Both the position numbers and the translations under genes were made by a program. From an uncultured Alphaproteobacteria bacterium (GTDB lineage: Bacteria; Pseudomonadota; Alphaproteobacteria; UBA8366; GCA-2717185), in NCBI GenBank assembly GCA_943788635.1, contig CALSRA010000010.1:62001-126000 (forward strand): a stretch of 64,000 nucleotides of DNA. Reading direction: 5' to 3'. The notes below the pieces were generated by a model, which saw nothing but the letters and a program-made list of their open reading frames with translations, made no database searches and was not told the DNA's origin. Each line of letters begins with the position of its first letter. The stretch's first letter is position 1. Positions 1-64,000 of this stretch are shown here, piece after piece.

Positions 1-222
1 AATTGCTGCTTACGTTTGCTGATTCCGGCGAGGCAATCGTCCTGAAACCCGGTGAAGACGGTATTGTCAGCCCGGAAGAAAGGCATTGCGTGCAGCCGGT
101 TGGCGCCGTTGCCTTCCATGTCGAGTTCTGCCGCTGAAGGACCCGCAATGCGGTGCCTTGACAAAGGGCGGTGGGAATTGAAACTGATCCGGCCCGAAGA
201 ACCGAGAACAGGAAAACACCGA

Positions 223-1389
223 ATGGATTTCACGCTTCCCGAAGAACATCAGATGCTGAAGGATCTGGTGGCCCGTTTCGTCGATGACGAACTTATGCCA
301 TTGGAGGCGAATGTCCTTGCGCGGGAAATAAAGGGTGAGGAATGCCGCCTGACCGCGGAGGAGGAAGCGCCGTTGTTGCAGCAATGCCGGGAGCTTGGCC
401 TCTGGGGGCTTGATGTGCCCGAGGAATTCGGCGGCGCGGACCTGCCGGCGGTAGCGATGGTCGGGGTGAACGAGGAAATGGCCCGCACGATCGTGCCCTT
501 CGATTTCCCACCCGATTCACCAAACCTGCATATGCTCATGGCGACGGCCGATGAACGCCAGCGCGCGCTGTATCTCGAGCCCTATGCGAAGGGCGAGGCC
601 CATTCGGCCATCGCGATTTCCGAACCCGGCGCCGGCGGTGATCCGCAGGCAATGACGACCACGGCGGTTCAGGATGGCGATGACTGGGTTATCAATGGCC
701 GAAAGATCTGGATCAGCCGGGCGGCGCGCGCCGACTTCATCATCGTCATGGCGGTGACAGAAAAGGGCAAAGGTGCGCATGGCGGTATTACCGCCTTCGT
801 CGTTGAAAAAGACACGCCCGGAATGATTATCGAGCGGGCCATTCCCATGCTCGCGGGGCACATTACCTATGAACTGGTCTTTGACGACTGCCGCGTGTCG
901 AAAAGCCAGGTGCTCGGTAAAATGGGCTACGGCTTCGCGCCGATGCAGTTGCGGCTGACGGTGCGGCGTTTGCAGATGGGGGCCTGGGGCGTTGGCATGG
1001 CGCGCCGCGCGCTGGACATGATGTGCGAGCATGCCTCGCAGCGCGTGACATTTGGCACGCTGCTGGCCGACCGGCAGGCGGTCCAGTGGTGGATCGCCGA
1101 TGCCGCGACCAGGATTCACGCCTGCCGCTTGATGGTCTATGACGCGGCGGTCAAGCTTGATGCTGGCGGCGAGCTGCGCACCGAAGCATCGATGATCAAG
1201 GTGTTCGCAACCGAGATGGCGACGGAAGTGATCGACAACGCGATGCAGGCCTTCGGCGCGATGGGCATGACCAAGGAACTGCCGCTGCAGCTGATGGCGC
1301 AGAAGGTTCGCCTGATGCGGATGTATGAGGGGCCAAGCGAAGTCCACCGCATGGCGATTGCGCGCCGGACATTGCGCGGCGCACGCTAG
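223..1389 (+). CDS. acyl-CoA dehydrogenase family protein
   Basis: ORF 52..1389; likely start MDFTLPEEHQMLKD at 223; ISEPGAGGDPQAM and C-terminal YEGPSEVHRMAIARR typical of the ACAD family. Confidence 0.93.
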   Translation: MDFTLPEEHQMLKDLVARFVDDELMPLEANVLAREIKGEECRLTAEEEAPLLQQCRELGLWGLDVPEEFGGADLPAVAMVGVNEEMARTIVPFDFPPDSPNLHMLMATADERQRALYLEPYAKGEAHSAIAISEPGAGGDPQAMTTTAVQDGDDWVINGRKIWISRAARADFIIVMAVTEKGKGAHGGITAFVVEKDTPGMIIERAIPMLAGHITYELVFDDCRVSKSQVLGKMGYGFAPMQLRLTVRRLQMGAWGVGMARRALDMMCEHASQRVTFGTLLADRQAVQWWIADAATRIHACRLMVYDAAVKLDAGGELRTEASMIKVFATEMATEVIDNAMQAFGAMGMTKELPLQLMAQKVRLMRMYEGPSEVHRMAIARRTLRGAR

Positions 1390-1398
1390 GGCATCGCG

Positions 1399-1971
1399 CT
1401 AGTAGACCGCCTTGCGGAAGAACAGCGCCTGGCAATTGCATTTGTCGGTGCGCTGTTCGCACAGGAATTCCCCCTTGTCGCATTGTTCGCGCCAGTAGCT
1501 GTCCTGGCTGGTCCAGAACGTGAACCCCATCCGCTCCATCACGCCTTCGATCTTGGTGGAGCCGGGGCCGCGTTTGAAGGTCGCGATCAGTTTGTCGCCG
1601 CCCAGCCCGACCAGCTTGTCATGGACGATATTCAGCAGTTTCGAGCCAATGCGTTCGCCGCGATATTCCGGCAGCACCCCGATGGTCTGGATCACGCCGA
1701 TCGTGCCTTCGGTATCAGCTTCGCGCAGATCGTCCGGGAATTCGCTGACCCGGTTCTCCAGGAACGCTGCCAGCGTACCCTTCTTCAATACCGTGCCATG
1801 GGCGAAACCGATCAGCTCGTCATCATCCGACAGACACAGCACCATATAGGCGTTCGGACCCTTTGAGATCGAAGACGGGTTGGGGAAATAGCCCTTGCCG
1901 GAAATCCGATCCGCCAGCGCCAGGACCTGTTCCTGAAACAACGGCGTGTAATCTTCAAAATGCATCACCAT
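1399..1971 (-). CDS. GNAT-family N-acetyltransferase with Cys-containing C-terminal extension
   Basis: IGVIQTIGVLPEYRGERIGSKLLNIVHDKL acetyl-CoA binding motif. Confidence 0.82.
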   Translation of the reverse strand: MVMHFEDYTPLFQEQVLALADRISGKGYFPNPSSISKGPNAYMVLCLSDDDELIGFAHGTVLKKGTLAAFLENRVSEFPDDLREADTEGTIGVIQTIGVLPEYRGERIGSKLLNIVHDKLVGLGGDKLIATFKRGPGSTKIEGVMERMGFTFWTSQDSYWREQCDKGEFLCEQRTDKCNCQALFFRKAVY

Positions 1972-2165
1972 ACCTCCCAGGCCGAATTGTCACCGGCGTA
2001 ACGGTGCTGTCGACGCACCATTATAACGCACATTCTCCCGAATGTGCCTCGTGAATACTTCATATCCGATTTTGGCCCGGAAAACCGTTGATTCAGGTCA
2101 ATGCGGCGACGGCCGGATGGCGTGCATGCTACGCCCGTAATGACGAATTTAAAGAGGAATCTGCG

Positions 2166-2858
2166 ATGCAGGCCAAGGATATCATGACCGTCAATGTCAT
2201 CTCCGTTACCGAGGATACGCCCGTTCACGAGGTCGTGGGCTTGCTGTTGAAGCACCGGATCAGCGCGGTGCCGGTTATCGATTCCGAACGACACGTCATC
2301 GGCATCGTCAGCGAGGGCGACCTGCTGCGGCCGGAAGGCAATGAACGCATTGCGGTTGAGCGTCCCTGGTGGCTGGAGGCGGTTTTCGCCGGGAAATCCG
2401 TTGAGTTCAAGAAGTCGGATGCTCGCACGGTCAGTACCGTGATGACGCGCGATGTTTTTACGGTCGCTGGCGATACGCCGCTGAATGAAATTGCCCAGAT
2501 CCTGGAAAGCCAGCACATCAAGCGGGTGCCGGTACTGGAAAAAGGCCGACTGGTCGGGATCGTCAGCCGCGCCAATCTGCTGCACGGGCTTGCCGCCGCC
2601 ATCGTTGAACGACATGAACCCGGTGCTGCGCGGGACCGTGAAATCCGCGACGAGCTACTGCAGATACTGCTGGATGAACACGACCTCGATACGGTTCTTG
2701 TCAACGTCACCGTTGCCGATGGCAAGGTCCGGCTTTGGGGTGTGGTTGAAAACAGTAAAGAAGCTGCGGTGGCGGAACGTGTCGCCAGGACACTGCCCGG
2801 CGTAACGTCGGTTGAAAACAATCTCGGGACCGGGCCGCTGACGGGCGTCCCGATCTGA
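2166..2858 (+). CDS. CBS-pair plus BON domain protein
   Basis: MQAKDIMTVNVISVTEDTPVHEV and second CBS repeat (STVMTRDVFTV), C-terminal BON-like VRLWGVVENSKEAAVAERVARTLPGVTSVENNL; start 2166 downstream of AGAGGA. Confidence 0.92.
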   Translation: MQAKDIMTVNVISVTEDTPVHEVVGLLLKHRISAVPVIDSERHVIGIVSEGDLLRPEGNERIAVERPWWLEAVFAGKSVEFKKSDARTVSTVMTRDVFTVAGDTPLNEIAQILESQHIKRVPVLEKGRLVGIVSRANLLHGLAAAIVERHEPGAARDREIRDELLQILLDEHDLDTVLVNVTVADGKVRLWGVVENSKEAAVAERVARTLPGVTSVENNLGTGPLTGVPI

Positions 2859-2956
2859 GGTGCGTGACGGGCGCGGCAGTACTGCCCCCCACTGGCTGCC
2901 GCGCCCCGATCCCCCTATAGTCGCCGGTACTGTTGTGAATATCGGGGGGATCAATC

Positions 2957-3670
2957 ATGATGCGGCATATCGGGGCGTTGTTGCCGGCGACCAATACGAT
3001 CATCGAAACCGAATACAGCCAGTTGCCGCAGGACGTACTGATGTTTCACTACGCGCGCTGCGACAAGGTCAGCGCCGGGACGCCCTTCCACCCCAGCAAG
3101 GATGAAGACGTTGCCTATCAGGCGAAGATGCTCAGCTATGCCAAGGTTGAAGTGATCGGCGTTATCCAGACCTCCGCCAGCCTGTTTGAGCAAGGATATG
3201 ATGCGCGGGTCAAGAAGATGATCGCGGAGAATGCCGGCGTTCCCGGCCTGACCTCGGCAGAGGAAATCGGTAAGGCCGTGAAGGCGCTGGGGGCACAGCG
3301 TATCGGTATCGTGACGCCCTATTCGAACGAGGTCATCCAGCGCGCCGCGGATTATTACGGTGAACATTTCGGGCTGGTTGCTTCGGGATTGGAAGGTTTC
3401 GGCGCGACCGATGCCTACAGTATCGGCAATATCAGCCCCGACACGGCGACCGAGGCACTGAAGCGGCTTGATACGCCGGAGATCGAGGTCTTCATTTTAC
3501 CCGGCGGCAATTTCCAGACGATGAAATACCTGGACGGCTGGGAAGCGGCAATCGGCAAACCGGTTATCGCCACCAATCAGGCGCTGGTCTGGGGGGCGAT
3601 GAACGCGCTCGGTATCCGCGACAGCCTGCCCGACCGGGGCCGGCTGCTCGCGGATAATCCGAAGGGCTAA
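2957..3670 (+). CDS. Asp/Glu racemase / maleate isomerase / arylmalonate decarboxylase superfamily protein
   Basis: MRHIGALLPATNTIIETEY N-terminus, GIVTPYSNEVIQRAADYY and IATNQALVWGAMNALGI, as in maleate cis-trans isomerase-like proteins; catalytic Cys positions appear substituted. Confidence 0.78.
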   Translation: MMRHIGALLPATNTIIETEYSQLPQDVLMFHYARCDKVSAGTPFHPSKDEDVAYQAKMLSYAKVEVIGVIQTSASLFEQGYDARVKKMIAENAGVPGLTSAEEIGKAVKALGAQRIGIVTPYSNEVIQRAADYYGEHFGLVASGLEGFGATDAYSIGNISPDTATEALKRLDTPEIEVFILPGGNFQTMKYLDGWEAAIGKPVIATNQALVWGAMNALGIRDSLPDRGRLLADNPKG

Positions 3671-3698
3671 ATCATAGAATGCTCAGAGGTGATGTGCC

Positions 3699-4733
3699 TT
3701 ACGGCATGCCCTTCTGGACCTTCGGGAAGACTTCTTCCGCCATCAGGTGGAAGGAATCCAGCACCTGCCCCTGCGGCATGCCGATGCCCTGTACGCTCAT
3801 GATGATGTGGTTCACGCCCAGCACCTCGTTATAGCGCAGCATTTCCTTGGCCACCTCGTCCGGGTCGCCGACGATAAAACGGTCCCGGGCCAGTTCTTCG
3901 TAATCCTGGGTGATGTCGCGGTCGCCCGCCGCCATCGCCTTGTCCTGGCCCCATTCGGCATAGACGTCATACATTGACTTGATATACGGGCCGGCGACCT
4001 TGACCGCCTCGTCATGGGTTCGCGCGCAGAATACTTCGCGCCGCATTGGCAGTTCTTTCGGGAAGGGCTTGCCGACCCGATCCAGTTCTTCCTTGTAGAT
4101 ATCCATCTGACGAATGAAGGTTTCCATCTTCTGGTGCGGGTTCAGGTACCAGCAATCGCCCAGCCGCGCGGCCCGCCGGATCGCGTTATCGGCATTGGCG
4201 CCGATCCAGACCGGCGGGTGCGGGTCCTGCTGGAGCGGCGATGAAATCCCGGCATTGTCCAGCTCGAACTTGTCGCCGGTCATGGTGACGCTTTCCTCGG
4301 TCCAAAGCCGCTTGATTGCTTCCAGGTTCTGCTCGAAGCCTTTGACCCCTTCGCCCTTCTTCACGCCGAACGCCTTGTATTCGACATCCCGGTAGCCCAG
4401 CGCGCAGCCAAAGATCATGCGCCCGCCGGACATCAGGTCCATTGTCGCAAAGGTTTCCGCTACCTCCAGCGGGTTATGCAGGGTCAACAGCACGATGCCC
4501 GCGTTCAACCGCATGTCGGGCGCTTCGGCCATGACCCGGCACAGGTAGGGAATCTGTGTCATTTCCCGGTGCGGGTAGGACGAAAAATGCGATCCCTTGG
4601 TGATCGAGTCATAGCCCAGACTGTTCAGCACCCTTGCCTGTTCCATCAGTTCCTCGAACCGGGCCGGCATGTTGTCGTTCCAGTCGAATACGCCGCGTTG
4701 CATCACGCCGAATTGCATTTTCTTTTCGGTCAT
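3699..4733 (-). CDS. LLM class flavin-dependent oxidoreductase
   Basis: luciferase-like fold motifs: AETFATMDLMSGGRMIFGCALGYRDVEYKAFGV, VWIGANADNAIRRAARLGDCW. Confidence 0.92.
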   Translation of the reverse strand: MTEKKMQFGVMQRGVFDWNDNMPARFEELMEQARVLNSLGYDSITKGSHFSSYPHREMTQIPYLCRVMAEAPDMRLNAGIVLLTLHNPLEVAETFATMDLMSGGRMIFGCALGYRDVEYKAFGVKKGEGVKGFEQNLEAIKRLWTEESVTMTGDKFELDNAGISSPLQQDPHPPVWIGANADNAIRRAARLGDCWYLNPHQKMETFIRQMDIYKEELDRVGKPFPKELPMRREVFCARTHDEAVKVAGPYIKSMYDVYAEWGQDKAMAAGDRDITQDYEELARDRFIVGDPDEVAKEMLRYNEVLGVNHIIMSVQGIGMPQGQVLDSFHLMAEEVFPKVQKGMP

Positions 4734-4772
4734 TTTTCCTGTTTGCCTTTGTTATGTAATTGGATATCAGGG

Positions 4773-5255
4773 TTATCGGAATGCCAGATCCGCCGGTGAA
4801 ATCAGCGCACCGAACTGTTCGCACCAGATTATGACGCTGCTGTAATCCTGCAATGTCACTCCGTCTGGGATCGTGTATTTCTGGCTGCCCTCAAAAGACC
4901 GCAGGCGACCCAGGTCGATGAACATGGCGTCGTCCAGATCCGACGAGGCCCTGATTTCAGCTTTTGGCACCAGGTAGATATGGTATTTTGGTCCCGGTCC
5001 GACTTTGAAATCCGGCTCCAGAAAGACAGTCTTCTCGTAAACCGTTACGCGTCCGGAACCGTAATGGACCGGGTCAGATGGTTGTGCGTGGATGAAGGTT
5101 CCGTTGGCAACGACCGCGCTCTGCTCCGCGGCGCTCAGGTTTTCCATCGCGGGTGGCGGCGGGAACACATAGGGAAACAGGAAGAAGCCGAGCGCAACGC
5201 CGAACCCTGCGCCCAGAATGCCGCCGCCGAGGAATACCGAAATATAGCGCCACAT
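4773..5255 (-). CDS. DM13 domain-containing membrane-anchored protein
   Basis: N-terminal TM segment followed by HYGSGRVTVYEKTVFLEPDFKVGPGPKYHIYLVPK...VIIWCEQFGALISPADL, DM13-like. Confidence 0.78.
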   Translation of the reverse strand: MWRYISVFLGGGILGAGFGVALGFFLFPYVFPPPPAMENLSAAEQSAVVANGTFIHAQPSDPVHYGSGRVTVYEKTVFLEPDFKVGPGPKYHIYLVPKAEIRASSDLDDAMFIDLGRLRSFEGSQKYTIPDGVTLQDYSSVIIWCEQFGALISPADLAFR

Positions 5256-5431
5256 GGTCGTTCTCTTCCCTTGCAATGAACCTGCACCAGTGCTGATGCA
5301 GACAGTATAGCCGCTGTTTTTCGGCCACGATTAAAATTTCCTGTGATCGGCAGAAGATGACGGGGGGTTGCTTGTGGCGGTCGCCCTCGCCGATAGTAAC
5401 GGTTCTTGTTATCTGCTTCGGGAGGATTGTC

Positions 5432-6283
5432 ATGACCAGTGTGCTGACGGCGGAACAGGTTGCGGGATACCGCCATGATGGATTTCATTTCCCGGTCACC
5501 GGTATCGGCGCCGAACACGCAAGGGCGGCGCGGGCCGAACTGGAAGCCTATGAAGCCAGCATGGGTGGGACGCTGACGGAACTTGATCGCTCCGCCCGTT
5601 ACAAGCTGCATGTGAAACTGCCCTGGGCGCATGGCATCGTGACCCATCCCGCCGTTCTGGATGCGGTGGAATCCGTGATCGGGCCGGATATCCTGGTCTG
5701 GACCAGCACCTTCTTCGTCAAGGAACCCAGGACCGACGCCGTAACGCTTTGGCATCAGGATGCGACCTATTTCGGCCTGCGCCCGCATGATCACATTACC
5801 GCCTGGGTCGCGCTGAGCGACGCTTCCGCCACATCGGGCTGCATGACCTTCATTCCCGAAAACGGCGCGGCGCGGCTGTATCACCACAAGGCCAATGTCG
5901 AACCGAACAGCATCAATGGCGGTGGTCAGGCCATTGTCGAGACATTCGACGAGGATTCAGGCGTGCGGGGCATGCTTCGGACGGGGGAATTTTCATTGCA
6001 CCATACGCTGTGCGTCCATAGTTCCCCGCCGAATGAATCGGATGATCGCCGCATCGGCTATGGCATCAGCTTCATCCCGGCCACCACCCGCCATATTGGC
6101 ACAACGCGGCAGCGTGCCATGCTGGTGCGTGGTGAAGACCGCTACGGAAATTTTGAACTGGAGGCGCATCCCGGTGCCGATGCCGCCGCGAATCTGGCCG
6201 AATACGAAAAAAGTATCGAAAGCTACAACACCGGATATGCCGAGCAGATCGCCTGGCACGAAGAAGGCCGGGTCCGCAGTTGA
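5432..6283 (+). CDS. phytanoyl-CoA dioxygenase (PhyH) family protein
   Basis: LWHQDATYFGLRPHDHITAWVALSDASATSGCMTFIPENG (HxD Fe(II) motif). Confidence 0.9.
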   Translation: MTSVLTAEQVAGYRHDGFHFPVTGIGAEHARAARAELEAYEASMGGTLTELDRSARYKLHVKLPWAHGIVTHPAVLDAVESVIGPDILVWTSTFFVKEPRTDAVTLWHQDATYFGLRPHDHITAWVALSDASATSGCMTFIPENGAARLYHHKANVEPNSINGGGQAIVETFDEDSGVRGMLRTGEFSLHHTLCVHSSPPNESDDRRIGYGISFIPATTRHIGTTRQRAMLVRGEDRYGNFELEAHPGADAAANLAEYEKSIESYNTGYAEQIAWHEEGRVRS

Positions 6284-6317
6284 GCGGGAAGATGAACGAG
6301 CAGAGGAGAGAGACGCC

Positions 6318-6713
6318 ATGTCGCTGACACGCGCGGAAGCCAACATTATTGCCGACGCTGCAATCGCCAAGGCGGAGGCGCTGAACATCGGTATCAATGT
6401 CGCGGTGGTGGACAGCGGCGGTCGGCTGGTCACCTTCCAGCGCATGGATAATGCGACCTGGGCCGGTGCCTATGGCAGCCAGGGCAAGGCGATTGCTTCG
6501 GTTGCCTTCGGTCGTTCCAGCGCCGAATTGCAGGAACGCGCAGCCCACCCGACGCTGATTGGCATTCGTGCGGCGGAAGGCGAGCATATGATCATGGGCC
6601 AGGGGGCGATGCCGATTTTCCGCGACGGCCGGGTCATTGGCGCCTGCGGTGTCGGCGGCGGTACGTCGCAACAGGACGAGGATTGCGCGGTTGCGGGGAT
6701 CGCCGCGCTTTAA
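6318..6713 (+). CDS. GlcG/HbpS family heme-binding-like protein
   Basis: MSLTRAEANIIADAAIAKAEALNIGINVAVVDSGGRLVTFQRMDNA. Confidence 0.87.
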   Translation: MSLTRAEANIIADAAIAKAEALNIGINVAVVDSGGRLVTFQRMDNATWAGAYGSQGKAIASVAFGRSSAELQERAAHPTLIGIRAAEGEHMIMGQGAMPIFRDGRVIGACGVGGGTSQQDEDCAVAGIAAL

Positions 6714-6786
6714 GGGTCGTGCGGCAATCCCGGTGTCTGGCCGCGTAACGTCCGGGAATGAAATTGTGTAACCGCAGGGGAATGCC

Positions 6787-7728
6787 ATGGCGCTGCTTAT
6801 CGTCAATCTGGATCAACAGATCGGCAGTCAACAGGAATGGATCGATACGGTCGCCAGTCAGCTTCCCGGCATGGCACTGCGGCTCTGGCCTGATATCGGT
6901 GATCCGGCGGATATCGAATACCTCGCCTTCGTGCGGCCCGATTTCGGCGTGCTGCCGCCGCTGCCCAATCTGAAGGCGATGTTCAGCCGGTCCGCCGGCG
7001 TGGACGGGTTCATCAACCACCCGAAAATTCCCAAGGTGCCGCTTGGCAAGGTCGAACCGTCGCGTGGCGACCCGATGATGACCGAATATGTCGTCATGCA
7101 TGTGCTGCGCCTGCACCGCGACATGCCCCGCTATCAGCAGGCCCAGGCCGAAAAGGACTGGTACCGGGACGTGGTGCCGATTGTCCGCCCCGAACAGCGG
7201 CGCGTCGGGTTTCTGGGATTCGGCATGATGGCCAAGGCACCGGCGCTGGTGCTGAAATCACTGGAATTCGATGTGAAGGCCTGGGTCCGCAGTCCGCGCG
7301 AACACGAAGAAGTACCCATTATGCACGGGCAGGACCAGCTCGAAGCGTTCCTCGGAGAGACCGATATAGCGGTCTGCCTGCTGCCGCTGACAAAGGAGAC
7401 CGAGGGCATTTTCTGCGACCGTACCTTCGCGATGATGCCGAAAGGGGCGATGCTGGTGAATGTCGGGCGCGGCAAGCATGTGGTGAACGACGACCTGATT
7501 GCGGCGCTGGATTCCGGGCAGCTTTCCTATGCGGCGCTGGATGCGCATTACCCCGAACCGCTGCCGCCGGAAAGCCCGTTATGGGCGCATCCCAAGGTGA
7601 CGGTCATGCCGCATGTGGCCCGCCGCCCGACCGTGGCGCTGCTGGTCGCGGGGATCGCTGAAAACATTGCACGGGTGGAAGCTGGTCAATCGCTGTTGCA
7701 GGAAATCGACCCCGCCGCCGGGTACTGA
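6787..7728 (+). CDS. D-isomer-specific 2-hydroxyacid dehydrogenase (glyoxylate/hydroxypyruvate reductase A-like)
   Basis: GFLGFGMMAKAPALVLKSLEFDVKAWVRSPR, LPLTKETEGIFCDRTFAMMPKGAMLVNVGRGKHVVNDDLIAALD. Confidence 0.88.
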   Translation: MALLIVNLDQQIGSQQEWIDTVASQLPGMALRLWPDIGDPADIEYLAFVRPDFGVLPPLPNLKAMFSRSAGVDGFINHPKIPKVPLGKVEPSRGDPMMTEYVVMHVLRLHRDMPRYQQAQAEKDWYRDVVPIVRPEQRRVGFLGFGMMAKAPALVLKSLEFDVKAWVRSPREHEEVPIMHGQDQLEAFLGETDIAVCLLPLTKETEGIFCDRTFAMMPKGAMLVNVGRGKHVVNDDLIAALDSGQLSYAALDAHYPEPLPPESPLWAHPKVTVMPHVARRPTVALLVAGIAENIARVEAGQSLLQEIDPAAGY

Positions 7729-7742
7729 GCGGATGTGACGCA

Positions 7743-7967
7743 TCAGCTGCAGCAGCCATCCCCGGCCTGGATCGGTGGGCAGGGCACCGTGCCGTAGGAA
7801 CAGAACACGCAGCAATCGCCCGGTTTCGGTTTGAGGACCACGGCGCAGCCCTTGCAGTCATAGAAATACTGGCAGGCATCGGTCGGCATCGTTTCGGATT
7901 CCACATGCCCGCATTCAGGACAGGTGATATCCGATTGCAGGATCAGCTCGTCCGGCGTCGTTTCCAT
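7743..7967 (-). CDS. GDCCVxC domain-containing small Cys-rich protein
   Basis: METTPDELILQSDITCPECGHVESETMPTDACQYFYDCKGCAVVLKPKPGDCCVFCSYGTVPCPPI; GDCCVFC motif; adjacent to merF. Confidence 0.75.
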   Translation of the reverse strand: METTPDELILQSDITCPECGHVESETMPTDACQYFYDCKGCAVVLKPKPGDCCVFCSYGTVPCPPIQAGDGCCS

Positions 7968-8149
7968 AGCGCGTATCCCGTGATGACAAGGAAAATTGCA
8001 AGCAGTGGCAACAGGACCACATCCAGCATGCCTACCAGCGCCGACAGGCCAATTGCGCCAAAGACGATGACAAGGATCGGCGTGAAACAGCACAACGCCG
8101 TCAATGCCGTACCGATGATGCCCAGTTTCAGAAGTGATTTATCGTTCAT
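7943..8149 (-). CDS. merF: MerF-like mercury transport protein
   Basis: MNDKSLLKLGIIGTALTALCCFTPILVIVFGAIGLSALVGMLDVVLLPLLAIFLVITGYALWKRRRTS; vicinal CC in TM1, two TM helices. Confidence 0.85.
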   Translation of the reverse strand: MNDKSLLKLGIIGTALTALCCFTPILVIVFGAIGLSALVGMLDVVLLPLLAIFLVITGYALWKRRRTS

Positions 8150-8155
8150 GAATGC

Positions 8156-8186
8156 AGTATCCTTCCTGTTGTGACTACAGGATCAA
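8156..8186 (-). promoter_or_regulatory. MerR-type promoter: -35 TTGATC, 19-bp spacer with CCTGT-N7-ACAGG dyad, -10 GATACT
   Basis: reverse strand reads TTGATC CTGTAGTCACAACAGGAAG GATACT; overlong 19-bp spacer with centred dyad (8165-8181) between divergent merR and merF. Confidence 0.75.
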
Positions 8187-8206
8187 GCGGAAAAGGAACG
8201 GCGGCG

Positions 8207-8596
8207 ATGGCGACAATCGGCGAGGCATCCCGCCGCAGCGGGATCAATATCGAAACCATCCGCTATTACGAACGTGAAGGGGTGGTCCCCCGCCCCGGCC
8301 GGTCCGCATCGGGGCGCCGCGTCTACACCGATGACGAGGTCGCGGTGCTGGCATTCGTCAAGCGCTGCCGCGACATGGGCTTTCCGCTTGCCGATGTGCG
8401 GGTGTTGCTGGCGCTGCGAAATGCGACGGATGATCAATGTGATGAGGTCCGCGTGATATCGCAACGGCATATCGCGGATGTGCGCAACCGAATCGCGGCG
8501 CTGCGGCGGCTGGAAACGGCATTGGGGGCGCTGGTTTCGGAATGCCGTCAGGGGCGAACGGCATGCCCGGCGCTGCAGGAACTGTTCGCCGGCTGA
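8207..8596 (+). CDS. merR: MerR family mercury(II)-responsive regulator
   Basis: MATIGEASRRSGINIETIRYYEREGVVPRPGRSASGRRVY; Cys at DDQC, SEC and TAC matching the three-Cys Hg-binding layout of MerR. Confidence 0.87.
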   Translation: MATIGEASRRSGINIETIRYYEREGVVPRPGRSASGRRVYTDDEVAVLAFVKRCRDMGFPLADVRVLLALRNATDDQCDEVRVISQRHIADVRNRIAALRRLETALGALVSECRQGRTACPALQELFAG

Positions 8597-8602
8597 CGGG
8601 TT

Positions 8603-9835
8603 CTAGGGGTCCTTCGGCGCGCGGATCGTTCCGGCCGTTTCCAGTGCTTCGATGCGCGTCGTGTCATACCCCAACAGGTCCCGCAGAATCTCCCGCGAAT
8701 GCTGGCCCAGCACCGGCGCCCCAACGGGGTCGCGCACCGGCGTGCCGGTGAAACGCATCGGCGAGCCCACGACCGGAACGCTGCCCAGGCTGGCATGCGG
8801 CGCCTGTTTGACCAGCCCGCTGGTCGTCATTTCTTCCGATTCCATTGCCTCCGCAACCGTGCGGATGGGGCCGGCGGGAACGCCGGCGGCGCGCATCGCG
8901 GCAATCCAGTTGTCGCGGGTGTCGCCCGCGAACAGCCCGTTCAGGGTCGCGTTCAGCCGGTCCTTGTTGTTGACCCGGCCTTCGTTGGCCGCGAAATCCG
9001 GGTCTTCCGGCAGGTCGGGGCGGTTCAGGACCGTCAGGCAGAGTTTGCGGAACACGGCATCGCCCGCCACCGTCAGCATGAACGGCCCGTCCGCCGCCTC
9101 ATAGGCGCCAACCGGCTGGGCCACGGGGGAGGAATTACCGAAACGGGTCGCGTCCACCCCGGCGGTCAGGTAACTGCTGGCGAAGGGAATCATCACCGCA
9201 CTGGCGGAATCGAACAGCGGCACATCGATGCGCTGGCCCAGCCCCGTGACCTTGCGGCTGTACAGCGCGCCGAGAATTGCCTGCGACGCAAACATGCCGG
9301 CGAAGACATCGATCAGCGACACGCCGAGCCGCATCGGGTCGCCCGCCGGATCGCCGGTCACCGCCATCATGCCGCTTTCCGCCTGGATGACGGGGTCGTA
9401 TCCGGCGCGCGCTGCGAAGGGTCCGTCGCGGCCATAGCCGGAAATCGAACAATAGATCACGCTCGGGTTGGTCTGTATCAGGCTGTCGTAATCCAGTCCG
9501 AAGCGCTGCATGATTTCGGCGCTGAAATTTTCGACCACCACATCGGCGCGGTCGGCGAGATCCCGTGCGACCTGCTGGCCTTCCGGGGTGGAAATGTTCA
9601 GCGCGATGCTTTTCTTGTTCCGGTTGATGGCCAGGAAATAGCTCGATTCATCGCCCATCGCCGGCGGGCGGAAGCCCCGGCTGTCATCGCCACCCTTCGG
9701 ATTTTCGACCTTGACGATCTCCGCGCCCAGATCGCCCAGCTGCAACGTGCAATAGGGCCCGGCGAGCACGCGGCTGAAATCCAGCACGGTGACGCCGTCC
9801 AGCGCGCCCGGCTTCTGTTCCGTTTGTGCGGTCAT
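8603..9835 (-). CDS. CaiB/BaiF family CoA transferase
   Basis: LDGVTVLDFSRVLAGPYCTLQLGDLGAEIVKVENPKGGDDSRG, VVENFSAEIMQRFGLDYDSL. Confidence 0.94.
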   Translation of the reverse strand: MTAQTEQKPGALDGVTVLDFSRVLAGPYCTLQLGDLGAEIVKVENPKGGDDSRGFRPPAMGDESSYFLAINRNKKSIALNISTPEGQQVARDLADRADVVVENFSAEIMQRFGLDYDSLIQTNPSVIYCSISGYGRDGPFAARAGYDPVIQAESGMMAVTGDPAGDPMRLGVSLIDVFAGMFASQAILGALYSRKVTGLGQRIDVPLFDSASAVMIPFASSYLTAGVDATRFGNSSPVAQPVGAYEAADGPFMLTVAGDAVFRKLCLTVLNRPDLPEDPDFAANEGRVNNKDRLNATLNGLFAGDTRDNWIAAMRAAGVPAGPIRTVAEAMESEEMTTSGLVKQAPHASLGSVPVVGSPMRFTGTPVRDPVGAPVLGQHSREILRDLLGYDTTRIEALETAGTIRAPKDP

Positions 9836-9996
9836 TGGCGGCTCGCTTTCGGGGAATATCTTGATTTATCGACGGAAATAGTATATATTCCTAATTTGTC
9901 TTTTTAGAGAAAATGGCGTGTTGAGAGGGCGATGACAACAAATGCCAATCGATGCCAATCGCATTACATGGTTTCATTTCGGCCGCGCCTTTGCGA

Positions 9997-10758
9997 TCAG
10001 TACTGGATGCGCCGGGTCATCGCGCCGTCAACGACCAGATTGGCGCCGGTGATGAAACTCGCAGCCGGGCTGGCCAGAAAGACCACGGCATTGGCGACTT
10101 CCTGCGGCGTGGCCATGCGGCCCAGCGGATTGCGCTCCAGGCTTGTCTGGAACAGGTCGGGGCTTTCCTTCTTGCGGATATCCCAGACGCCGCCTTCGAA
10201 GAAGACATTGCCGGGGGAAACGGTATTGGCGCGGATGCCTTTTTCGGCCCAGGCGTTGGAGGCGTTGGCCATATAGGCGATCACGGCGGCCTTCATGCCG
10301 GTATAGGCCCGGATGCCCTGCGAGGATTCCAGCGCCGCGGTGCTGGAAATCGAAACGAAAGACCCGGCATCCGATTTCTCAAGAAAGGGCAGCGCCGCTT
10401 CCGCAACACGCACCGTGCCGAGCATGTCGACCTCCAGCATACGGCGCCAGGCGTCTTCATCCGCCCCGCCGGCCAGCGCGCTGACATTCGCCACGACGAT
10501 GTCGATCCCGCCCAGTTCCGCCGCCGCGTCATTGACCCATTTCGCCGTCGCGTCGGTGTCCGTGACGTCCACGGCCCGGCCGGTGGCTTTGACACCCTTT
10601 GCCACCAGCGACTTCACCACCGCGTCGACCGCAGCGCCGTCACGGGCGCAGGTCGCGACGTCACAGCCTTCCGCCGCGAGGGTTTCAGCGATGGCGCGGC
10701 CAATGCCCCGTGTGCCGCCGGTGACGATTGCCTTCTTGCCCTTGAGATCGAGATCCAT
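9997..10758 (-). CDS. SDR family oxidoreductase
   Basis: MDLDLKGKKAIVTGGTRGIGRAIAETLAAEG (TGxxxGIG), YTGMKAAV active-site region. Confidence 0.92.
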   Translation of the reverse strand: MDLDLKGKKAIVTGGTRGIGRAIAETLAAEGCDVATCARDGAAVDAVVKSLVAKGVKATGRAVDVTDTDATAKWVNDAAAELGGIDIVVANVSALAGGADEDAWRRMLEVDMLGTVRVAEAALPFLEKSDAGSFVSISSTAALESSQGIRAYTGMKAAVIAYMANASNAWAEKGIRANTVSPGNVFFEGGVWDIRKKESPDLFQTSLERNPLGRMATPQEVANAVVFLASPAASFITGANLVVDGAMTRRIQY

Positions 10759-10895
10759 GCCGTATGCTCCCTGTTTGAATTTGCGCTGATTATGCGCCAT
10801 TCCATCGATGATGCGAACCCGGCTTGCCTGCCGCGCTGCCCGATGTGCAGAATTGCCGCCAACGCATATGCGCGATTGAATCAACGGGGGATATC

Positions 10896-11660
10896 ATGAC
10901 GACACGGGAAGAACTGCGGCAGAAGGGCACTGCCATCCGCGAGAAACTCGGCTTTGTCGGCACCAGCAATGTGGGCGCGCTTGCGCCCGGCCTGGACAAG
11001 CTGACCGAGGAAATGGTGTTCGGGTCGGTTTGGGCGCGGCCGCATCTGGCGCTGGAAGATCGCATGCTGGCCGTGTTGTCGGCGCTGATGTCGCAACAAC
11101 GGCTGCCGCAGCTCAAACGTTATATTTCCGGGGCGCTGAATATCGGTATGCCAGCGCGGACGATCCAGGAAATTTTCGTGCATTGCTCGCTGTATAACGG
11201 GTTTCCCGCGACCCTGAACGCGCTGACCATGGCGCAGGAGGCCTTTGCCGATGCCGGGGTCACGGTGCCCGATGTCGATATTCCGGAGCTTGATGCCGAC
11301 GCGATGATGGCGCTGGGCGTGGAAACAATGATTACGCTGCATGGCGACCGTGCGCAGCAGAGCTATGCGTCGCCGGACAATCCGGTTACGGGCATGCTCT
11401 ATCCCACCGCGATCGCCTATGGCTATGGCGAAATCTGGAGCCGACCGGATCTCGATTTCCGGCAGCGCGCCATTTGTGCCGTTGCCGCCTTCACGGCGAT
11501 CGATCATTTACCGCAGGTCGTGAAATTCGGTCAGGCGGCAATGAATGTCGGGCTCACGAAGCAGCAGGTGATTGAAACGATTATCCAGACCGGTCCCTAT
11601 GCCGGATTCCCGCGCTCGCTTACGGCGCTGGCGGCCTTTGGGGATGCTGTGGGCTCCTGA
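10896..11660 (+). CDS. carboxymuconolactone decarboxylase family protein (two CMD-like domains)
   Basis: LEDRMLAVLSALMSQQRLPQLKRYISGALNIGMPARTIQEIFVHCSLYNGFPATLNAL and second repeat FRQRAICAVAAFTAID...NVGLTKQQVIETIIQTGPYAGFPRSLTAL. Confidence 0.86.
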   Translation: MTTREELRQKGTAIREKLGFVGTSNVGALAPGLDKLTEEMVFGSVWARPHLALEDRMLAVLSALMSQQRLPQLKRYISGALNIGMPARTIQEIFVHCSLYNGFPATLNALTMAQEAFADAGVTVPDVDIPELDADAMMALGVETMITLHGDRAQQSYASPDNPVTGMLYPTAIAYGYGEIWSRPDLDFRQRAICAVAAFTAIDHLPQVVKFGQAAMNVGLTKQQVIETIIQTGPYAGFPRSLTALAAFGDAVGS

Positions 11661-11714
11661 GCCGAATCACTGTAAGGTAATATTATTCAACACATTATCC
11701 GGCAGGAGCAGGCC

Positions 11715-12329
11715 ATGTTTTATGACGATCCCAAGAACCACAAAATGCGGCACAACCCGTTCAAGGCGCTGGTCGCACCGCGCCCGATTGCCTGGGTCAG
11801 CTCGATGGACAGCAACGGCTTACTGAATCTGGCGCCGTTCAGTTATTTCAACGCGGTGGCGGATGCGCCGCCCATGGTTTTCTTCTCGCCCAATGGTCCC
11901 CGGCCCGCGGGCGGCGCCAAGGATACGCTGAACAACATCGAAGAAACCAACGAGTTCGTGGTCAACCTGTGCAGCTGGGAATTGCGTGACGCAATGAACA
12001 AGTCATCGGCGTCGGTCGATCCCGATGTCGATGAATTCGCGCTGGCCGGCGTTACCCCCGCCGATTGCGTGCATGTGAAAGTGCCGCGCGTTAAGGAGGC
12101 CCCCGCCAGCCTGGAATGCAAGTTCCTGACCCGGATCAGCATGCCGAGCTCGAATCCGATTTCGCGCAACAACATGATCATCGGCGAAGTCGTCGGCGTT
12201 CATATCGACGACCGGATTATCGAGGACGGCATGGTGAATACAACGGCCTATCACCCGCTGGCCCGGCACGGTTACATGGATTACAGCGCGACCGAAAATG
12301 TCTTTGAAATGATGCGGCCCGGCGGTTGA
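11715..12329 (+). CDS. flavin reductase family protein
   Basis: FKALVAPRPIAWVSSMDSNGLLNLAPFSYFNAVADAPPMVFFSPN. Confidence 0.9.
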   Translation: MFYDDPKNHKMRHNPFKALVAPRPIAWVSSMDSNGLLNLAPFSYFNAVADAPPMVFFSPNGPRPAGGAKDTLNNIEETNEFVVNLCSWELRDAMNKSSASVDPDVDEFALAGVTPADCVHVKVPRVKEAPASLECKFLTRISMPSSNPISRNNMIIGEVVGVHIDDRIIEDGMVNTTAYHPLARHGYMDYSATENVFEMMRPGG

Positions 12330-13216
12330 CCGATACGACCCGCGCGTCACCCGGATCGGTAGCGCGCGGGATCGTCTACATGATCGCCGGCACACTGATG
12401 CTGACGAGCCAGGACGCGGTCTCAAAGTACCTGACCACCGATTATCATTTCGGTGAAATATTCTTTTATCGGGGAATATGGGCCTACGTGCCGTTGGCCT
12501 TCTTTGTCTGGCGCGCCGGGGGGCTTGCGGTCTTGCGCAGTCGCGAACCGGGGGTGAACATGATCCGGGCGCTGCTGAATACGGCGGCCGGGGTCTTGAT
12601 CATTTCGGCGCTGGCGCTGCTGCCCATCGCGGATGTCTTCGCCATCGTGTTCCTCAGTCCGCTGATCGTCACGGCGCTGTCACCCTGGATGCTGGGCGAA
12701 GCTGTCGGCTGGCGGCGGTGGAGTGCCGTGCTCGTCGGGTTTGCCGGGGTGCTGGTGATGACCCGGCCCGGCGGTGCGGGGATCGGCTGGCTGGTGCTTC
12801 TGCCGCTTGGTGTTGCGGTGGTGATGGCCCTGCGCGATATCCTGACGCGGCGGCTGGGTGCGCATGATTCAACGGTGACCATCCTGATGTACACCGTGAC
12901 GGTCTCCGTGGGGTTCGGGGGGCTGACGATGCTCTGGACCGGCACGACGATGCCGCCGCTGGAACACTGGGCAATTTTCATTGTGGCGGGGCTGATCAAC
13001 GGAACCGCCCATTTCCTGACCATCCGCGCATTCCAGCTGGTTGCGGCTGCCGTGGTGTCGCCGTTCAAATATCTGTCGATTGTCTGGGCGGCGGTGCTCG
13101 GTTTCGTCATCTGGGGCGACGTGCCGGACGCCTATCTAATCTGCGGCGCGGTACTGGTCGTCGGTAGCGGGTTGTATACCCTGCACCGGGAGACACGGCG
13201 TAAAAAGCTGGCTTAG
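12326..13216 (+). CDS. DMT superfamily (EamA) transporter
   Basis: ten hydrophobic segments; GTLMLTSQDAVSKYL..., EamA-type repeats; TTG start overlapping the upstream stop. Confidence 0.9.
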   Translation: MTDTTRASPGSVARGIVYMIAGTLMLTSQDAVSKYLTTDYHFGEIFFYRGIWAYVPLAFFVWRAGGLAVLRSREPGVNMIRALLNTAAGVLIISALALLPIADVFAIVFLSPLIVTALSPWMLGEAVGWRRWSAVLVGFAGVLVMTRPGGAGIGWLVLLPLGVAVVMALRDILTRRLGAHDSTVTILMYTVTVSVGFGGLTMLWTGTTMPPLEHWAIFIVAGLINGTAHFLTIRAFQLVAAAVVSPFKYLSIVWAAVLGFVIWGDVPDAYLICGAVLVVGSGLYTLHRETRRKKLA

Positions 13217-13250
13217 GGCCGCTGTTCCCGGCGGGAGGGCCCGGGCTGGG

Positions 13251-15023
13251 CTAGACCTCGCCCTGCTCCTCGGCCCGCGCTTGCAGTACGGCATTATTAT
13301 AGGCGGACATCACGTCGAGCTGGTGGACGAAGCCAACGACGCGGGTGACGTATCGGTCGGCGACCACTGCGATATGTTCTTCATGCACCGAATCCATCAG
13401 CTTCAAGGCCTGGTCGAGTGTGTCGTCCGGCGTCAGGACCGGTGGATTATGGCGTGCGACATCTTCGGCGCTGCGGCCGGCATCGTCGGTGGTATCAAAG
13501 GCGGCATCGCCAAGGTCGGCCAAGGTGATCGTGCCATGCAGCATGCCGAAATGGTCGACCACGAAAATTTCACCGTAATGGGATTCCTGCAGTCTGTGCC
13601 GGACCGTATCCAGCGATGCATCCGGATCGACGGTTTCGTACTCGCTTTTCATCACGGTGGCGATGGTGATCGCGCGCAGAAGGCTTTGTTCCCGCCCGCC
13701 TTTCACATCGAGTCCCCGCGTCGCGAGCTGCCAGGTAAAATAGGAATGCTTGAAGACGTGGCGGGTTACGACAGACGCAATAACCGTGGCGATCATCACG
13801 GCGATCGTAATGGCGTAATTATTGGTCAACTCGAAGATCATCAGGATGGTCGATATCGGTGCGCCCAGCACGGCACCGGCGACGGCGCCCATGCCGACAA
13901 TCGTATAGGCGCCATTTCCGGATGACAGTTCCGGAAACAGCTGCGTTGCGATCAGGCCAAAAGCGCCGCCCAGCATGGCGCCCAGATAGAGCGACGGTGA
14001 AAATACGCCGCCGCCAAATCCGAAGGCGAGGGAGACGGCGGTCGCCGCGGTCTTTGCAACCAGCAGGCTGACCAGCAGCCACAGCTCCATGCGCTCCTGC
14101 ATGGCGGCATTCGTGGCTTCATATCCAACGCCCAGAACATGCGGGAATGCCAGGGCGAGAACCCCGACCAGAAATCCGCCACAGGCTGGTCTCAGCCAGA
14201 CCGGAATATTGGTTTTCTTTATGGTGTTCTGGGTGAAGGCGACCGATTGCATGAAGATGATTGCCATCATGGCGCTGATCAGGCCCAGCATGGCGAAGGC
14301 GGGAAATTCGAGAAAAGAAACGACTTCGTATTCGCGGATCAGGAAGGCTGGAAAGTCGCCAAAATAGATCCGGCTGACGATGGTACCCGTCACCGACGCG
14401 ATGACGATAGGGGCAAAGGCTTTCAGCGCGTAATGGCCGATGACGACTTCGAGGGCGAAAAAGACGCCGGCAATTGGCGCGTTGAAGGAAGCCGCCACCG
14501 CCGCTGCGACGCCACACCCGAGCAGGGTGCGCGCCAGCGGCCGGCCGAGTCGCAGCTTGTCCGCGACAAAGACGCTTAATGTCGCGCCGAGATGCACCAC
14601 CGGGCCTTCGCGGCCGGTCGATGCGCCGGCGCCCAGTGAAATGGCGCTGATCAGGGCGGAGACGAGGCCGTTGCGCAGGCTCATTTCCCCGTCGCGCAGC
14701 GTGGAGGCTTCAATAACATCGGCAACGGCATGCACCCGCTGGCCCGGCATCGCAAAGCGAATCAGGAGCCCGACGATCAATCCGCCGCCGGTTGTCGCCA
14801 GCAGGATATGCCACCAGGGCAACTTGCTCGCCAGGCTGAACACGTATTCGGAATCGAAGCCGAAGGCGAGCGATTGGACAAGTGCGATGCCTTCGCGAAA
14901 CACGATGGCCGCGCCGCCGCCCAGCAGCCCGACCAGGGCCGCTAGAATCGTCAGGATAATCTGCTCGTTCTTGACCATACGGCCAAGACTCCGCAGAGAC
15001 GTCTCGACGGGTTGAAAAGTCAC
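13251..15023 (-). CDS. ClC-family chloride channel/H+-antiporter with C-terminal CBS domains
   Basis: GAGASTGREGPVVHLGATLS, GFGGGVFSPSLYLGAMLGGAFG; CBS-like MKSEYETVDPDASLDTVRHRL. Confidence 0.93.
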   Translation of the reverse strand: MTFQPVETSLRSLGRMVKNEQIILTILAALVGLLGGGAAIVFREGIALVQSLAFGFDSEYVFSLASKLPWWHILLATTGGGLIVGLLIRFAMPGQRVHAVADVIEASTLRDGEMSLRNGLVSALISAISLGAGASTGREGPVVHLGATLSVFVADKLRLGRPLARTLLGCGVAAAVAASFNAPIAGVFFALEVVIGHYALKAFAPIVIASVTGTIVSRIYFGDFPAFLIREYEVVSFLEFPAFAMLGLISAMMAIIFMQSVAFTQNTIKKTNIPVWLRPACGGFLVGVLALAFPHVLGVGYEATNAAMQERMELWLLVSLLVAKTAATAVSLAFGFGGGVFSPSLYLGAMLGGAFGLIATQLFPELSSGNGAYTIVGMGAVAGAVLGAPISTILMIFELTNNYAITIAVMIATVIASVVTRHVFKHSYFTWQLATRGLDVKGGREQSLLRAITIATVMKSEYETVDPDASLDTVRHRLQESHYGEIFVVDHFGMLHGTITLADLGDAAFDTTDDAGRSAEDVARHNPPVLTPDDTLDQALKLMDSVHEEHIAVVADRYVTRVVGFVHQLDVMSAYNNAVLQARAEEQGEV

Positions 15024-15118
15024 TGTTTCGCCACGAAATTTACGGCCGGGCTGGCCGTGTCTGTATTAATGCAGATAATCGATCAACCGGCAACGGGCAC
15101 CGGCACCCGATTGGCCTG

Positions 15119-16177
15119 TCAGCTCTCGAGTTCGGCGCTTTCGAGTTCCTGTTCCGTCACGACCCTGTTCCGACCCGTCCCTTTTGCGTGATACAGACTC
15201 TGGTCGGCACGCTGGACGAGATCGTCCAGGGGTTCGCCATGCTTGAACAGCGCGATACCCATGGACATCGTGATATTGCCAAAATCCTCGCCGGTTGATT
15301 TCTTGCGAATTCGTTTGGAACTGACCGTCGTGCGGACTTTGTCACCAAATACCTGGGCTTCATCCAGAACGACGTTCGGAATGATGATGGCAAATTCCTC
15401 ACCGCCATAACGGGCCGGCGTGACTTTAGCTTTGTCGGACGTTTCCTTGCGCAGGATCATGCCAACGAGCTTGAGGACCTGGTCGCCGATCTGGTGACCG
15501 TAGTTGTCATTGAATTTCTTGAAGTGATCGATATCCCCGAGCAACAGGCAAAGCTGTTCACCGGATTCCATTGCCTCTGCGGCAAGGTCACGCAGACTGA
15601 TATCGAAGAATTTGCGATTGCCGATACCTGTCAGGGCATCCGTCATCGCTTCCTTCTGCACATTTTCGAGGTTCTGGCGCAGGGATTCGATTTCGCCGGA
15701 TGATTTATCCAGCCGGCTTTTCAGCAACTGGTTCTGTGCCTGCATGCCCTTTGTATCGGATACCAGCGATTCTATCGCGCGGCGGAACCCTTCCATGCTA
15801 TCCGCGCTGGCCATGTCGCCCAGGTTGCTTTCCAACGACTTGCCATAGGATTCAACGCCACTGCTGGCTTCGTTCAGGAAGCCAAGAACGGCACCCATGG
15901 AATTGCCGAATTGCTCGCCTGCGCTGGATATTGCCGATGCGGCGTCACTGGACTCAAAATACTGTTGCCGCAGCGAACCATTCTGTTCCTGCGTAAAGGG
16001 CTGCTGGTTTGAAACGAGAATTTCAATGGTTTTACTCAGGTTTTCATCCCGGCCACTGACATGGGTATACCAGAGTTCAAAATTTGCCGGCGTCTTGGCG
16101 ACATTGTGTTTTGTCATCAAGGAAATGGCTTCTTCTGCATACTCCGTAGCCTGATCGAGACCGTCCAAATATTCCAT
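15119..16177 (-). CDS. GGDEF diguanylate cyclase
   Basis: TDALTGIGNRKFFD, LLLGDIDHFKKFNDNYGH, RYGGEEFAIIIP. Confidence 0.93.
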   Translation of the reverse strand: MEYLDGLDQATEYAEEAISLMTKHNVAKTPANFELWYTHVSGRDENLSKTIEILVSNQQPFTQEQNGSLRQQYFESSDAASAISSAGEQFGNSMGAVLGFLNEASSGVESYGKSLESNLGDMASADSMEGFRRAIESLVSDTKGMQAQNQLLKSRLDKSSGEIESLRQNLENVQKEAMTDALTGIGNRKFFDISLRDLAAEAMESGEQLCLLLGDIDHFKKFNDNYGHQIGDQVLKLVGMILRKETSDKAKVTPARYGGEEFAIIIPNVVLDEAQVFGDKVRTTVSSKRIRKKSTGEDFGNITMSMGIALFKHGEPLDDLVQRADQSLYHAKGTGRNRVVTEQELESAELES

Positions 16178-16290
16178 GCCCGCAACCGCAATAATTCTGA
16201 TTAATCCATTGTCGGCCGGAAAGGTAACAGAGTCCTTACCAGCGGCAACTAAATTATTAGGGATTCAAAGAATAAAACCGGAAAAAAAGG

Positions 16291-16773
16291 CTATTTTCGT
16301 CTGATTCCGATGGGCCGACCGACCTGTTTCGGTGTCGGCAGCGTATTTTGCCGATCAAGCAGCGTTGCAACGCTGCGCCACAAATCGCTCCGCATCGGGG
16401 CGACGCGACGGTTTTCCAGGCTGATATGGACCGATAGAATTTCGTTCGTTGCGGACAGGTAACCTTTATCCGCGTGGTACATGGAATGGAAAAAGTGGAG
16501 CCGTTTTTCGTCTGCATCCAGCAATTGCGTTGTAAACCGCAGCGGGTCGCCTTCGAGGACTTCTTCCAGATACGAAATGTTGATGTCCAGGGCGAATGTC
16601 GTACTGTTGGCCTCGGTTTTATACGCCTGGTCCAGGCCGATATGATCGAAGAACGCATCGGTCGCGTAATCGAACGCAAGCAGGTAGTACGCCACGTTCA
16701 TATGGCCGTTGTAGTCGATCCATTCGGGGCGGACGACACAGGAATATAGTTCTAGCGGTTCATTTTCTGTCAT
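16291..16773 (-). CDS. acyl-CoA thioesterase family (hotdog) protein
   Basis: VVRPEWIDYNGHMNVAYYLLAFDYATDAFFDHIGL. Confidence 0.88.
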   Translation of the reverse strand: MTENEPLELYSCVVRPEWIDYNGHMNVAYYLLAFDYATDAFFDHIGLDQAYKTEANSTTFALDINISYLEEVLEGDPLRFTTQLLDADEKRLHFFHSMYHADKGYLSATNEILSVHISLENRRVAPMRSDLWRSVATLLDRQNTLPTPKQVGRPIGIRRK

Positions 16774-16824
16774 GACGCGGAGCCTAGTCTGGCGATTATT
16801 TCATGGCAAGAGTCGGGCCCGGGG

Positions 16825-19800
16825 CTAGACCGAAAAATACTTTGCTTCGGGATGCAGTATGACGATGGCACTGGTCGATTGCTCGGGGTGCAGTTGGGAT
16901 TCGTCAGACAATTCTATACCGAGCCGGTCTGCGCCGAGCAGCGCCAGGATTTTATCCTGATCCTCGACTTTCGGACAGGCGGGGTAACCGAAGGAGTAAC
17001 GGCTGCCGCGATATTCCTGCTGCAGCATTTTATCGATTTCACGGGCTTCCTCGCTGGCGAAACCCAGTTCGGCCCGGATTCGCTTGTGGGTATATTCAGC
17101 CATGGCTTCCGCCATTTCGACGCCAAGCCCGTGCAGGTAGAGATAGTCCTGATACCGGTCTTCACCGAACCAGTCCCGGGCCACTTCGGACGCATGCTGC
17201 CCCATCGTGACGACCTGCAATGCCACAACATCGCGATCGTCTGATCCCTTGGAAATATCCCGAATAAAATCGGTGATGCATTTGTTGTCGCCTTCCGCCT
17301 GTCGCGGCAGGGCGAAACGGGCCACTTCCGTCTTGCCGTCCTCATCAAACAGGACAAGGTCATCACCTTCAGCGGCGGCTTTCCAGTATCCATAGGCGGC
17401 CTGGGGCACAAGAATATCCTGCTGGACGGCGATATCGACCATGCGTTTCAGAATGGGCCGCAATTCCTTTTTCGCCCATTCCATATATTCGGTCAGGCTT
17501 TTTCCGTCCTTACGGTAGCCCCACTGGAACTGATACAGCATCCTTTCGTTCAGGAAAGGCACCAGCGTGGGCACGGGAACCCGGGCGATAATACGTGGGC
17601 CCCAGAACGGCGGTGTCGGGGTTTCCGAATCCTGTACGAGGGCACGACGCTGCTCGCCCTGCTCCTTGGTGGCCGGGGCCGCTGCTCGCTGCGCTCTGCC
17701 AAGGGATTTTTTGGTATTGCTTGGCCGCGTCGAACGCTTTTCCGCAACCGAGGCAAGGTGGCTTTGGAAGTCGCCGTTTACAACCTTGTCCATCAGGTGC
17801 AGGCCATCGAAAGCATCGCGCGCATAGGCGACGCCGCCGCTGCCATAGGCGCTGACACAGTCTTCCTCGACATAGGCGCGGGTCAATGCCGCGCCACCCA
17901 GGATGACGGGAAGTGTGACGCCGGCACGGGTCATTTCTTCCAGGTTCTCGCGCATGACGACGGTTGATTTCACCAGCAAGCCGGACATGCCGATGGCGTT
18001 GGCCTGATGTTCGCCGACGGCTGTAATGATATTCGCTATCGGCTGTTTGATGCCAAGGTTGACGACCTTGTAGCCGTTATTGGTGAGGATGATATCGACG
18101 AGGTTTTTGCCGATATCGTGCACATCGCCCTTCACCGTCGCGAGGATGATGGTGCCCTTTTCCTGCCCTTCAATTTTTTCCATATGCGGTTCCAGGCAGG
18201 CGACGGCGGCCTTCATTGTTTCCGCCGATTTCAGAACGAAGGGCAATTGCATTTTGCCGGCGCCGAACAATTCGCCAACGACCTTCATGCCATCCAGCAG
18301 GAAAGTGTTGATGATATGCAGTGGCGCGTGCGTTTCCATGGCCTCGGTCAGGTCCTCCTCGAGGCCTTGCCGGTCGCCATCCACGATCCTCAGCGAAAGG
18401 CGTTCTTCAACTGCTTCGGGGCGTTCCTTCTTTGCGCTTTTCTCCGCAGTCCGCCCGTCAAACAGTGCCAGGTATTCACTGAGCGGGTCATATCCTTCGC
18501 GACGCCGGTCGAAAATCAGATCTTCGGCAATTTTTACTTCCTGCTCCGGAATGGCGTGCAGCGGCATGATCTTGCTGACATGCAGAATGGCGCCGGTCAT
18601 GCCGCGACGGGCGGCGTGATCGAGGTATACCGAATTCAGCACATGGCGTGCGGCGGCATTCAGACCGAATGAAATGTTGGAAAGTCCCAGAATGATCTGA
18701 CATTCGGGCAATTCCCGGGCAATCATTTCGATGGCATCCAGCGTATGCACGCCCAGCAGGCGATCATCCTCGTTACCGGTGCAGATCGTGAAGGTCAGCG
18801 GATCGAACAGCAAATCGGATGGCGGCAGGCCATGCTTGTTGACCGCAAAATCATACAGGCGTTTTGCGATACGCAGTTTCTCTTCTGCCGTTTTCGCCAT
18901 TCCCTCTTCATCGATGGTCAGGGCGATGACGCCGGCACCGAATTTGCGCGCCAGTTTCAGACGCTTTTCAGCGGGTTCCTCGCCATCTTCGAAATTGATC
19001 GAATTGATGATCGGTTTGCCGCCATACAGCCGCAGGGCGGATTCCAGCACGGGCAGTTCTGTTGAATCGATGACCAGCGGTGCATCGACCGAACCGCGCA
19101 TGCGCTCAACGACCGCATCCATTTCCTCAATTTCGTTCCGTCCGACAAAAGCGGTACAGACATCGATAGCGTGGCTGCCCTCGCGAACCTGGTCACGCCC
19201 CATCTCGACACAGGCATCCCAGTCTCCGGATTCCTGCAATTCGCGGAATTTTCGGCTGCCATTGGCGTTGCAGCGCTCGCCTATGGAGAAGACGGCGTTT
19301 TCCTGCCGGTAGGCGACGGGCCCGTACAGCGATGAAAGTGATGGTGTCCAGTTCGCTGTCCGTCCAGCCGGCGCCGGCCGGTAGCCATCGGGTGCCAGAC
19401 TGCGCAACATGGCGTCCAGGGCCGTGATGTGTGTGACGTCCGTGCCGCAGCACCCGCCAATCAGGTTGATTCCGTCCTCCGTCACAAACCGGCGCAGCCA
19501 ATCGGCCATTTCCGGTGCACCAAGCGGGTAATGCGGCGCCCCATCCACCAGTTCGGGAAGGCCGGCATTCGGCTGAATCGAGATCATCTCGGGCCAGTTC
19601 TCGCTGAGCCATTTCACATGCTCGGACATTTCCTGCGGGCCGGTTGCGCAGTTCAGGCCCATTGAATCGACGCCGAGCGCACGGATAATGGTCGCCGCCC
19701 CGGCTATGTCGGTACCGACCAGCATGGTCCCGGTTGTTTCCACCGTTACCTGAACGAAAATCGGCAGGGAAACATCGGAATCCAGTCGGGCAAGCTTCAC

Positions 19801-20316
19801 GCCATTGACGGCCGCTTTGACCTGCAGGGGGTCCTGGCAGGTTTCGATCAGAAAGCCATCCACCTTGCCTTCGATCAGGCCATTGGCCTGGACGCGTATC
19901 GCAGCCTCAAGGCTGTCGTAATCCAAATGCCCAAGGCTCGGAAGCCGGGTACCTGGTCCTATCGATCCAAGGACGAAACGCTGCCTGCCATCATCGGGCA
20001 TAGAGGCGATTGCATCGCGGGCAATCTCACCCGCGACGCGGTTGATCTCCGTCGCCTGATCGGCAAGGTCGAATTCCGCCAGCGTAATCGGCGAACCGCC
20101 GAAGCTGTTTGTCTGGATGATATCGGAACCCGCATCGAGATAAATCCGGTGAACGCCGGCGACAAAATCCGGACGCGACAGGTTCAGGATTTCCGTGCAG
20201 TTTTCCGCACCACGATAATCCGCGTCGACATCCAGGTCTGCGGCCTGGGCGTGACTGCCCATACCGCCATCACAGAGGAGGACGCGCTCGCGCAGCGCCG
20301 TCAATAGATCGGTCAA
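16825..20316 (-). CDS. metH: cobalamin-dependent methionine synthase
   Basis: 1163 aa; [68 protein letters not shown], C-terminal activation domain. Confidence 0.97.
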   Translation of the reverse strand: [1163 protein letters not shown]

Positions 20317-20328
20317 TTTCGTCGCCTT

Positions 20329-21183
20329 TTATTTGTTAGGGCGGAGGCCGAGACGCCAGCATATGGCGTAACTCAGGTCTGCCCGGTTCAGCGTGTAAAA
20401 ATGGAAACGGTCGATACCCTCGGATTGCAATTGCCGGCATTGATCGTCGGCAACAGAAACCGCGACGAACTTTCGTGTTTCCGGGTCGTTATCAAGCCCG
20501 TCGAACAAGTCCGCCATCCAGGTCGGAACGGAAGCACCGCATCGTGCACTGAACTCTACGACTTTTGCGAAATTGGTTACCGGCAGGATACCGGGCACGA
20601 TTGGAACGGTAATGCCGGCCGCCGTTGCGCGGTCCCGGAAGCGAAGAAACAGGTCGGTATCGAAGAAATACTGGGTAATGGCCCGGGTTGCACCGGCGTC
20701 GATCTTGCGCTTCAGATTGTCGATGTCGGCTTCCGGTGATAGCGAATCGGGGTGGCTTTCCGGGTAGGCTGCAACAGAAATGTCGAAATCGGCGATCTGC
20801 CGTAATCCGTGGACGAGTTCTTCAGCATTCGCATAGCCATCCGGGTGGGGTTCGTAGGCGCCGGCGCCCGGCGGCATGTCTCCCCGCAGCGCGACGATCT
20901 GGCGTATATTGGCTTTCCACCAGCCTTCTGCCGTCTCGTTCACATCGGCCTTGCTGGCCCCGACACAGGTCAGGTGCGCGGCGACATCCAGTCCCGTTTC
21001 GGACTGTATTCGGCGGACAACGCGATCGGTGCGCTCACGTGTGGTGCCTCCGGCGCCATATGTGACGGAGACGAATGTCGGCGCCAATGGGGCCAGCCGC
21101 GCTGTGACAGCCCAGAGACGTTCTTCGCCCGCATCGTCGTGCGGTGGGAAAAATTCGAAACTTACGGATGGAATTTTGGTCAC
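20329..21183 (-). CDS. metF: methylenetetrahydrofolate reductase
   Basis: VSFEFFPPHD, VTYGAGGTTRERT, IVALRGDMPPG, AITQYFFDTDLFLRFRDR. Confidence 0.97.
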   Translation of the reverse strand: MTKIPSVSFEFFPPHDDAGEERLWAVTARLAPLAPTFVSVTYGAGGTTRERTDRVVRRIQSETGLDVAAHLTCVGASKADVNETAEGWWKANIRQIVALRGDMPPGAGAYEPHPDGYANAEELVHGLRQIADFDISVAAYPESHPDSLSPEADIDNLKRKIDAGATRAITQYFFDTDLFLRFRDRATAAGITVPIVPGILPVTNFAKVVEFSARCGASVPTWMADLFDGLDNDPETRKFVAVSVADDQCRQLQSEGIDRFHFYTLNRADLSYAICWRLGLRPNK

Positions 21184-21224
21184 GGATTACCCCTTTGCAC
21201 TAAGCTTTTATCCATTTTGTATTA

Positions 21225-22202
21225 TCAAACTGTTTCTTTGGCACGATGTTGTCGCGGCGCCTCGCATGTTTCTGCGGCAGTTCGCTGCGCCGACCAGAGG
21301 CAAACGGTGAGTGGACTGCCCTGCAAATGCCGGGTTTCGATCAGCGACAGACCGGCGCGATTCAGCCATTGGGAAATTTCTTCCTCCGTAAAGCCGAGCC
21401 GGCGGTGTGCATGTTCGACGCGAAGTGATTCTTCCTGATGTGGCGCGAAATCGACGAGAATCAGCCGTCCGCCGGGTTTCAGGGTCCGCGCGGCTTCAGC
21501 GATTACATCGCCCGGCGCATCAGCGTAATGCAGAACCTGATGGATCGTGACAGAGTCAAAAGTGCTGCTCGGAACGGGGAGCTGATACATGTCACCAAGC
21601 CGGACCTGACAATTTCGGAGACCGGCCTTTTCAAGATTGGCGCGCGCTACTGCGAGCATTTCCCGGGATAGGTCAATACCGACAGCACGCCGGGCGGTGG
21701 CCCCATAGACCTCGAGGATGCGGCCCGTACCCGTCCCGATATCGAGCAGGTCACCAACATGGTCGGACGGGAGGAGTTGTTGAATAGCCTGTTCGATCTC
21801 GGCTTCATCGATATGAAAATCGCTGACTTCGCGCCATTTCTCCGCATTCATCCGGAAGTAATTGGCGGCCTGTTCGGCACGGGCATTCTTGATCGCTTCA
21901 AGGCGTTCGAGGTCAAGGGCCAGAACGGCATCGTCTGCTGGGATAAGGTCAACGATCTGACGGCCCAGTGCGGCGCATGCATTTTGTTCTGAAAGCCGGT
22001 AGAAGGCCCATGTGCCTTCCCGGAACCGGTCAAGAAGCCCTGCATCGACAAGCAATTTGAGATGCCTGGACACCCGCGGCTGGCTTTGTCCCAGAATTTG
22101 TGTCAATTCGGTAACAGTCAGTTCCGCATGGGCGCAAAGAGCCAGCAACCGCAATCGGGTCGGCTCTGCAACGGCTCTCATACCCTGTAATAAGGTGTCC
22201 AT
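21225..22202 (-). CDS. ArsR-type HTH fused to a SAM-dependent methyltransferase domain (putative regulator of the met cluster)
   Basis: MRAVAEPTRLRLLALCAHAELTVTELTQILGQSQPRVSRHLKLL + LLDIGTGTGRILEVYGATARRAVGIDLSREML. Confidence 0.92.
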   Translation of the reverse strand: MDTLLQGMRAVAEPTRLRLLALCAHAELTVTELTQILGQSQPRVSRHLKLLVDAGLLDRFREGTWAFYRLSEQNACAALGRQIVDLIPADDAVLALDLERLEAIKNARAEQAANYFRMNAEKWREVSDFHIDEAEIEQAIQQLLPSDHVGDLLDIGTGTGRILEVYGATARRAVGIDLSREMLAVARANLEKAGLRNCQVRLGDMYQLPVPSSTFDSVTIHQVLHYADAPGDVIAEAARTLKPGGRLILVDFAPHQEESLRVEHAHRRLGFTEEEISQWLNRAGLSLIETRHLQGSPLTVCLWSAQRTAAETCEAPRQHRAKETV

Positions 22203-22255
22203 TTTACCTGACGTCTGCCCGTTTTTCCGCGAAACGATGTCGAATTCTAGATAGA

Positions 22256-22283
22256 TATATAAACATATCGTTATGTATGGCAA
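22256..22283 (-). promoter_or_regulatory. putative promoter/operator of the ArsR-methyltransferase-metF-metH cluster
   Basis: reverse strand TTGCCA-N16-TATATA with inverted repeat ACATA-N4-TATGT (22263-22276) inside the spacer. Confidence 0.5.
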
Positions 22284-22626
22284 GGAGCTTGTGAATTTTA
22301 CGGCCGCAGCAGGGATCGAGATATTTTTGCAACAGTAGTGTGATCAAGCGCATAGCGGAGTAGCAAGCCGTATGGCCATATCATATGGCTTGTGATAGAG
22401 GTTTCGACGTGCCTGTCAGTGATTTGGTTTGCGAAGGCTTTGGCGTCGGGGGGAATGTTAACCGGATAAAGTTTAAAGGTTTTTTAGGCACTAGGGCGAT
22501 GCTGTATCTTAGGGATACCGCTAAATTTCGTATCGCCGGATGTGTTTGACAGGCATTGGGAATGTTTGCGGGAAACAAGGCTGAGGCTGTGGTGTGATCT
22601 CCAGGACAAAAAAATATTTAGGCGAT

Positions 22627-23421
22627 ATGAAAGCCGGATTTGCGATCGCTTTAATCGGTCTGTTGATGCTGGGCGGGTGTGCTGGTGTGCCCGAAGACCC
22701 TGCGGATCGCGAGGCCTATTACGAGGCGAATGACCCGATTGAGCCATTCAACCGGGCCGTGTTCTCGTTTAACAGAGGCTTGGACGCCGTGTTTTTCAAG
22801 CCGATTGCAGCAATTTACCGGGACACTGTTCCTGATGCATTGCGTGATGGCATTCAAAATTTTCTGAACAATCTTAAATCCCCGGTCATCTTGGCGAACA
22901 ATCTTCTGCAGGGCGACCTGCAGGGCGCCAAAGTGACGGTATCCCGGTTCGCCACAAATACGGTCGCAGGTTTTGGTGGCTTCGGTGATCCGGCTGGCGA
23001 TCTTGGCGCGAAGTACCGGGGCGAAGATTTCGGGCAGACGTTGGCTGTTTGGGGGCTTGGTGAAGGACCCTACCTGATGTTGCCGATTTTCGGGCCGTCA
23101 AACCCGCGCGATGCCTCCGGGATGGTTGTCGCCAGCCTGATCGATCCCGTCACCATGTGGGCGGACAATACGGACCGCAATGCAATTCCTATCGGACGTA
23201 TCATCGTGCGTGGACTGGATGAGCGTTCGCGTTTCATAAAGACGCTGGACGACCTTGAAAAATCGTCCCTCGATTTTTACGTGACGATTCGCAGCCTATA
23301 CAGGCAGCTGCGGGCCGATGCGATTCGCAACGGTGCGTCTGATGATCCAATCCCGACACCGAGTATCTCGTTGGAGGAAGATGAGTCGCTACTTGGACCC
23401 CGGGCAGAGCTGGTAAAGTAA
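22627..23421 (+). CDS. mlaA: MlaA/VacJ family lipoprotein
   Basis: lipobox LMLGGC; DPIEPFNRAVFSFNRGLDAVFFKPIAAIYRDTVPDALRDGIQNFLNNLKSP. Confidence 0.93.
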   Translation: MKAGFAIALIGLLMLGGCAGVPEDPADREAYYEANDPIEPFNRAVFSFNRGLDAVFFKPIAAIYRDTVPDALRDGIQNFLNNLKSPVILANNLLQGDLQGAKVTVSRFATNTVAGFGGFGDPAGDLGAKYRGEDFGQTLAVWGLGEGPYLMLPIFGPSNPRDASGMVVASLIDPVTMWADNTDRNAIPIGRIIVRGLDERSRFIKTLDDLEKSSLDFYVTIRSLYRQLRADAIRNGASDDPIPTPSISLEEDESLLGPRAELVK

Positions 23422-23424
23422 ACA

Positions 23425-24054
23425 ATGTCCTCGATTTTCCGTCCGTTCCTATTCGTATGTCTGACAGTATTCGTCGGCACCCTGGTAATGCAGGGGCCGC
23501 TTGCTGCCCAGAACGGTGATGCCGGAGCGTTTGTAAAGACTCTGGGCGACAAGGCGATTCAGACGCTGACCGTAAAGGATCTTTCCGAAGCGGAACGGGA
23601 AGAACGGTTCAGGGCGCTTTTACGCGATGGATTCGATGTAAAAAGAATTGGATTGTTTGTTCTTGGCCGCTATTCGCGGAAATTGAGCCCCGCCATGGCC
23701 ACCGAATACAATGCGCTGTTCGAGGATTTGATCGTCGCCACGTATTCTGCCCGGTTTGGCGAATATTCGGGGCAGTCGTTTGTCATCAAGCGCGTTGCAG
23801 AGCAGCCTGAGCAGAGCGCTTCGATTGTGATGAGCGAAATCAGGCCACTCGACGGTGGCCCGCCGATTCGTGTCGACTGGCAGGTTCGCGGTGCCGCGGT
23901 GGACCCGAAGATCGTTGATGTCCGGGTCGAGGGCGTGAGCATGAGCATCACGCAGCGCGAAGAATTCTCGGCGGTCATCAAACAGAACGGTGGCAAAGTC
24001 GATTCGCTGCTCGAAGCGTTGCGCAAAAAGGCTGCAAAGCTGAAATCGAAGTAG
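23425..24054 (+). CDS. mlaC: MlaC/Ttg2D family phospholipid-binding protein
   Basis: signal peptide; FKVRIGLFVLGRYSRKLSP-like region and QKEF-type C-terminus; directly follows mlaA. Confidence 0.88.
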   Translation: MSSIFRPFLFVCLTVFVGTLVMQGPLAAQNGDAGAFVKTLGDKAIQTLTVKDLSEAEREERFRALLRDGFDVKRIGLFVLGRYSRKLSPAMATEYNALFEDLIVATYSARFGEYSGQSFVIKRVAEQPEQSASIVMSEIRPLDGGPPIRVDWQVRGAAVDPKIVDVRVEGVSMSITQREEFSAVIKQNGGKVDSLLEALRKKAAKLKSK

Positions 24055-24139
24055 CCGTCCGGCCTGTTCCGGCCGCAGGAACGACAACCGCGTTCCGCAA
24101 TCTACAAATCTCCAGAGTATCAATTGGCGCCGATAAGGC

Positions 24140-25819
24140 TTAACGGCGCAGTGGCTTGTACTTGATACGGTGTGGCTGGTCCGCAATCGCGCCAAGGCGC
24201 TGCCGGCGGTCGGCTTCATAATCCTGATAATTCCCCTCGAACCACACGACCTGACTATCGCCTTCGAAGGCGAGCATATGCGTACAGATGCGGTCGAGGA
24301 ACCAGCGGTCATGGCTAATCACCACCACACATCCCGCAAATCCTGCCAAGGCAGATTCCAGTGCCCTCAGGGTGTCCACATCCAGATCATTGGTCGGTTC
24401 ATCGAGCAGCAGCACATTGGCGCTTCGGCGCAGCATTTTGGCCAGATGGACACGATTGCGCTCACCGCCGGATAGCTGACCGACCTTCTTTTGCTGATCG
24501 GCGCCTTTGAAATTGAATGCACCGACATAGGCGCGGCTGGACATGCGCCGCTTGCCAAGATCAATTTCCTCTTCACCCTGGCTGACTTCTTCCCAAACGG
24601 TACTATCGGCATTCAGTGAGTCGCGGGACTGATCGACATAGCCAAGCTCGACCGTGTCACCGACCCGAAGTTCCCCCGAATCGGGTGTTTCCTGTTCGGT
24701 AATCATCCGGAACAGCGTGGATTTGCCCGCACCGTTGGGGCCAATAACGCCAACAATAGCACCAGGGGGAATGCGGAAATCCAGATCCTCGATCAGCAGC
24801 GTGTTACCGTAACCTTTTCGAAGGTGCTCCGCGGTGACGACGACGTCGCCCAGACGAGGCCCGGGCGGGATAATTATCTGGGCATTGCCGGGGCCCTGCT
24901 CACTGCTATCCGATAGCAGCTTCTCATACGCCGTAATTCGCGCTTTCGACTTAGCCTGCCGGGCTCTTGGGCTCGATGCGATCCATTCCTGTTCCATGGA
25001 AAGTGTCCGCATCCGCGCCTGATCGACCCGGTCTTCATGTTCCATGCGTTTTTGTTTCTGCCCAACCCAGGCGGAGTAATTGCCTTCGTAGGGAATGCCG
25101 TTGCCCCGGTCGAGTTCGAGAATCCAGCCGGTGACATTGTCCAGAAAATAACGGTCATGGGTAACCATGACGACAGTGCCTTCATATTCGCGCAGATGCC
25201 GTTCCAGCCAGGCAACGGATTCCGCATCAAGGTGGTTGGTGGGTTCATCCAGCAACAGCAACGATGGTTTCTGCAGCAGCAGCCGGCACAGTGCGATCCT
25301 GCGGCGCTCGCCGCCTGACAGGTTTGCAACGCCGGCTTCCCCATCCGGACAGCGCAACGCATCCATGGCGATTTCAACGGTTCGCGAAAGGTCCCAGGCA
25401 TCGGCTGCATCGATCTTTTCCTGCAGTTCAGCCTGTTCGTCGATCAGCGCGGTCATCTCATCCGGGTCTGTGACCTCGCCAAGCTTCATGCTGACTTCTT
25501 CGAAGCGATCAACGATCTGTTTCTGCTCCGCGAGACCCTCCAGAACGTTTTCATAGACAGTCTTGTCGGCATCAAGCTGGGGTTCCTGCTCCAGATAGCC
25601 GACGGTTGCACCTTCTGCCGCCCAGGCTTCGCCGGTAAATTCGGTGTCCATGCCCGCCATAATGCGTAACAGGGTCGACTTCCCGGCACCGTTGTACCCA
25701 AGCACGCCGATCTTTACGCCAGGCAGAAACGCAAGCGTGACACCTTTCAGGACTTCCCGGCCACCGGGATAGGTCTTGCTGAGAGACTGCATGGTGTAGA
25801 TGTACTGATATGAAGCCAT
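24140..25819 (-). CDS. ettA: energy-dependent translational throttle protein EttA (ABC-F ATPase)
   Basis: MASYQYIYTMQSLSKTYPGGREVLKGVTLAFLPGVKIGVLGYNGAGKSTLLRIMAG, two ABC modules with LSGGE. Confidence 0.96.
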   Translation of the reverse strand: MASYQYIYTMQSLSKTYPGGREVLKGVTLAFLPGVKIGVLGYNGAGKSTLLRIMAGMDTEFTGEAWAAEGATVGYLEQEPQLDADKTVYENVLEGLAEQKQIVDRFEEVSMKLGEVTDPDEMTALIDEQAELQEKIDAADAWDLSRTVEIAMDALRCPDGEAGVANLSGGERRRIALCRLLLQKPSLLLLDEPTNHLDAESVAWLERHLREYEGTVVMVTHDRYFLDNVTGWILELDRGNGIPYEGNYSAWVGQKQKRMEHEDRVDQARMRTLSMEQEWIASSPRARQAKSKARITAYEKLLSDSSEQGPGNAQIIIPPGPRLGDVVVTAEHLRKGYGNTLLIEDLDFRIPPGAIVGVIGPNGAGKSTLFRMITEQETPDSGELRVGDTVELGYVDQSRDSLNADSTVWEEVSQGEEEIDLGKRRMSSRAYVGAFNFKGADQQKKVGQLSGGERNRVHLAKMLRRSANVLLLDEPTNDLDVDTLRALESALAGFAGCVVVISHDRWFLDRICTHMLAFEGDSQVVWFEGNYQDYEADRRQRLGAIADQPHRIKYKPLRR

Positions 25820-26044
25820 CGTTGCGTACCGCCGTTTTACCGAAAAGGAGGAGGCCGGTTTTAGCTGCTTCACCGCGCCAGTTCAACGAATGCATTGCGT
25901 TTGCCGAGGATGCCCGCGATTTGGGCTATGCGCGTAAATCCTCCGTTAATATTAGGACGCTACTGTTCCGGTCAATTAAGCCGGTAATGCCCGTGAAAAC
26001 CCTTTGCTGGCGGCGCCGGGATATCCCGTTTCAAGGAGTGACTT

Positions 26045-27205
26045 ATGTCGGAGTTAGCGGTAGTCGAACACCACGACCAGAGTTTCGCAGACAACGAAAA
26101 GCTGGTGACCATGAAAATCGACAATCAACTGTTCGGTGTTCCTATCCTGCAGGTACAGGACATTGTCGAGCCGCGCCTTATTACGCCTGTTCCTCTGGCG
26201 CCATCAACGATTGCAGGGGTAATGAACCTGCGTGGTCGGATCGTCACAGTTATCAACCTGCGACAGTGTCTCGGCCTTCCCGACAAGCCGGAACACGATC
26301 GCTGGATGGGCATAACGGTCGAGTACAAGGGCGATCTCTACACTTTGCTGGTCGATGAAATCGGCGATGTCTGTGATTCACGGCGAAAGGAATTTGAAGC
26401 CCCCCCCGCGACGCTGAACGAGAATGTCCGGCAGCTGTGCACGGGGATCTTCCGCCGGCAGGGCGATCTGCTTGTGGTTTTGGACGTCGATCGCGTCCTT
26501 GACGCGGAAATGCTTACAAAAGCCCCGCAAGTCAGATTGAAGCAGCGCATCGCGCGATCCGAAACCCGCCGCAAGAAGAAAGCGCCGGCACCGGCACCAG
26601 AAGTGGAAAATACCGAAGAATCTGACACGGATGCCGCGTTGGAAAGCGAAAAAGGTTCCGCCCGAAAAGGCGCTGACAAACAGGACGCCAAAAAGGCAGA
26701 GGCCGATGTAGAAAATGCAGAAGCTGACGTAACGAAGGATGACGCCAAGGTTCTGGATTTCAACAAGTCGGCAAAGTCAGTGCCGACACCCGAGGCTTCC
26801 GAGGCGCCCGCGCCGGAGAGTAAGCCAACAGACGGATCCATGAGCCTGTTTGAACGCCTTGGCGGCGATGATGCGGTCGAAGCTGCCGTCGATATTTTCT
26901 ACGGCAAGATCATGTCCGACAGCGCGCTGAAGCCGTTCTTCGATGGGGTCAATATGGACCAGCAATCCTTTATGCAGCGTATCTTCCTGACGGGTGCCTT
27001 CGGCGGGCCCCAGGCATATACGGGGCGCTCCCTGCGCGTTGCGCATGAAGGCCTGGTGAACGAAAAGGGGTTGAGCGAGGAGCATTTCACGGCGGTGGCC
27101 GGGCATCTGAAGGCAACGCTTGAAGAGCTGGGCATCGAAGCCGACATGATCGGCGAGGTGATGACTATTGTCGCCAGCACCCATGACGATGTGCTGAACC
27201 TCTAG
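26045..27205 (+). CDS. CheW domain - acidic/Ala/Lys-rich linker - group 1 truncated hemoglobin fusion protein
   Basis: N-term KLVTMKIDNQLFGVPILQVQDIVEPRLITPVPLAPSTIAGVMNLRGRIVTVINLRQCLGLP (CheW); C-term MSLFERLGGDDAVEAAVDIFYGKIMSDSALKPFFDGVNMDQQSFMQRIFLTGAFGGPQAYTGRSLRVAHEGLV (trHb1), globin starts at codon 266 (nt 26840). Confidence 0.93.
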   Translation: MSELAVVEHHDQSFADNEKLVTMKIDNQLFGVPILQVQDIVEPRLITPVPLAPSTIAGVMNLRGRIVTVINLRQCLGLPDKPEHDRWMGITVEYKGDLYTLLVDEIGDVCDSRRKEFEAPPATLNENVRQLCTGIFRRQGDLLVVLDVDRVLDAEMLTKAPQVRLKQRIARSETRRKKKAPAPAPEVENTEESDTDAALESEKGSARKGADKQDAKKAEADVENAEADVTKDDAKVLDFNKSAKSVPTPEASEAPAPESKPTDGSMSLFERLGGDDAVEAAVDIFYGKIMSDSALKPFFDGVNMDQQSFMQRIFLTGAFGGPQAYTGRSLRVAHEGLVNEKGLSEEHFTAVAGHLKATLEELGIEADMIGEVMTIVASTHDDVLNL

Positions 27206-27225
27206 AGCGTCTATAACAGTCCGCT

Positions 27226-27257
27226 GGGGGAGCCGGGGCCTTGCGGCCGGGCTCCCC
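27226..27257. terminator. GC-rich hairpin between convergent genes
   Basis: GGGGGAGCCGGGGCC-TTGC-GGCCGGGCTCCCC. Confidence 0.55.
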
Positions 27258-27265
27258 TTCAGGAT

Positions 27266-28876
27266 TCAGAGTGATTTGAAGAAATCGTTGCCCTTGTCAT
27301 CCATGACGATGAAGGCAGGGAAATTTTCAACTTCGATGCGCCAGATAGCCTCCATTCCGAGATCTTCGTATTCCATGACCTCGACCTTCTTGATGCAGTC
27401 TTGCGCCAGCCGCGCTGCGGGGCCGCCGATAGACCCCAGATAGAACCCACCGTGCTTTTGGCAGGCCTGGCGAACCATATCGGACCGATTTCCCTTCGCG
27501 AGCATGATCATGCTGCCGCCGGCGGCCTGGAACTGATCGACATAGGAATCCATCCGTCCTGCGGTTGTCGGTCCGAAAGAGCCTGACGCAAAGCCTTCCG
27601 GGGTTTTTGCCGGACCCGCGTAATAGACCGGATGATCCTTCATATACTGCGGCAACTCCTTGCCGGAATCGAGTAGCGCCTTCAGCCGCGCATGCGCCAG
27701 GTCCCGGGCGACGATTATCGTCCCGGTCAGTGACAATCGTGTCTTGATCGGATGCTGGGTCAGCGTGCCCAGGATATCGCTCATCGGCATGGACAGGTCG
27801 ATATCGACGACGTCACCGCCGAGCTGATCAGACACTGTATCCGGCATGAACCGGGCCGGGTTATTTTCAAGTTGCTCCAGGAACACGCCGTCGGCTGTGA
27901 TCTTGCCCATCGCCTGACGGTCCGCAGAGCAGGACACGCCAATGCCGATCGGCAGGCTGGCGCCATGTCGCGGCAGGCGGATTACACGGACATCGTGACA
28001 GAAATACTTGCCACCGAACTGCGCCCCGATTCCCATGTTCTGGCTCATCTTGAAGACTGCTTCTTCCATTTCCAGGTCACGGAAGGCATGTCCGGTATCG
28101 CCGCCTTTGGTCGTCAGCGCATCCAGATAATGGCAACTCGCCAGTTTCACGGTCTTCAGGTTGAACTCGGCCGACGTGCCCCCGATGACCACCGACAGGT
28201 GATAGGGCGGGCAGGCGGCGGTGCCAAGCGAACGGATTTTCTCGTCCAGGAAAGGCATCAGCTTTTCCGGGTTCAGCATCGCCGGTGTTTCCTGGAACAG
28301 ATAGGTCTTGTTGGCCGACCCGCCGCCTTTGGCGACGAACAGGAACTTGTAGGCATCACCGGGTTCTGCATAGAGTTCGATCTGCCCCGGCAGGTTGGTT
28401 TTCGTGTTGGTTTCCTCATACATCGTAACCGGTGAAACCTGGCTGTAACGCAAGTTTCGCTTGGCGTAAGTGCGCAGGATACCATCGGAAATCGCCGCTT
28501 CGTCGGCACCGCCGGTCCAGACATTCTGGCCCTTCTTGCCCATCACGATTGCGGTGCCCGTGTCCTGACACATCGGCAGTGTGCCGCCGGCCGCGATATT
28601 CGCATTCTTCAACAGATCAAAGGCAACGAAACGGTCATTGTCTGACGCTTCGGGATCGTCGAGAATTTTTGCGAGCTGGGCCAGATGGTCCGGACGGAGC
28701 AGATGGTTGATATCGCCGAAGGCTTCTTCAGCCAGCAGCCGCAGCGCTTCGGGATCGACCTTGAGGACCTTTTGGCCATCGAAATCCACCGTGCTGACAT
28801 AATCGCTGCTCAGCTTCCTGTAAGGCGTCTTGTCCGCGCCCATGGGAAACATCGTGAAATTTGAGTCGTCGGCCAT
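27266..28876 (-). CDS. class I fumarate hydratase
   Basis: [56 protein letters not shown]. Confidence 0.95.
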
Positions 28877-29020
28877 GTTTCTTGTCCCCTCTGATTCGGC
28901 ATGCGCCGGCATGCGAAATTTTACGCTCGTTCCGATCCGCCCAGTCTAATGCTTCGACAGGCGGGATTCCACCTTGAGGACGATTTATACGGTCCGTTGA
29001 GAACGGCTATCAGGAAAGGG

Positions 29021-29528
29021 TTACTTGCGACGAAACTGATCCAGCGTGACAACGTTTCCGTCTGCGCCGCTTCGCTATCGTTCTGCGCGTCTTGGCCCGG
29101 GTCTGTTTCGGCAGTATCGGCAGGGGGCGCGACATCCGCGTCCGTGTCCGCGTCATCATCTGCTGCAATATCGTCGCCGACTTTGAACTGCAGGCCGAAA
29201 TTCACCGTCGGGTCGGCAAATGCGGCGATGGCGGCGAAGGGAATGCGCAGATTTTCGCTGATATCGTTGAAGCTCAGCGAATGGAAAATCCTTCATCGTC
29301 GACAGCGAGATCACGATACTGATGCTGCAGGACAATCGTCATTTCGCTGGGGTATTTTTCGCGCAGAAAATCGGCAATCACAACGCCGGGCTCCGTCGTG
29401 CGGAAGGTAATGTAGAAATGGTGCTCGCCCGGCAGGCCTTCATCCGCTGCGCGCAGCACGGCATTCTTAACCACCGCACGCAGTGCAGATTCCACCAGCA
29501 TGTCGTATCGCATCAAATCTTCGGTCAT
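29021..29528 (-). pseudogene. sspB: alphaproteobacterial-type SspB (ClpXP adaptor), apparent two 1-nt frameshifts
   Basis: MTEDLMRYDMLVESALRAVVKNAV...HHFYITFRTTEPGV...EMTIVLQHQYRDL, then +1 frame LSFNDISENLRIPFAAIAAFADPTVNFGLQFKV, then a third frame ending VVTLDQFRRK* (stop 29021-29023), a ClpX-binding-like tail. Confidence 0.87.
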
Positions 29529-29569
29529 GATTTCCCTGAGGACCTCTCTGCAGGAATACCGGTCAGGGG

Positions 29570-29870
29570 ATGACCGGCGAAAACGGTGGGGGGCTTCTGT
29601 TGACCGGCGCCCCCCGGGCCGCGCTTACCTAGTTAGACTAAGCAGCGAGACGGGCTTCGCCCGCAAAGTTATCGTTCGCAATTAGCGAATCGGTCCGATA
29701 TCGGTGGTACCATGCCGAGCGCAAACCAGGTTTTTACCACGCGCGTCGATCCTGTTTCGCCCCCATAAGCCGGAAACTCCGGCTGATGTTTGGTGGAGGC
29801 GCCGGGTACCGCCCCCGGGTCCGCAACGCTTATTCTACAAGGCCCTGTAACGCCATAGTCGGTTTCCCGA
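29570..29870 (-). ncRNA. ssrA: transfer-messenger RNA, circularly permuted two-piece type
   Basis: reverse strand: acceptor piece ending GGTACCCGGCGCCTCCACCA (CCA at 29793-29791), short loop, then coding piece GGGGGCGAAACAGGATCGACG; tag ORF GCGAACGATAACTTTGCGGGCGAAGCCCGTCTCGCTGCTTAG = ANDNFAGEARLAA*. Confidence 0.93.
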
Positions 29871-29982
29871 CATTGATAATATAGGCGCTCTGACCGGGGT
29901 TTTAAAGGCTCGTGAATAAGTGTCCCGATACGGGATGCAGGATGGGTCTTTACAGCGCCCGAATCGGATACATTATGCAGCC

Positions 29983-30777
29983 ATGCAGCAATATCTAGAT
30001 CTCATTCGCAGCGTCCGCGATACCGGCGTTTACAAGGAAGACCGTACCGGAACCGGTACCGTCAGCCTGTTTGGCCAGCAGATGCGTTTCGACCTGTCAG
30101 AGGGCTTCCCCCTTCTGACGACGAAAAAACTGCACCTGCGCTCCATCATTCATGAATTGCTGTGGTTTCTGGCCGGCGATACGAATATCCGCTACCTGAA
30201 TGAAAATGGTGTGCGGATCTGGGATGAATGGGCCGATGAAAACGGTGAACTCGGTCCCGTTTATGGCGCGCAATGGCGCTCCTGGCCGACGCCGGACGGT
30301 ACCCATATCGATCAGATATCCGACGTCGTTGCGCAGATTCGCGACAATCCCAATTCCCGCAGGCTTATCGTCTGCTCCTGGAACGTGGCGGAGGTCGGCA
30401 ATATGGCGCTGCCGCCCTGCCACTGCCTGTTCCAGTTTCAGGTCGCCGATGGCAAATTGTCCTGCCTGCTGTATCAGCGCAGTGCGGATATGTTTCTGGG
30501 CGTGCCGTTCAATGTCGCCTCATACGCATTGCTGACCATGATGGTGGCGCAGGTCACGGGGCTGAAACCGGGCGAGTTCATCCACAGCCTCGGCGATACG
30601 CATATTTATACGAATCATCTCGAACAGGTCGATTTGCAGCTCCAGCGGAAACCCTATGCGTTGCCGGTCATGCGGCTCGATCCGGAGGTCGATGATCTGT
30701 TTGGCTTTCGGTACGAACATTTCACACTCGAGAATTACCAGACCCACCCGCATATCCCCGGCAAGGTCGCGGTTTGA
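29983..30777 (+). CDS. thyA: thymidylate synthase
   Basis: [51 protein letters not shown]. Confidence 0.97.
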
Positions 30778-31280
30778 AACTGCGGTGCTGTCTGGTTGTC
30801 GCGATGGCGTCGAACCGTGTGATTGGCCGTGACGGCGGCATGCCGTGGCATATCCCGGCGGACCTGCGGCATTTCAAATCCGTGACGATGGGCAAGCCGA
30901 TGATTATGGGGCGCAAGACGTTTCAGTCGATCGGCCGGCCGTTGCCGGGACGGACCAATATTGTCGTAACGCGTGACCCCGATTTTGCGGTCGACGGGCT
31001 AACGGTCGCGGCCACGATTGATGGCGCGATGGCGATTGCGGAAGCAACGGCGCTATCGGATGGGGCGGCGGAGGTGATGGTCATCGGTGGCGGTGAAATC
31101 TACGCGCGGGCCCTGCCGCTGGCGGACCGTCTCTACCTGACCGAAATTCACAGCGATATTGACGGTGATGTCAGGTTCCCTGAAATCGACCGCGCTGCCT
31201 GGCGCGAGGTCGCACGCGCGGATATTGCCGCGGAAGGGGACACTCCTTCCCATTCCTTCGTCACGCTGGACCGGGTTTAG
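30774..31280 (+). CDS. folA: dihydrofolate reductase
   Basis: [61 protein letters not shown]; overlaps thyA by 4 nt. Confidence 0.96.
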
Positions 31281-32209
31281 GCCATGAAGCCCTTTGCATG
31301 AACGACGGGCAGGACCTCATCAATCAACAGTCTTGTCTGATGCATTGTGTCTTCGTCGCCATCCGAAATCGGCCGTAACACAAATTTAAAGGCCCCCGCG
31401 CCAACGAAACTGCGGATCCGTTCAATGATGTCTTCCGCGTCACCGACCCCGAAATAATCCGGCGCGTGCCGGCCGGTCCGTTTCTCGAATGCCTCGGCAG
31501 CGCGGCGCACAACGGGGTGATCCATGCTGCCGAACCGGAACGGGAAGCTGGCCCCGAAATGGTCTTCGTCAATCGGCCGCCCGGCTTCCTTTGCCGCTTC
31601 CTTGATCCCGGCAATGACAGGGGCGACGATGGCGGGGGTTTCCAGGCCTGCCAGCCAGCCGGTGCCGAACCGCGCCGTCCGCCGGACGGCTGCGGGGCTG
31701 GATCCGCCGAGCCAGAAGGGAATGCGCTTCTGCACCGGTTTGGGTTCGATACAGGCATCGGAATACTTATAGAACTCGCCATCGAAATTCACGCTGTCTT
31801 CCGTCCACAGCCGCTGGATCAGTTCCAGCGCCTCGTTGGTGCGCTTGCCGCGCGCCTTCGTCACCTGGCCTGTCGCCGACCAGATGCTGGTCGAGGCACT
31901 GCCGATGCCGAAGGCGGGCAGCAACCGGCCCTCGCTCAGCATATCCACTGTGGCGCATTGCTTGGCCAGCAGCAGCGGATCGCGCAACCCGGCGGAGGCG
32001 ACGTTCATCCCGAATTTCAGCTTTTTGGTTGCGCCGGCCAGCGCGGCCATGGTCGTCATGCATTCCAGGAAGGGCTGTTTGGATGCCAGGCGGTCGGTCT
32101 GCCAAATCGAATCGACGCCGCGCTCTTCGCACATGCCGACCCAGTCCCAATACCCCCTCGCGCCCGCGAACGTAAACTCTGCCAGTCCCAACCCGACTCC
32201 GACACCCAT
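31277..32209 (-). CDS. LLM class flavin-dependent oxidoreductase
   Basis: FGMNVASAGLRDPLLLAKQCATVDMLSEGRLLPAFGIG. Confidence 0.9.
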   Translation of the reverse strand: MGVGVGLGLAEFTFAGARGYWDWVGMCEERGVDSIWQTDRLASKQPFLECMTTMAALAGATKKLKFGMNVASAGLRDPLLLAKQCATVDMLSEGRLLPAFGIGSASTSIWSATGQVTKARGKRTNEALELIQRLWTEDSVNFDGEFYKYSDACIEPKPVQKRIPFWLGGSSPAAVRRTARFGTGWLAGLETPAIVAPVIAGIKEAAKEAGRPIDEDHFGASFPFRFGSMDHPVVRRAAEAFEKRTGRHAPDYFGVGDAEDIIERIRSFVGAGAFKFVLRPISDGDEDTMHQTRLLIDEVLPVVHAKGFMA

Positions 32210-32288
32210 GTTGGTTATCCCTGCTTATTTCCGTGGCAGTTGCCACGCATCTTCCTTGTATTCTAACGGATCACCCGCAATTGCGCGA

Positions 32289-33377
32289 TCACGCGGGTTT
32301 ACCGTCGATCACCCCGCGCCGGACCTGGTCCCGTTCGATGGATTCGAACAGCGCCTTGAAGTTTCCCTCGCCGAACCCGTCGTCTTTCTTACGCTGGATG
32401 AACTCGAAGAACACAGGGCCGATCAGCGTGTCGGAAAAAATCTGCAGCAGCAGCCGCGGGTAGCCTTCCTGGGTCGAGCCGTCCATCAGGATGCCGCGGG
32501 CTTTCAATTCGCCGACCGGCTCGCCATGGCCGGGCAGGCGTTCTTCCAGCATTTCGTAATATGTTTCCGGCGGGGCGGTCATGAAGGGCACGCCATTCGC
32601 CTTCAGCCGGTCCCAGGTGTCCAGCAGGTCGTCGGTCGCGAGCGCGATATGCTGGATGCCCTCGCCGTTATAGGCCATGAGGAACTCCTCGATCTGGCCG
32701 GTGCCCTGCGAGGCTTCCTCGTTCAGCGGAATGCGGATCCGGCCGTCCGGCGCGGTCATCGCGCGCGAGGTCAGCCCGGTATACTCGCCCTTGATGTCGA
32801 AATAGCGGATCTCCCGGAAATTGAAGAGTTTCTCGTAGAACCGGCCCCAATGCCCCATCCGGCCGCGATAGACATTATGGGTCAGGTGGTCGATCTCCTT
32901 CAGCCCGCACCCGGCTGGATGGCGGTCCATCCCGTCCAGATAGGTGAAATCGATATCGTAGATCGAAAGACCGTCATCGTAACGGTCGATCAGGTAAAGC
33001 GGTGCGCCGCCAATGCCCTTGATCGCGGGCAGCCGCAATTCCATCGGCCCGGTCGGGATCTCGATCGGTTGTGCGCCCAGTTCCAGCGCCCGCGAATATG
33101 CCTTTTGCGCATCAGCGACCCGGAATGCCATCCCGCAGGCGGAAGGGCCATGTTCTTCCGCGAAATAGGCGGCTTCGCTGTTCGGTTCGCTGTTGACGAT
33201 AAAGTTGATATTGCCCTGCCGAAACAGCGTGACCCGTTTCGACCGATGGGTGGCAATTTTTGAAAAGCCCAGCATTGTGAAGACCGGTTCCAGGACGTCG
33301 GGTTCGGGGGCTGCGAACTCGACGAATTCGAACCCGTTCAGGCCCATCGGATTGTCGAACAGGTCGGCCATGGACAT
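32289..33377 (-). CDS. hppD: 4-hydroxyphenylpyruvate dioxygenase
   Basis: [113 protein letters not shown]. Confidence 0.96.
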
Positions 33378-33477
33378 TACTCCTGGATGGTGGGTTCCGG
33401 CGGGAATGCGGTCAGTCTAGCCGAATCCGCATGGCGGCTGCTAGGGTCCGGTATGGGTCTGATGACAGGAATGCAGC

Positions 33478-34899
33478 ATGGCGAAACGCCCCGAATCGAC
33501 TGACAGAACGGCTAATGAACGCCGGATTTTCGATGCCGGCGCTAATTCGCCCCGGCAGGTGCGCGCAGACCTGGGGCATGTGGTCGAGCCGTCGCGCGAA
33601 ATCCCGGTCTTTGCCACGACGGATGTTCTGGTGGTCGGCGGTGGCCCGGCGGGAACGACGGCGGCGGTGGCGGCTGCCCGGCTCGGCGCCGATGTGATTC
33701 TGGCCGAACGTTACAATCACCTGGGCGGGCTTTCCACCGGCGGGCTGGTGATCTGGATCGACCGCATGTCCGACTGGAACGGTGAACACATCATTCGTGG
33801 CATGGCCGAGGAGATCCTGGATCGGCTGCCGCGCGATGCCATTTATGGTCCGCCGAAGGCCGAATGGGGGTCGCGTGACACAGTTCTGTCCGCGCAGTGG
33901 CAAAAACGCCATGCCGCCTTTCATGGCACGGTGACCTGGGCGCCGATGATCGACCCCGAATGGATGAAGCTCGAACTGTTGCGCATGATACGCGAAGCGG
34001 GGGTCGAACTGCTGCTGCACAGCTGGGTCGCGGGCCCGCTGGTGGAAGGCGGCAAGGTCACCGGGGCGGTGCTGGAATCGAAACAGGGCCGGGTGGCCGT
34101 TCGGGCAAAGGTCGTGGTCGATACCACGGGCGATGGCGATATTTTCGCCCGCGCCGGGGAGGGCTTCGATGGGGATATCGAAAGCGATGATATCCATCAT
34201 ACCGCCAATACGGCGTCGTTACTCTGCGGTGTCGACAACGCCCGCTGGCTGGCCTTCATGGATGCCGAGCCGGATGCCTTCCGCGACTTCATGCGTCATG
34301 GCCGCGAACAGGTGGGGCATTTCGTGCTGCCCTTTCCCGGCTGGCGCAACGACGTCACCGTCTTCATGGGCCCGCGCTTTGCCGGGTTCGATGTGCTGAA
34401 GATCGACGACCTGACAACGCTGGAAACCATGTCGCGGGAAAGTTTGGTCGAATTATTGAATTATTACCGCAGCAACGCGCCGGGCTTCGAGAATGCGTGG
34501 ATCATGCTCAGCGCCCCGCAGCTTGGGGCGCGCCACAGCCGTCGCCTGGTGGGCCTTGGCCGCATGACCGGTGTGCGGGCCAAGACCGGCGCGATCGAGC
34601 CGGATGAAATCGGCATCAGTCCCAGCCTCAGCCCGAATCTGCCGAATGTTTCGGTACCCTATGGCGCGCTGTTGCCGCGCAAGGTCGACAATCTTCTGGT
34701 CGCGGGACGTCATATTTCAACGGATGCGCAAACCCACACCTATATGCGCGAAATCCCGCAATGCTGGCTGACCGGCCACGCCGCTGGTATCGCCGCCGCG
34801 CTTAGCGTGCAGGCCGGCGTGGCGCCGAAGGATGTCTCCATCCCCGACCTGCAGGCGGCGCTGCGCAAACAGGGTGCGCATCTGAACGACCCCGCCTGA
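33478..34899 (+). CDS. FAD-dependent oxidoreductase (FAD_oxidored family)
   Basis: IPVFATTDVLVVGGGPAGTTAAVAAARLGADVILAERYNHLGGLSTGGLV. Confidence 0.9.
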   Translation: MAKRPESTDRTANERRIFDAGANSPRQVRADLGHVVEPSREIPVFATTDVLVVGGGPAGTTAAVAAARLGADVILAERYNHLGGLSTGGLVIWIDRMSDWNGEHIIRGMAEEILDRLPRDAIYGPPKAEWGSRDTVLSAQWQKRHAAFHGTVTWAPMIDPEWMKLELLRMIREAGVELLLHSWVAGPLVEGGKVTGAVLESKQGRVAVRAKVVVDTTGDGDIFARAGEGFDGDIESDDIHHTANTASLLCGVDNARWLAFMDAEPDAFRDFMRHGREQVGHFVLPFPGWRNDVTVFMGPRFAGFDVLKIDDLTTLETMSRESLVELLNYYRSNAPGFENAWIMLSAPQLGARHSRRLVGLGRMTGVRAKTGAIEPDEIGISPSLSPNLPNVSVPYGALLPRKVDNLLVAGRHISTDAQTHTYMREIPQCWLTGHAAGIAAALSVQAGVAPKDVSIPDLQAALRKQGAHLNDPA

Positions 34900-34970
34900 C
34901 CGGCCCGCATTGACAGGCAATGGCATGGCCCGCCACTCTCGATCCGTGCAAACGGGGGAGGGAAGAAGCC

Positions 34971-35600
34971 ATGCGCAAGACGATGTCGTTCCTGAAGCGC
35001 CGCGCGGATATGAGCCAGCAGGAATTTTTCGACTGGTGGCTCAGCGAGCACCGGCCGCTGGGTTCCAAAATTCCGGGACTGCGGCATTACACGATCTCGC
35101 TGGTCGCAGATGGTGCGGATGCGGAATTCGATGGTGTCGCGGAGCTGTGGTTCGATGACACGGCATCGGCCCAGGCGGGCTACGCCAGCCCGGAAGGGCA
35201 GGCGGCCCGGGCCAGCGGTCAGGCGCATACGTCGCGCCGGGAATCGGTCGAACTGGTCGAGCATAAGTTCATCGACACGGGCGAACCGGCGCCGTTCAAG
35301 ATGATCTCCATCCTGAAGCGTGCCGCCTCTTTGAGTCGCCCGGAATTCAAGACCTGGTGGCTGGACAGCCATGTTGCGATGGTCTTGGAATTTCCCGAAC
35401 TGCGCCACTATCAGGTTGTCCTAGCCGAGGACGGGCCCGACGGCGCCATCGATGGCTGCGCTGAATTGTCGTTCAAGGATCTGGAAACCCTGAAACGCGT
35501 GACATCATCCGATCAGGTGCGCGGTGTGCAGCAGAACGACTCGGCCAGCCATGCATCCTCGATTATCCGCATGTATGTCGAAAAACATCCTGTTTTCTGA
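34971..35600 (+). CDS. tandem EthD-like domain protein
   Basis: repeat 1 MSFLKRRADMSQQEFFDWWLSEHRPLGSKIPGLRHYTISLV; repeat 2 ISILKRAASLSRPEFKTWWLDSHVAMVLEFPELRHYQVVLA. Confidence 0.8.
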   Translation: MRKTMSFLKRRADMSQQEFFDWWLSEHRPLGSKIPGLRHYTISLVADGADAEFDGVAELWFDDTASAQAGYASPEGQAARASGQAHTSRRESVELVEHKFIDTGEPAPFKMISILKRAASLSRPEFKTWWLDSHVAMVLEFPELRHYQVVLAEDGPDGAIDGCAELSFKDLETLKRVTSSDQVRGVQQNDSASHASSIIRMYVEKHPVF

Positions 35601-35694
35601 GCAGGGGAAAAGACCTCTCATCGAATTTGGTGCGGATCGTGGTCAATGATGTGTATCATAAGGCGTATTTCTGTCGAATGATTCGCATATAGGA

Positions 35695-36789
35695 TTGGCT
35701 GATCCGATGGCCCGTATTGCACCGTGGCCGCAAACTCTGGGGAGATGGGGAATGCCTTTGTTGAGCTACCAGCAAGCCGGACTTGTTCTCAAACGGCCGG
35801 GCACCGGGACCGATGCGCAAATCCGCGATTTGCAGCGACATTTGCGGATGCTTGGGTATCTGCGGCGGGGCATCGACGGGGCCTTCGGGGGTGGCACCGA
35901 GGGTGCGGTAAAAAGCCTGCAATATGATCTTCTCCATAATGACGGTCGCGGTTCCGATGGCCGGGCGTCGGTCGGGGTCCGCGACTATAACAAGGGGCGT
36001 TGCGATGCGGTGACCGGCGAGGTCGACCAGAATATGGCGGCCTGTATTGCCGACATGCTCGATGATGACGGGTTTGCCAAATTGCCTGCCACTGCGGATC
36101 CGGTGGCTGCGAACCGGGAAATTCCTGCGCTCTATGCTTCGCTGCGCCCGGGTACGGCGCCGGGTCCTTTCCTGCTCGCCATCCTGTCGCGCGAAAGCAA
36201 TCTGAAGCATTTTCACGAACCGGGCCGCAACGATGAAGACACCTACATTGTGGTCGGCCTCGACCGGAATGGCGCCGAATCCCATGTGGTGACCTCGCGT
36301 GGTTATGGCGTTGGCCAGTACACCTTGTTTCATCACCCGCCACGCGCCGAAGAAGTGACGGATTTCATGACCGATGTCGGCCGCAACCTGCAAAAGGCGG
36401 CGGATGAACTGCGTGAAAAATTTGACCATTTCGTCAACGGTTCAACCGGCGGCACCCGGGCGGATGACCGGATCGCAGAACACGGTACCGTGCCGCTGCG
36501 GCCCTGCAAATACGGCGCTGACGACCCCCGTTTCATGACCGATTGCAAGGCCTGCGCCCAGGATGCCGGCCAGATCGATATCAAGCAGGGGGAAACCCCG
36601 TTCCATCCGGATACCACCAGCGCCTACAAATCGACCCAGTACTATAATTATGACCGGCTCGATTTCAGCGGCGTTCCGGTGCGAAAGAATTTCGAATGCG
36701 ACTGGCCCTACGCGGTCCGGCGGTATAACGGCTCGGGCCCCAACGCATACAGCTATCAGGCGCTGGTGCTGAAAAAGCTGCTGGGGTAG
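35695..36789 (+). CDS. peptidoglycan-binding domain protein with lysozyme/transglycosylase-like region
   Basis: DAQIRDLQRHLRMLGYLRRGIDGAFGGGTEGAVKSLQYD (PG_binding_1-like); FLLAILSRESNL...GYGVGQYTLFHHPP resembles lytic-enzyme catalytic context. Confidence 0.65.
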   Translation: MADPMARIAPWPQTLGRWGMPLLSYQQAGLVLKRPGTGTDAQIRDLQRHLRMLGYLRRGIDGAFGGGTEGAVKSLQYDLLHNDGRGSDGRASVGVRDYNKGRCDAVTGEVDQNMAACIADMLDDDGFAKLPATADPVAANREIPALYASLRPGTAPGPFLLAILSRESNLKHFHEPGRNDEDTYIVVGLDRNGAESHVVTSRGYGVGQYTLFHHPPRAEEVTDFMTDVGRNLQKAADELREKFDHFVNGSTGGTRADDRIAEHGTVPLRPCKYGADDPRFMTDCKACAQDAGQIDIKQGETPFHPDTTSAYKSTQYYNYDRLDFSGVPVRKNFECDWPYAVRRYNGSGPNAYSYQALVLKKLLG

Positions 36790-36884
36790 CGGGTCAGTAA
36801 CCGTCAATCGACATAAAATTTACAGGATGCCCGTCGCGGGCTATCGTCATTGGCGGAATGTAGATCCGGGAATGAGGGGTGGCC

Positions 36885-37262
36885 ATGGCACGGAATCATC
36901 GGGAGTTTTTCCCTGTCGATCTGGAACGCGACTGGGAATCTATCCCGGGTTATCCGGCTGGATTCATGTCCATCACCCTGATCAATAACCTGGATTCAAT
37001 ACACCAGAGCGGCCGCCGCACCCGAATTTTACGGATTGATCCCGGGATTGTCCTGACCCGGCAGGTCGTCCACGATCATTGTGAGGAGGTTTTCCTGTTC
37101 CAGGGCGATTTGGTCGTTGGCTGTGATGAAAACGGCGCGGGCGGCGAGGTCTTCACGGCCCCGACCTATGCCATCCGGCCAGAACAGATAAAACACGGCC
37201 CCTTCTCATCGCGAAAGGGCTGCCTGATGCTGGAGGCCCACTACTACGAGCCTGAGGTCTGA
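36885..37262 (+). CDS. cupin-like protein
   Basis: VVHDHCEEVFLFQGDLVVGCDENGAGGEVFTAPTYAIRPEQIKHGPFSS. Confidence 0.65.
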   Translation: MARNHREFFPVDLERDWESIPGYPAGFMSITLINNLDSIHQSGRRTRILRIDPGIVLTRQVVHDHCEEVFLFQGDLVVGCDENGAGGEVFTAPTYAIRPEQIKHGPFSSRKGCLMLEAHYYEPEV

Positions 37263-37363
37263 AGGCCGTCAAATACAATTCCGGCCCGTCAAAACCTGTT
37301 TGATCGCCGAAATGCACAAGGCCACGGCTTGTTAACCGTCGCACATGAAATCTTGCGGAAAAT

Positions 37364-37440
37364 GGCGCGCCAGAGAGGATTCGAACCTCTGACCTTCGCC
37401 TTCGGAGGGCGACACTCTATCCAGCTGAGCTACTGGCGCT
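37364..37440 (-). tRNA. tRNA-Arg (anticodon CCG), CCA encoded
   Basis: reverse strand GCGCCAGTAGCTCAGCTGGATAGAGTGTCGCCCTCCGAAGGCGAAGGTCAGAGGTTCGAATCCTCTCTGGCGCGCCA; TCGCC-CTCCGAA-GGCGA anticodon arm. Confidence 0.95.
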
Positions 37441-37512
37441 TTGCCGGGAGCATGTATAGGACAGCTTTGCCGCCGACGCCATAGGGTTTTCGCAGGCCCG
37501 TCCGGGGCGGGT

Positions 37513-38565
37513 TTATTGGAGGGTGCTGCCTTTGGGGCGATTGGCGAGCGTGGTGCCGTCTTCTTCGGCCGGTTCCGGCGGCGCCAGCGCCCAGTCGGCA
37601 ACATCGCGCAGGACGATTTCGGCATTCAGGTCCCGTAACAGCATGTGGTAGCCGGTCTCGTATTCCCGGTGCCCCCATAACCCGGTATCCGGCAAGGCGC
37701 GGATCAGCGCCTGTTTTGCGGGGGCAGGGATGAGGTCTTCGGTCTTGCCGTACAGAATCAGCGCCCTGGTATCCAGTTTCGGGGCCGCCGCCAGGGCCGC
37801 GTCCATCAGGTTGGTAAGGCCCCAGAGCGCATCGACCCGCGTGGCCTTGATGATCAGCGGGTCCCGGCCCAGTTCGCGCAGCATATCGATGTTGTCCGAT
37901 GGCTTGATCTTCAGCCCGCGCCCGGTCAGGCGCATCCAGGGCACCGTATGCGCGCTCAGCCATAACGCGGCGCGTTGGTAAGCGGGCATGTGGTCCTGCG
38001 CCCAGACTGCCGGGGCGGACAGTATGACCCCGTCGGCATCCGGCGGGTCTCCATTGGCGTAGGAGGCGAGGATGACAGCCCCGCCCATGCTTTCGCCCAG
38101 AATATAGAGCGGTGTCTGCGGATAGCGCTGGCGCAGCAGCCGGGTTGCGGTGGCCAGATCGCCGGTCATTGCCCCGGTGCCGGCCCACAGTCCGTGGTGC
38201 GGCGCATTGCCGAAGCCGCGCTGGTCATAGGCATAGACGGAAATGCCGGCCGCGTTCCAGGCCGCGGCAGGGTTTTCGAAGCTTTTGGAGTAATCGTTGA
38301 ACCCGTGCAGCGCCAGAATGACGGCGCGCGGTGGCGACTGTTCGGCTGGCCAGACGCGCAGTGGCAGCCGTGTGCCGTCCGTCGCCTGGATATGGTCTGC
38401 GGCGAGTATCGGGGCCTGTTCGTTCGTTCCCATGGGTGCGATCCGTGGTGCGCAGGCGCCCAGCGCCAGCAAGCATATCCCGATTGCCCAGGAAACCCGG
38501 CGCGTCCTTTGCCGCACGCTGCTGGCGCGGGGGATTGTGGGGGAAATCTGCCTTGCGTCCATCAT
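37513..38565 (-). CDS. alpha/beta hydrolase (monoacylglycerol lipase/lysophospholipase-like), probable lipoprotein
   Basis: GICLLALGAC lipobox; VILALHGFNDYSKSFENPAAAWNAAGISVYAYDQRGFGNAPHHG; LGESMGGAV. Confidence 0.9.
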   Translation of the reverse strand: MMDARQISPTIPRASSVRQRTRRVSWAIGICLLALGACAPRIAPMGTNEQAPILAADHIQATDGTRLPLRVWPAEQSPPRAVILALHGFNDYSKSFENPAAAWNAAGISVYAYDQRGFGNAPHHGLWAGTGAMTGDLATATRLLRQRYPQTPLYILGESMGGAVILASYANGDPPDADGVILSAPAVWAQDHMPAYQRAALWLSAHTVPWMRLTGRGLKIKPSDNIDMLRELGRDPLIIKATRVDALWGLTNLMDAALAAAPKLDTRALILYGKTEDLIPAPAKQALIRALPDTGLWGHREYETGYHMLLRDLNAEIVLRDVADWALAPPEPAEEDGTTLANRPKGSTLQ

Positions 38566-38683
38566 GCGTGAATGAGTTTGCTTGTAGCCTATCCTTGGGT
38601 ATCATCGCGCAAGCTGTCGGGTCAATCGTTCCGGCGGCGGCAAGACTTGCGAAAACATCGGAAAACCAAGGGGAATTGGCAAT

Positions 38684-38863
38684 ATGGAAGCGCCAGAAAC
38701 CGTCGAAGTCGAAACCGTGCAGGTGTCCTGTGACGGCGGTGGTGGAGCCGCCGGTCATCCGAAAGTCTTTCTCGTGATCGGAGAGAGTAATTTTGTCGAA
38801 TGTCCCTATTGCGACAAGCGCTTCGCGTTGAAGGCGGGTGCAAAGCGCTCAGCGGCGCATTGA
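38684..38863 (+). CDS. 59-aa zinc-finger (zf-CHCC/NDUFS6-like) protein, absent from the ORF track
   Basis: ATG at 38684: MEAPETVEVETVQVSCDGGGGAAGHPKVFLVIGESNFVECPYCDKRFALKAGAKRSAAH*. Confidence 0.8.
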   Translation: MEAPETVEVETVQVSCDGGGGAAGHPKVFLVIGESNFVECPYCDKRFALKAGAKRSAAH

Positions 38864-38900
38864 CGGTCGCAGACAACCGCCGGACGGCGACGAGTCACCG

Positions 38901-41675
38901 ATGAACGACGCTGCCTCTGCGCCCAAGCATGTCTTTCTGGTCGACGGTTCCGGCTTTATTTTCCGCGCCTTTCACGCGCTGCCGCCGATGACCCGTCCCG
39001 ACGGCACGCCGGTGAATGCCGTCTATGGCTTCACCAATATGTTGATGAAGCTGCTGCAGGATACCGACGCGGATCATATCGCGGTGATCTTCGATGCGGC
39101 GCGCAAGACCTTCCGCAGCGATATCTATCCCGCATACAAGGCGCAACGCCCGCCGCCGCCGGAAGACCTGGTGCCGCAGTTCGATCTGATCAAGTCACTG
39201 GTCGAAGCGTTCAATGTGCCCTCCGTGCAGATGGAAGGATATGAAGCCGACGACCTGATCGCGACCTATGCCCGGCTGGCACGGGAGCGCGGCGCGGATG
39301 TCACCATCGTGTCTTCCGACAAGGACCTGATGCAGCTCGTCACCGACAAGGTGACCATGCTGGATACCATGAAGAATGTCGAAATCGGCCCGGATGGCGT
39401 GGTGGCAAAATTTGGTGTCGGTCCCGACAAGGTGGTTGAGGTGCAGGCGCTGGCGGGAGATTCCGTCGACAATGTGCCAGGGGTTCCCGGCATCGGCATC
39501 AAGACGGCGGCACAGCTGATCAATGAATATGGTGATCTGGAGACGCTGCTGGCGCGGGCGGATGAAATCAAACAGCCGAAACGCCGCCAGAATCTCCTTG
39601 AATTTGCCGAACAGGCGCGGGTCAGCCGCCAGCTTGTTCAGTTGATGGATGATGTGCCGATTGAACGCGACCTGGACAGTTTTGCGCTGCAGGACCTTGA
39701 TCCGTTGCGGCTGACAGTATTTTTGCGCGAACAGGGTTTCAAGGCTGTCGTCGCCAAGATCGAAAGCCGGCACGGTGTTGCGCCGGCTGAATCCGGGGCG
39801 CCAAAGAAAGCCACCGAATACGAGCTGGTGCAGGACGAAGCCGCCTTGGCGCGCTGGATCGCAGCGGCGATGCGGGCTGGACAGGTCGCCTTCGATACCG
39901 AAACCACGGGGTTGGACGCGATGTGCGCCGAACTGGTTGGCGTGTCGATGTCTGTTGAGCTGGGCGATGCCTGTTATGTGCCGCTGGCGCATAAATCGGC
40001 GAAGGAGCAGGGTGCGTTCGACCTGGGGGATGGCGGCGGTGCAGGGGAAGACGCGCCGACGCAGGTGCCGCGCGAGCGGGCGCTTGAACTGTTGAAGCCG
40101 ATGCTCGAAGACCCGTCGGTTCTGAAGATCGGCCATAATATCAAATACGATGCGCTGCTGCTGTTGCGCTACGGCATCGCGATTGCGCCGGTTGACGACA
40201 CGATGCTGCTGTCCTTCGTGTTGGATGGCGGCGTGCACGGGCATGGCATGGACGAGCTGGCGGAACTGCATTTCGGCCATACCTGCATTTCCTTCAAGGA
40301 TGTTGCGGGGACAGGCCGCAACCAGATCACCTTCGATTATGTGCCGCTGAAGACGGCCTGTGATTATGCCGCCGAAGACGCGGATATCACGCTGCAACTG
40401 CACCGGTTGCTGAAGCCGCGGCTGGTCGAAGACCGTATGACCACGCTGTATGAAACCATCGAACGGCCGCTGGTGCCGGTGGTGTCGCGTATGGAACGCG
40501 AAGGCGTGCTGGTCGATCCGGAAGCCCTGCGCGGGCTCAGCCGCGATTTCGCGACGCGGATGGCGGCGCTGGAAATCGAAATCCACGAACTGGCCGGGGA
40601 AAAATTCAATATCGGTTCGCCCAAACAGCTTGGCGAAATCCTGTTCGACAAGATGTCGCTGCCCGGCGGCAAAAAGACCAAAACCGGTGCGTACAGCACC
40701 GACGCGCGCGTGCTGGACGACCTGGCTGCTGAAGGGCATGACCTGCCCGTCAGGATTGTGAGCTGGCGCCAGTTGTCGAAGCTGAAAAGTACCTATGCGG
40801 ATTCGCTGGTCGAACAGATCAACCCGGAAACCGGCCGTATCCATACGTCATATTCCATGACCGGGGCGCAGACCGGGCGAATGTCCTCAACCGATCCGAA
40901 CCTGCAGAATATTCCGATCCGGACTGAGGAAGGCCGGCGTATCCGGCAGACATTCATTGCGGCGCCCGGCAACAAGCTGTTGTCACTGGATTACAGCCAG
41001 ATCGAGTTGCGGGTTCTGGCGCATATCGCGGGTATCGACGCGCTGGTTCAGGCCTTCCGCGACGGGCTGGATATTCATGCAATGACCGCCAGCGAAATGT
41101 TCGGCGTGCCCATCGAAGGCATGGATCCGATCGTCCGGCGCAATGCCAAGGCGATCAATTTCGGCATTATTTACGGCATCAGCCCATTCGGGCTGGCGCG
41201 TCAGTTGTCGATCCCGCAGGGCGAGGCAAAATCCTATATCGAGGCGTATTTCGAACGCTTTCCCGGGATCAAGGACTACATGGAATCCGCACGTGAGGAA
41301 TGCCGTACGAACGGATTTGTGACGACCCTGTTCGGCCGCCGCATCCATCTGCCGATGATCAACGACAAGAACCCGATGCGCCGTAATTATGCGGAACGGC
41401 AGGCGATCAATGCGCCGGTACAGGGCTCCGCCGCCGATATCATTAAGCGCGCCATGATCCGCGTGCCCGCCGCGTTGCGGGCGGCAAACCTGGATGCATT
41501 GATGCTGTTGCAGGTACATGATGAATTGCTGTTCGAAGTACCTGAATCCCAGATGGACGAGACGGTGCGTGTTGTTGGTGCCGTGATGGAAAATGCGGCG
41601 TTGCCGGGTCTGACGTTATCGGTGCCGTTGGTGGTTGATGCGGGCTTTGGCGACAATTGGGACGAAGCCCATTAG
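38901..41675 (+). CDS. polA: DNA polymerase I (5'-3' exo, 3'-5' exo and polymerase domains)
   Basis: HVFLVDGSGFIFRAFHALPPMTRPDGTPVNAVYGF; FDTETTGLD; LSLDYSQIELRVLAHIAG; LQVHDELLFEVP. Confidence 0.97.
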   Translation: MNDAASAPKHVFLVDGSGFIFRAFHALPPMTRPDGTPVNAVYGFTNMLMKLLQDTDADHIAVIFDAARKTFRSDIYPAYKAQRPPPPEDLVPQFDLIKSLVEAFNVPSVQMEGYEADDLIATYARLARERGADVTIVSSDKDLMQLVTDKVTMLDTMKNVEIGPDGVVAKFGVGPDKVVEVQALAGDSVDNVPGVPGIGIKTAAQLINEYGDLETLLARADEIKQPKRRQNLLEFAEQARVSRQLVQLMDDVPIERDLDSFALQDLDPLRLTVFLREQGFKAVVAKIESRHGVAPAESGAPKKATEYELVQDEAALARWIAAAMRAGQVAFDTETTGLDAMCAELVGVSMSVELGDACYVPLAHKSAKEQGAFDLGDGGGAGEDAPTQVPRERALELLKPMLEDPSVLKIGHNIKYDALLLLRYGIAIAPVDDTMLLSFVLDGGVHGHGMDELAELHFGHTCISFKDVAGTGRNQITFDYVPLKTACDYAAEDADITLQLHRLLKPRLVEDRMTTLYETIERPLVPVVSRMEREGVLVDPEALRGLSRDFATRMAALEIEIHELAGEKFNIGSPKQLGEILFDKMSLPGGKKTKTGAYSTDARVLDDLAAEGHDLPVRIVSWRQLSKLKSTYADSLVEQINPETGRIHTSYSMTGAQTGRMSSTDPNLQNIPIRTEEGRRIRQTFIAAPGNKLLSLDYSQIELRVLAHIAGIDALVQAFRDGLDIHAMTASEMFGVPIEGMDPIVRRNAKAINFGIIYGISPFGLARQLSIPQGEAKSYIEAYFERFPGIKDYMESAREECRTNGFVTTLFGRRIHLPMINDKNPMRRNYAERQAINAPVQGSAADIIKRAMIRVPAALRAANLDALMLLQVHDELLFEVPESQMDETVRVVGAVMENAALPGLTLSVPLVVDAGFGDNWDEAH

Positions 41676-41826
41676 CGCCATCCTTTTGCGATAATCCCAG
41701 TGGACGGGGCCCCCTCTGGACGATGGGACCCGGGAAGAACTATTGTCCGGTTCCTGATCACATGGGATCGCCCGGTCCCGTTATTTTCCATGGCGCATGC
41801 CAACGAAGCCTGAAAGAGAAAACAGA

Positions 41827-42906
41827 ATGACCGTGACGATCGACCATAACAAGTTGCGCACCATTGTTGCCGAAATCTGCGCCCATGCGGGCAGCACGGG
41901 GGATGAGCCGAAGCTTGTCGCCGACAATCTGGTGACCGCGAACCTGATGGGCCATGACAGCCATGGGGTTGGAATGTTGCACCGGTACGTTTCCTGCAGC
42001 AAGGAAGGCGAAGCAAATCTGAACGCGCATGCCAAGATCATCGTCGATAACGGTGCGATGATCGTCGTGGACGGGCAGGCGGGCCTTGGCCAGGTTATCG
42101 GCGGCGAGGCGATGGATTTCGGTATCGAGCGCGCAAGGCAGCATGGCTGCGCCATTGTCGCGACGCGGCGGTCTTTCCATCTGGGCCGCATCGGCGCCTG
42201 GGCGGAACGATGCGCGGAACAGGGTTTCGTGTCGATGCACCACACCAATGTGGTTGGACACAGTCCGCATGTCGCCCCGTTCGGCGCGCGCGAGGCAAAG
42301 TATTCGACCAACCCCTATACGGTCGGCATTCCGGCGACGGATGATAACCCGGTGACGATTCTGGATATGGCCACCAGCGTCGTGGCGATGGGCAAGGTCC
42401 GGGTCGCCAAGAACAAGGGCGAACAGGTTGCTCCCGGCACGCTGGTCGATGCCGATGGCAATGAAACCACCGATCCCAACGTCATGTACTCCGAACCCCG
42501 GGGTGCTGCCCTGCCGTTTGGCGGACACAAGGGCGGCGGGCTGGCGCTTATGAACGAACTGCTTGGCGGTGTGCTGTGTGGTGGTCATACGATGCGCCCG
42601 GAAACCAATCGGCCGCGCGATGCCATTCTGAACAACATGCTCAGCATCATCATTGACCCGTCCAAGCTGATCGACAATGCGTTTTTCACCGACGAACTGA
42701 ACGCGACCCTTGCCTATGTGAAGGGTGCCAAGCCGATTGATCCGGCGAAGCCTGTGCTGGTGCCCGGCGATCCGGAACGTATGCGCAAGGCGGACCGGGA
42801 AGCCAATGGTGTGCCGATTGATGACAATACCTGGGAGGAAATCCTGGCGTGTGGTGATTCCGTCGGCTTTGGCCGCAACCGGATTCTCGATATCAGCGGG
42901 TCATAA
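41827..42906 (+). CDS. malate/L-lactate dehydrogenase (Ldh_2) family oxidoreductase
   Basis: LVTANLMGHDSHGVGMLHRYV; FGGHKGGGLALMNELLGGVL. Confidence 0.92.
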   Translation: MTVTIDHNKLRTIVAEICAHAGSTGDEPKLVADNLVTANLMGHDSHGVGMLHRYVSCSKEGEANLNAHAKIIVDNGAMIVVDGQAGLGQVIGGEAMDFGIERARQHGCAIVATRRSFHLGRIGAWAERCAEQGFVSMHHTNVVGHSPHVAPFGAREAKYSTNPYTVGIPATDDNPVTILDMATSVVAMGKVRVAKNKGEQVAPGTLVDADGNETTDPNVMYSEPRGAALPFGGHKGGGLALMNELLGGVLCGGHTMRPETNRPRDAILNNMLSIIIDPSKLIDNAFFTDELNATLAYVKGAKPIDPAKPVLVPGDPERMRKADREANGVPIDDNTWEEILACGDSVGFGRNRILDISGS

Positions 42907-42930
42907 GAAGAACTAGGGAGCGACTTAATT

Positions 42931-43551
42931 ATGCTCAAGATCATAGGCCGGATTACGTCCGGCAATGTCATGAAGCCGCTCTGGGTAGCGGATGAAATCG
43001 GCCTTGAATACGAACAGGTAAACTGGGGCGGGGCCTTCGGGGGCAATGATAACCCGGAATACCGGGCGATGAACCCGATGGGGCTGGTGCCGACGCTGGT
43101 CGATGGTGATTTCACCCTGTTCGAATCAAATGCGATTACCCGATATCTGTGTGCGAAGCATTCCTTCGGAACGCTCTACCCCGAAGACCTGCAGGTCCGC
43201 GGCGTGGCGGATGCCTGGATGGACTGGAAGCTGAACGCGATCAATCCGTTCATGCGTCATGTCTTCTGGGGCCTCGTGCGGACCAAGCCGGAAGACCGCG
43301 ACATGGATCAGATCAATAACGCGATCCAGGAAGGTATCCGCATCTGGTCGATGCTGGACCGGCATCTCGAAGGCCGGAAGTTCATTGCCGGGGATGACCT
43401 CACGATGGGCGATATCCCGCTTGGCCCGCAGGCGCATCGCTGGATGATGCTGGTCAAGGATAGGCCTGCCATGCCGAATTTCGATGCGTGGTACGAGCGT
43501 CTGACCCAGCGTCCCGCATTCGCCAAACACTGTATGATTCCGCTGGAATAA
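42931..43551 (+). CDS. glutathione S-transferase family protein
   Basis: MNPMGLVPTLVDGDFTLFESNAITRYLCAKH; FIAGDDLTMGDIPLGPQAHRW. Confidence 0.92.
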   Translation: MLKIIGRITSGNVMKPLWVADEIGLEYEQVNWGGAFGGNDNPEYRAMNPMGLVPTLVDGDFTLFESNAITRYLCAKHSFGTLYPEDLQVRGVADAWMDWKLNAINPFMRHVFWGLVRTKPEDRDMDQINNAIQEGIRIWSMLDRHLEGRKFIAGDDLTMGDIPLGPQAHRWMMLVKDRPAMPNFDAWYERLTQRPAFAKHCMIPLE

Positions 43552-43593
43552 GCGGTTTTACCTCGGTTCCCTTTATCGATTTAGATGATGTTG

Positions 43594-43636
43594 TTGACAA
43601 AATGAACAACGTTCAATTAAAAATGAACAATGTTCA
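43594..43636 (+). promoter_or_regulatory. promoter with two tandem TGAAC-N3-GTTCA operators 21 bp apart
   Basis: TTGACA(43594-43599)-N17-TTAAAA(43617-43622); TGAACAACGTTCA 43603-43615 and TGAACAATGTTCA 43624-43636, within a 21-bp direct repeat. Confidence 0.65.
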
Positions 43637-43657
43637 ATTAACCGAAAGCGTGATGGT

Positions 43658-44282
43658 ATGGGACGTCGTTCGGATCACAGTCGCGAAGAAATCAGGCAGA
43701 TGGCGTTGGCCGCGGCAATGCGGCGGCTCGCCTCGGGTGGCCTGTCATCCCTTACGGCGCGCGGTGTCGCGGATGATATCGGCTATGCCGTGGGTACGCT
43801 CTACAACCTGTTCGACGACTTCGATACCCTGATCGTTCATGTGAATGGGGCGACGCTGGACCTGTTGCACGATGCGCTTGCGCCGGTGGTGACCGGCGAT
43901 GACGCCGACATCGACCTGGCGGCGCTGCTGGCGGGCCTATCTGCGGTTTCTGGAAGATCGCCCGCATTTGTGGGGCGCGCTGTTCGAGCACCGCCGTGGG
44001 AACGACGTGTTGTTGCCGGACTGGTATCTGGCCAAGGTCGACCGGGTGCTGGGTATTCTCGAAAAAGCACTGCGACCGATTTTCCCAAATGACGATACGG
44101 CGGGCTGCGCCGAAGCCGCCCGCGTGTTGTGGGCGGCGCTGCACGGAATCTGTTCGCTTGGCGGCACCGGGAAATTGTCGGTGATTTCGGCACGGACCAC
44201 CGCTGATATGGCGCATTCCCTCGTTGAAAACTATGTCGCCGGGCTGCGGTCCCGGCAGCTTCATGCGTCTGACGAGGCATAG
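43658..44282 (+). pseudogene. TetR family regulator, apparent single frameshift near 43935-43945
   Basis: MGRRSDHSREEIRQMALAAAMRRLASGGLSSLTARGVADDIGYAVGTLYNLFDDFDTLIVHVN in frame 1; YLRFLEDRPHLWGALFEHRRGNDVLLPDWYLAKVDRVLGILEKAL in the other frame. Confidence 0.85.
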
Positions 44283-44291
44283 GAGAACATT

Positions 44292-47200
44292 ATGTCAAAC
44301 AAGCCAGTCAAAAGCCTGCTGATGACCCGGCGGTTCCTGCTGCCGCTGTTCGTGACCCAGTTTCTGGGCGCGATGAACGACAATGTGTTCAAGAATGCAC
44401 TTGTGCTCCTGCTGTTGTATCGCATTGCCGACCAGGCTGGCATGAACGGCCAGATCCTGGTCACGGCGGCGGCCGGTGTCTTTATCCTGCCATTCTTCCT
44501 GTTTTCTGCTTCGGCGGGGCAGATTGCGGACAAGTTCGAAAAGTCATCCCTGATCCGCCGTATCAAACTGGCGGAAATCGCCATCATGGGGCTGGCCGGT
44601 TTCGGGCTGTTTGCCGCTGATATCTGGTTTCTGTTCGGCGTGTTGTTTCTGATGGGGACGCAATCGGCATTTTTCGGCCCGCTGAAATACGCAATCCTGC
44701 CGGATCATCTCGCCGAGGATGAACTGATTACCGGCAACGCGCTGATCGAGGCCGGAACCTTCCTCGCCATTCTGACCGGTACCGTCATTGGCGGCCTGCT
44801 TGTTCTCGAAGCGAATGGCATCGCCTATATCACGACGACCGTTCTTGTCCTTGCCATTATCGGGTGGGGCGGCAGTCGCTATATTCCCCATGCGCCACCC
44901 GCCGACCCCACGTTAAAAATGAGCGTCAATTTTCTATCCGAAACCTGGCGGATCGTCGCCCGTTCGGCGCAACAACGTTCGGTATTCCTGTCGACCCTCG
45001 GTATTTCGTGGTTCTGGCTTGTCGGGGCGACGTTCCTGTCGCAATTTCCGGCGCTGGCCCGTGATGTTATTGGCGGCGACGCGACCGTCGTGACGCTGTT
45101 CCTGACCGTTTTCTCGGTCGGCATCGGTCCTTGGGTCTCTTCTGTGTAACCGGCTTTTGAAGGGGCGGATTGACGCGCGCTATGCCCCCCTGGGCGCGCT
45201 CGGAATCTCCCTCTTCATGTTCGATCTATATGCCGCTGTCGGGGGGCTGACGCCATCGGCGACGCTGATCAATGCAGTTGAGTTTTCCACGAACCCGGCG
45301 CATTGGCGAATCCTGATCGACCTGCTGCTGATATCGGTTTCCAGCGGGCTCTATATCGTCCCGCTATACGCAATTCTGCAGGCGCGAAGCGACGATGCGG
45401 AGCGTTCCCGCATGGTTGCCGCCAACAATATTCTGAATGCGCTGTTCATGGTGGGCGGTGCCGCGATTGCCGCCGCTATGCTGGCTGCCGGGGTGTCGAT
45501 CCCCGTGTTGTTTCTGGTTGTCGCCTGCGCCAATCTTTTCGTGGTCATTTATATATGCGGGCTTTTGCCGGATGTCCTTTTGAAGGCCAGCCTCGCCTGG
45601 CTTCTGCGCCGTCTTTATCGGGTGGAAATTCGCGGCTGGGAGAACGTTGAAGCGCTGGGTCCCCGTGCCGTGATTGTCGCAAACCATGTCTCCTTCCTGG
45701 ACGGCGCGCTGTTGGCGGCCTTCCTGCCGGGCGCGCCGACTTTCGCCGTCAACACCCAGATGGCACAACGCTGGTGGCTGAAACCATTTATGGGCCTGTT
45801 CGATGCGTTGCCGGTCGATCCGACCAATCCCCTTGCCATAAAGACGATGGTGAAAGCGGTTGCCGATGGACGGCATTGCGTGATCTTTCCCGAAGGCCGC
45901 ATCACCGAAACCGGCTCCCTGATGAAGGTGCATGAAGGGCCCGGCATGATTGCCGACAAGGCGGATGCGGAAATTCTTCCCGTCCGGATTGACGGCGCGC
46001 AGTACACTCCTTTCTCGCGGATGCGGGGCAAGGTAAGGCTGCGCTGGTTCCCGAAAATCACCCTTACATTTCTGGCGCCGCGCCGGATTGACGTGCCGGC
46101 GGCGATTGCCGGGCGGGAGCGGCGGCAGCAGATCGGATTGAAGCTATATGACGAACTGTCTGATCTGGTCTTCGAAACACGGCCGCAACGCCAGACCCTG
46201 TTCGATGCGCTGGTCGATGCGCGTGGGATTTATGGTCGCCGTGCCGCGATTGCGGAAGATGTTGCCCGTAAACCCATAACCTATAGCCGCCTGATCGCCG
46301 GCGCCCTTGTGTTGGGCCGCAGGCTTGTTGCGGATACGCAGCCCCGCGAACGCATTGGTGTCTTCCTGCCAAATTCGCTTGGTGCGCTGGTGACATTCTT
46401 TGGCTTGCAGGCCTATGGCCGCGTCCCCGCCATGTTGAACTACTCCACCGGTTCGGCCAATCTGCTGGCGTCCTGCAAAGCCGCCCGGCTCAGCCGAATC
46501 ATTATCTCGCGACGGTTTGTCGAACTCGGCAAACTGGAAGGTGCCGTGGCGGTGCTGGAGCAGGACCATCAGTTGATCTGGCTGGAAGACATCCACAGCG
46601 GGATCGGAATCGTGGACAAGGTTCACGGCTTGCTTGCGGGCCGGTTCGCCAGCTGGCGTGCTTCGCCTGCGGCGCCGGATGATGCGGCAGTGGTCCTGTT
46701 CACGTCAGGCTCGGAAGGAACACCCAAAGGGGTCGTCCTGTCGCACGCCAATTTCCTGTCGAATTGTTATCAGCTTGCGGCGCGGGTCGATTTCAACGCC
46801 AGCGACCGGGTGCTGAACGCCCTGCCGATCTTCCATTCCTTCGGCCTGACCGGCGGGTCTGATCCTGCCGGTCTGTGTGTCGGGCGTCCGGACCTTTCTC
46901 TATCCCTCGCCGCTGCACTACCGGATCGTGCCGGCCCTTGGCCTACGACATGAACGCGACCATCCTGTTCGGCACCGACACGTTCTTGGCCGGCTATGCC
47001 CGCGTTGCGCCATGCCTATGACTTTTTACAGCGTCCGGCTATGTCTTCGCCGGCGCGGAAAAGGTCAAGCCCGAGACCCGCCGGGTCTGGTCGGACAAGT
47101 TCGGGCTGCGCATCCTCGAAGGGCTATGGCGCGACCGAAACCGCGCCCGCTACTCGCGGCCAACACCCCGATGCATTTCCGCGCCGGCACCGTCGGGCGC

Positions 47201-47737
47201 CTGCTGCCCGGCATCGACTCGCGCGCCTCGAGCCCGTGCCCGGCGTCGATGCGGGGCGGCAGGCTGTACTGGTCGCGCGGCCCGAACGTGATGCTCGGCT
47301 ATCTCCGTGCGCCGAACGCGCCGGCGGTGCTTCGAAGCACCGTTCCGGCCGGCTGAGTACGACACCGGCGACATCGTTGATATCGACGCCGAGTGGCTTC
47401 GTGACGATCGCCGGGTCGCGCCTGAAGCGTTTCGCCAAGATCGCCGGCGAGATGGTGTCGCTCGCGGCGCCGCGGAGGCATCTGGCCGGCGCAGGTCATG
47501 GCCGGATCACGCCCACGCCGTTGTCGCCCTGCCCGATCGCGCGCAAGGGTGAGCAGACTCGTGCTGGTCACCGACTGCCCGGATGCAGCCGGCTCCGCCC
47601 TGTCCGCCGCTGCCCGTGAGCGAGGCATCGCCGAAATCATGGTGCCGCGAACCGTAAAAGTCGTGGATGCAATACCGGTTTTGGGAACGGGAAAGACGGA
47701 TTATGTCGCCGTACTGACGGCAGCGAGTGGCGATTAG
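44292..47737 (+). pseudogene. MFS (LplT-like) + PlsC acyltransferase + AMP-dependent synthetase fusion (Aas-like), frameshifted
   Basis: MFS: LLPLFVTQFLGAMNDNVFKNALV; PlsC: VIVANHVSFLDGALLAAFLPG, FPEGRITETGSL; AMP-ligase: VLFTSGSEGTPKGVVLSHANFL; frameshift ~45128 and several between 46860 and 47560. Confidence 0.86.
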
Positions 47738-47812
47738 CTGAATAGCGTGGCGACGCTTCGCCTTGCACCTGAAACCATCCCAATTCATACTGCCGGCAGG
47801 AGGAGTTTGGAT

Positions 47813-48142
47813 ATGACGGACAGGCGACGACACCACGATATGGGCGGCGTTCCGGAAGCGGATCCGATCCCGCAGGAAGGGCATACTTCGGAGCCTTGGG
47901 AGAAGCGGGTCGATGCGATCAAGGCCCTGCTGTCGGATAACAAGCGGAAACTGCTGACCACCGATGAAATGCGGCGCGGTATCGAGGATCTGGGTGCCGA
48001 CGCCTATGAACGGTACAGCTATTACGAACGGTGGATTGCCTCCGTTACCAACAATATGCTGGAAAAGAAGGTGTTCACCGTCGACGAACTCGGCCGCAAG
48101 ATGGCCGAGATCGAGGCGCGGCAGGACAACAAGCCGTTATGA
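47813..48142 (+). CDS. nitrile hydratase/thiocyanate hydrolase family subunit (N-terminal half of the NHase beta type)
   Basis: HHDMGGVPEADPIPQEGHTSEPWEKRVDAIKALL...YERYSYYERWIASVTNNMLEKKVFTVDEL; AGGAGG upstream of ATG. Confidence 0.8.
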   Translation: MTDRRRHHDMGGVPEADPIPQEGHTSEPWEKRVDAIKALLSDNKRKLLTTDEMRRGIEDLGADAYERYSYYERWIASVTNNMLEKKVFTVDELGRKMAEIEARQDNKPL

Positions 48143-48441
48143 GCGCGCGCTACAAAGAAGGCGATTCCGTACGCGTACGGACCGCATATCCGCCGGGGCA
48201 TTGCCGTACGCCGTTCTATTGCCGCGGCAAGTCCGGGGTGGTTGTCCGCCATTGCGGTGAATTCCGGAACCCGGAAGAACTGGCTTATGGCGCCTATGAA
48301 GGGCCACTGACGCCGATGTACCGGGTGCGGTTCGAACAAAAGGACCTGTGGCCGGATTATGACGGTTCGGCACGGGATAAATGCGAGATCGAAATTTACG
48401 AGCACTGGCTGGTGCCGGCGGAGGGAGCGGATCATGCATGA
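48139..48441 (+). CDS. nitrile hydratase/thiocyanate hydrolase family subunit (C-terminal half of the NHase beta type, SH3-like)
   Basis: YKEGDSVRVRTAYPPGHCRTPFYCRGKSGVVVRHCGEFRNPEELAYGAYEGPLTPMYRVRFEQKDLW; ATGA overlap with the upstream gene. Confidence 0.82.
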   Translation: MSARYKEGDSVRVRTAYPPGHCRTPFYCRGKSGVVVRHCGEFRNPEELAYGAYEGPLTPMYRVRFEQKDLWPDYDGSARDKCEIEIYEHWLVPAEGADHA

Positions 48442-49108
48442 CGACCACGATCATCACGAGCATCACCACGACCATGACCATGGCATGTATGAGGTCGATC
48501 CGCTGCACTATCATCCGCCGCAGCCGGACCTGGAAGATTCGAAACTGACGCATCACCAGATCATGCAGATGGCGGTAGCTGAACTGCTGATCGAAAAAGG
48601 CGTGATCACGGCGGATGAGCTGCGCGCACAGATCGACTTCATGGATTCGATTACGCCGGCGCGGGGCGCGACGCTGGTTGCACGCGCCTGGACCGACCCC
48701 GCATTCAAGGAACGTCTGGTTGCCGATTCCCGAAAAGCCGGGGCGGAAATTGATATGGAGCTCGGGCCGATCCCAATTCTGGTTATGGAAAATACACCGA
48801 CGGTGCATAACCTGATCGTCTGCACCCTGTGTTCGTGTTATCCGAAAATGCTGCTCGGCACACCACCGGACTGGTACAAGTCCCGCAGCTATCGTCGCCG
48901 GGCGATCAGCGAGCCGCGCAAGGTACTGGCCGAATTCGGCACGACGCTCAGCGATGATATTGAATTGCGGGTGCATGACAGCACCGCCGACATGCGCTAC
49001 CTGGTTTTGCCGATGCGGCCGGAAGGCACGGATGGGATGGACGAAGCGGCGCTGGCCAGGCTCGTGACGCGGGACTGTATGGTCGGGGTCGCTGTACCGC
49101 AGTCATGA
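48434..49108 (+). CDS. nitrile hydratase alpha / thiocyanate hydrolase gamma subunit, with His-rich N-terminus
   Basis: metal-site motif VCTLCSC; TPPDWYKSRSYRRRAISEPRKVLAEFG; N-term MHDDHDHHEHHHDHDHG. Confidence 0.9.
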   Translation: MHDDHDHHEHHHDHDHGMYEVDPLHYHPPQPDLEDSKLTHHQIMQMAVAELLIEKGVITADELRAQIDFMDSITPARGATLVARAWTDPAFKERLVADSRKAGAEIDMELGPIPILVMENTPTVHNLIVCTLCSCYPKMLLGTPPDWYKSRSYRRRAISEPRKVLAEFGTTLSDDIELRVHDSTADMRYLVLPMRPEGTDGMDEAALARLVTRDCMVGVAVPQS

Positions 49109-49698
49109 TGGCCCGGATCGCCTGCCTGATTGTCGCCCTGTTTCTGCTCGGTGGCTGCTATGTCCCGGCCGCTTTTGAAGCGGACCTGAACATCGACAAG
49201 AGCGGAAAGTTCGCGTTCCGGTACAAGGGGGACCTTCTTGCGGTAACGCTTTTGCGCAAGCTCAGTTTCGGCGAGGTCACGGATAAGGATCTCAAGGAAC
49301 AGGCGGATGTTTACAAGCGGGACCTTGCCCGGGATACCGGGTTCAAGAAAATCGAACATCTGGAAAGCGCGTTCTATCGGGCCGAGTTTGATCGGCAGGG
49401 CGATATCATGAAGGAAAAGACCTTCAGTTTCGTGCGGTCGAATTCGCAGTTTCTGTCGGTGAAGCTGCGCGGGGACGGGTTGATCGAGCTGTTTGGCAAC
49501 AAGCCGCCGGAACGGCTCGTCAATGCACTGATCGAGCGTGGCTTCGACGTGCGGGGTGTGTTCCGTATTTGGACGAACGCCAAGGTTATCAGCCACAACG
49601 CGCCGCAGTCGCGCGAAGACTCGCCGCAAAAGGTCTATCAGTGGCAGATCAAATCAATGCGCGATACGCCCCCGTCGCTGATTTTGCAGCCGCAATAG
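49105..49698 (+). CDS. uncharacterised lipoprotein translationally coupled to the NHase-like operon
   Basis: lipobox FLLGGC; ATGA overlap with the stop of the upstream gene. Confidence 0.8.
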   Translation: MMARIACLIVALFLLGGCYVPAAFEADLNIDKSGKFAFRYKGDLLAVTLLRKLSFGEVTDKDLKEQADVYKRDLARDTGFKKIEHLESAFYRAEFDRQGDIMKEKTFSFVRSNSQFLSVKLRGDGLIELFGNKPPERLVNALIERGFDVRGVFRIWTNAKVISHNAPQSREDSPQKVYQWQIKSMRDTPPSLILQPQ

Positions 49699-49716
49699 AT
49701 TCTCCGTAGCGGTTCG

Positions 49717-50148
49717 ATGACCGGCTATGCCAGCCTATTTGTAACGGCGCTGCTCGCCGCGACACTGATCCCGATATCGTCGGAAGCGGTGCTTGCCGCG
49801 CTCAGTGTGGCGGAAGGGGCCGATGTCGCGCTGTTGATCGCGATTGCCAGTCTGGGCAATACGCTGGGGTCGGTGATCAACTGGCTGCTGGGCCGGTATT
49901 GCCTGCATTGGCAGGGCCGGCGCTGGTTTCCGGTCAAGAAAGAAACGCTGGACCGTGCGGCGGTGCGGTTTGACCGCTACGGAAAATGGTCGCTGCTGTT
50001 TGCCTGGTTGCCGATTGTCGGCGATCCGCTGACCTTTATTGCGGGTGTGCTGCGGGTGAATTTCTGGTTCTTCCTCGCCCTCGTCGGGGCGGGGAAAACG
50101 GTACGATATGTCGCTGTCGCGGCATTTGCAGATGGCGTATTTGGATAG
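49717..50148 (+). CDS. YqaA/DedA (VTT-domain) family membrane protein
   Basis: EAVLAALSVAEGADVALLIAIASLGNTLGSVINWLLGRY; FAWLPIVGDPLTFIAGVLRVNFWFFLALVGAGKTVRY. Confidence 0.82.
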   Translation: MTGYASLFVTALLAATLIPISSEAVLAALSVAEGADVALLIAIASLGNTLGSVINWLLGRYCLHWQGRRWFPVKKETLDRAAVRFDRYGKWSLLFAWLPIVGDPLTFIAGVLRVNFWFFLALVGAGKTVRYVAVAAFADGVFG

Positions 50149-50161
50149 CACATAAAGAAAA

Positions 50162-50189
50162 CCGCCCCGCGCTGTCAGGCGCGAGGCGG
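50162..50189. terminator. hairpin between convergent genes
   Basis: CCGCC-C-CGCGC-TGTCAG-GCGCG-A-GGCGG. Confidence 0.5.
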
Positions 50190-50218
50190 AAATTCGTCGT
50201 CGGTGGGTCTGGCTCGAA

Positions 50219-51815
50219 TTACGCGGCCTTGTAGATCCCGACCTTTTTAACGCTTTCTTCGACATAAGGTTCGAACTGCTTGAAGTTCGCCTCGAACCGG
50301 CCCCGCAGGTCGCCGGCGGTTGAATCATATGCCGACTTGTCCTGCCAGGTGTTGCGGGGCTGCAGCACTTCGGTCGGAACGTCGGGGCAGACATCGGGAA
50401 CCAGCAGCCCGAAATTCGGGTCCTGTGTTTCCGCGACCTGTGCGAGCCGACCATCGAGTGCCGCGCGCACCATGGCGCGGGTGTGGGAAATCTTCATCCG
50501 CGCCCCGGTGCCGTAGGAACCGCCCGACCAACCGGTATTCACCAGCCAGCAGCGTGCGCCCGTCTGTGCGATCCGTTCGCCCAGCATCTTGGCGTAGACC
50601 GAAGGGTGTCGCGGCATGAACGGTGCGCCGAAACAGGTCGAGAAAGTCGCCTGCGGTTCGGTGACGCCGCGTTCAGTGCCCGCAACGCGCGCGGTATAGC
50701 CGGACAGAAAGTGATACATCGCCTGATCGGCCGAAAGGCGGCTGATCGGCGGCAGGACGCCGAAAGCATCCGCCGTCAGCATGACCACATTGGCCGGCTG
50801 GCCGCCCTTGCCGCTTTCAACAATGTTGTCGATGAAATCGATCGGATAGGACGCGCGGGAGTTTTCCGCGAGGCTGCCGTCATCGAAGTTGGGCACGCGG
50901 GTGTGCGGGTCCAGTACCACGTTTTCCAGCACGGTGCCGAACCGCTTGGTGGTGGCGTAGATTTCCGGTTCCTGCTCCTGCGACAGGTTGATGACCTTCG
51001 CGTAGCAGCCGCCTTCGAAGTTGAAGACGCCGTTATCGGACCAGCCATGTTCGTCATCGCCGATCAGGCCGCGGGTGCCGTCAGCCGACAGGGTCGTCTT
51101 GCCGGTACCGGACAGGCCGAAGAAGATGCTTGTCGAACCGCTCGGCGCCCTGGTTGGCGGAACAATGCATGGGCAGCACGCCGCGTTCCGGCAGGATGTA
51201 GTTCAAATAGCCGAACACTGATTTCTTGATTTCACCGGCATAGCGCGTGCCGCCAATCAGGACCATCTGGCGATCGAAATTCATCAGGATGAAGGCTTCG
51301 GAGTTGACGCCGTCGGCCTCGCCGGCCGCTTGCATCATTGGCGCATGCATGATCGTCAGATCGGGCACGAAACCCTGGCGTTCGTTTTCCGGGACTTCGA
51401 TGAACATGTTGCGGGCAAACAGGCTGTGCCACGGGCTGTCTGTGATCACGCGGACGGACAGGCGATATCCCTGATCCGCCCCGGCATACAGATCCTGCAC
51501 ATACAGGTCCCGGTTCTGGTAATAGGCCAGCATCTTGGCATGCATGGCATCGAACCGTTCCGGCGCGATGGGCTTGTTGACGGGGCCCCACCAGACATTG
51601 TCATGGCTCGCGGGCGAATCGACGATGAACTTATCGTTGGCCGACCGGCCGGTGTATTTGCCGGTGTTTACCGACAAGGCACCGCCCTGTGAAACCGTGC
51701 CGAGGCCAAGACGGATTGTCGCTTCGTAAAGCGCCTCCGCCCCTAAATTCCACAACGTATTCGCGTTATTCAAAACGCCATGTTTCTCCAGCCCGTATTT
51801 GCTGATATGTGGCAC
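50219..51815 (-). pseudogene. pckA: phosphoenolpyruvate carboxykinase (ATP), apparent frameshift just upstream of the P-loop (~51140)
   Basis: GTG start 51815 (VPHISKYGLEKHG); [58 protein letters not shown] readable in the shifted frame; [33 protein letters not shown]. Confidence 0.93.
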
Positions 51816-52001
51816 CGATGGTTCCTCCGAACGGCAGCTGATTGAAAAAAAAACGTCCCAGGCACTCCGACGGGAATGCTGCGGTTCCTTATAACTCCTG
51901 ACAAGAAGAGTCGGGAACACCCCCAAATGGGTGACAAAACGACACTGCGAAAGATTATCGGTCTGAAATGGCGGAGCGCAACCGACCTGCGGTTGCAACG
52001 T

Positions 52002-52754
52002 TTACTTTTCCTGTGTGGCGTCTCGTCGCGCCTTTTTTGCCAGCTTGGCCAGCGTCATACGGGCGCTTTCCGCATCGTAAATTGCGGTGTCAAAAGGCAA
52101 CCGTGCGATCGCACCTTCGGATGCGAGATCAATGCCTTCGGGGTCAATACCGGTCATTCGCCACCCTGTCCCGGGCCGATCCAGAAGGGTGGATGCATAT
52201 AGGTCGATTGCATCGGCATGGTCGGTGTTCATATGGTCAATTATATCGGCTTCGCGCTCTGCCAGTGCCACTGTTGGACGTGGATCAAATAACAGGTCGG
52301 CTGCGGTGACCCAATCGATGCGCCCAAACCCGGCAACCAGATGCGCCCGCTCCACCGTGATTGTGTAAAAGGCGAAGTCGCCGAAACCGGCAAATGCATT
52401 GGCATCGGGATGCCTGGCGAGGTACCGGGCACGCAGCGCAGGGTCGGTCGTGACCGCAGCACGTCCCTGGATCGAGACACGGGGGCCGGTCAGCGGTTCC
52501 GCGTAGCCGGTTGTCCCGTCAATCAACAGCGATACCCGGGAATCCGCCGGGATGTTTTTTGTGTGTTCGGCCAGCCCTGAAATCAGCAAAATTGGGGATG
52601 CATCATATGCTGCCGCCATCATCACCAGTGACGCGTATGGCTCGCCATCGGTGTCGCGCATCCGCGTTGCCAGCGTCGCCCGGTTGGTGGCGCGGATCAG
52701 GTTGCGGGCGGTATCCGCCGGCGAAGGTTTCACTGTCCCGCCGTCAGTCGACAT
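52002..52754 (-). CDS. HugZ-like / pyridoxamine 5'-phosphate oxidase-fold protein with DUF2470-like C-terminus
   Basis: RATLATRMRDTDGEPYASLVMMAAAYDASPILLISGLAEHTKNI; IIDHMNTDHADAIDLYAS. Confidence 0.86.
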   Translation of the reverse strand: MSTDGGTVKPSPADTARNLIRATNRATLATRMRDTDGEPYASLVMMAAAYDASPILLISGLAEHTKNIPADSRVSLLIDGTTGYAEPLTGPRVSIQGRAAVTTDPALRARYLARHPDANAFAGFGDFAFYTITVERAHLVAGFGRIDWVTAADLLFDPRPTVALAEREADIIDHMNTDHADAIDLYASTLLDRPGTGWRMTGIDPEGIDLASEGAIARLPFDTAIYDAESARMTLAKLAKKARRDATQEK

Positions 52755-53220
52755 CGATGGGGACGCCGGCTTCCTGTTTCGAGCGGCGAATCGCCAAGGC
52801 TGATTTTACATTGCTGACGTTGGGGGCGGCCGTGAGTTGCGAGGTCAGGAAGCGGTTATAGGTATCCCAGTCATGCGCCACGATTTTCAGCAGGAAATCG
52901 GTTTCTCCCGCCAGCATGTGGCATTCCCGGACTTCCGGCCATCCTTCGACCAGTTTTTCGAACGCGATCAGGTCCGCCTCCGCCTGGCTGACAAGGCCGA
53001 CCTGGGCGAAGATAAGCACGCCGAACCCCAGCATTTCAGGATCGATGTCGGCGTGATACCCGTGGATATATCCGGCTTCTTCCAGTGCACGGACCCGGCG
53101 CAGGCAGGGTGGCGCGGATATGCCCGCTCGCCGGGCAAGCTCGACATTGGTCATGCGGCCGTCTTCCTGCAGATCGCGGAGGATGCGGCGGTCGATACGG
53201 TCGAGTTTGACCTGACTCAT
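52744..53220 (-). CDS. Lrp/AsnC family transcriptional regulator
   Basis: LDRIDRRILRDLQEDGRMTNVELARRAGISAPPCLRRVRALEEAGYI. Confidence 0.95.
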   Translation of the reverse strand: MSQVKLDRIDRRILRDLQEDGRMTNVELARRAGISAPPCLRRVRALEEAGYIHGYHADIDPEMLGFGVLIFAQVGLVSQAEADLIAFEKLVEGWPEVRECHMLAGETDFLLKIVAHDWDTYNRFLTSQLTAAPNVSNVKSALAIRRSKQEAGVPIDVD

Positions 53221-53391
53221 TTTATGTCCTGTTACGGAAGGCCGGGGAAAAACTGACTGGGTAATAATATTACAAAATCGGTCTTGCCACGCAAGCAGGC
53301 CTGCGGTGCCGCCTTGCCCGGATTCAGTGCGACCGGCATATTACGGGTCCATTCATGTTTATGACCGGCCCCGGAAGGGACGCGCTGCCTG

Positions 53392-54351
53392 ATGTCCGAA
53401 AAATTCGCCTGGGTTCTGACCGAAGGTATGGCCGGTATGGTGACGCAGGCTGTCGGCCTTGCCGAAGCAGTCGGTCTGCCCTTCATCCAGAAAACTGTCG
53501 CGGTACAGCCGCCCTGGCGCTGGCTGCCGCCGCGATTCTGGCCGCCGGGGGTCCTGGGGACAGCCCGGGGGGACGATACATTGGCCGCGCCCTGGCCGGA
53601 CCTGGTCATTTCCTGTGGCCGGAAATCCATTGGCCCGGCGCGGGAAATCCGGCGGCGCAGCGGCGGCAGGACCTTTATTGTCCATGTTCAGGACCCCCAC
53701 TTACCGTCGCGCGCCTTCGATGCGGTGGTGGTAGCGTCGCATGACCGATATGCCGGTGCGAATGTGATTGAAACCAAGGGTGCCCTGCACCGGGTTACAC
53801 CGGAACGGTTGCGCGCGGCGGCCGAAGAATATGCCTCGGCGCTGGCGGAATTGCCGCGCCCTCTGACAACGGTGCTGGTTGGCGGTCCCAATCGGGTTTA
53901 CCAGCTGACGCCGCAGGTCATGGCCGATTTCGCAACACGACTGGCGGCCTTTGCCCGTGACAACGGGGGGACGCTTCTGGTGACACCGTCGCGGCGTACG
54001 GGGGCGGAAAACGAAGCGGTACTGCGCGAAACTCTCCGGGAGTCCCGGGCCATTGTCTGGGATGGCAGCGGTGACAATCCGTATTTCGGCTATCTGGCGC
54101 ATGCGGATCAGATCGTGGCGACCTGCGATTCCGTCAGTATGGTTTCGGAAGCCTGCGCAACCGGCAAGCCCATCTATGTTTATGATCTGCCAGGTGGCAG
54201 CGAGAAATTTCGCCGGTTTCACAGCCTGTTGCAGAACGAGGGAATTACCAGGCCATTCACGGGCGTGGTTTCCGAATGGTCCTATCCCTATTTCGATGAA
54301 ACGGCGGAGGTTGGCGCGGAAATCCGCCGCCGGCTGGAACGCCGGTCCTAG
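53392..54351 (+). CDS. ELM1/GtrOC1-like (DUF1022) family protein
   Basis: WVLTEGMAGMVTQAVGLAEAVGLP, DLVISCGRKSIGPAREIRR, FIVHVQDPH, ATCDSVSMVSEACATGKPIYVYDLPGGSEKFRRFH. Confidence 0.87.
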   Translation: MSEKFAWVLTEGMAGMVTQAVGLAEAVGLPFIQKTVAVQPPWRWLPPRFWPPGVLGTARGDDTLAAPWPDLVISCGRKSIGPAREIRRRSGGRTFIVHVQDPHLPSRAFDAVVVASHDRYAGANVIETKGALHRVTPERLRAAAEEYASALAELPRPLTTVLVGGPNRVYQLTPQVMADFATRLAAFARDNGGTLLVTPSRRTGAENEAVLRETLRESRAIVWDGSGDNPYFGYLAHADQIVATCDSVSMVSEACATGKPIYVYDLPGGSEKFRRFHSLLQNEGITRPFTGVVSEWSYPYFDETAEVGAEIRRRLERRS

Positions 54352-54486
54352 CGCGCTGGAAAAGTGACCGGTATTCCCAGCGACGATTGGACGCGGCGCG
54401 GCGCGGCAATGGCAATTGCCAAGATTCCGCAGAATCCCTATACCTTTTGTTGGCTGGCATTCTGCCGGCCTCCTTAATTCATCCGC

Positions 54487-56424
54487 TTGGAAGCGGCAGC
54501 GAAGGGCGGTCTCGTGGCTCTCGATATTGATACCTTCAGCAACGCCTCAGGCGGGTTCAGTCTTTTCAAGGCGCTGGGCCACCCTCTTGCGGCGCCGAAA
54601 TTCCGCGCATTGCTGGCGCGTCTGTCCAAATGCGGGCCGGTCGCGGTGTATGACCCGCTGGGACAGGCTTCTGCCTTTGCCTCCCTGCATGACATGACCG
54701 CGCTGGATATTGCCGGTGTCTACGTTCAGGACGTGGATGCGATCGGCGGGACGGCGCTGGGCTGCACGGCCGAACCGGTCTCCGCCCTGGCGGATAGCGG
54801 CGTGAAGACTGTGCTGGTGCTGTCATTCGATGCAGCGCGATTGATCGATCATATCCGCCACCTGCTGCCGGCTGGCGCCGAAACCCAAAGTCTCGACGCC
54901 GGGCGGTTGGACGCGGCGATGCTGACCAACCGGCGGCGCTACCTGGACCCGATAAACTTCGCGACCAATTTTGCATTTTTCCGCGATTCGGACGGTCATC
55001 ACACGCGGCTGGTGACGGCGAATTACTGGGGCGGGTATGGCGCAGTCGGGACAAAGTTCTGGTTCCGTCTGATGGATGATCAGGGCGAAACGCTGGCCGA
55101 CTGGTGGATGGATGCGCCCGCAGCCAACGGGGTGATCACGGTTGACAGTGCCGATATTCGCCAGCGATTCGGTCTCGACGTATTTACCGGCCAGCTTTTC
55201 ATCCATGTTGTCGGCGGCGCGGGGCACGACATCGTCAAATATGCGCTCGATACCTATGGTGATTCCGATACGGTGATGTCCTGCACGCATGACGCCAATG
55301 CCTGGCCATCGGACCTGTATGCGGGGCTGCCGGCGCCGGGCCCGGGGGAAACAGTCGTCCTGTGGATCCAGAACAGTCATCCCTGCCCGATCCCCGCCGG
55401 TTCGGTCGGGTTGAACGCGATGGGGTATGAAGATACCGCTTGGCTGGATGTTTCCGTTCCGGCTTTTGGCAGCTATGCGCTGGATGTTGCGGCATTATTG
55501 CCGGACCTGCGCTGGCCGGGACAGATCGAAATCCGGGCAGGCAAGCATTTCGTACGGCCACGCTATGAGGTGATAACGAAATCCGGGCGGCGCCGGATTT
55601 CCCATCCCAATGTCGAGCGGGTTGATCTTGAAGCCGATCCGCGGATTCCGGAACTGGGCAATCTGCTGGGCAAGGGATACCTGCTTCCTGCACCCGTGTT
55701 ACCGCTGGACCGGTTCACGTCCTGCCTGCTGCCGACACCGATGTCGACGGCGCAGGTGGATCTGCCGGTGGCGGCAATTGTTTACAGCGCCGCTGGTGAT
55801 GAGGTCGCGCGCCATACGTTCGGCAAGCTGCCCCGCAACCACGAAGCGCTGCTGGAACTCGATACCGTGCTGAATGGAAGCGGCCGCTTGCCGGAAGGAT
55901 ACGGCCATGTCGAACTGATGTATGATTTTGTCGATGGCGGTTCGGCGGATGGCTGGTTGCACGGGTTGTTCCGGTATACGGACCGCGAAACAGGCCATGC
56001 GGCGGATACCAGCTTCGGCGCGCATGTATTCAATACAGTGCTCACCTACCGGAACGAACCGCAATCATATTCCGGGCCGGCGCCGGGTCTGAGCACCCGG
56101 CTTTTTCTGCGTCTTGGCCCGGCACCGGTTGATACGATGTGTCACCTGATCTACCCCGCGTCGACCCCCTGGCATGCCCATTCGGACACCATGCTTGTAT
56201 TGTATGATGCTACCGGAGCGGTCGTCGCCGAAAAATCCGTCGTCATTCCGTGCGGTGGCTCGCTGTACTGGCGCTACGGGGAAACTTTTGATTCGGCTGC
56301 GCGAAATGCCGCAGGCGACAATGGTTATGTCCTGATCCGGGACACAACATGCCGGTTATTCGGGTATCACGGGCTTATCAATGGGGCGGGCAGTTTCAGT
56401 CTGGACCACATGTTCGGGTTTTGA
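54487..56424 (+). CDS. large uncharacterised protein (up to 645 aa; start uncertain)
   Basis: long ORF with coding-like composition; I recognise no family; TTG start at 54487, alternative GTG at 54514. Confidence 0.82.
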   Translation: MEAAAKGGLVALDIDTFSNASGGFSLFKALGHPLAAPKFRALLARLSKCGPVAVYDPLGQASAFASLHDMTALDIAGVYVQDVDAIGGTALGCTAEPVSALADSGVKTVLVLSFDAARLIDHIRHLLPAGAETQSLDAGRLDAAMLTNRRRYLDPINFATNFAFFRDSDGHHTRLVTANYWGGYGAVGTKFWFRLMDDQGETLADWWMDAPAANGVITVDSADIRQRFGLDVFTGQLFIHVVGGAGHDIVKYALDTYGDSDTVMSCTHDANAWPSDLYAGLPAPGPGETVVLWIQNSHPCPIPAGSVGLNAMGYEDTAWLDVSVPAFGSYALDVAALLPDLRWPGQIEIRAGKHFVRPRYEVITKSGRRRISHPNVERVDLEADPRIPELGNLLGKGYLLPAPVLPLDRFTSCLLPTPMSTAQVDLPVAAIVYSAAGDEVARHTFGKLPRNHEALLELDTVLNGSGRLPEGYGHVELMYDFVDGGSADGWLHGLFRYTDRETGHAADTSFGAHVFNTVLTYRNEPQSYSGPAPGLSTRLFLRLGPAPVDTMCHLIYPASTPWHAHSDTMLVLYDATGAVVAEKSVVIPCGGSLYWRYGETFDSAARNAAGDNGYVLIRDTTCRLFGYHGLINGAGSFSLDHMFGF

Positions 56425-56507
56425 AGGCGTTGATTATTGGCGCGATGCGCCAATATGTATCTGTAGAAACCAAGAATAACAGTATTCAGGGCAGGGGCCG
56501 GTTGTAG

Positions 56508-57404
56508 ATGAAAGCGGATTGGGACAGGCTGCGCGTCTTTCATGACGTTGCCGACGCTGGCAGTTTTACGCATGCCGGGGCGACGCTGAATCTGAGCCAG
56601 TCCGCGGTCAGTCGACAGATCAGCGCGCTTGAAGAAAGCCTGAATGTCACATTGTTTCACCGGCATGCACGGGGGCTGATGCTGACCGAGCAGGGTGAGC
56701 TGCTGTATGCGACGGTCAAGAATGTGTTCAACGAATTGGTCGTCGTCGAAGCGGAACTCAGCGAAACTCGGGAGCGTCCTTCCGGTCCGTTGAAAGTGAC
56801 GACCACGGTTTCCTTCGGGTCGACCTGGTTGACGCCGCGAATCAAGGAATTTGTCGAACTTTACCCCGAAATTGATTTCAGCCTCATCCTGACGGATACG
56901 GAACTCGACGTTTCGATGCGCAAGGCCGATATCGGGATTCGACTGACACCGCCGCGCCAGTCCGACCTGATCCAGCGTCAATTGCTGACGCTGCCGACCC
57001 ATGTATATGGGGCCCGGGAGTATCTCGACGCACATGGCACGCCCCAGACTCCCGAAGACCTGAATGACCATAAACTGATTGTTTATGGCGATGATTTGCC
57101 GCCCCCGGTGCCGACGATCAACTGGTTACTCGACCTTGGCGCTCGGGAAGGCGTCGCCCGGCGTCCGGCGCTTCGGGTCAATAATGTCTATGGAATCTAT
57201 CGCGCGGTGCGCAGCGGCCTGGGGCTGGCAGGGTTGCCGGACTATATGATTCCCGAAGATGTTAACCTTGTGAAAGTTCTGCCTGAAATCGATGGGCCGA
57301 CGATTCAGGCCTTTTTTGTGTACCCGGAAGAGCTTCGCCATTCCAAGCGTATTGGTATCTTTCGGGACTTCCTTCTAAAGAAGGTAGAAGAATCAAAAAT
57401 ATAG
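56508..57404 (+). CDS. LysR family transcriptional regulator
   Basis: DWDRLRVFHDVADAGSFTHAGATLNLSQSAVSRQISALEESLNVTLFHRHARGLMLTEQG. Confidence 0.95.
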   Translation: MKADWDRLRVFHDVADAGSFTHAGATLNLSQSAVSRQISALEESLNVTLFHRHARGLMLTEQGELLYATVKNVFNELVVVEAELSETRERPSGPLKVTTTVSFGSTWLTPRIKEFVELYPEIDFSLILTDTELDVSMRKADIGIRLTPPRQSDLIQRQLLTLPTHVYGAREYLDAHGTPQTPEDLNDHKLIVYGDDLPPPVPTINWLLDLGAREGVARRPALRVNNVYGIYRAVRSGLGLAGLPDYMIPEDVNLVKVLPEIDGPTIQAFFVYPEELRHSKRIGIFRDFLLKKVEESKI

Positions 57405-57559
57405 TGGTCTTTCTGGAATATTTCTCAGGTATGCATTTTGCGCATGGCTGAATTGTTAAATTCCCATTAGCAAATGATACGGCGACGCAGTATCTATCAA
57501 TCACCTCGTTGTTGCATTGCAACAACACATGCTTCGACTTCCATGCAAAAGCTTGGGTT

Positions 57560-57645
57560 TAAGGGTTGCAAGACTCTTCGTCTTCCAGACGTGAAGCCTC
57601 CCTGTTCAAACTGCCGGTAGGACATTGTCCTACCGGCTTTTTTTT
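57560..57645 (+). ncRNA. candidate small RNA ending in an intrinsic terminator
   Basis: AAGAC-TCTTC-GTCTT hairpin, unpaired stretch with CCTCCC, then perfect terminator hairpin + T8 in a non-coding gap. Confidence 0.35.
57613..57645 (+). terminator. rho-independent terminator
   Basis: GCCGGTAGGAC-ATT-GTCCTACCGGC followed by TTTTTTTT. Confidence 0.88.
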
Positions 57646-57716
57646 ATTTTTAAACCATATGGCGAAGCTGGCATTCGTTGACGGTGCCAGGGCGGTTGCG
57701 CCCGCTGAAACGCGTT

Positions 57717-58044
57717 TCAGTAACGCGGCATTGATGGATCGATTTCGCGTGACCAGGCATCAACCCCGCCACGCAGGCTAATGGCATTGCTGAATTCCGT
57801 TCTGGTGCAGCCAGGCGGTCACCTGCAGGCTGCGGGCGCCGTGATGGCAGACGACGACCAGTTTCTCGTCCGTCGGCAAGCGGTCGAGGTAGCCCGGGAC
57901 TTCATGCATGGGGATGTTGGTGCTGCCGTCGAACGCACATACCGCGATTTCCGGCGGGTTGCGAACATCCAGAACCGTCATCGTTTCTTCGTTTCGGCGC
58001 ATTTCATCGAATTGCTGTACCGACATTTCCATTGATTGGTCCAT
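57717..58044 (-). CDS. rhodanese-like domain protein, apparent frameshift near the C-terminus
   Basis: MDQSMEMSVQQFDEMRRNEETMTVLDVRNPPEIAVC...VVVCHHGARSLQVTAWLHQNGIQ, continued in the other frame as NAISLRGGVDAWSREIDPSMPRY*. Confidence 0.85.
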
Positions 58045-58206
58045 CGCCAATTGCTCCTTGATATATGCTCTTTGCGGCAATGTGTTGGATATGGGGCGGA
58101 AAGGCAATGCGCCGGTGATCAAGCGGCTTTTTCCGCACCGATACGCGAATTTCAATCGTCTGGTGCATTGTCCAAAAAGGGAGTCGCTGCTATAGACAGC
58201 GGCGTT

Positions 58207-58283
58207 GGGCCCGTAGTTCAGTTGGTTAGAACAGACCGCTCATAACGGTCGGGTCGTAGGTTCGAGTCCTACCGGGCCCACCA
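58207..58283 (+). tRNA. tRNA with anticodon CAT (Met or Ile2), CCA encoded
   Basis: GGGCCCGTAGTTCAGTTGGTTAGAACAGACCGCTCATAACGGTCGGGTCGTAGGTTCGAGTCCTACCGGGCCCACCA; GACCG-CTCATAA-CGGTC anticodon arm. Confidence 0.94.
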
Positions 58284-59393
58284 TTGACTGCCGCGACAGC
58301 CTTGCAGGTGAATGTGTCGGAAACGACCGGAACTGAAACACCCGAACTGGATATTCTGGACGGTGTACCGGACCCGGTGATCCTGCTGGATGCGGCCCGC
58401 AAGGTCATTCGCCTGAATCAGGCGGCCCTGCGATTTTTCGAGATAGATTTTCAGGGGCGTGACCTGACCTTTCTGATACGGCACCCGAATGTTCTGGCTG
58501 CCGTTGATGCCGTGTTGGCTGGCAAGGGCGTGCAACAGGACGACGTCACCATCGCCCGCGATGTGCCGCGACAGTTTACCGTAGATGTATCGCCGGTGCG
58601 GACGGGTGAAAACGCCAATGAACAGGGTGCGATGCTGGTCATGCATGATGTGACCGCAGAGCGTAATGCCGAAGAAATGCGCGCCGATTTCGTTGCCAAT
58701 GTCAGTCACGAACTGCGTTCACCGTTGTCGTCGCTGGTGGGTTTCATCGAAACACTGCGCGGACCGGCACGCGACGACCCGGAAGCCCGCACCCGGTTCC
58801 TGGGCATCATGGAAAGCGAAGCGCAGCGGATGACGCGGCTGATCGGCGATCTGTTGTCGCTCTCCAAGGTGGAGGCTGATAAACACATCCCGCCGGAAGA
58901 TTATGTAAAACTGCCGGATCTGCTGGGCAGCATTGCCGATTCATTCTCTGTCCGCGCCGCGAAGCGGAATATGGGCATTGATCTGGATATTGACCTGGAT
59001 CTGCCGGCTGTGATTGGCGAACAGGACGAATTGACAATTGTTTTTCAGAACCTGATTGCCAATGCCATCAGCTATGGGCGGGAAGGCACGCGAATACGCA
59101 TTTCGGTCAAGCCGGTTGACCGTATTCCCAATGCCGGTGATCCCGGTATCGCCATATGTGTTGCCGATAGCGGCGATGGCGTCGCCCCGGAACAGATACC
59201 GCGCCTGACCGAACGGTTCTATCGCGTGGATAAGGGGCGGTCGCGATCAATGGGCGGTACGGGGCTGGGGTTGGCCATCGTCAAGCATATCATCAGCCGC
59301 CATCGTGGCAGGCTTGCCATTGAAAGCACGGTCGGTGAAGGCAGCCGATTTACCGTGTATCTGCCGCGGGACCAGGAGCCGCCGCACCGCTGA
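58284..59393 (+). CDS. phoR: PAS-containing PhoR-like sensor histidine kinase without a TM segment
   Basis: PDPVILLDAARKVIRLNQAALRFF (PAS), VANVSHELRSPLSSLVGFIETL (HisKA), GGTGLGLAIVKHIISRHRGRLAIES (HATPase); upstream of pst genes. Confidence 0.88.
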   Translation: MTAATALQVNVSETTGTETPELDILDGVPDPVILLDAARKVIRLNQAALRFFEIDFQGRDLTFLIRHPNVLAAVDAVLAGKGVQQDDVTIARDVPRQFTVDVSPVRTGENANEQGAMLVMHDVTAERNAEEMRADFVANVSHELRSPLSSLVGFIETLRGPARDDPEARTRFLGIMESEAQRMTRLIGDLLSLSKVEADKHIPPEDYVKLPDLLGSIADSFSVRAAKRNMGIDLDIDLDLPAVIGEQDELTIVFQNLIANAISYGREGTRIRISVKPVDRIPNAGDPGIAICVADSGDGVAPEQIPRLTERFYRVDKGRSRSMGGTGLGLAIVKHIISRHRGRLAIESTVGEGSRFTVYLPRDQEPPHR

Positions 59394-59431
59394 ACCGTGC
59401 GAAACCCGCCTGCGTCAAACGGGCTCACAGG

Positions 59432-59460
59432 CCGTCATAAAACTGTAACACGACTGTCAT
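59432..59460 (+). promoter_or_regulatory. Pho box upstream of pstS
   Basis: CCGTCAT-AAAA-CTGTAAC-ACGA-CTGTCAT: three 7-mers at 11-bp spacing (59432, 59443, 59454). Confidence 0.78.
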
Positions 59461-59548
59461 AAAAGGGCAGTGTCGGGAGCCTAGGTTGCGCCGGTCGGTA
59501 GGATGAGCCTGCCGTTGAAGCGAGCAGACTGCAAGGAGATAGCAAAAG

Positions 59549-60577
59549 ATGCTCAAGAATATTCTGGCCCTGAGTGCCGTTGCCCTGATTGGCGCGACCG
59601 GTATGGCGGAAGCCCGCGACCAGATTCGCATTGTCGGATCTTCTACCGTATTTCCGTTTTCCACCACTGTTGCCGAACGTTTCGGCAAGACGACAGATTT
59701 CAAGACCCCGGTCGTTGAAAGCACCGGTTCCGGCGGTGGCTTGAAGTTGTTCTGTTCCGGTGCCGGTGTTGATACGCCGGATATCACCAATGCCTCACGT
59801 CGGATCAAGTCGTCCGAAGTCGCGCTTTGCGCCAAGAACGGCGTCAAGGAAATCATCGAGGTAAAGGTCGGTTATGACGGTATCGTCATCGCCAATACCC
59901 GCAAGGCAAAACAGTTCGATCTGTCACGCAAGGAAATATTTCTCGCCTTGGCCAAGGACATCATGGTCTACGGAAAAATTGTTCCGAACCCGAACAAAAC
60001 CTGGAAAGACGTGAACGCGGCACTGCCGGCGATCAGGATCGAAGTCATGGGCCCGCCGCCGACCTCCGGCACGCGCGATGCCTTCGTTGAACTCGCCATG
60101 GAAAAGGGCTGCAGCGATATTCCAGAAATCAAGGCGATGAAGAAAACCGACAAGAATGGCTTCAAGGCGCTTTGCCACACGATGCGTGAAGACGGCGCCT
60201 TCATTGAAGCGGGCGAAAACGACAACCTGATCGTCCAGAAGCTGAACGCCAATCCGGATGCCTTCGGTATTTTTGGTTACAGCTTCCTCGACCAGAACTC
60301 GGATACGGTTCAGGGCAGCAAGATTGGCGGCATGGACCCGACATTCGAAAACATTGCCGATGGCAAATACCCGGTGTCGCGTCCGCTGTTCTTCTACGTC
60401 AAGAAAGCACATATCGGAACAGTTCCGGGTATCCAGGAATTCATGACCGAGTTCACCGCCGAATCGACCTGGGGTGAAGAAGGTTACCTCACCGACAAGG
60501 GTTTGATCCCGCTGGGCGATGCCGAGCGCAAGGACTGGTCCAACAAGGTAAATAGTCTTGCCAATCTCTCCATGTAG
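59549..60577 (+). CDS. pstS: phosphate ABC transporter substrate-binding protein
   Basis: signal peptide; IRIVGSSTVFPFSTTVAERFG; VVESTGSGGGLKLFCSGAG; TSGTRDAFVEL. Confidence 0.96.
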   Translation: MLKNILALSAVALIGATGMAEARDQIRIVGSSTVFPFSTTVAERFGKTTDFKTPVVESTGSGGGLKLFCSGAGVDTPDITNASRRIKSSEVALCAKNGVKEIIEVKVGYDGIVIANTRKAKQFDLSRKEIFLALAKDIMVYGKIVPNPNKTWKDVNAALPAIRIEVMGPPPTSGTRDAFVELAMEKGCSDIPEIKAMKKTDKNGFKALCHTMREDGAFIEAGENDNLIVQKLNANPDAFGIFGYSFLDQNSDTVQGSKIGGMDPTFENIADGKYPVSRPLFFYVKKAHIGTVPGIQEFMTEFTAESTWGEEGYLTDKGLIPLGDAERKDWSNKVNSLANLSM

Positions 60578-60587
60578 AGCGGCTTCT

Positions 60588-61553
60588 GTGAACACCCTCG
60601 CCCGTGCCAGCTTTATCGGCACGTCACGGGCGAGGCGTGTACAGAAGAACATCGAACGGGCCGCGATGGCCGTACTTATTCTGTGCGCCACCGTTGCCAT
60701 CCTCACCACAATCGGTATCGTTTTTTCCCTTTTATTCGAATCTCTCAGGTTTTTTTCGCAGGTCCCCATTACGGATTTCCTGTTTGGCCTGAACTGGAGC
60801 CCGCAAACCGCGATGCGCTCGGACCAGGTCGGTGCCAGCGGCTCCTTCGGTGCGGTTCCATTACTGGCCGGGACGTTCCTGATCAGTGCGATCGCAATGA
60901 CGGTTGCGGTACCTTTCGGCCTGTTATCGGCTATTTATCTTTCCGAATACGCGTCAAGACGGGCACGCGATATCCTCAAGCCACTGCTTGAAATTCTCGC
61001 CGGGATCCCGACGGTCGTTTATGGCTTCTTTGCCGCCCTTGTCGTGGCGCCGATGATCCGCGATGCCGGTAGCGGCGTTGGGCTCGATATTTCATCGGAA
61101 AGCGCGCTGGCCGCAGGGGCTGTCATGGGCATCATGATTATCCCCTTTATCTCGTCCCTGTCGGATGATGCGCTGGCCGCTGTACCGGACTCGCTCCGTC
61201 AGGCCGGGTACGGGCTTGGGGCCACACAGGCGGAAACCATCCGGCAGGTGATCCTGCCCGCGGCGCTGCCAGGGATATCAGGCGGCATCCTGCTGGCCAT
61301 GTCCCGTGCCGTCGGCGAAACAATGATTGTTGTGATGGCGGCCGGGCTGGCTGCAAACCTGACCGCAAATCCATTGGCGGCGGTGACGACTGTCACCGCG
61401 CAGATTGTCGCGCTGCTGACCGGCGACCAGGAATTTGACAGCGCCAAAACATTATCGGCCTTCGCGCTTGGCCTTCTGTTGTTCCTTATCACGCTGGTCT
61501 TCAACGTTGCGGCGTTGCGGATCGTTCGAAAGTACAGGCAGCAATATGACTGA
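60588..61553 (+). CDS. pstC: phosphate ABC transporter permease
   Basis: IYLSEYASRRARDILKPLLEILAGIPTVVYGFFAALVVAP; GILLAMSRAVGETMIVVMAAG; GTG start. Confidence 0.95.
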   Translation: MNTLARASFIGTSRARRVQKNIERAAMAVLILCATVAILTTIGIVFSLLFESLRFFSQVPITDFLFGLNWSPQTAMRSDQVGASGSFGAVPLLAGTFLISAIAMTVAVPFGLLSAIYLSEYASRRARDILKPLLEILAGIPTVVYGFFAALVVAPMIRDAGSGVGLDISSESALAAGAVMGIMIIPFISSLSDDALAAVPDSLRQAGYGLGATQAETIRQVILPAALPGISGGILLAMSRAVGETMIVVMAAGLAANLTANPLAAVTTVTAQIVALLTGDQEFDSAKTLSAFALGLLLFLITLVFNVAALRIVRKYRQQYD

Positions 61554-62847
61554 CACCGCCAATCGTGCTTATGGCAACAGCGAAAAGATTGCCGCCAGTC
61601 TCGCCGCGCGTCACCGTTCGGAGAAATGGTTTCGGGGAATAGGCTTCGCCGCAATTGTCGCTGCGCTGGGCTTCCTCGCCTTCATGATTCTCTCGATCGG
61701 TTCGACGGGATACAAGGCTTTTCAGCAAACCTATGTGCAGCTTGAAATCAATTTCGATGCCGATGTAATCGACCCGGAAGGCACGCGCGACCCGGCCGTA
61801 TTGTCCAGGGCCAATTATCAGGGGCTCGTTCGCAAGGCGTTGCGGGATATGTTCCCGGACGTGAAAAGCCGGCGTGACCGGCGCAGCCTGAACGACACGG
61901 TCAGTAGTGTGGGCCAGTTCGAACTGATGGACATGGTGCTGGCCGACCCCTCGCTGATCGGGACCACCAGAACCGTATGGCTGACGGCGTCCGACGATTT
62001 CGACATGGCGATGAAAGGCAGTATTCCCCTGGATGTGCCACAGGATGAACGGCGCATTAGCGACAAGCAGATCTCCTGGCTGGACAAGCTGAACAGCGAA
62101 GGTCGCCTGGAAAGCCGGTTTAATTCCCGGTTCTTTACATCTGGCGATTCACGCGAACCCGAACAGGCCGGCATTCTGGCGGCGCTGGTCGGGACCGGGT
62201 TCAGCCTGCTCGTCTGTTTCGCTTTTGCCTTTCCGGTCGGCGTGTTGTCCGCGGTTTATCTGGAGATGTTCGCACCACGGAACCGCATCAGCGACATTAT
62301 CGAAATCAATATCAACAACCTTGCGGCTGTCCCGTCCATCGTGTTCGGGTTGCTTGGTCTGGCGATGCTTCTTGGCGTCTTCGGCATGCCGCGATCCTCG
62401 CCGCTGGTCGGTGGTATGGTTCTGGCGCTGATGACCCTGCCGACGATTATTGTTGCGGCGCGCGCCTCGCTGAAGGCGGTGCCGCCGTCGTTGCGGGACG
62501 CGGCCCTCGGCCTTGGCGCCAGTGAAATGCAGGCAGTGTTCCATCATGTGGTGCCGCTCGGCGCTGCCCGGGAATGCTGACCGGCGCCATCATCGGCATG
62601 GCGCAGGCCCTCGGCGAAACCGCGCCCCTGCTGATGATCGGCATGGTCGCCTTCATCGTCGATATTCCCGGCAGTGTCCTGGATCCGGCAACGGCATTGC
62701 CCGTACAGATCTTCCTGTGGGCGGATAGCCCGGAGCGCGGCTTCGCCGAGACGAACGGCTGCTGCAATTCTGGTACTGCTCGGCTTTCTGGTCGTGATGA
62801 ATCTGGTTGCGATTATCTTGCGTAAAAAATTCGAACAACGTTGGTAG
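61546..62847 (+). pseudogene. pstA: phosphate ABC transporter permease, apparent frameshifts ~62565 and ~62750
   Basis: MTDTANRAYG start overlapping the pstC stop; EININNLAAVPSIVFGLLGLAM; MLTGAIIGMAQALGETAPLLMIGMVAF; C-terminus [31 protein letters not shown] in a third frame. Confidence 0.92.
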
Positions 62848-62861
62848 GGAACATCAAGAAA

Positions 62862-63680
<819 letters not shown>

Positions 63681-63695
63681 GCGAAAGGCAGCGTC

Positions 63696-64000
63696 ATGGC
63701 AGGCAACCATATCGTCACATCGTTTGATGACGACCTGAGCCGACTCGACAGCATGATCGCCGCAATGGGCGGCCTCGCCGAGGCGCAGCTTGCACAGGCG
63801 ATCGACGCACTCGTCAAGCGTGACGCGGCGCTCGCGGAAACCATCGCTGCCCGCGATGACGATGATCGATGACCTGGAGCGCGAGGTCGATTTGTTCACC
63901 GTTGAAGTGCTGACCCGGCGCCAGCCGCTGGCGGCAGACCTTCGCAGAGTCATTTCGGCGTTGAAGGCGGCGAATGACCTCGAACGGATCGGCGACCTTT
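63696..64000 (+). pseudogene. phoU: phosphate transport system regulator, truncated by window end and apparently frameshifted ~63860
   Basis: [43 protein letters not shown]; then IDDLEREVDLFTVEVLTRRQPLAADLRRVISALKAANDLERIGDL in the shifted frame. Confidence 0.9.

Follow-up and report, generated by a model that had tools for sequence, protein, structure and literature searches.

The window, that is, the whole stretch of 64,000 nucleotides that was analysed, contains a gene that is open throughout from its ATG start to its stop and whose product joins a CheW domain to a truncated hemoglobin (trHb). A preliminary description, made from the letters of the sequence, had read this gene as one uninterrupted frame of 386 codons with CheW, a linker of about 90 residues rich in Ala, Glu, Lys and Asp, and a group-1 trHb, lying beside ettA and a fumarase gene. 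These points all stand. The open frame, the Pfam matches and the structural model agree on the domains, the segment between them is disordered, and the frames of both neighbours are where they were said to be (Table 1). The pairing of the fusion's cheW with the fumarase gene is syntenic in the host family (f1), in family f4 and in at least one genome (G022) of family f2.

Table 1. Features of the fusion gene and its neighbours; positions are counted from the first letter of the window
Feature	Position	Strand	Evidence
ettA-type ABC-F ATPase gene, divergent upstream neighbour	24140..25873	-	ORF; adjoins the fusion in G010
Shine-Dalgarno AAGGAG at the fusion start	26033..26038	+	sequence; anti-SD duplex -8.6 kcal/mol
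cheW-trHb fusion gene, 386 aa plus stop	26045..27205	+	single open frame; host-family homologues, 57-67% identity
CheW domain, residues 20-154	26102..26506	+	PF01584, E=4.7e-31; Foldseek CheW 2ch4/2qdl, TM 0.83 by target
Disordered linker rich in A/E/K/D/P/S/T, residues 170-264	26552..26836	+	pLDDT <50; fast-evolving by dN/dS
Group-1 truncated hemoglobin, residues 267-384	26843..27196	+	PF01152 (Bac_globin), E=8e-16; Foldseek THB1 6cii, TM 0.90 by target
B10 Tyr286	26900..26902	+	alignment to GlbN and THB1
E7 Gln307	26963..26965	+	alignment to GlbN and THB1
E10 Met310, replacing the distal Lys of the free trHbs compared	26972..26974	+	alignment
F8 proximal His334	27044..27046	+	kept in 8/8 family fusions
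Class-I fumarase gene, convergent downstream neighbour	27266..28912	-	ORF; adjacent or close to the fusion in f1, in f4 and in G022 of f2

The fusion is genuine. There is neither a stop nor a frameshift between the domains, and independent assemblies carry the same fusion, 57-67% identical to the window protein, which argues against a chance joining. Misassembly, a frameshift or a globin translated separately can be set aside as having a negligible chance of being correct: the frame does have an internal ATG at 26840 (Met266), but it has only GGAGAG about 16 nt upstream and no well-placed Shine-Dalgarno sequence, the aligned host-family members have no Met at this position, and the many assemblies that carry the fusion include closed and isolate genomes, so that the homologues and the start-site comparison together rule out an artefact as well as the globin-only product that the preliminary description had raised.

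An AlphaFold model based on an alignment of 14 orthologues gives confident CheW and globin domains with a disordered segment between them, and Foldseek recovered both folds from it. The first domain belongs to a CheW adaptor: PF01584 is the main domain, kinase domains are absent, the fold matches the CheW structures in Table 1, and the domain is orthologous to the CheWs of the order. In an NCBIfam scan of the fusion protein the CheW equivalog matched only below threshold. The closest solved relatives of the second domain are group-1 trHbs, namely THB1 (4xdi, E=3.6e-29) and then cyanobacterial GlbN, and together with Pfam they place it in the 2/2 globin fold of the trHbN class, with the proximal His of that class at F8. 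Pairwise dN/dS values, rough because synonymous sites are near saturation, are about 0.02-0.13 for CheW, 0.04-0.20 for the globin and about 0.14-0.5 for the linker. The CheW and globin domains are under purifying selection and the linker is drifting. The highest globin values (0.20 and 0.17) come from pairs with G010 and G004, in neither of which was CheA found.

Distribution of the fusion and its heme pocket

The order of the host consists of marine Alphaproteobacteria and was sampled with 44 genomes; the host family is represented by 12. Nine of these 12 carry the fusion (G005 is counted on a CheW half that runs to the contig end), and eight of the family fusions can be aligned, at the identities given above. 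Beyond the host family the fusion is found in 11 of the 14 f2 genomes and in some f4 genomes, and its carriers in the order include isolates and closed genomes. The named f2 records are Aestuariispiraceae (for example Hwanghaeella grinnelliae, Marivibrio halodurans, Curvivirga aplysinae and Aestuariispira insulae). All seven genomes of family f3 encode the same CheW, extended by a long disordered tail and lacking the globin; at the f3 loci L087, L090, L094 and L096 the tail that follows the orthologous CheW is disordered-looking and a few hundred residues long.

The tested CheWs of the order form one clade (100/99) against 16 outgroup CheWs, and those of f1 and f4 group together (92/95). A census of the CheW plus Bac_globin architecture, of the kind that the preliminary description proposed, finds it in three families of the order. 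No full-length fusion from outside the order was among the matches listed for 385 alphaproteobacterial and 399 phylum genomes (overlapping sets), a search that could miss degenerate globins. In plasmid records CheW and the globin were matched only separately, and no match extended over 80% of the query. Topology tests neither rejected nor established two ideas on the ancestry of the globin: the AU p is 0.26 for descent of the fused domain from the free trHb of the family itself and 0.30 for one origin of all CheW-fused globins. Vertical inheritance within the lineage is part of the explanation that we tentatively prefer below.

Two details of the heme pocket had been recognized by eye, a Met in place of the E10 His ligand of GlbN and the expected proximal His, and alignment to THB1 and GlbN bears out both. 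E10 is Met310 (Lys in THB1, His in GlbN), E11 is Gln311, and F8 is a His in every one of the aligned family fusions. Met occupies E10 in seven of these eight, and Lys in all seven free trHbs compared. The exception is the fusion of G010, with Lys at E10, Phe at B10 and Leu at both E7 and E11; the CheW-fused globin of G037 also has Lys at E10. The complete set of pocket residues (Tyr B10, Gln E7, Met E10, Gln or Met E11, His F8) is present in 4/4 family genomes that have CheA, a correlation between pocket state and CheA that spans few genomes. Judged by its sequence the heme site of the host family is intact, and the protein would be expected to bind heme.

What the Met at E10 might do can be considered in the light of related globins. 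In THB1 LysE10 is the sixth heme ligand (PMC7082302). In its K(E10)M variant the Met coordinates the heme in the ferrous and not in the ferric state (PMC11904497). The trHbN of Shewanella benthica, which has a natural Met at E10, is pentacoordinate when reduced (PMC11904497), and therefore Met at E10 need not ligate the heme. Redox-dependent ligation by the E10 Met is thus possible in the fusion, not certain.

Chemotaxis partners in the host and its family

The fusion had been called an orphan unit, and at the scale of the genome it looks like one. It holds the only PF01584 domain of the host genome, the three MCPs of the host are all on other contigs, and neither a CheA P3 nor a P5 domain was found in this 84% complete genome. 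There is also no match in it to ChpT, the gene of which adjoins cheA in relatives. In the host genome (G000:C12, L225:9440-9946) there is a C-terminal fragment of fliG, a frame of 137 aa at a locus that is syntenic with intact fliG in G011 (L238). CheA might be missing from an assembly of this completeness, but the fliG remnant is independent of completeness. It looks as if the chemotaxis kinase and the flagellar motor are gone from the host, and the absence of CheA is probably true and not assembly-related.

No separate stand-alone CheW was found in the host family. In the four family genomes with CheA (G001, G002, G003 and G007) the other PF01584 domains are two within the CheA frame, so no stand-alone CheW other than the fusion was found there, and every array in these genomes should therefore carry the globin. 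The CheA of G001 (L065:869-3640, + strand) has Hpt, P3 and HATPase domains, two CheW-like domains and a C-terminal receiver, and no globin.

Among the genomes in which CheA was not found, G008 has the fusion as a pseudogene, G010 has it with a changed pocket, G004 has a copy that has lost its end, and the host (G000) and G006 (62% complete) have it intact; since several MAGs are incomplete (62-95%), failure to find CheA does not prove that it is absent. The decayed copy of G008 (C194, L061, reverse strand, about 9099-9754) lies beside fumarase and has stops and frameshifts, with the linker and much of the globin lost; neither CheA nor FliG was found in that genome. In G011 a CheA gene (L069:8870-10444, - strand) lies between chpT and cheY and is truncated behind the ATPase domain, so that it lacks P5/CheW and the receiver, and no CheW was found anywhere in the genome. 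In the host family, motility seems to have been lost more than once.

Is the host gene then a decaying, functionless leftover of a lost motility system? The undetected CheA and ChpT, the fliG truncated in comparison with the intact G011 locus, the pseudogene in G008 and the absence of the fusion from G011 would all fit, and we regard this as a serious possibility, even if a somewhat improbable one. The frame, however, is intact and has a good ribosome site, dN/dS relative to the family members is low in both domains, three MCPs are still encoded, and the genome is incomplete.

What the tethered globin may do

The reading that we prefer, to which we give a nearly even chance of being correct as a whole, is that a vertically inherited fusion has tethered a heme-binding trHb to the one stand-alone CheW detected in the lineage, and that the protein would be an array sensor in relatives with CheA and an orphan in the host. 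We infer the heme binding, the location at the array and the direction of signalling. In family members with CheA the globin would ride on each CheW at the array baseplate. A change of heme redox state, or a bound gas such as O2 or NO, would alter the globin, and the altered globin might change either the coupling of receptors to CheA by CheW or the local crowding, and with it the kinase gain. With Met in place of Lys at E10, the ligation of the heme may come to depend on redox state. In favour of this reading are two complete domains with the correct folds in the model and with purifying selection on each, the lack of any other detected stand-alone CheW beside CheA, the pocket kept in the genomes with CheA, the trHbs found in CheA and on an MCP elsewhere, and the Met ligation of the THB1 variant. 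Against it is the disordered tether of about 95 residues, which offers no obvious rigid allosteric route; a linker of this length would favour tethered interaction over a rigid lever. The loss of the proximal His in most Aestuariispiraceae copies, described below, and the pentacoordinate reduced trHbN of Shewanella benthica also count against it. In the host the output is probably gone, the protein itself being most likely an orphan survivor of that system. The proposal of the preliminary description that the globin could tune the array survives, then, in part: the fusion is conserved and has a heme-competent site, but tuning is doubtful in the host itself because no CheA P3/P5 domain and no chpT match were found and fliG is truncated.

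The arrangement can be compared with several known systems. Globin-coupled sensors join an N-terminal sensor globin to an output domain (PMC13401364, PMC1457004). HemAT and its kind resemble the fusion in that a globin is joined to a chemotaxis protein, with a presumed heme-based input to CheA. However, their N-terminal 3/3 globin is on a receptor or enzyme, whereas here a C-terminal 2/2 trHb is on the CheW adaptor and the protein has no PF00015; the arrangement is unlike HemAT, as had been claimed, with the globin on CheW and not on a receptor. CheV, too, is a coupling protein of the CheW type extended by a regulatory domain, through which coupling could be modulated; it consists of CheW and a receiver domain (PMC12691637). 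The domain added in CheV is a phosphorylatable receiver, while the fusion has a trHb and no receiver (PF00072 is absent). THB1 and GlbN share the fold, the F8 His and 44-47% identity over the domain in structural alignments; they are free-standing, however, and have Lys (THB1) or His (GlbN) at E10, where the CheW-tethered globin has Met. A search of openly licensed papers for CheW or CheA together with truncated hemoglobin or globin brought up no description of such a fusion.

RsbR offers a further likeness, a globin-fold head on a large assembly that is heme-binding or non-heme depending on lineage (PMC9237108, PMC6614362), although its globin is of a different class and its core is a STAS domain, whereas the fusion would belong to the chemotaxis baseplate. 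It also provides a precedent for another explanation, namely that the globin acts chiefly as a structural or interaction head without need of heme, and that heme binding is kept in the host family but is not the signal: the heads of RsbR lack heme in Bacillus and Listeria (PMC6614362) and bind it in Vibrio (PMC9237108). The Aestuariispiraceae lend substance to this idea. Full-length frames with the C-terminal domain persist in their 11 carrier genomes, yet the F8 His is lost in 10 of the 11, replaced by Leu, Tyr, Val or Ser. Therefore heme is not essential to the role of the fusion throughout the order. Two scanned proteins of this family had no Pfam globin match, one of them L078, from a close relative of Aestuariispira, yet for a model of the Aestuariispira domain the best PDB matches are trHbs (TM about 0.7, E 2.6e-3), which is supportive and not fully independent evidence of a globin fold, since true trHbs were included in the model's alignment. 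By sequence, most Aestuariispiraceae copies would count as non-heme globin heads. The window protein would not, since it retains the F8 His, as do all eight family fusions, and the pocket is kept in every member that has CheA. Pure scaffolding would need neither, and family f3 manages without any globin. We hold a mainly heme-independent head to be unlikely.

Alternatively, the trHb could be a tethered enzyme, an NO dioxygenase or a scavenger of O2 or NO kept near the array and the cell pole, with CheW serving only as an address tag. Tyr at B10 and Gln at E7 and E11, typical of catalytic trHbNs, would fit such a role, and the long flexible linker suits tethering more than allostery. We think this quite unlikely: several of the same genomes have free trHb paralogues, so that a tethered copy is unneeded for bulk detoxification; the Met at E10 is not seen in the free trHbs compared; and no reductase gene is adjacent.

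To return to the sensor reading, CheW is usually portrayed as a passive connector. If the reading is correct, the sensing of heme state or gases may once have been a task of the scaffold itself as well as of the receptors. With a conserved heme domain on the only CheW of the lineage, every core unit would contain a sensor, and a cytoplasmic signal could then adjust the gain of the entire array, no dedicated receptor being needed. Nature has provided a comparison series: the heme site intact where CheA is present, lost in Aestuariispiraceae, the globin absent in f3 and the gene decayed with loss of motility. The four named Aestuariispiraceae species above are cultured carriers of homologues.

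Truncated hemoglobins in other chemotaxis proteins

Elsewhere in the Alphaproteobacteria, trHbs are built into other chemotaxis proteins. In G346 (L209:6213-9314, + strand; the frame contains a stretch of N) and in G238 (L214:2649-4010, + strand; it ends at the contig end) a CheA has a trHb at the P2 position, and the CheA of G124 (L211:2-2587, - strand) has a degenerate trHb at P2 and a second one inside the CheW domain of P5. Met is at E10 in two of the three P2-position globins of CheA.

These proteins resemble the fusion in having a trHb within a chemotaxis protein, but the globin is at P2 or inside P5 of CheA, or N-terminal on a PAS-MCP protein, and not on CheW. Since host proteins and insertion points differ, a single fusion event shared with the CheW-trHb protein is implausible. 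Alongside CheW-trHb, the CheA-trHb and MCP-trHb proteins point to a wider habit, apparently undescribed, of plugging truncated hemoglobins into chemotaxis proteins. One could go further and suppose that in separate alphaproteobacterial lineages trHbs have repeatedly made the array itself a sensor of heme redox state or gas, by way of CheW, CheA or MCP, with Lys-to-Met at E10 in the CheW and some CheA cases giving a sixth ligand that depends on redox state, so that coupling gain across the scaffold would follow the redox or gas state of the cytoplasm; in this general form we find the idea rather unlikely.

The MCP examples come from two genomes of one other family. In G328 (L210:4470-7328, + strand) a soluble receptor has an N-terminal trHb, PAS domains and an MCP signalling domain, and in G236 (L212:5028-6032, + strand) an N-terminal trHb is followed by PAS domains in a frame that ends at the contig end. 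In the order of G346, the CheA-trHb protein occurs in one of 11 genomes, that of G346 itself.
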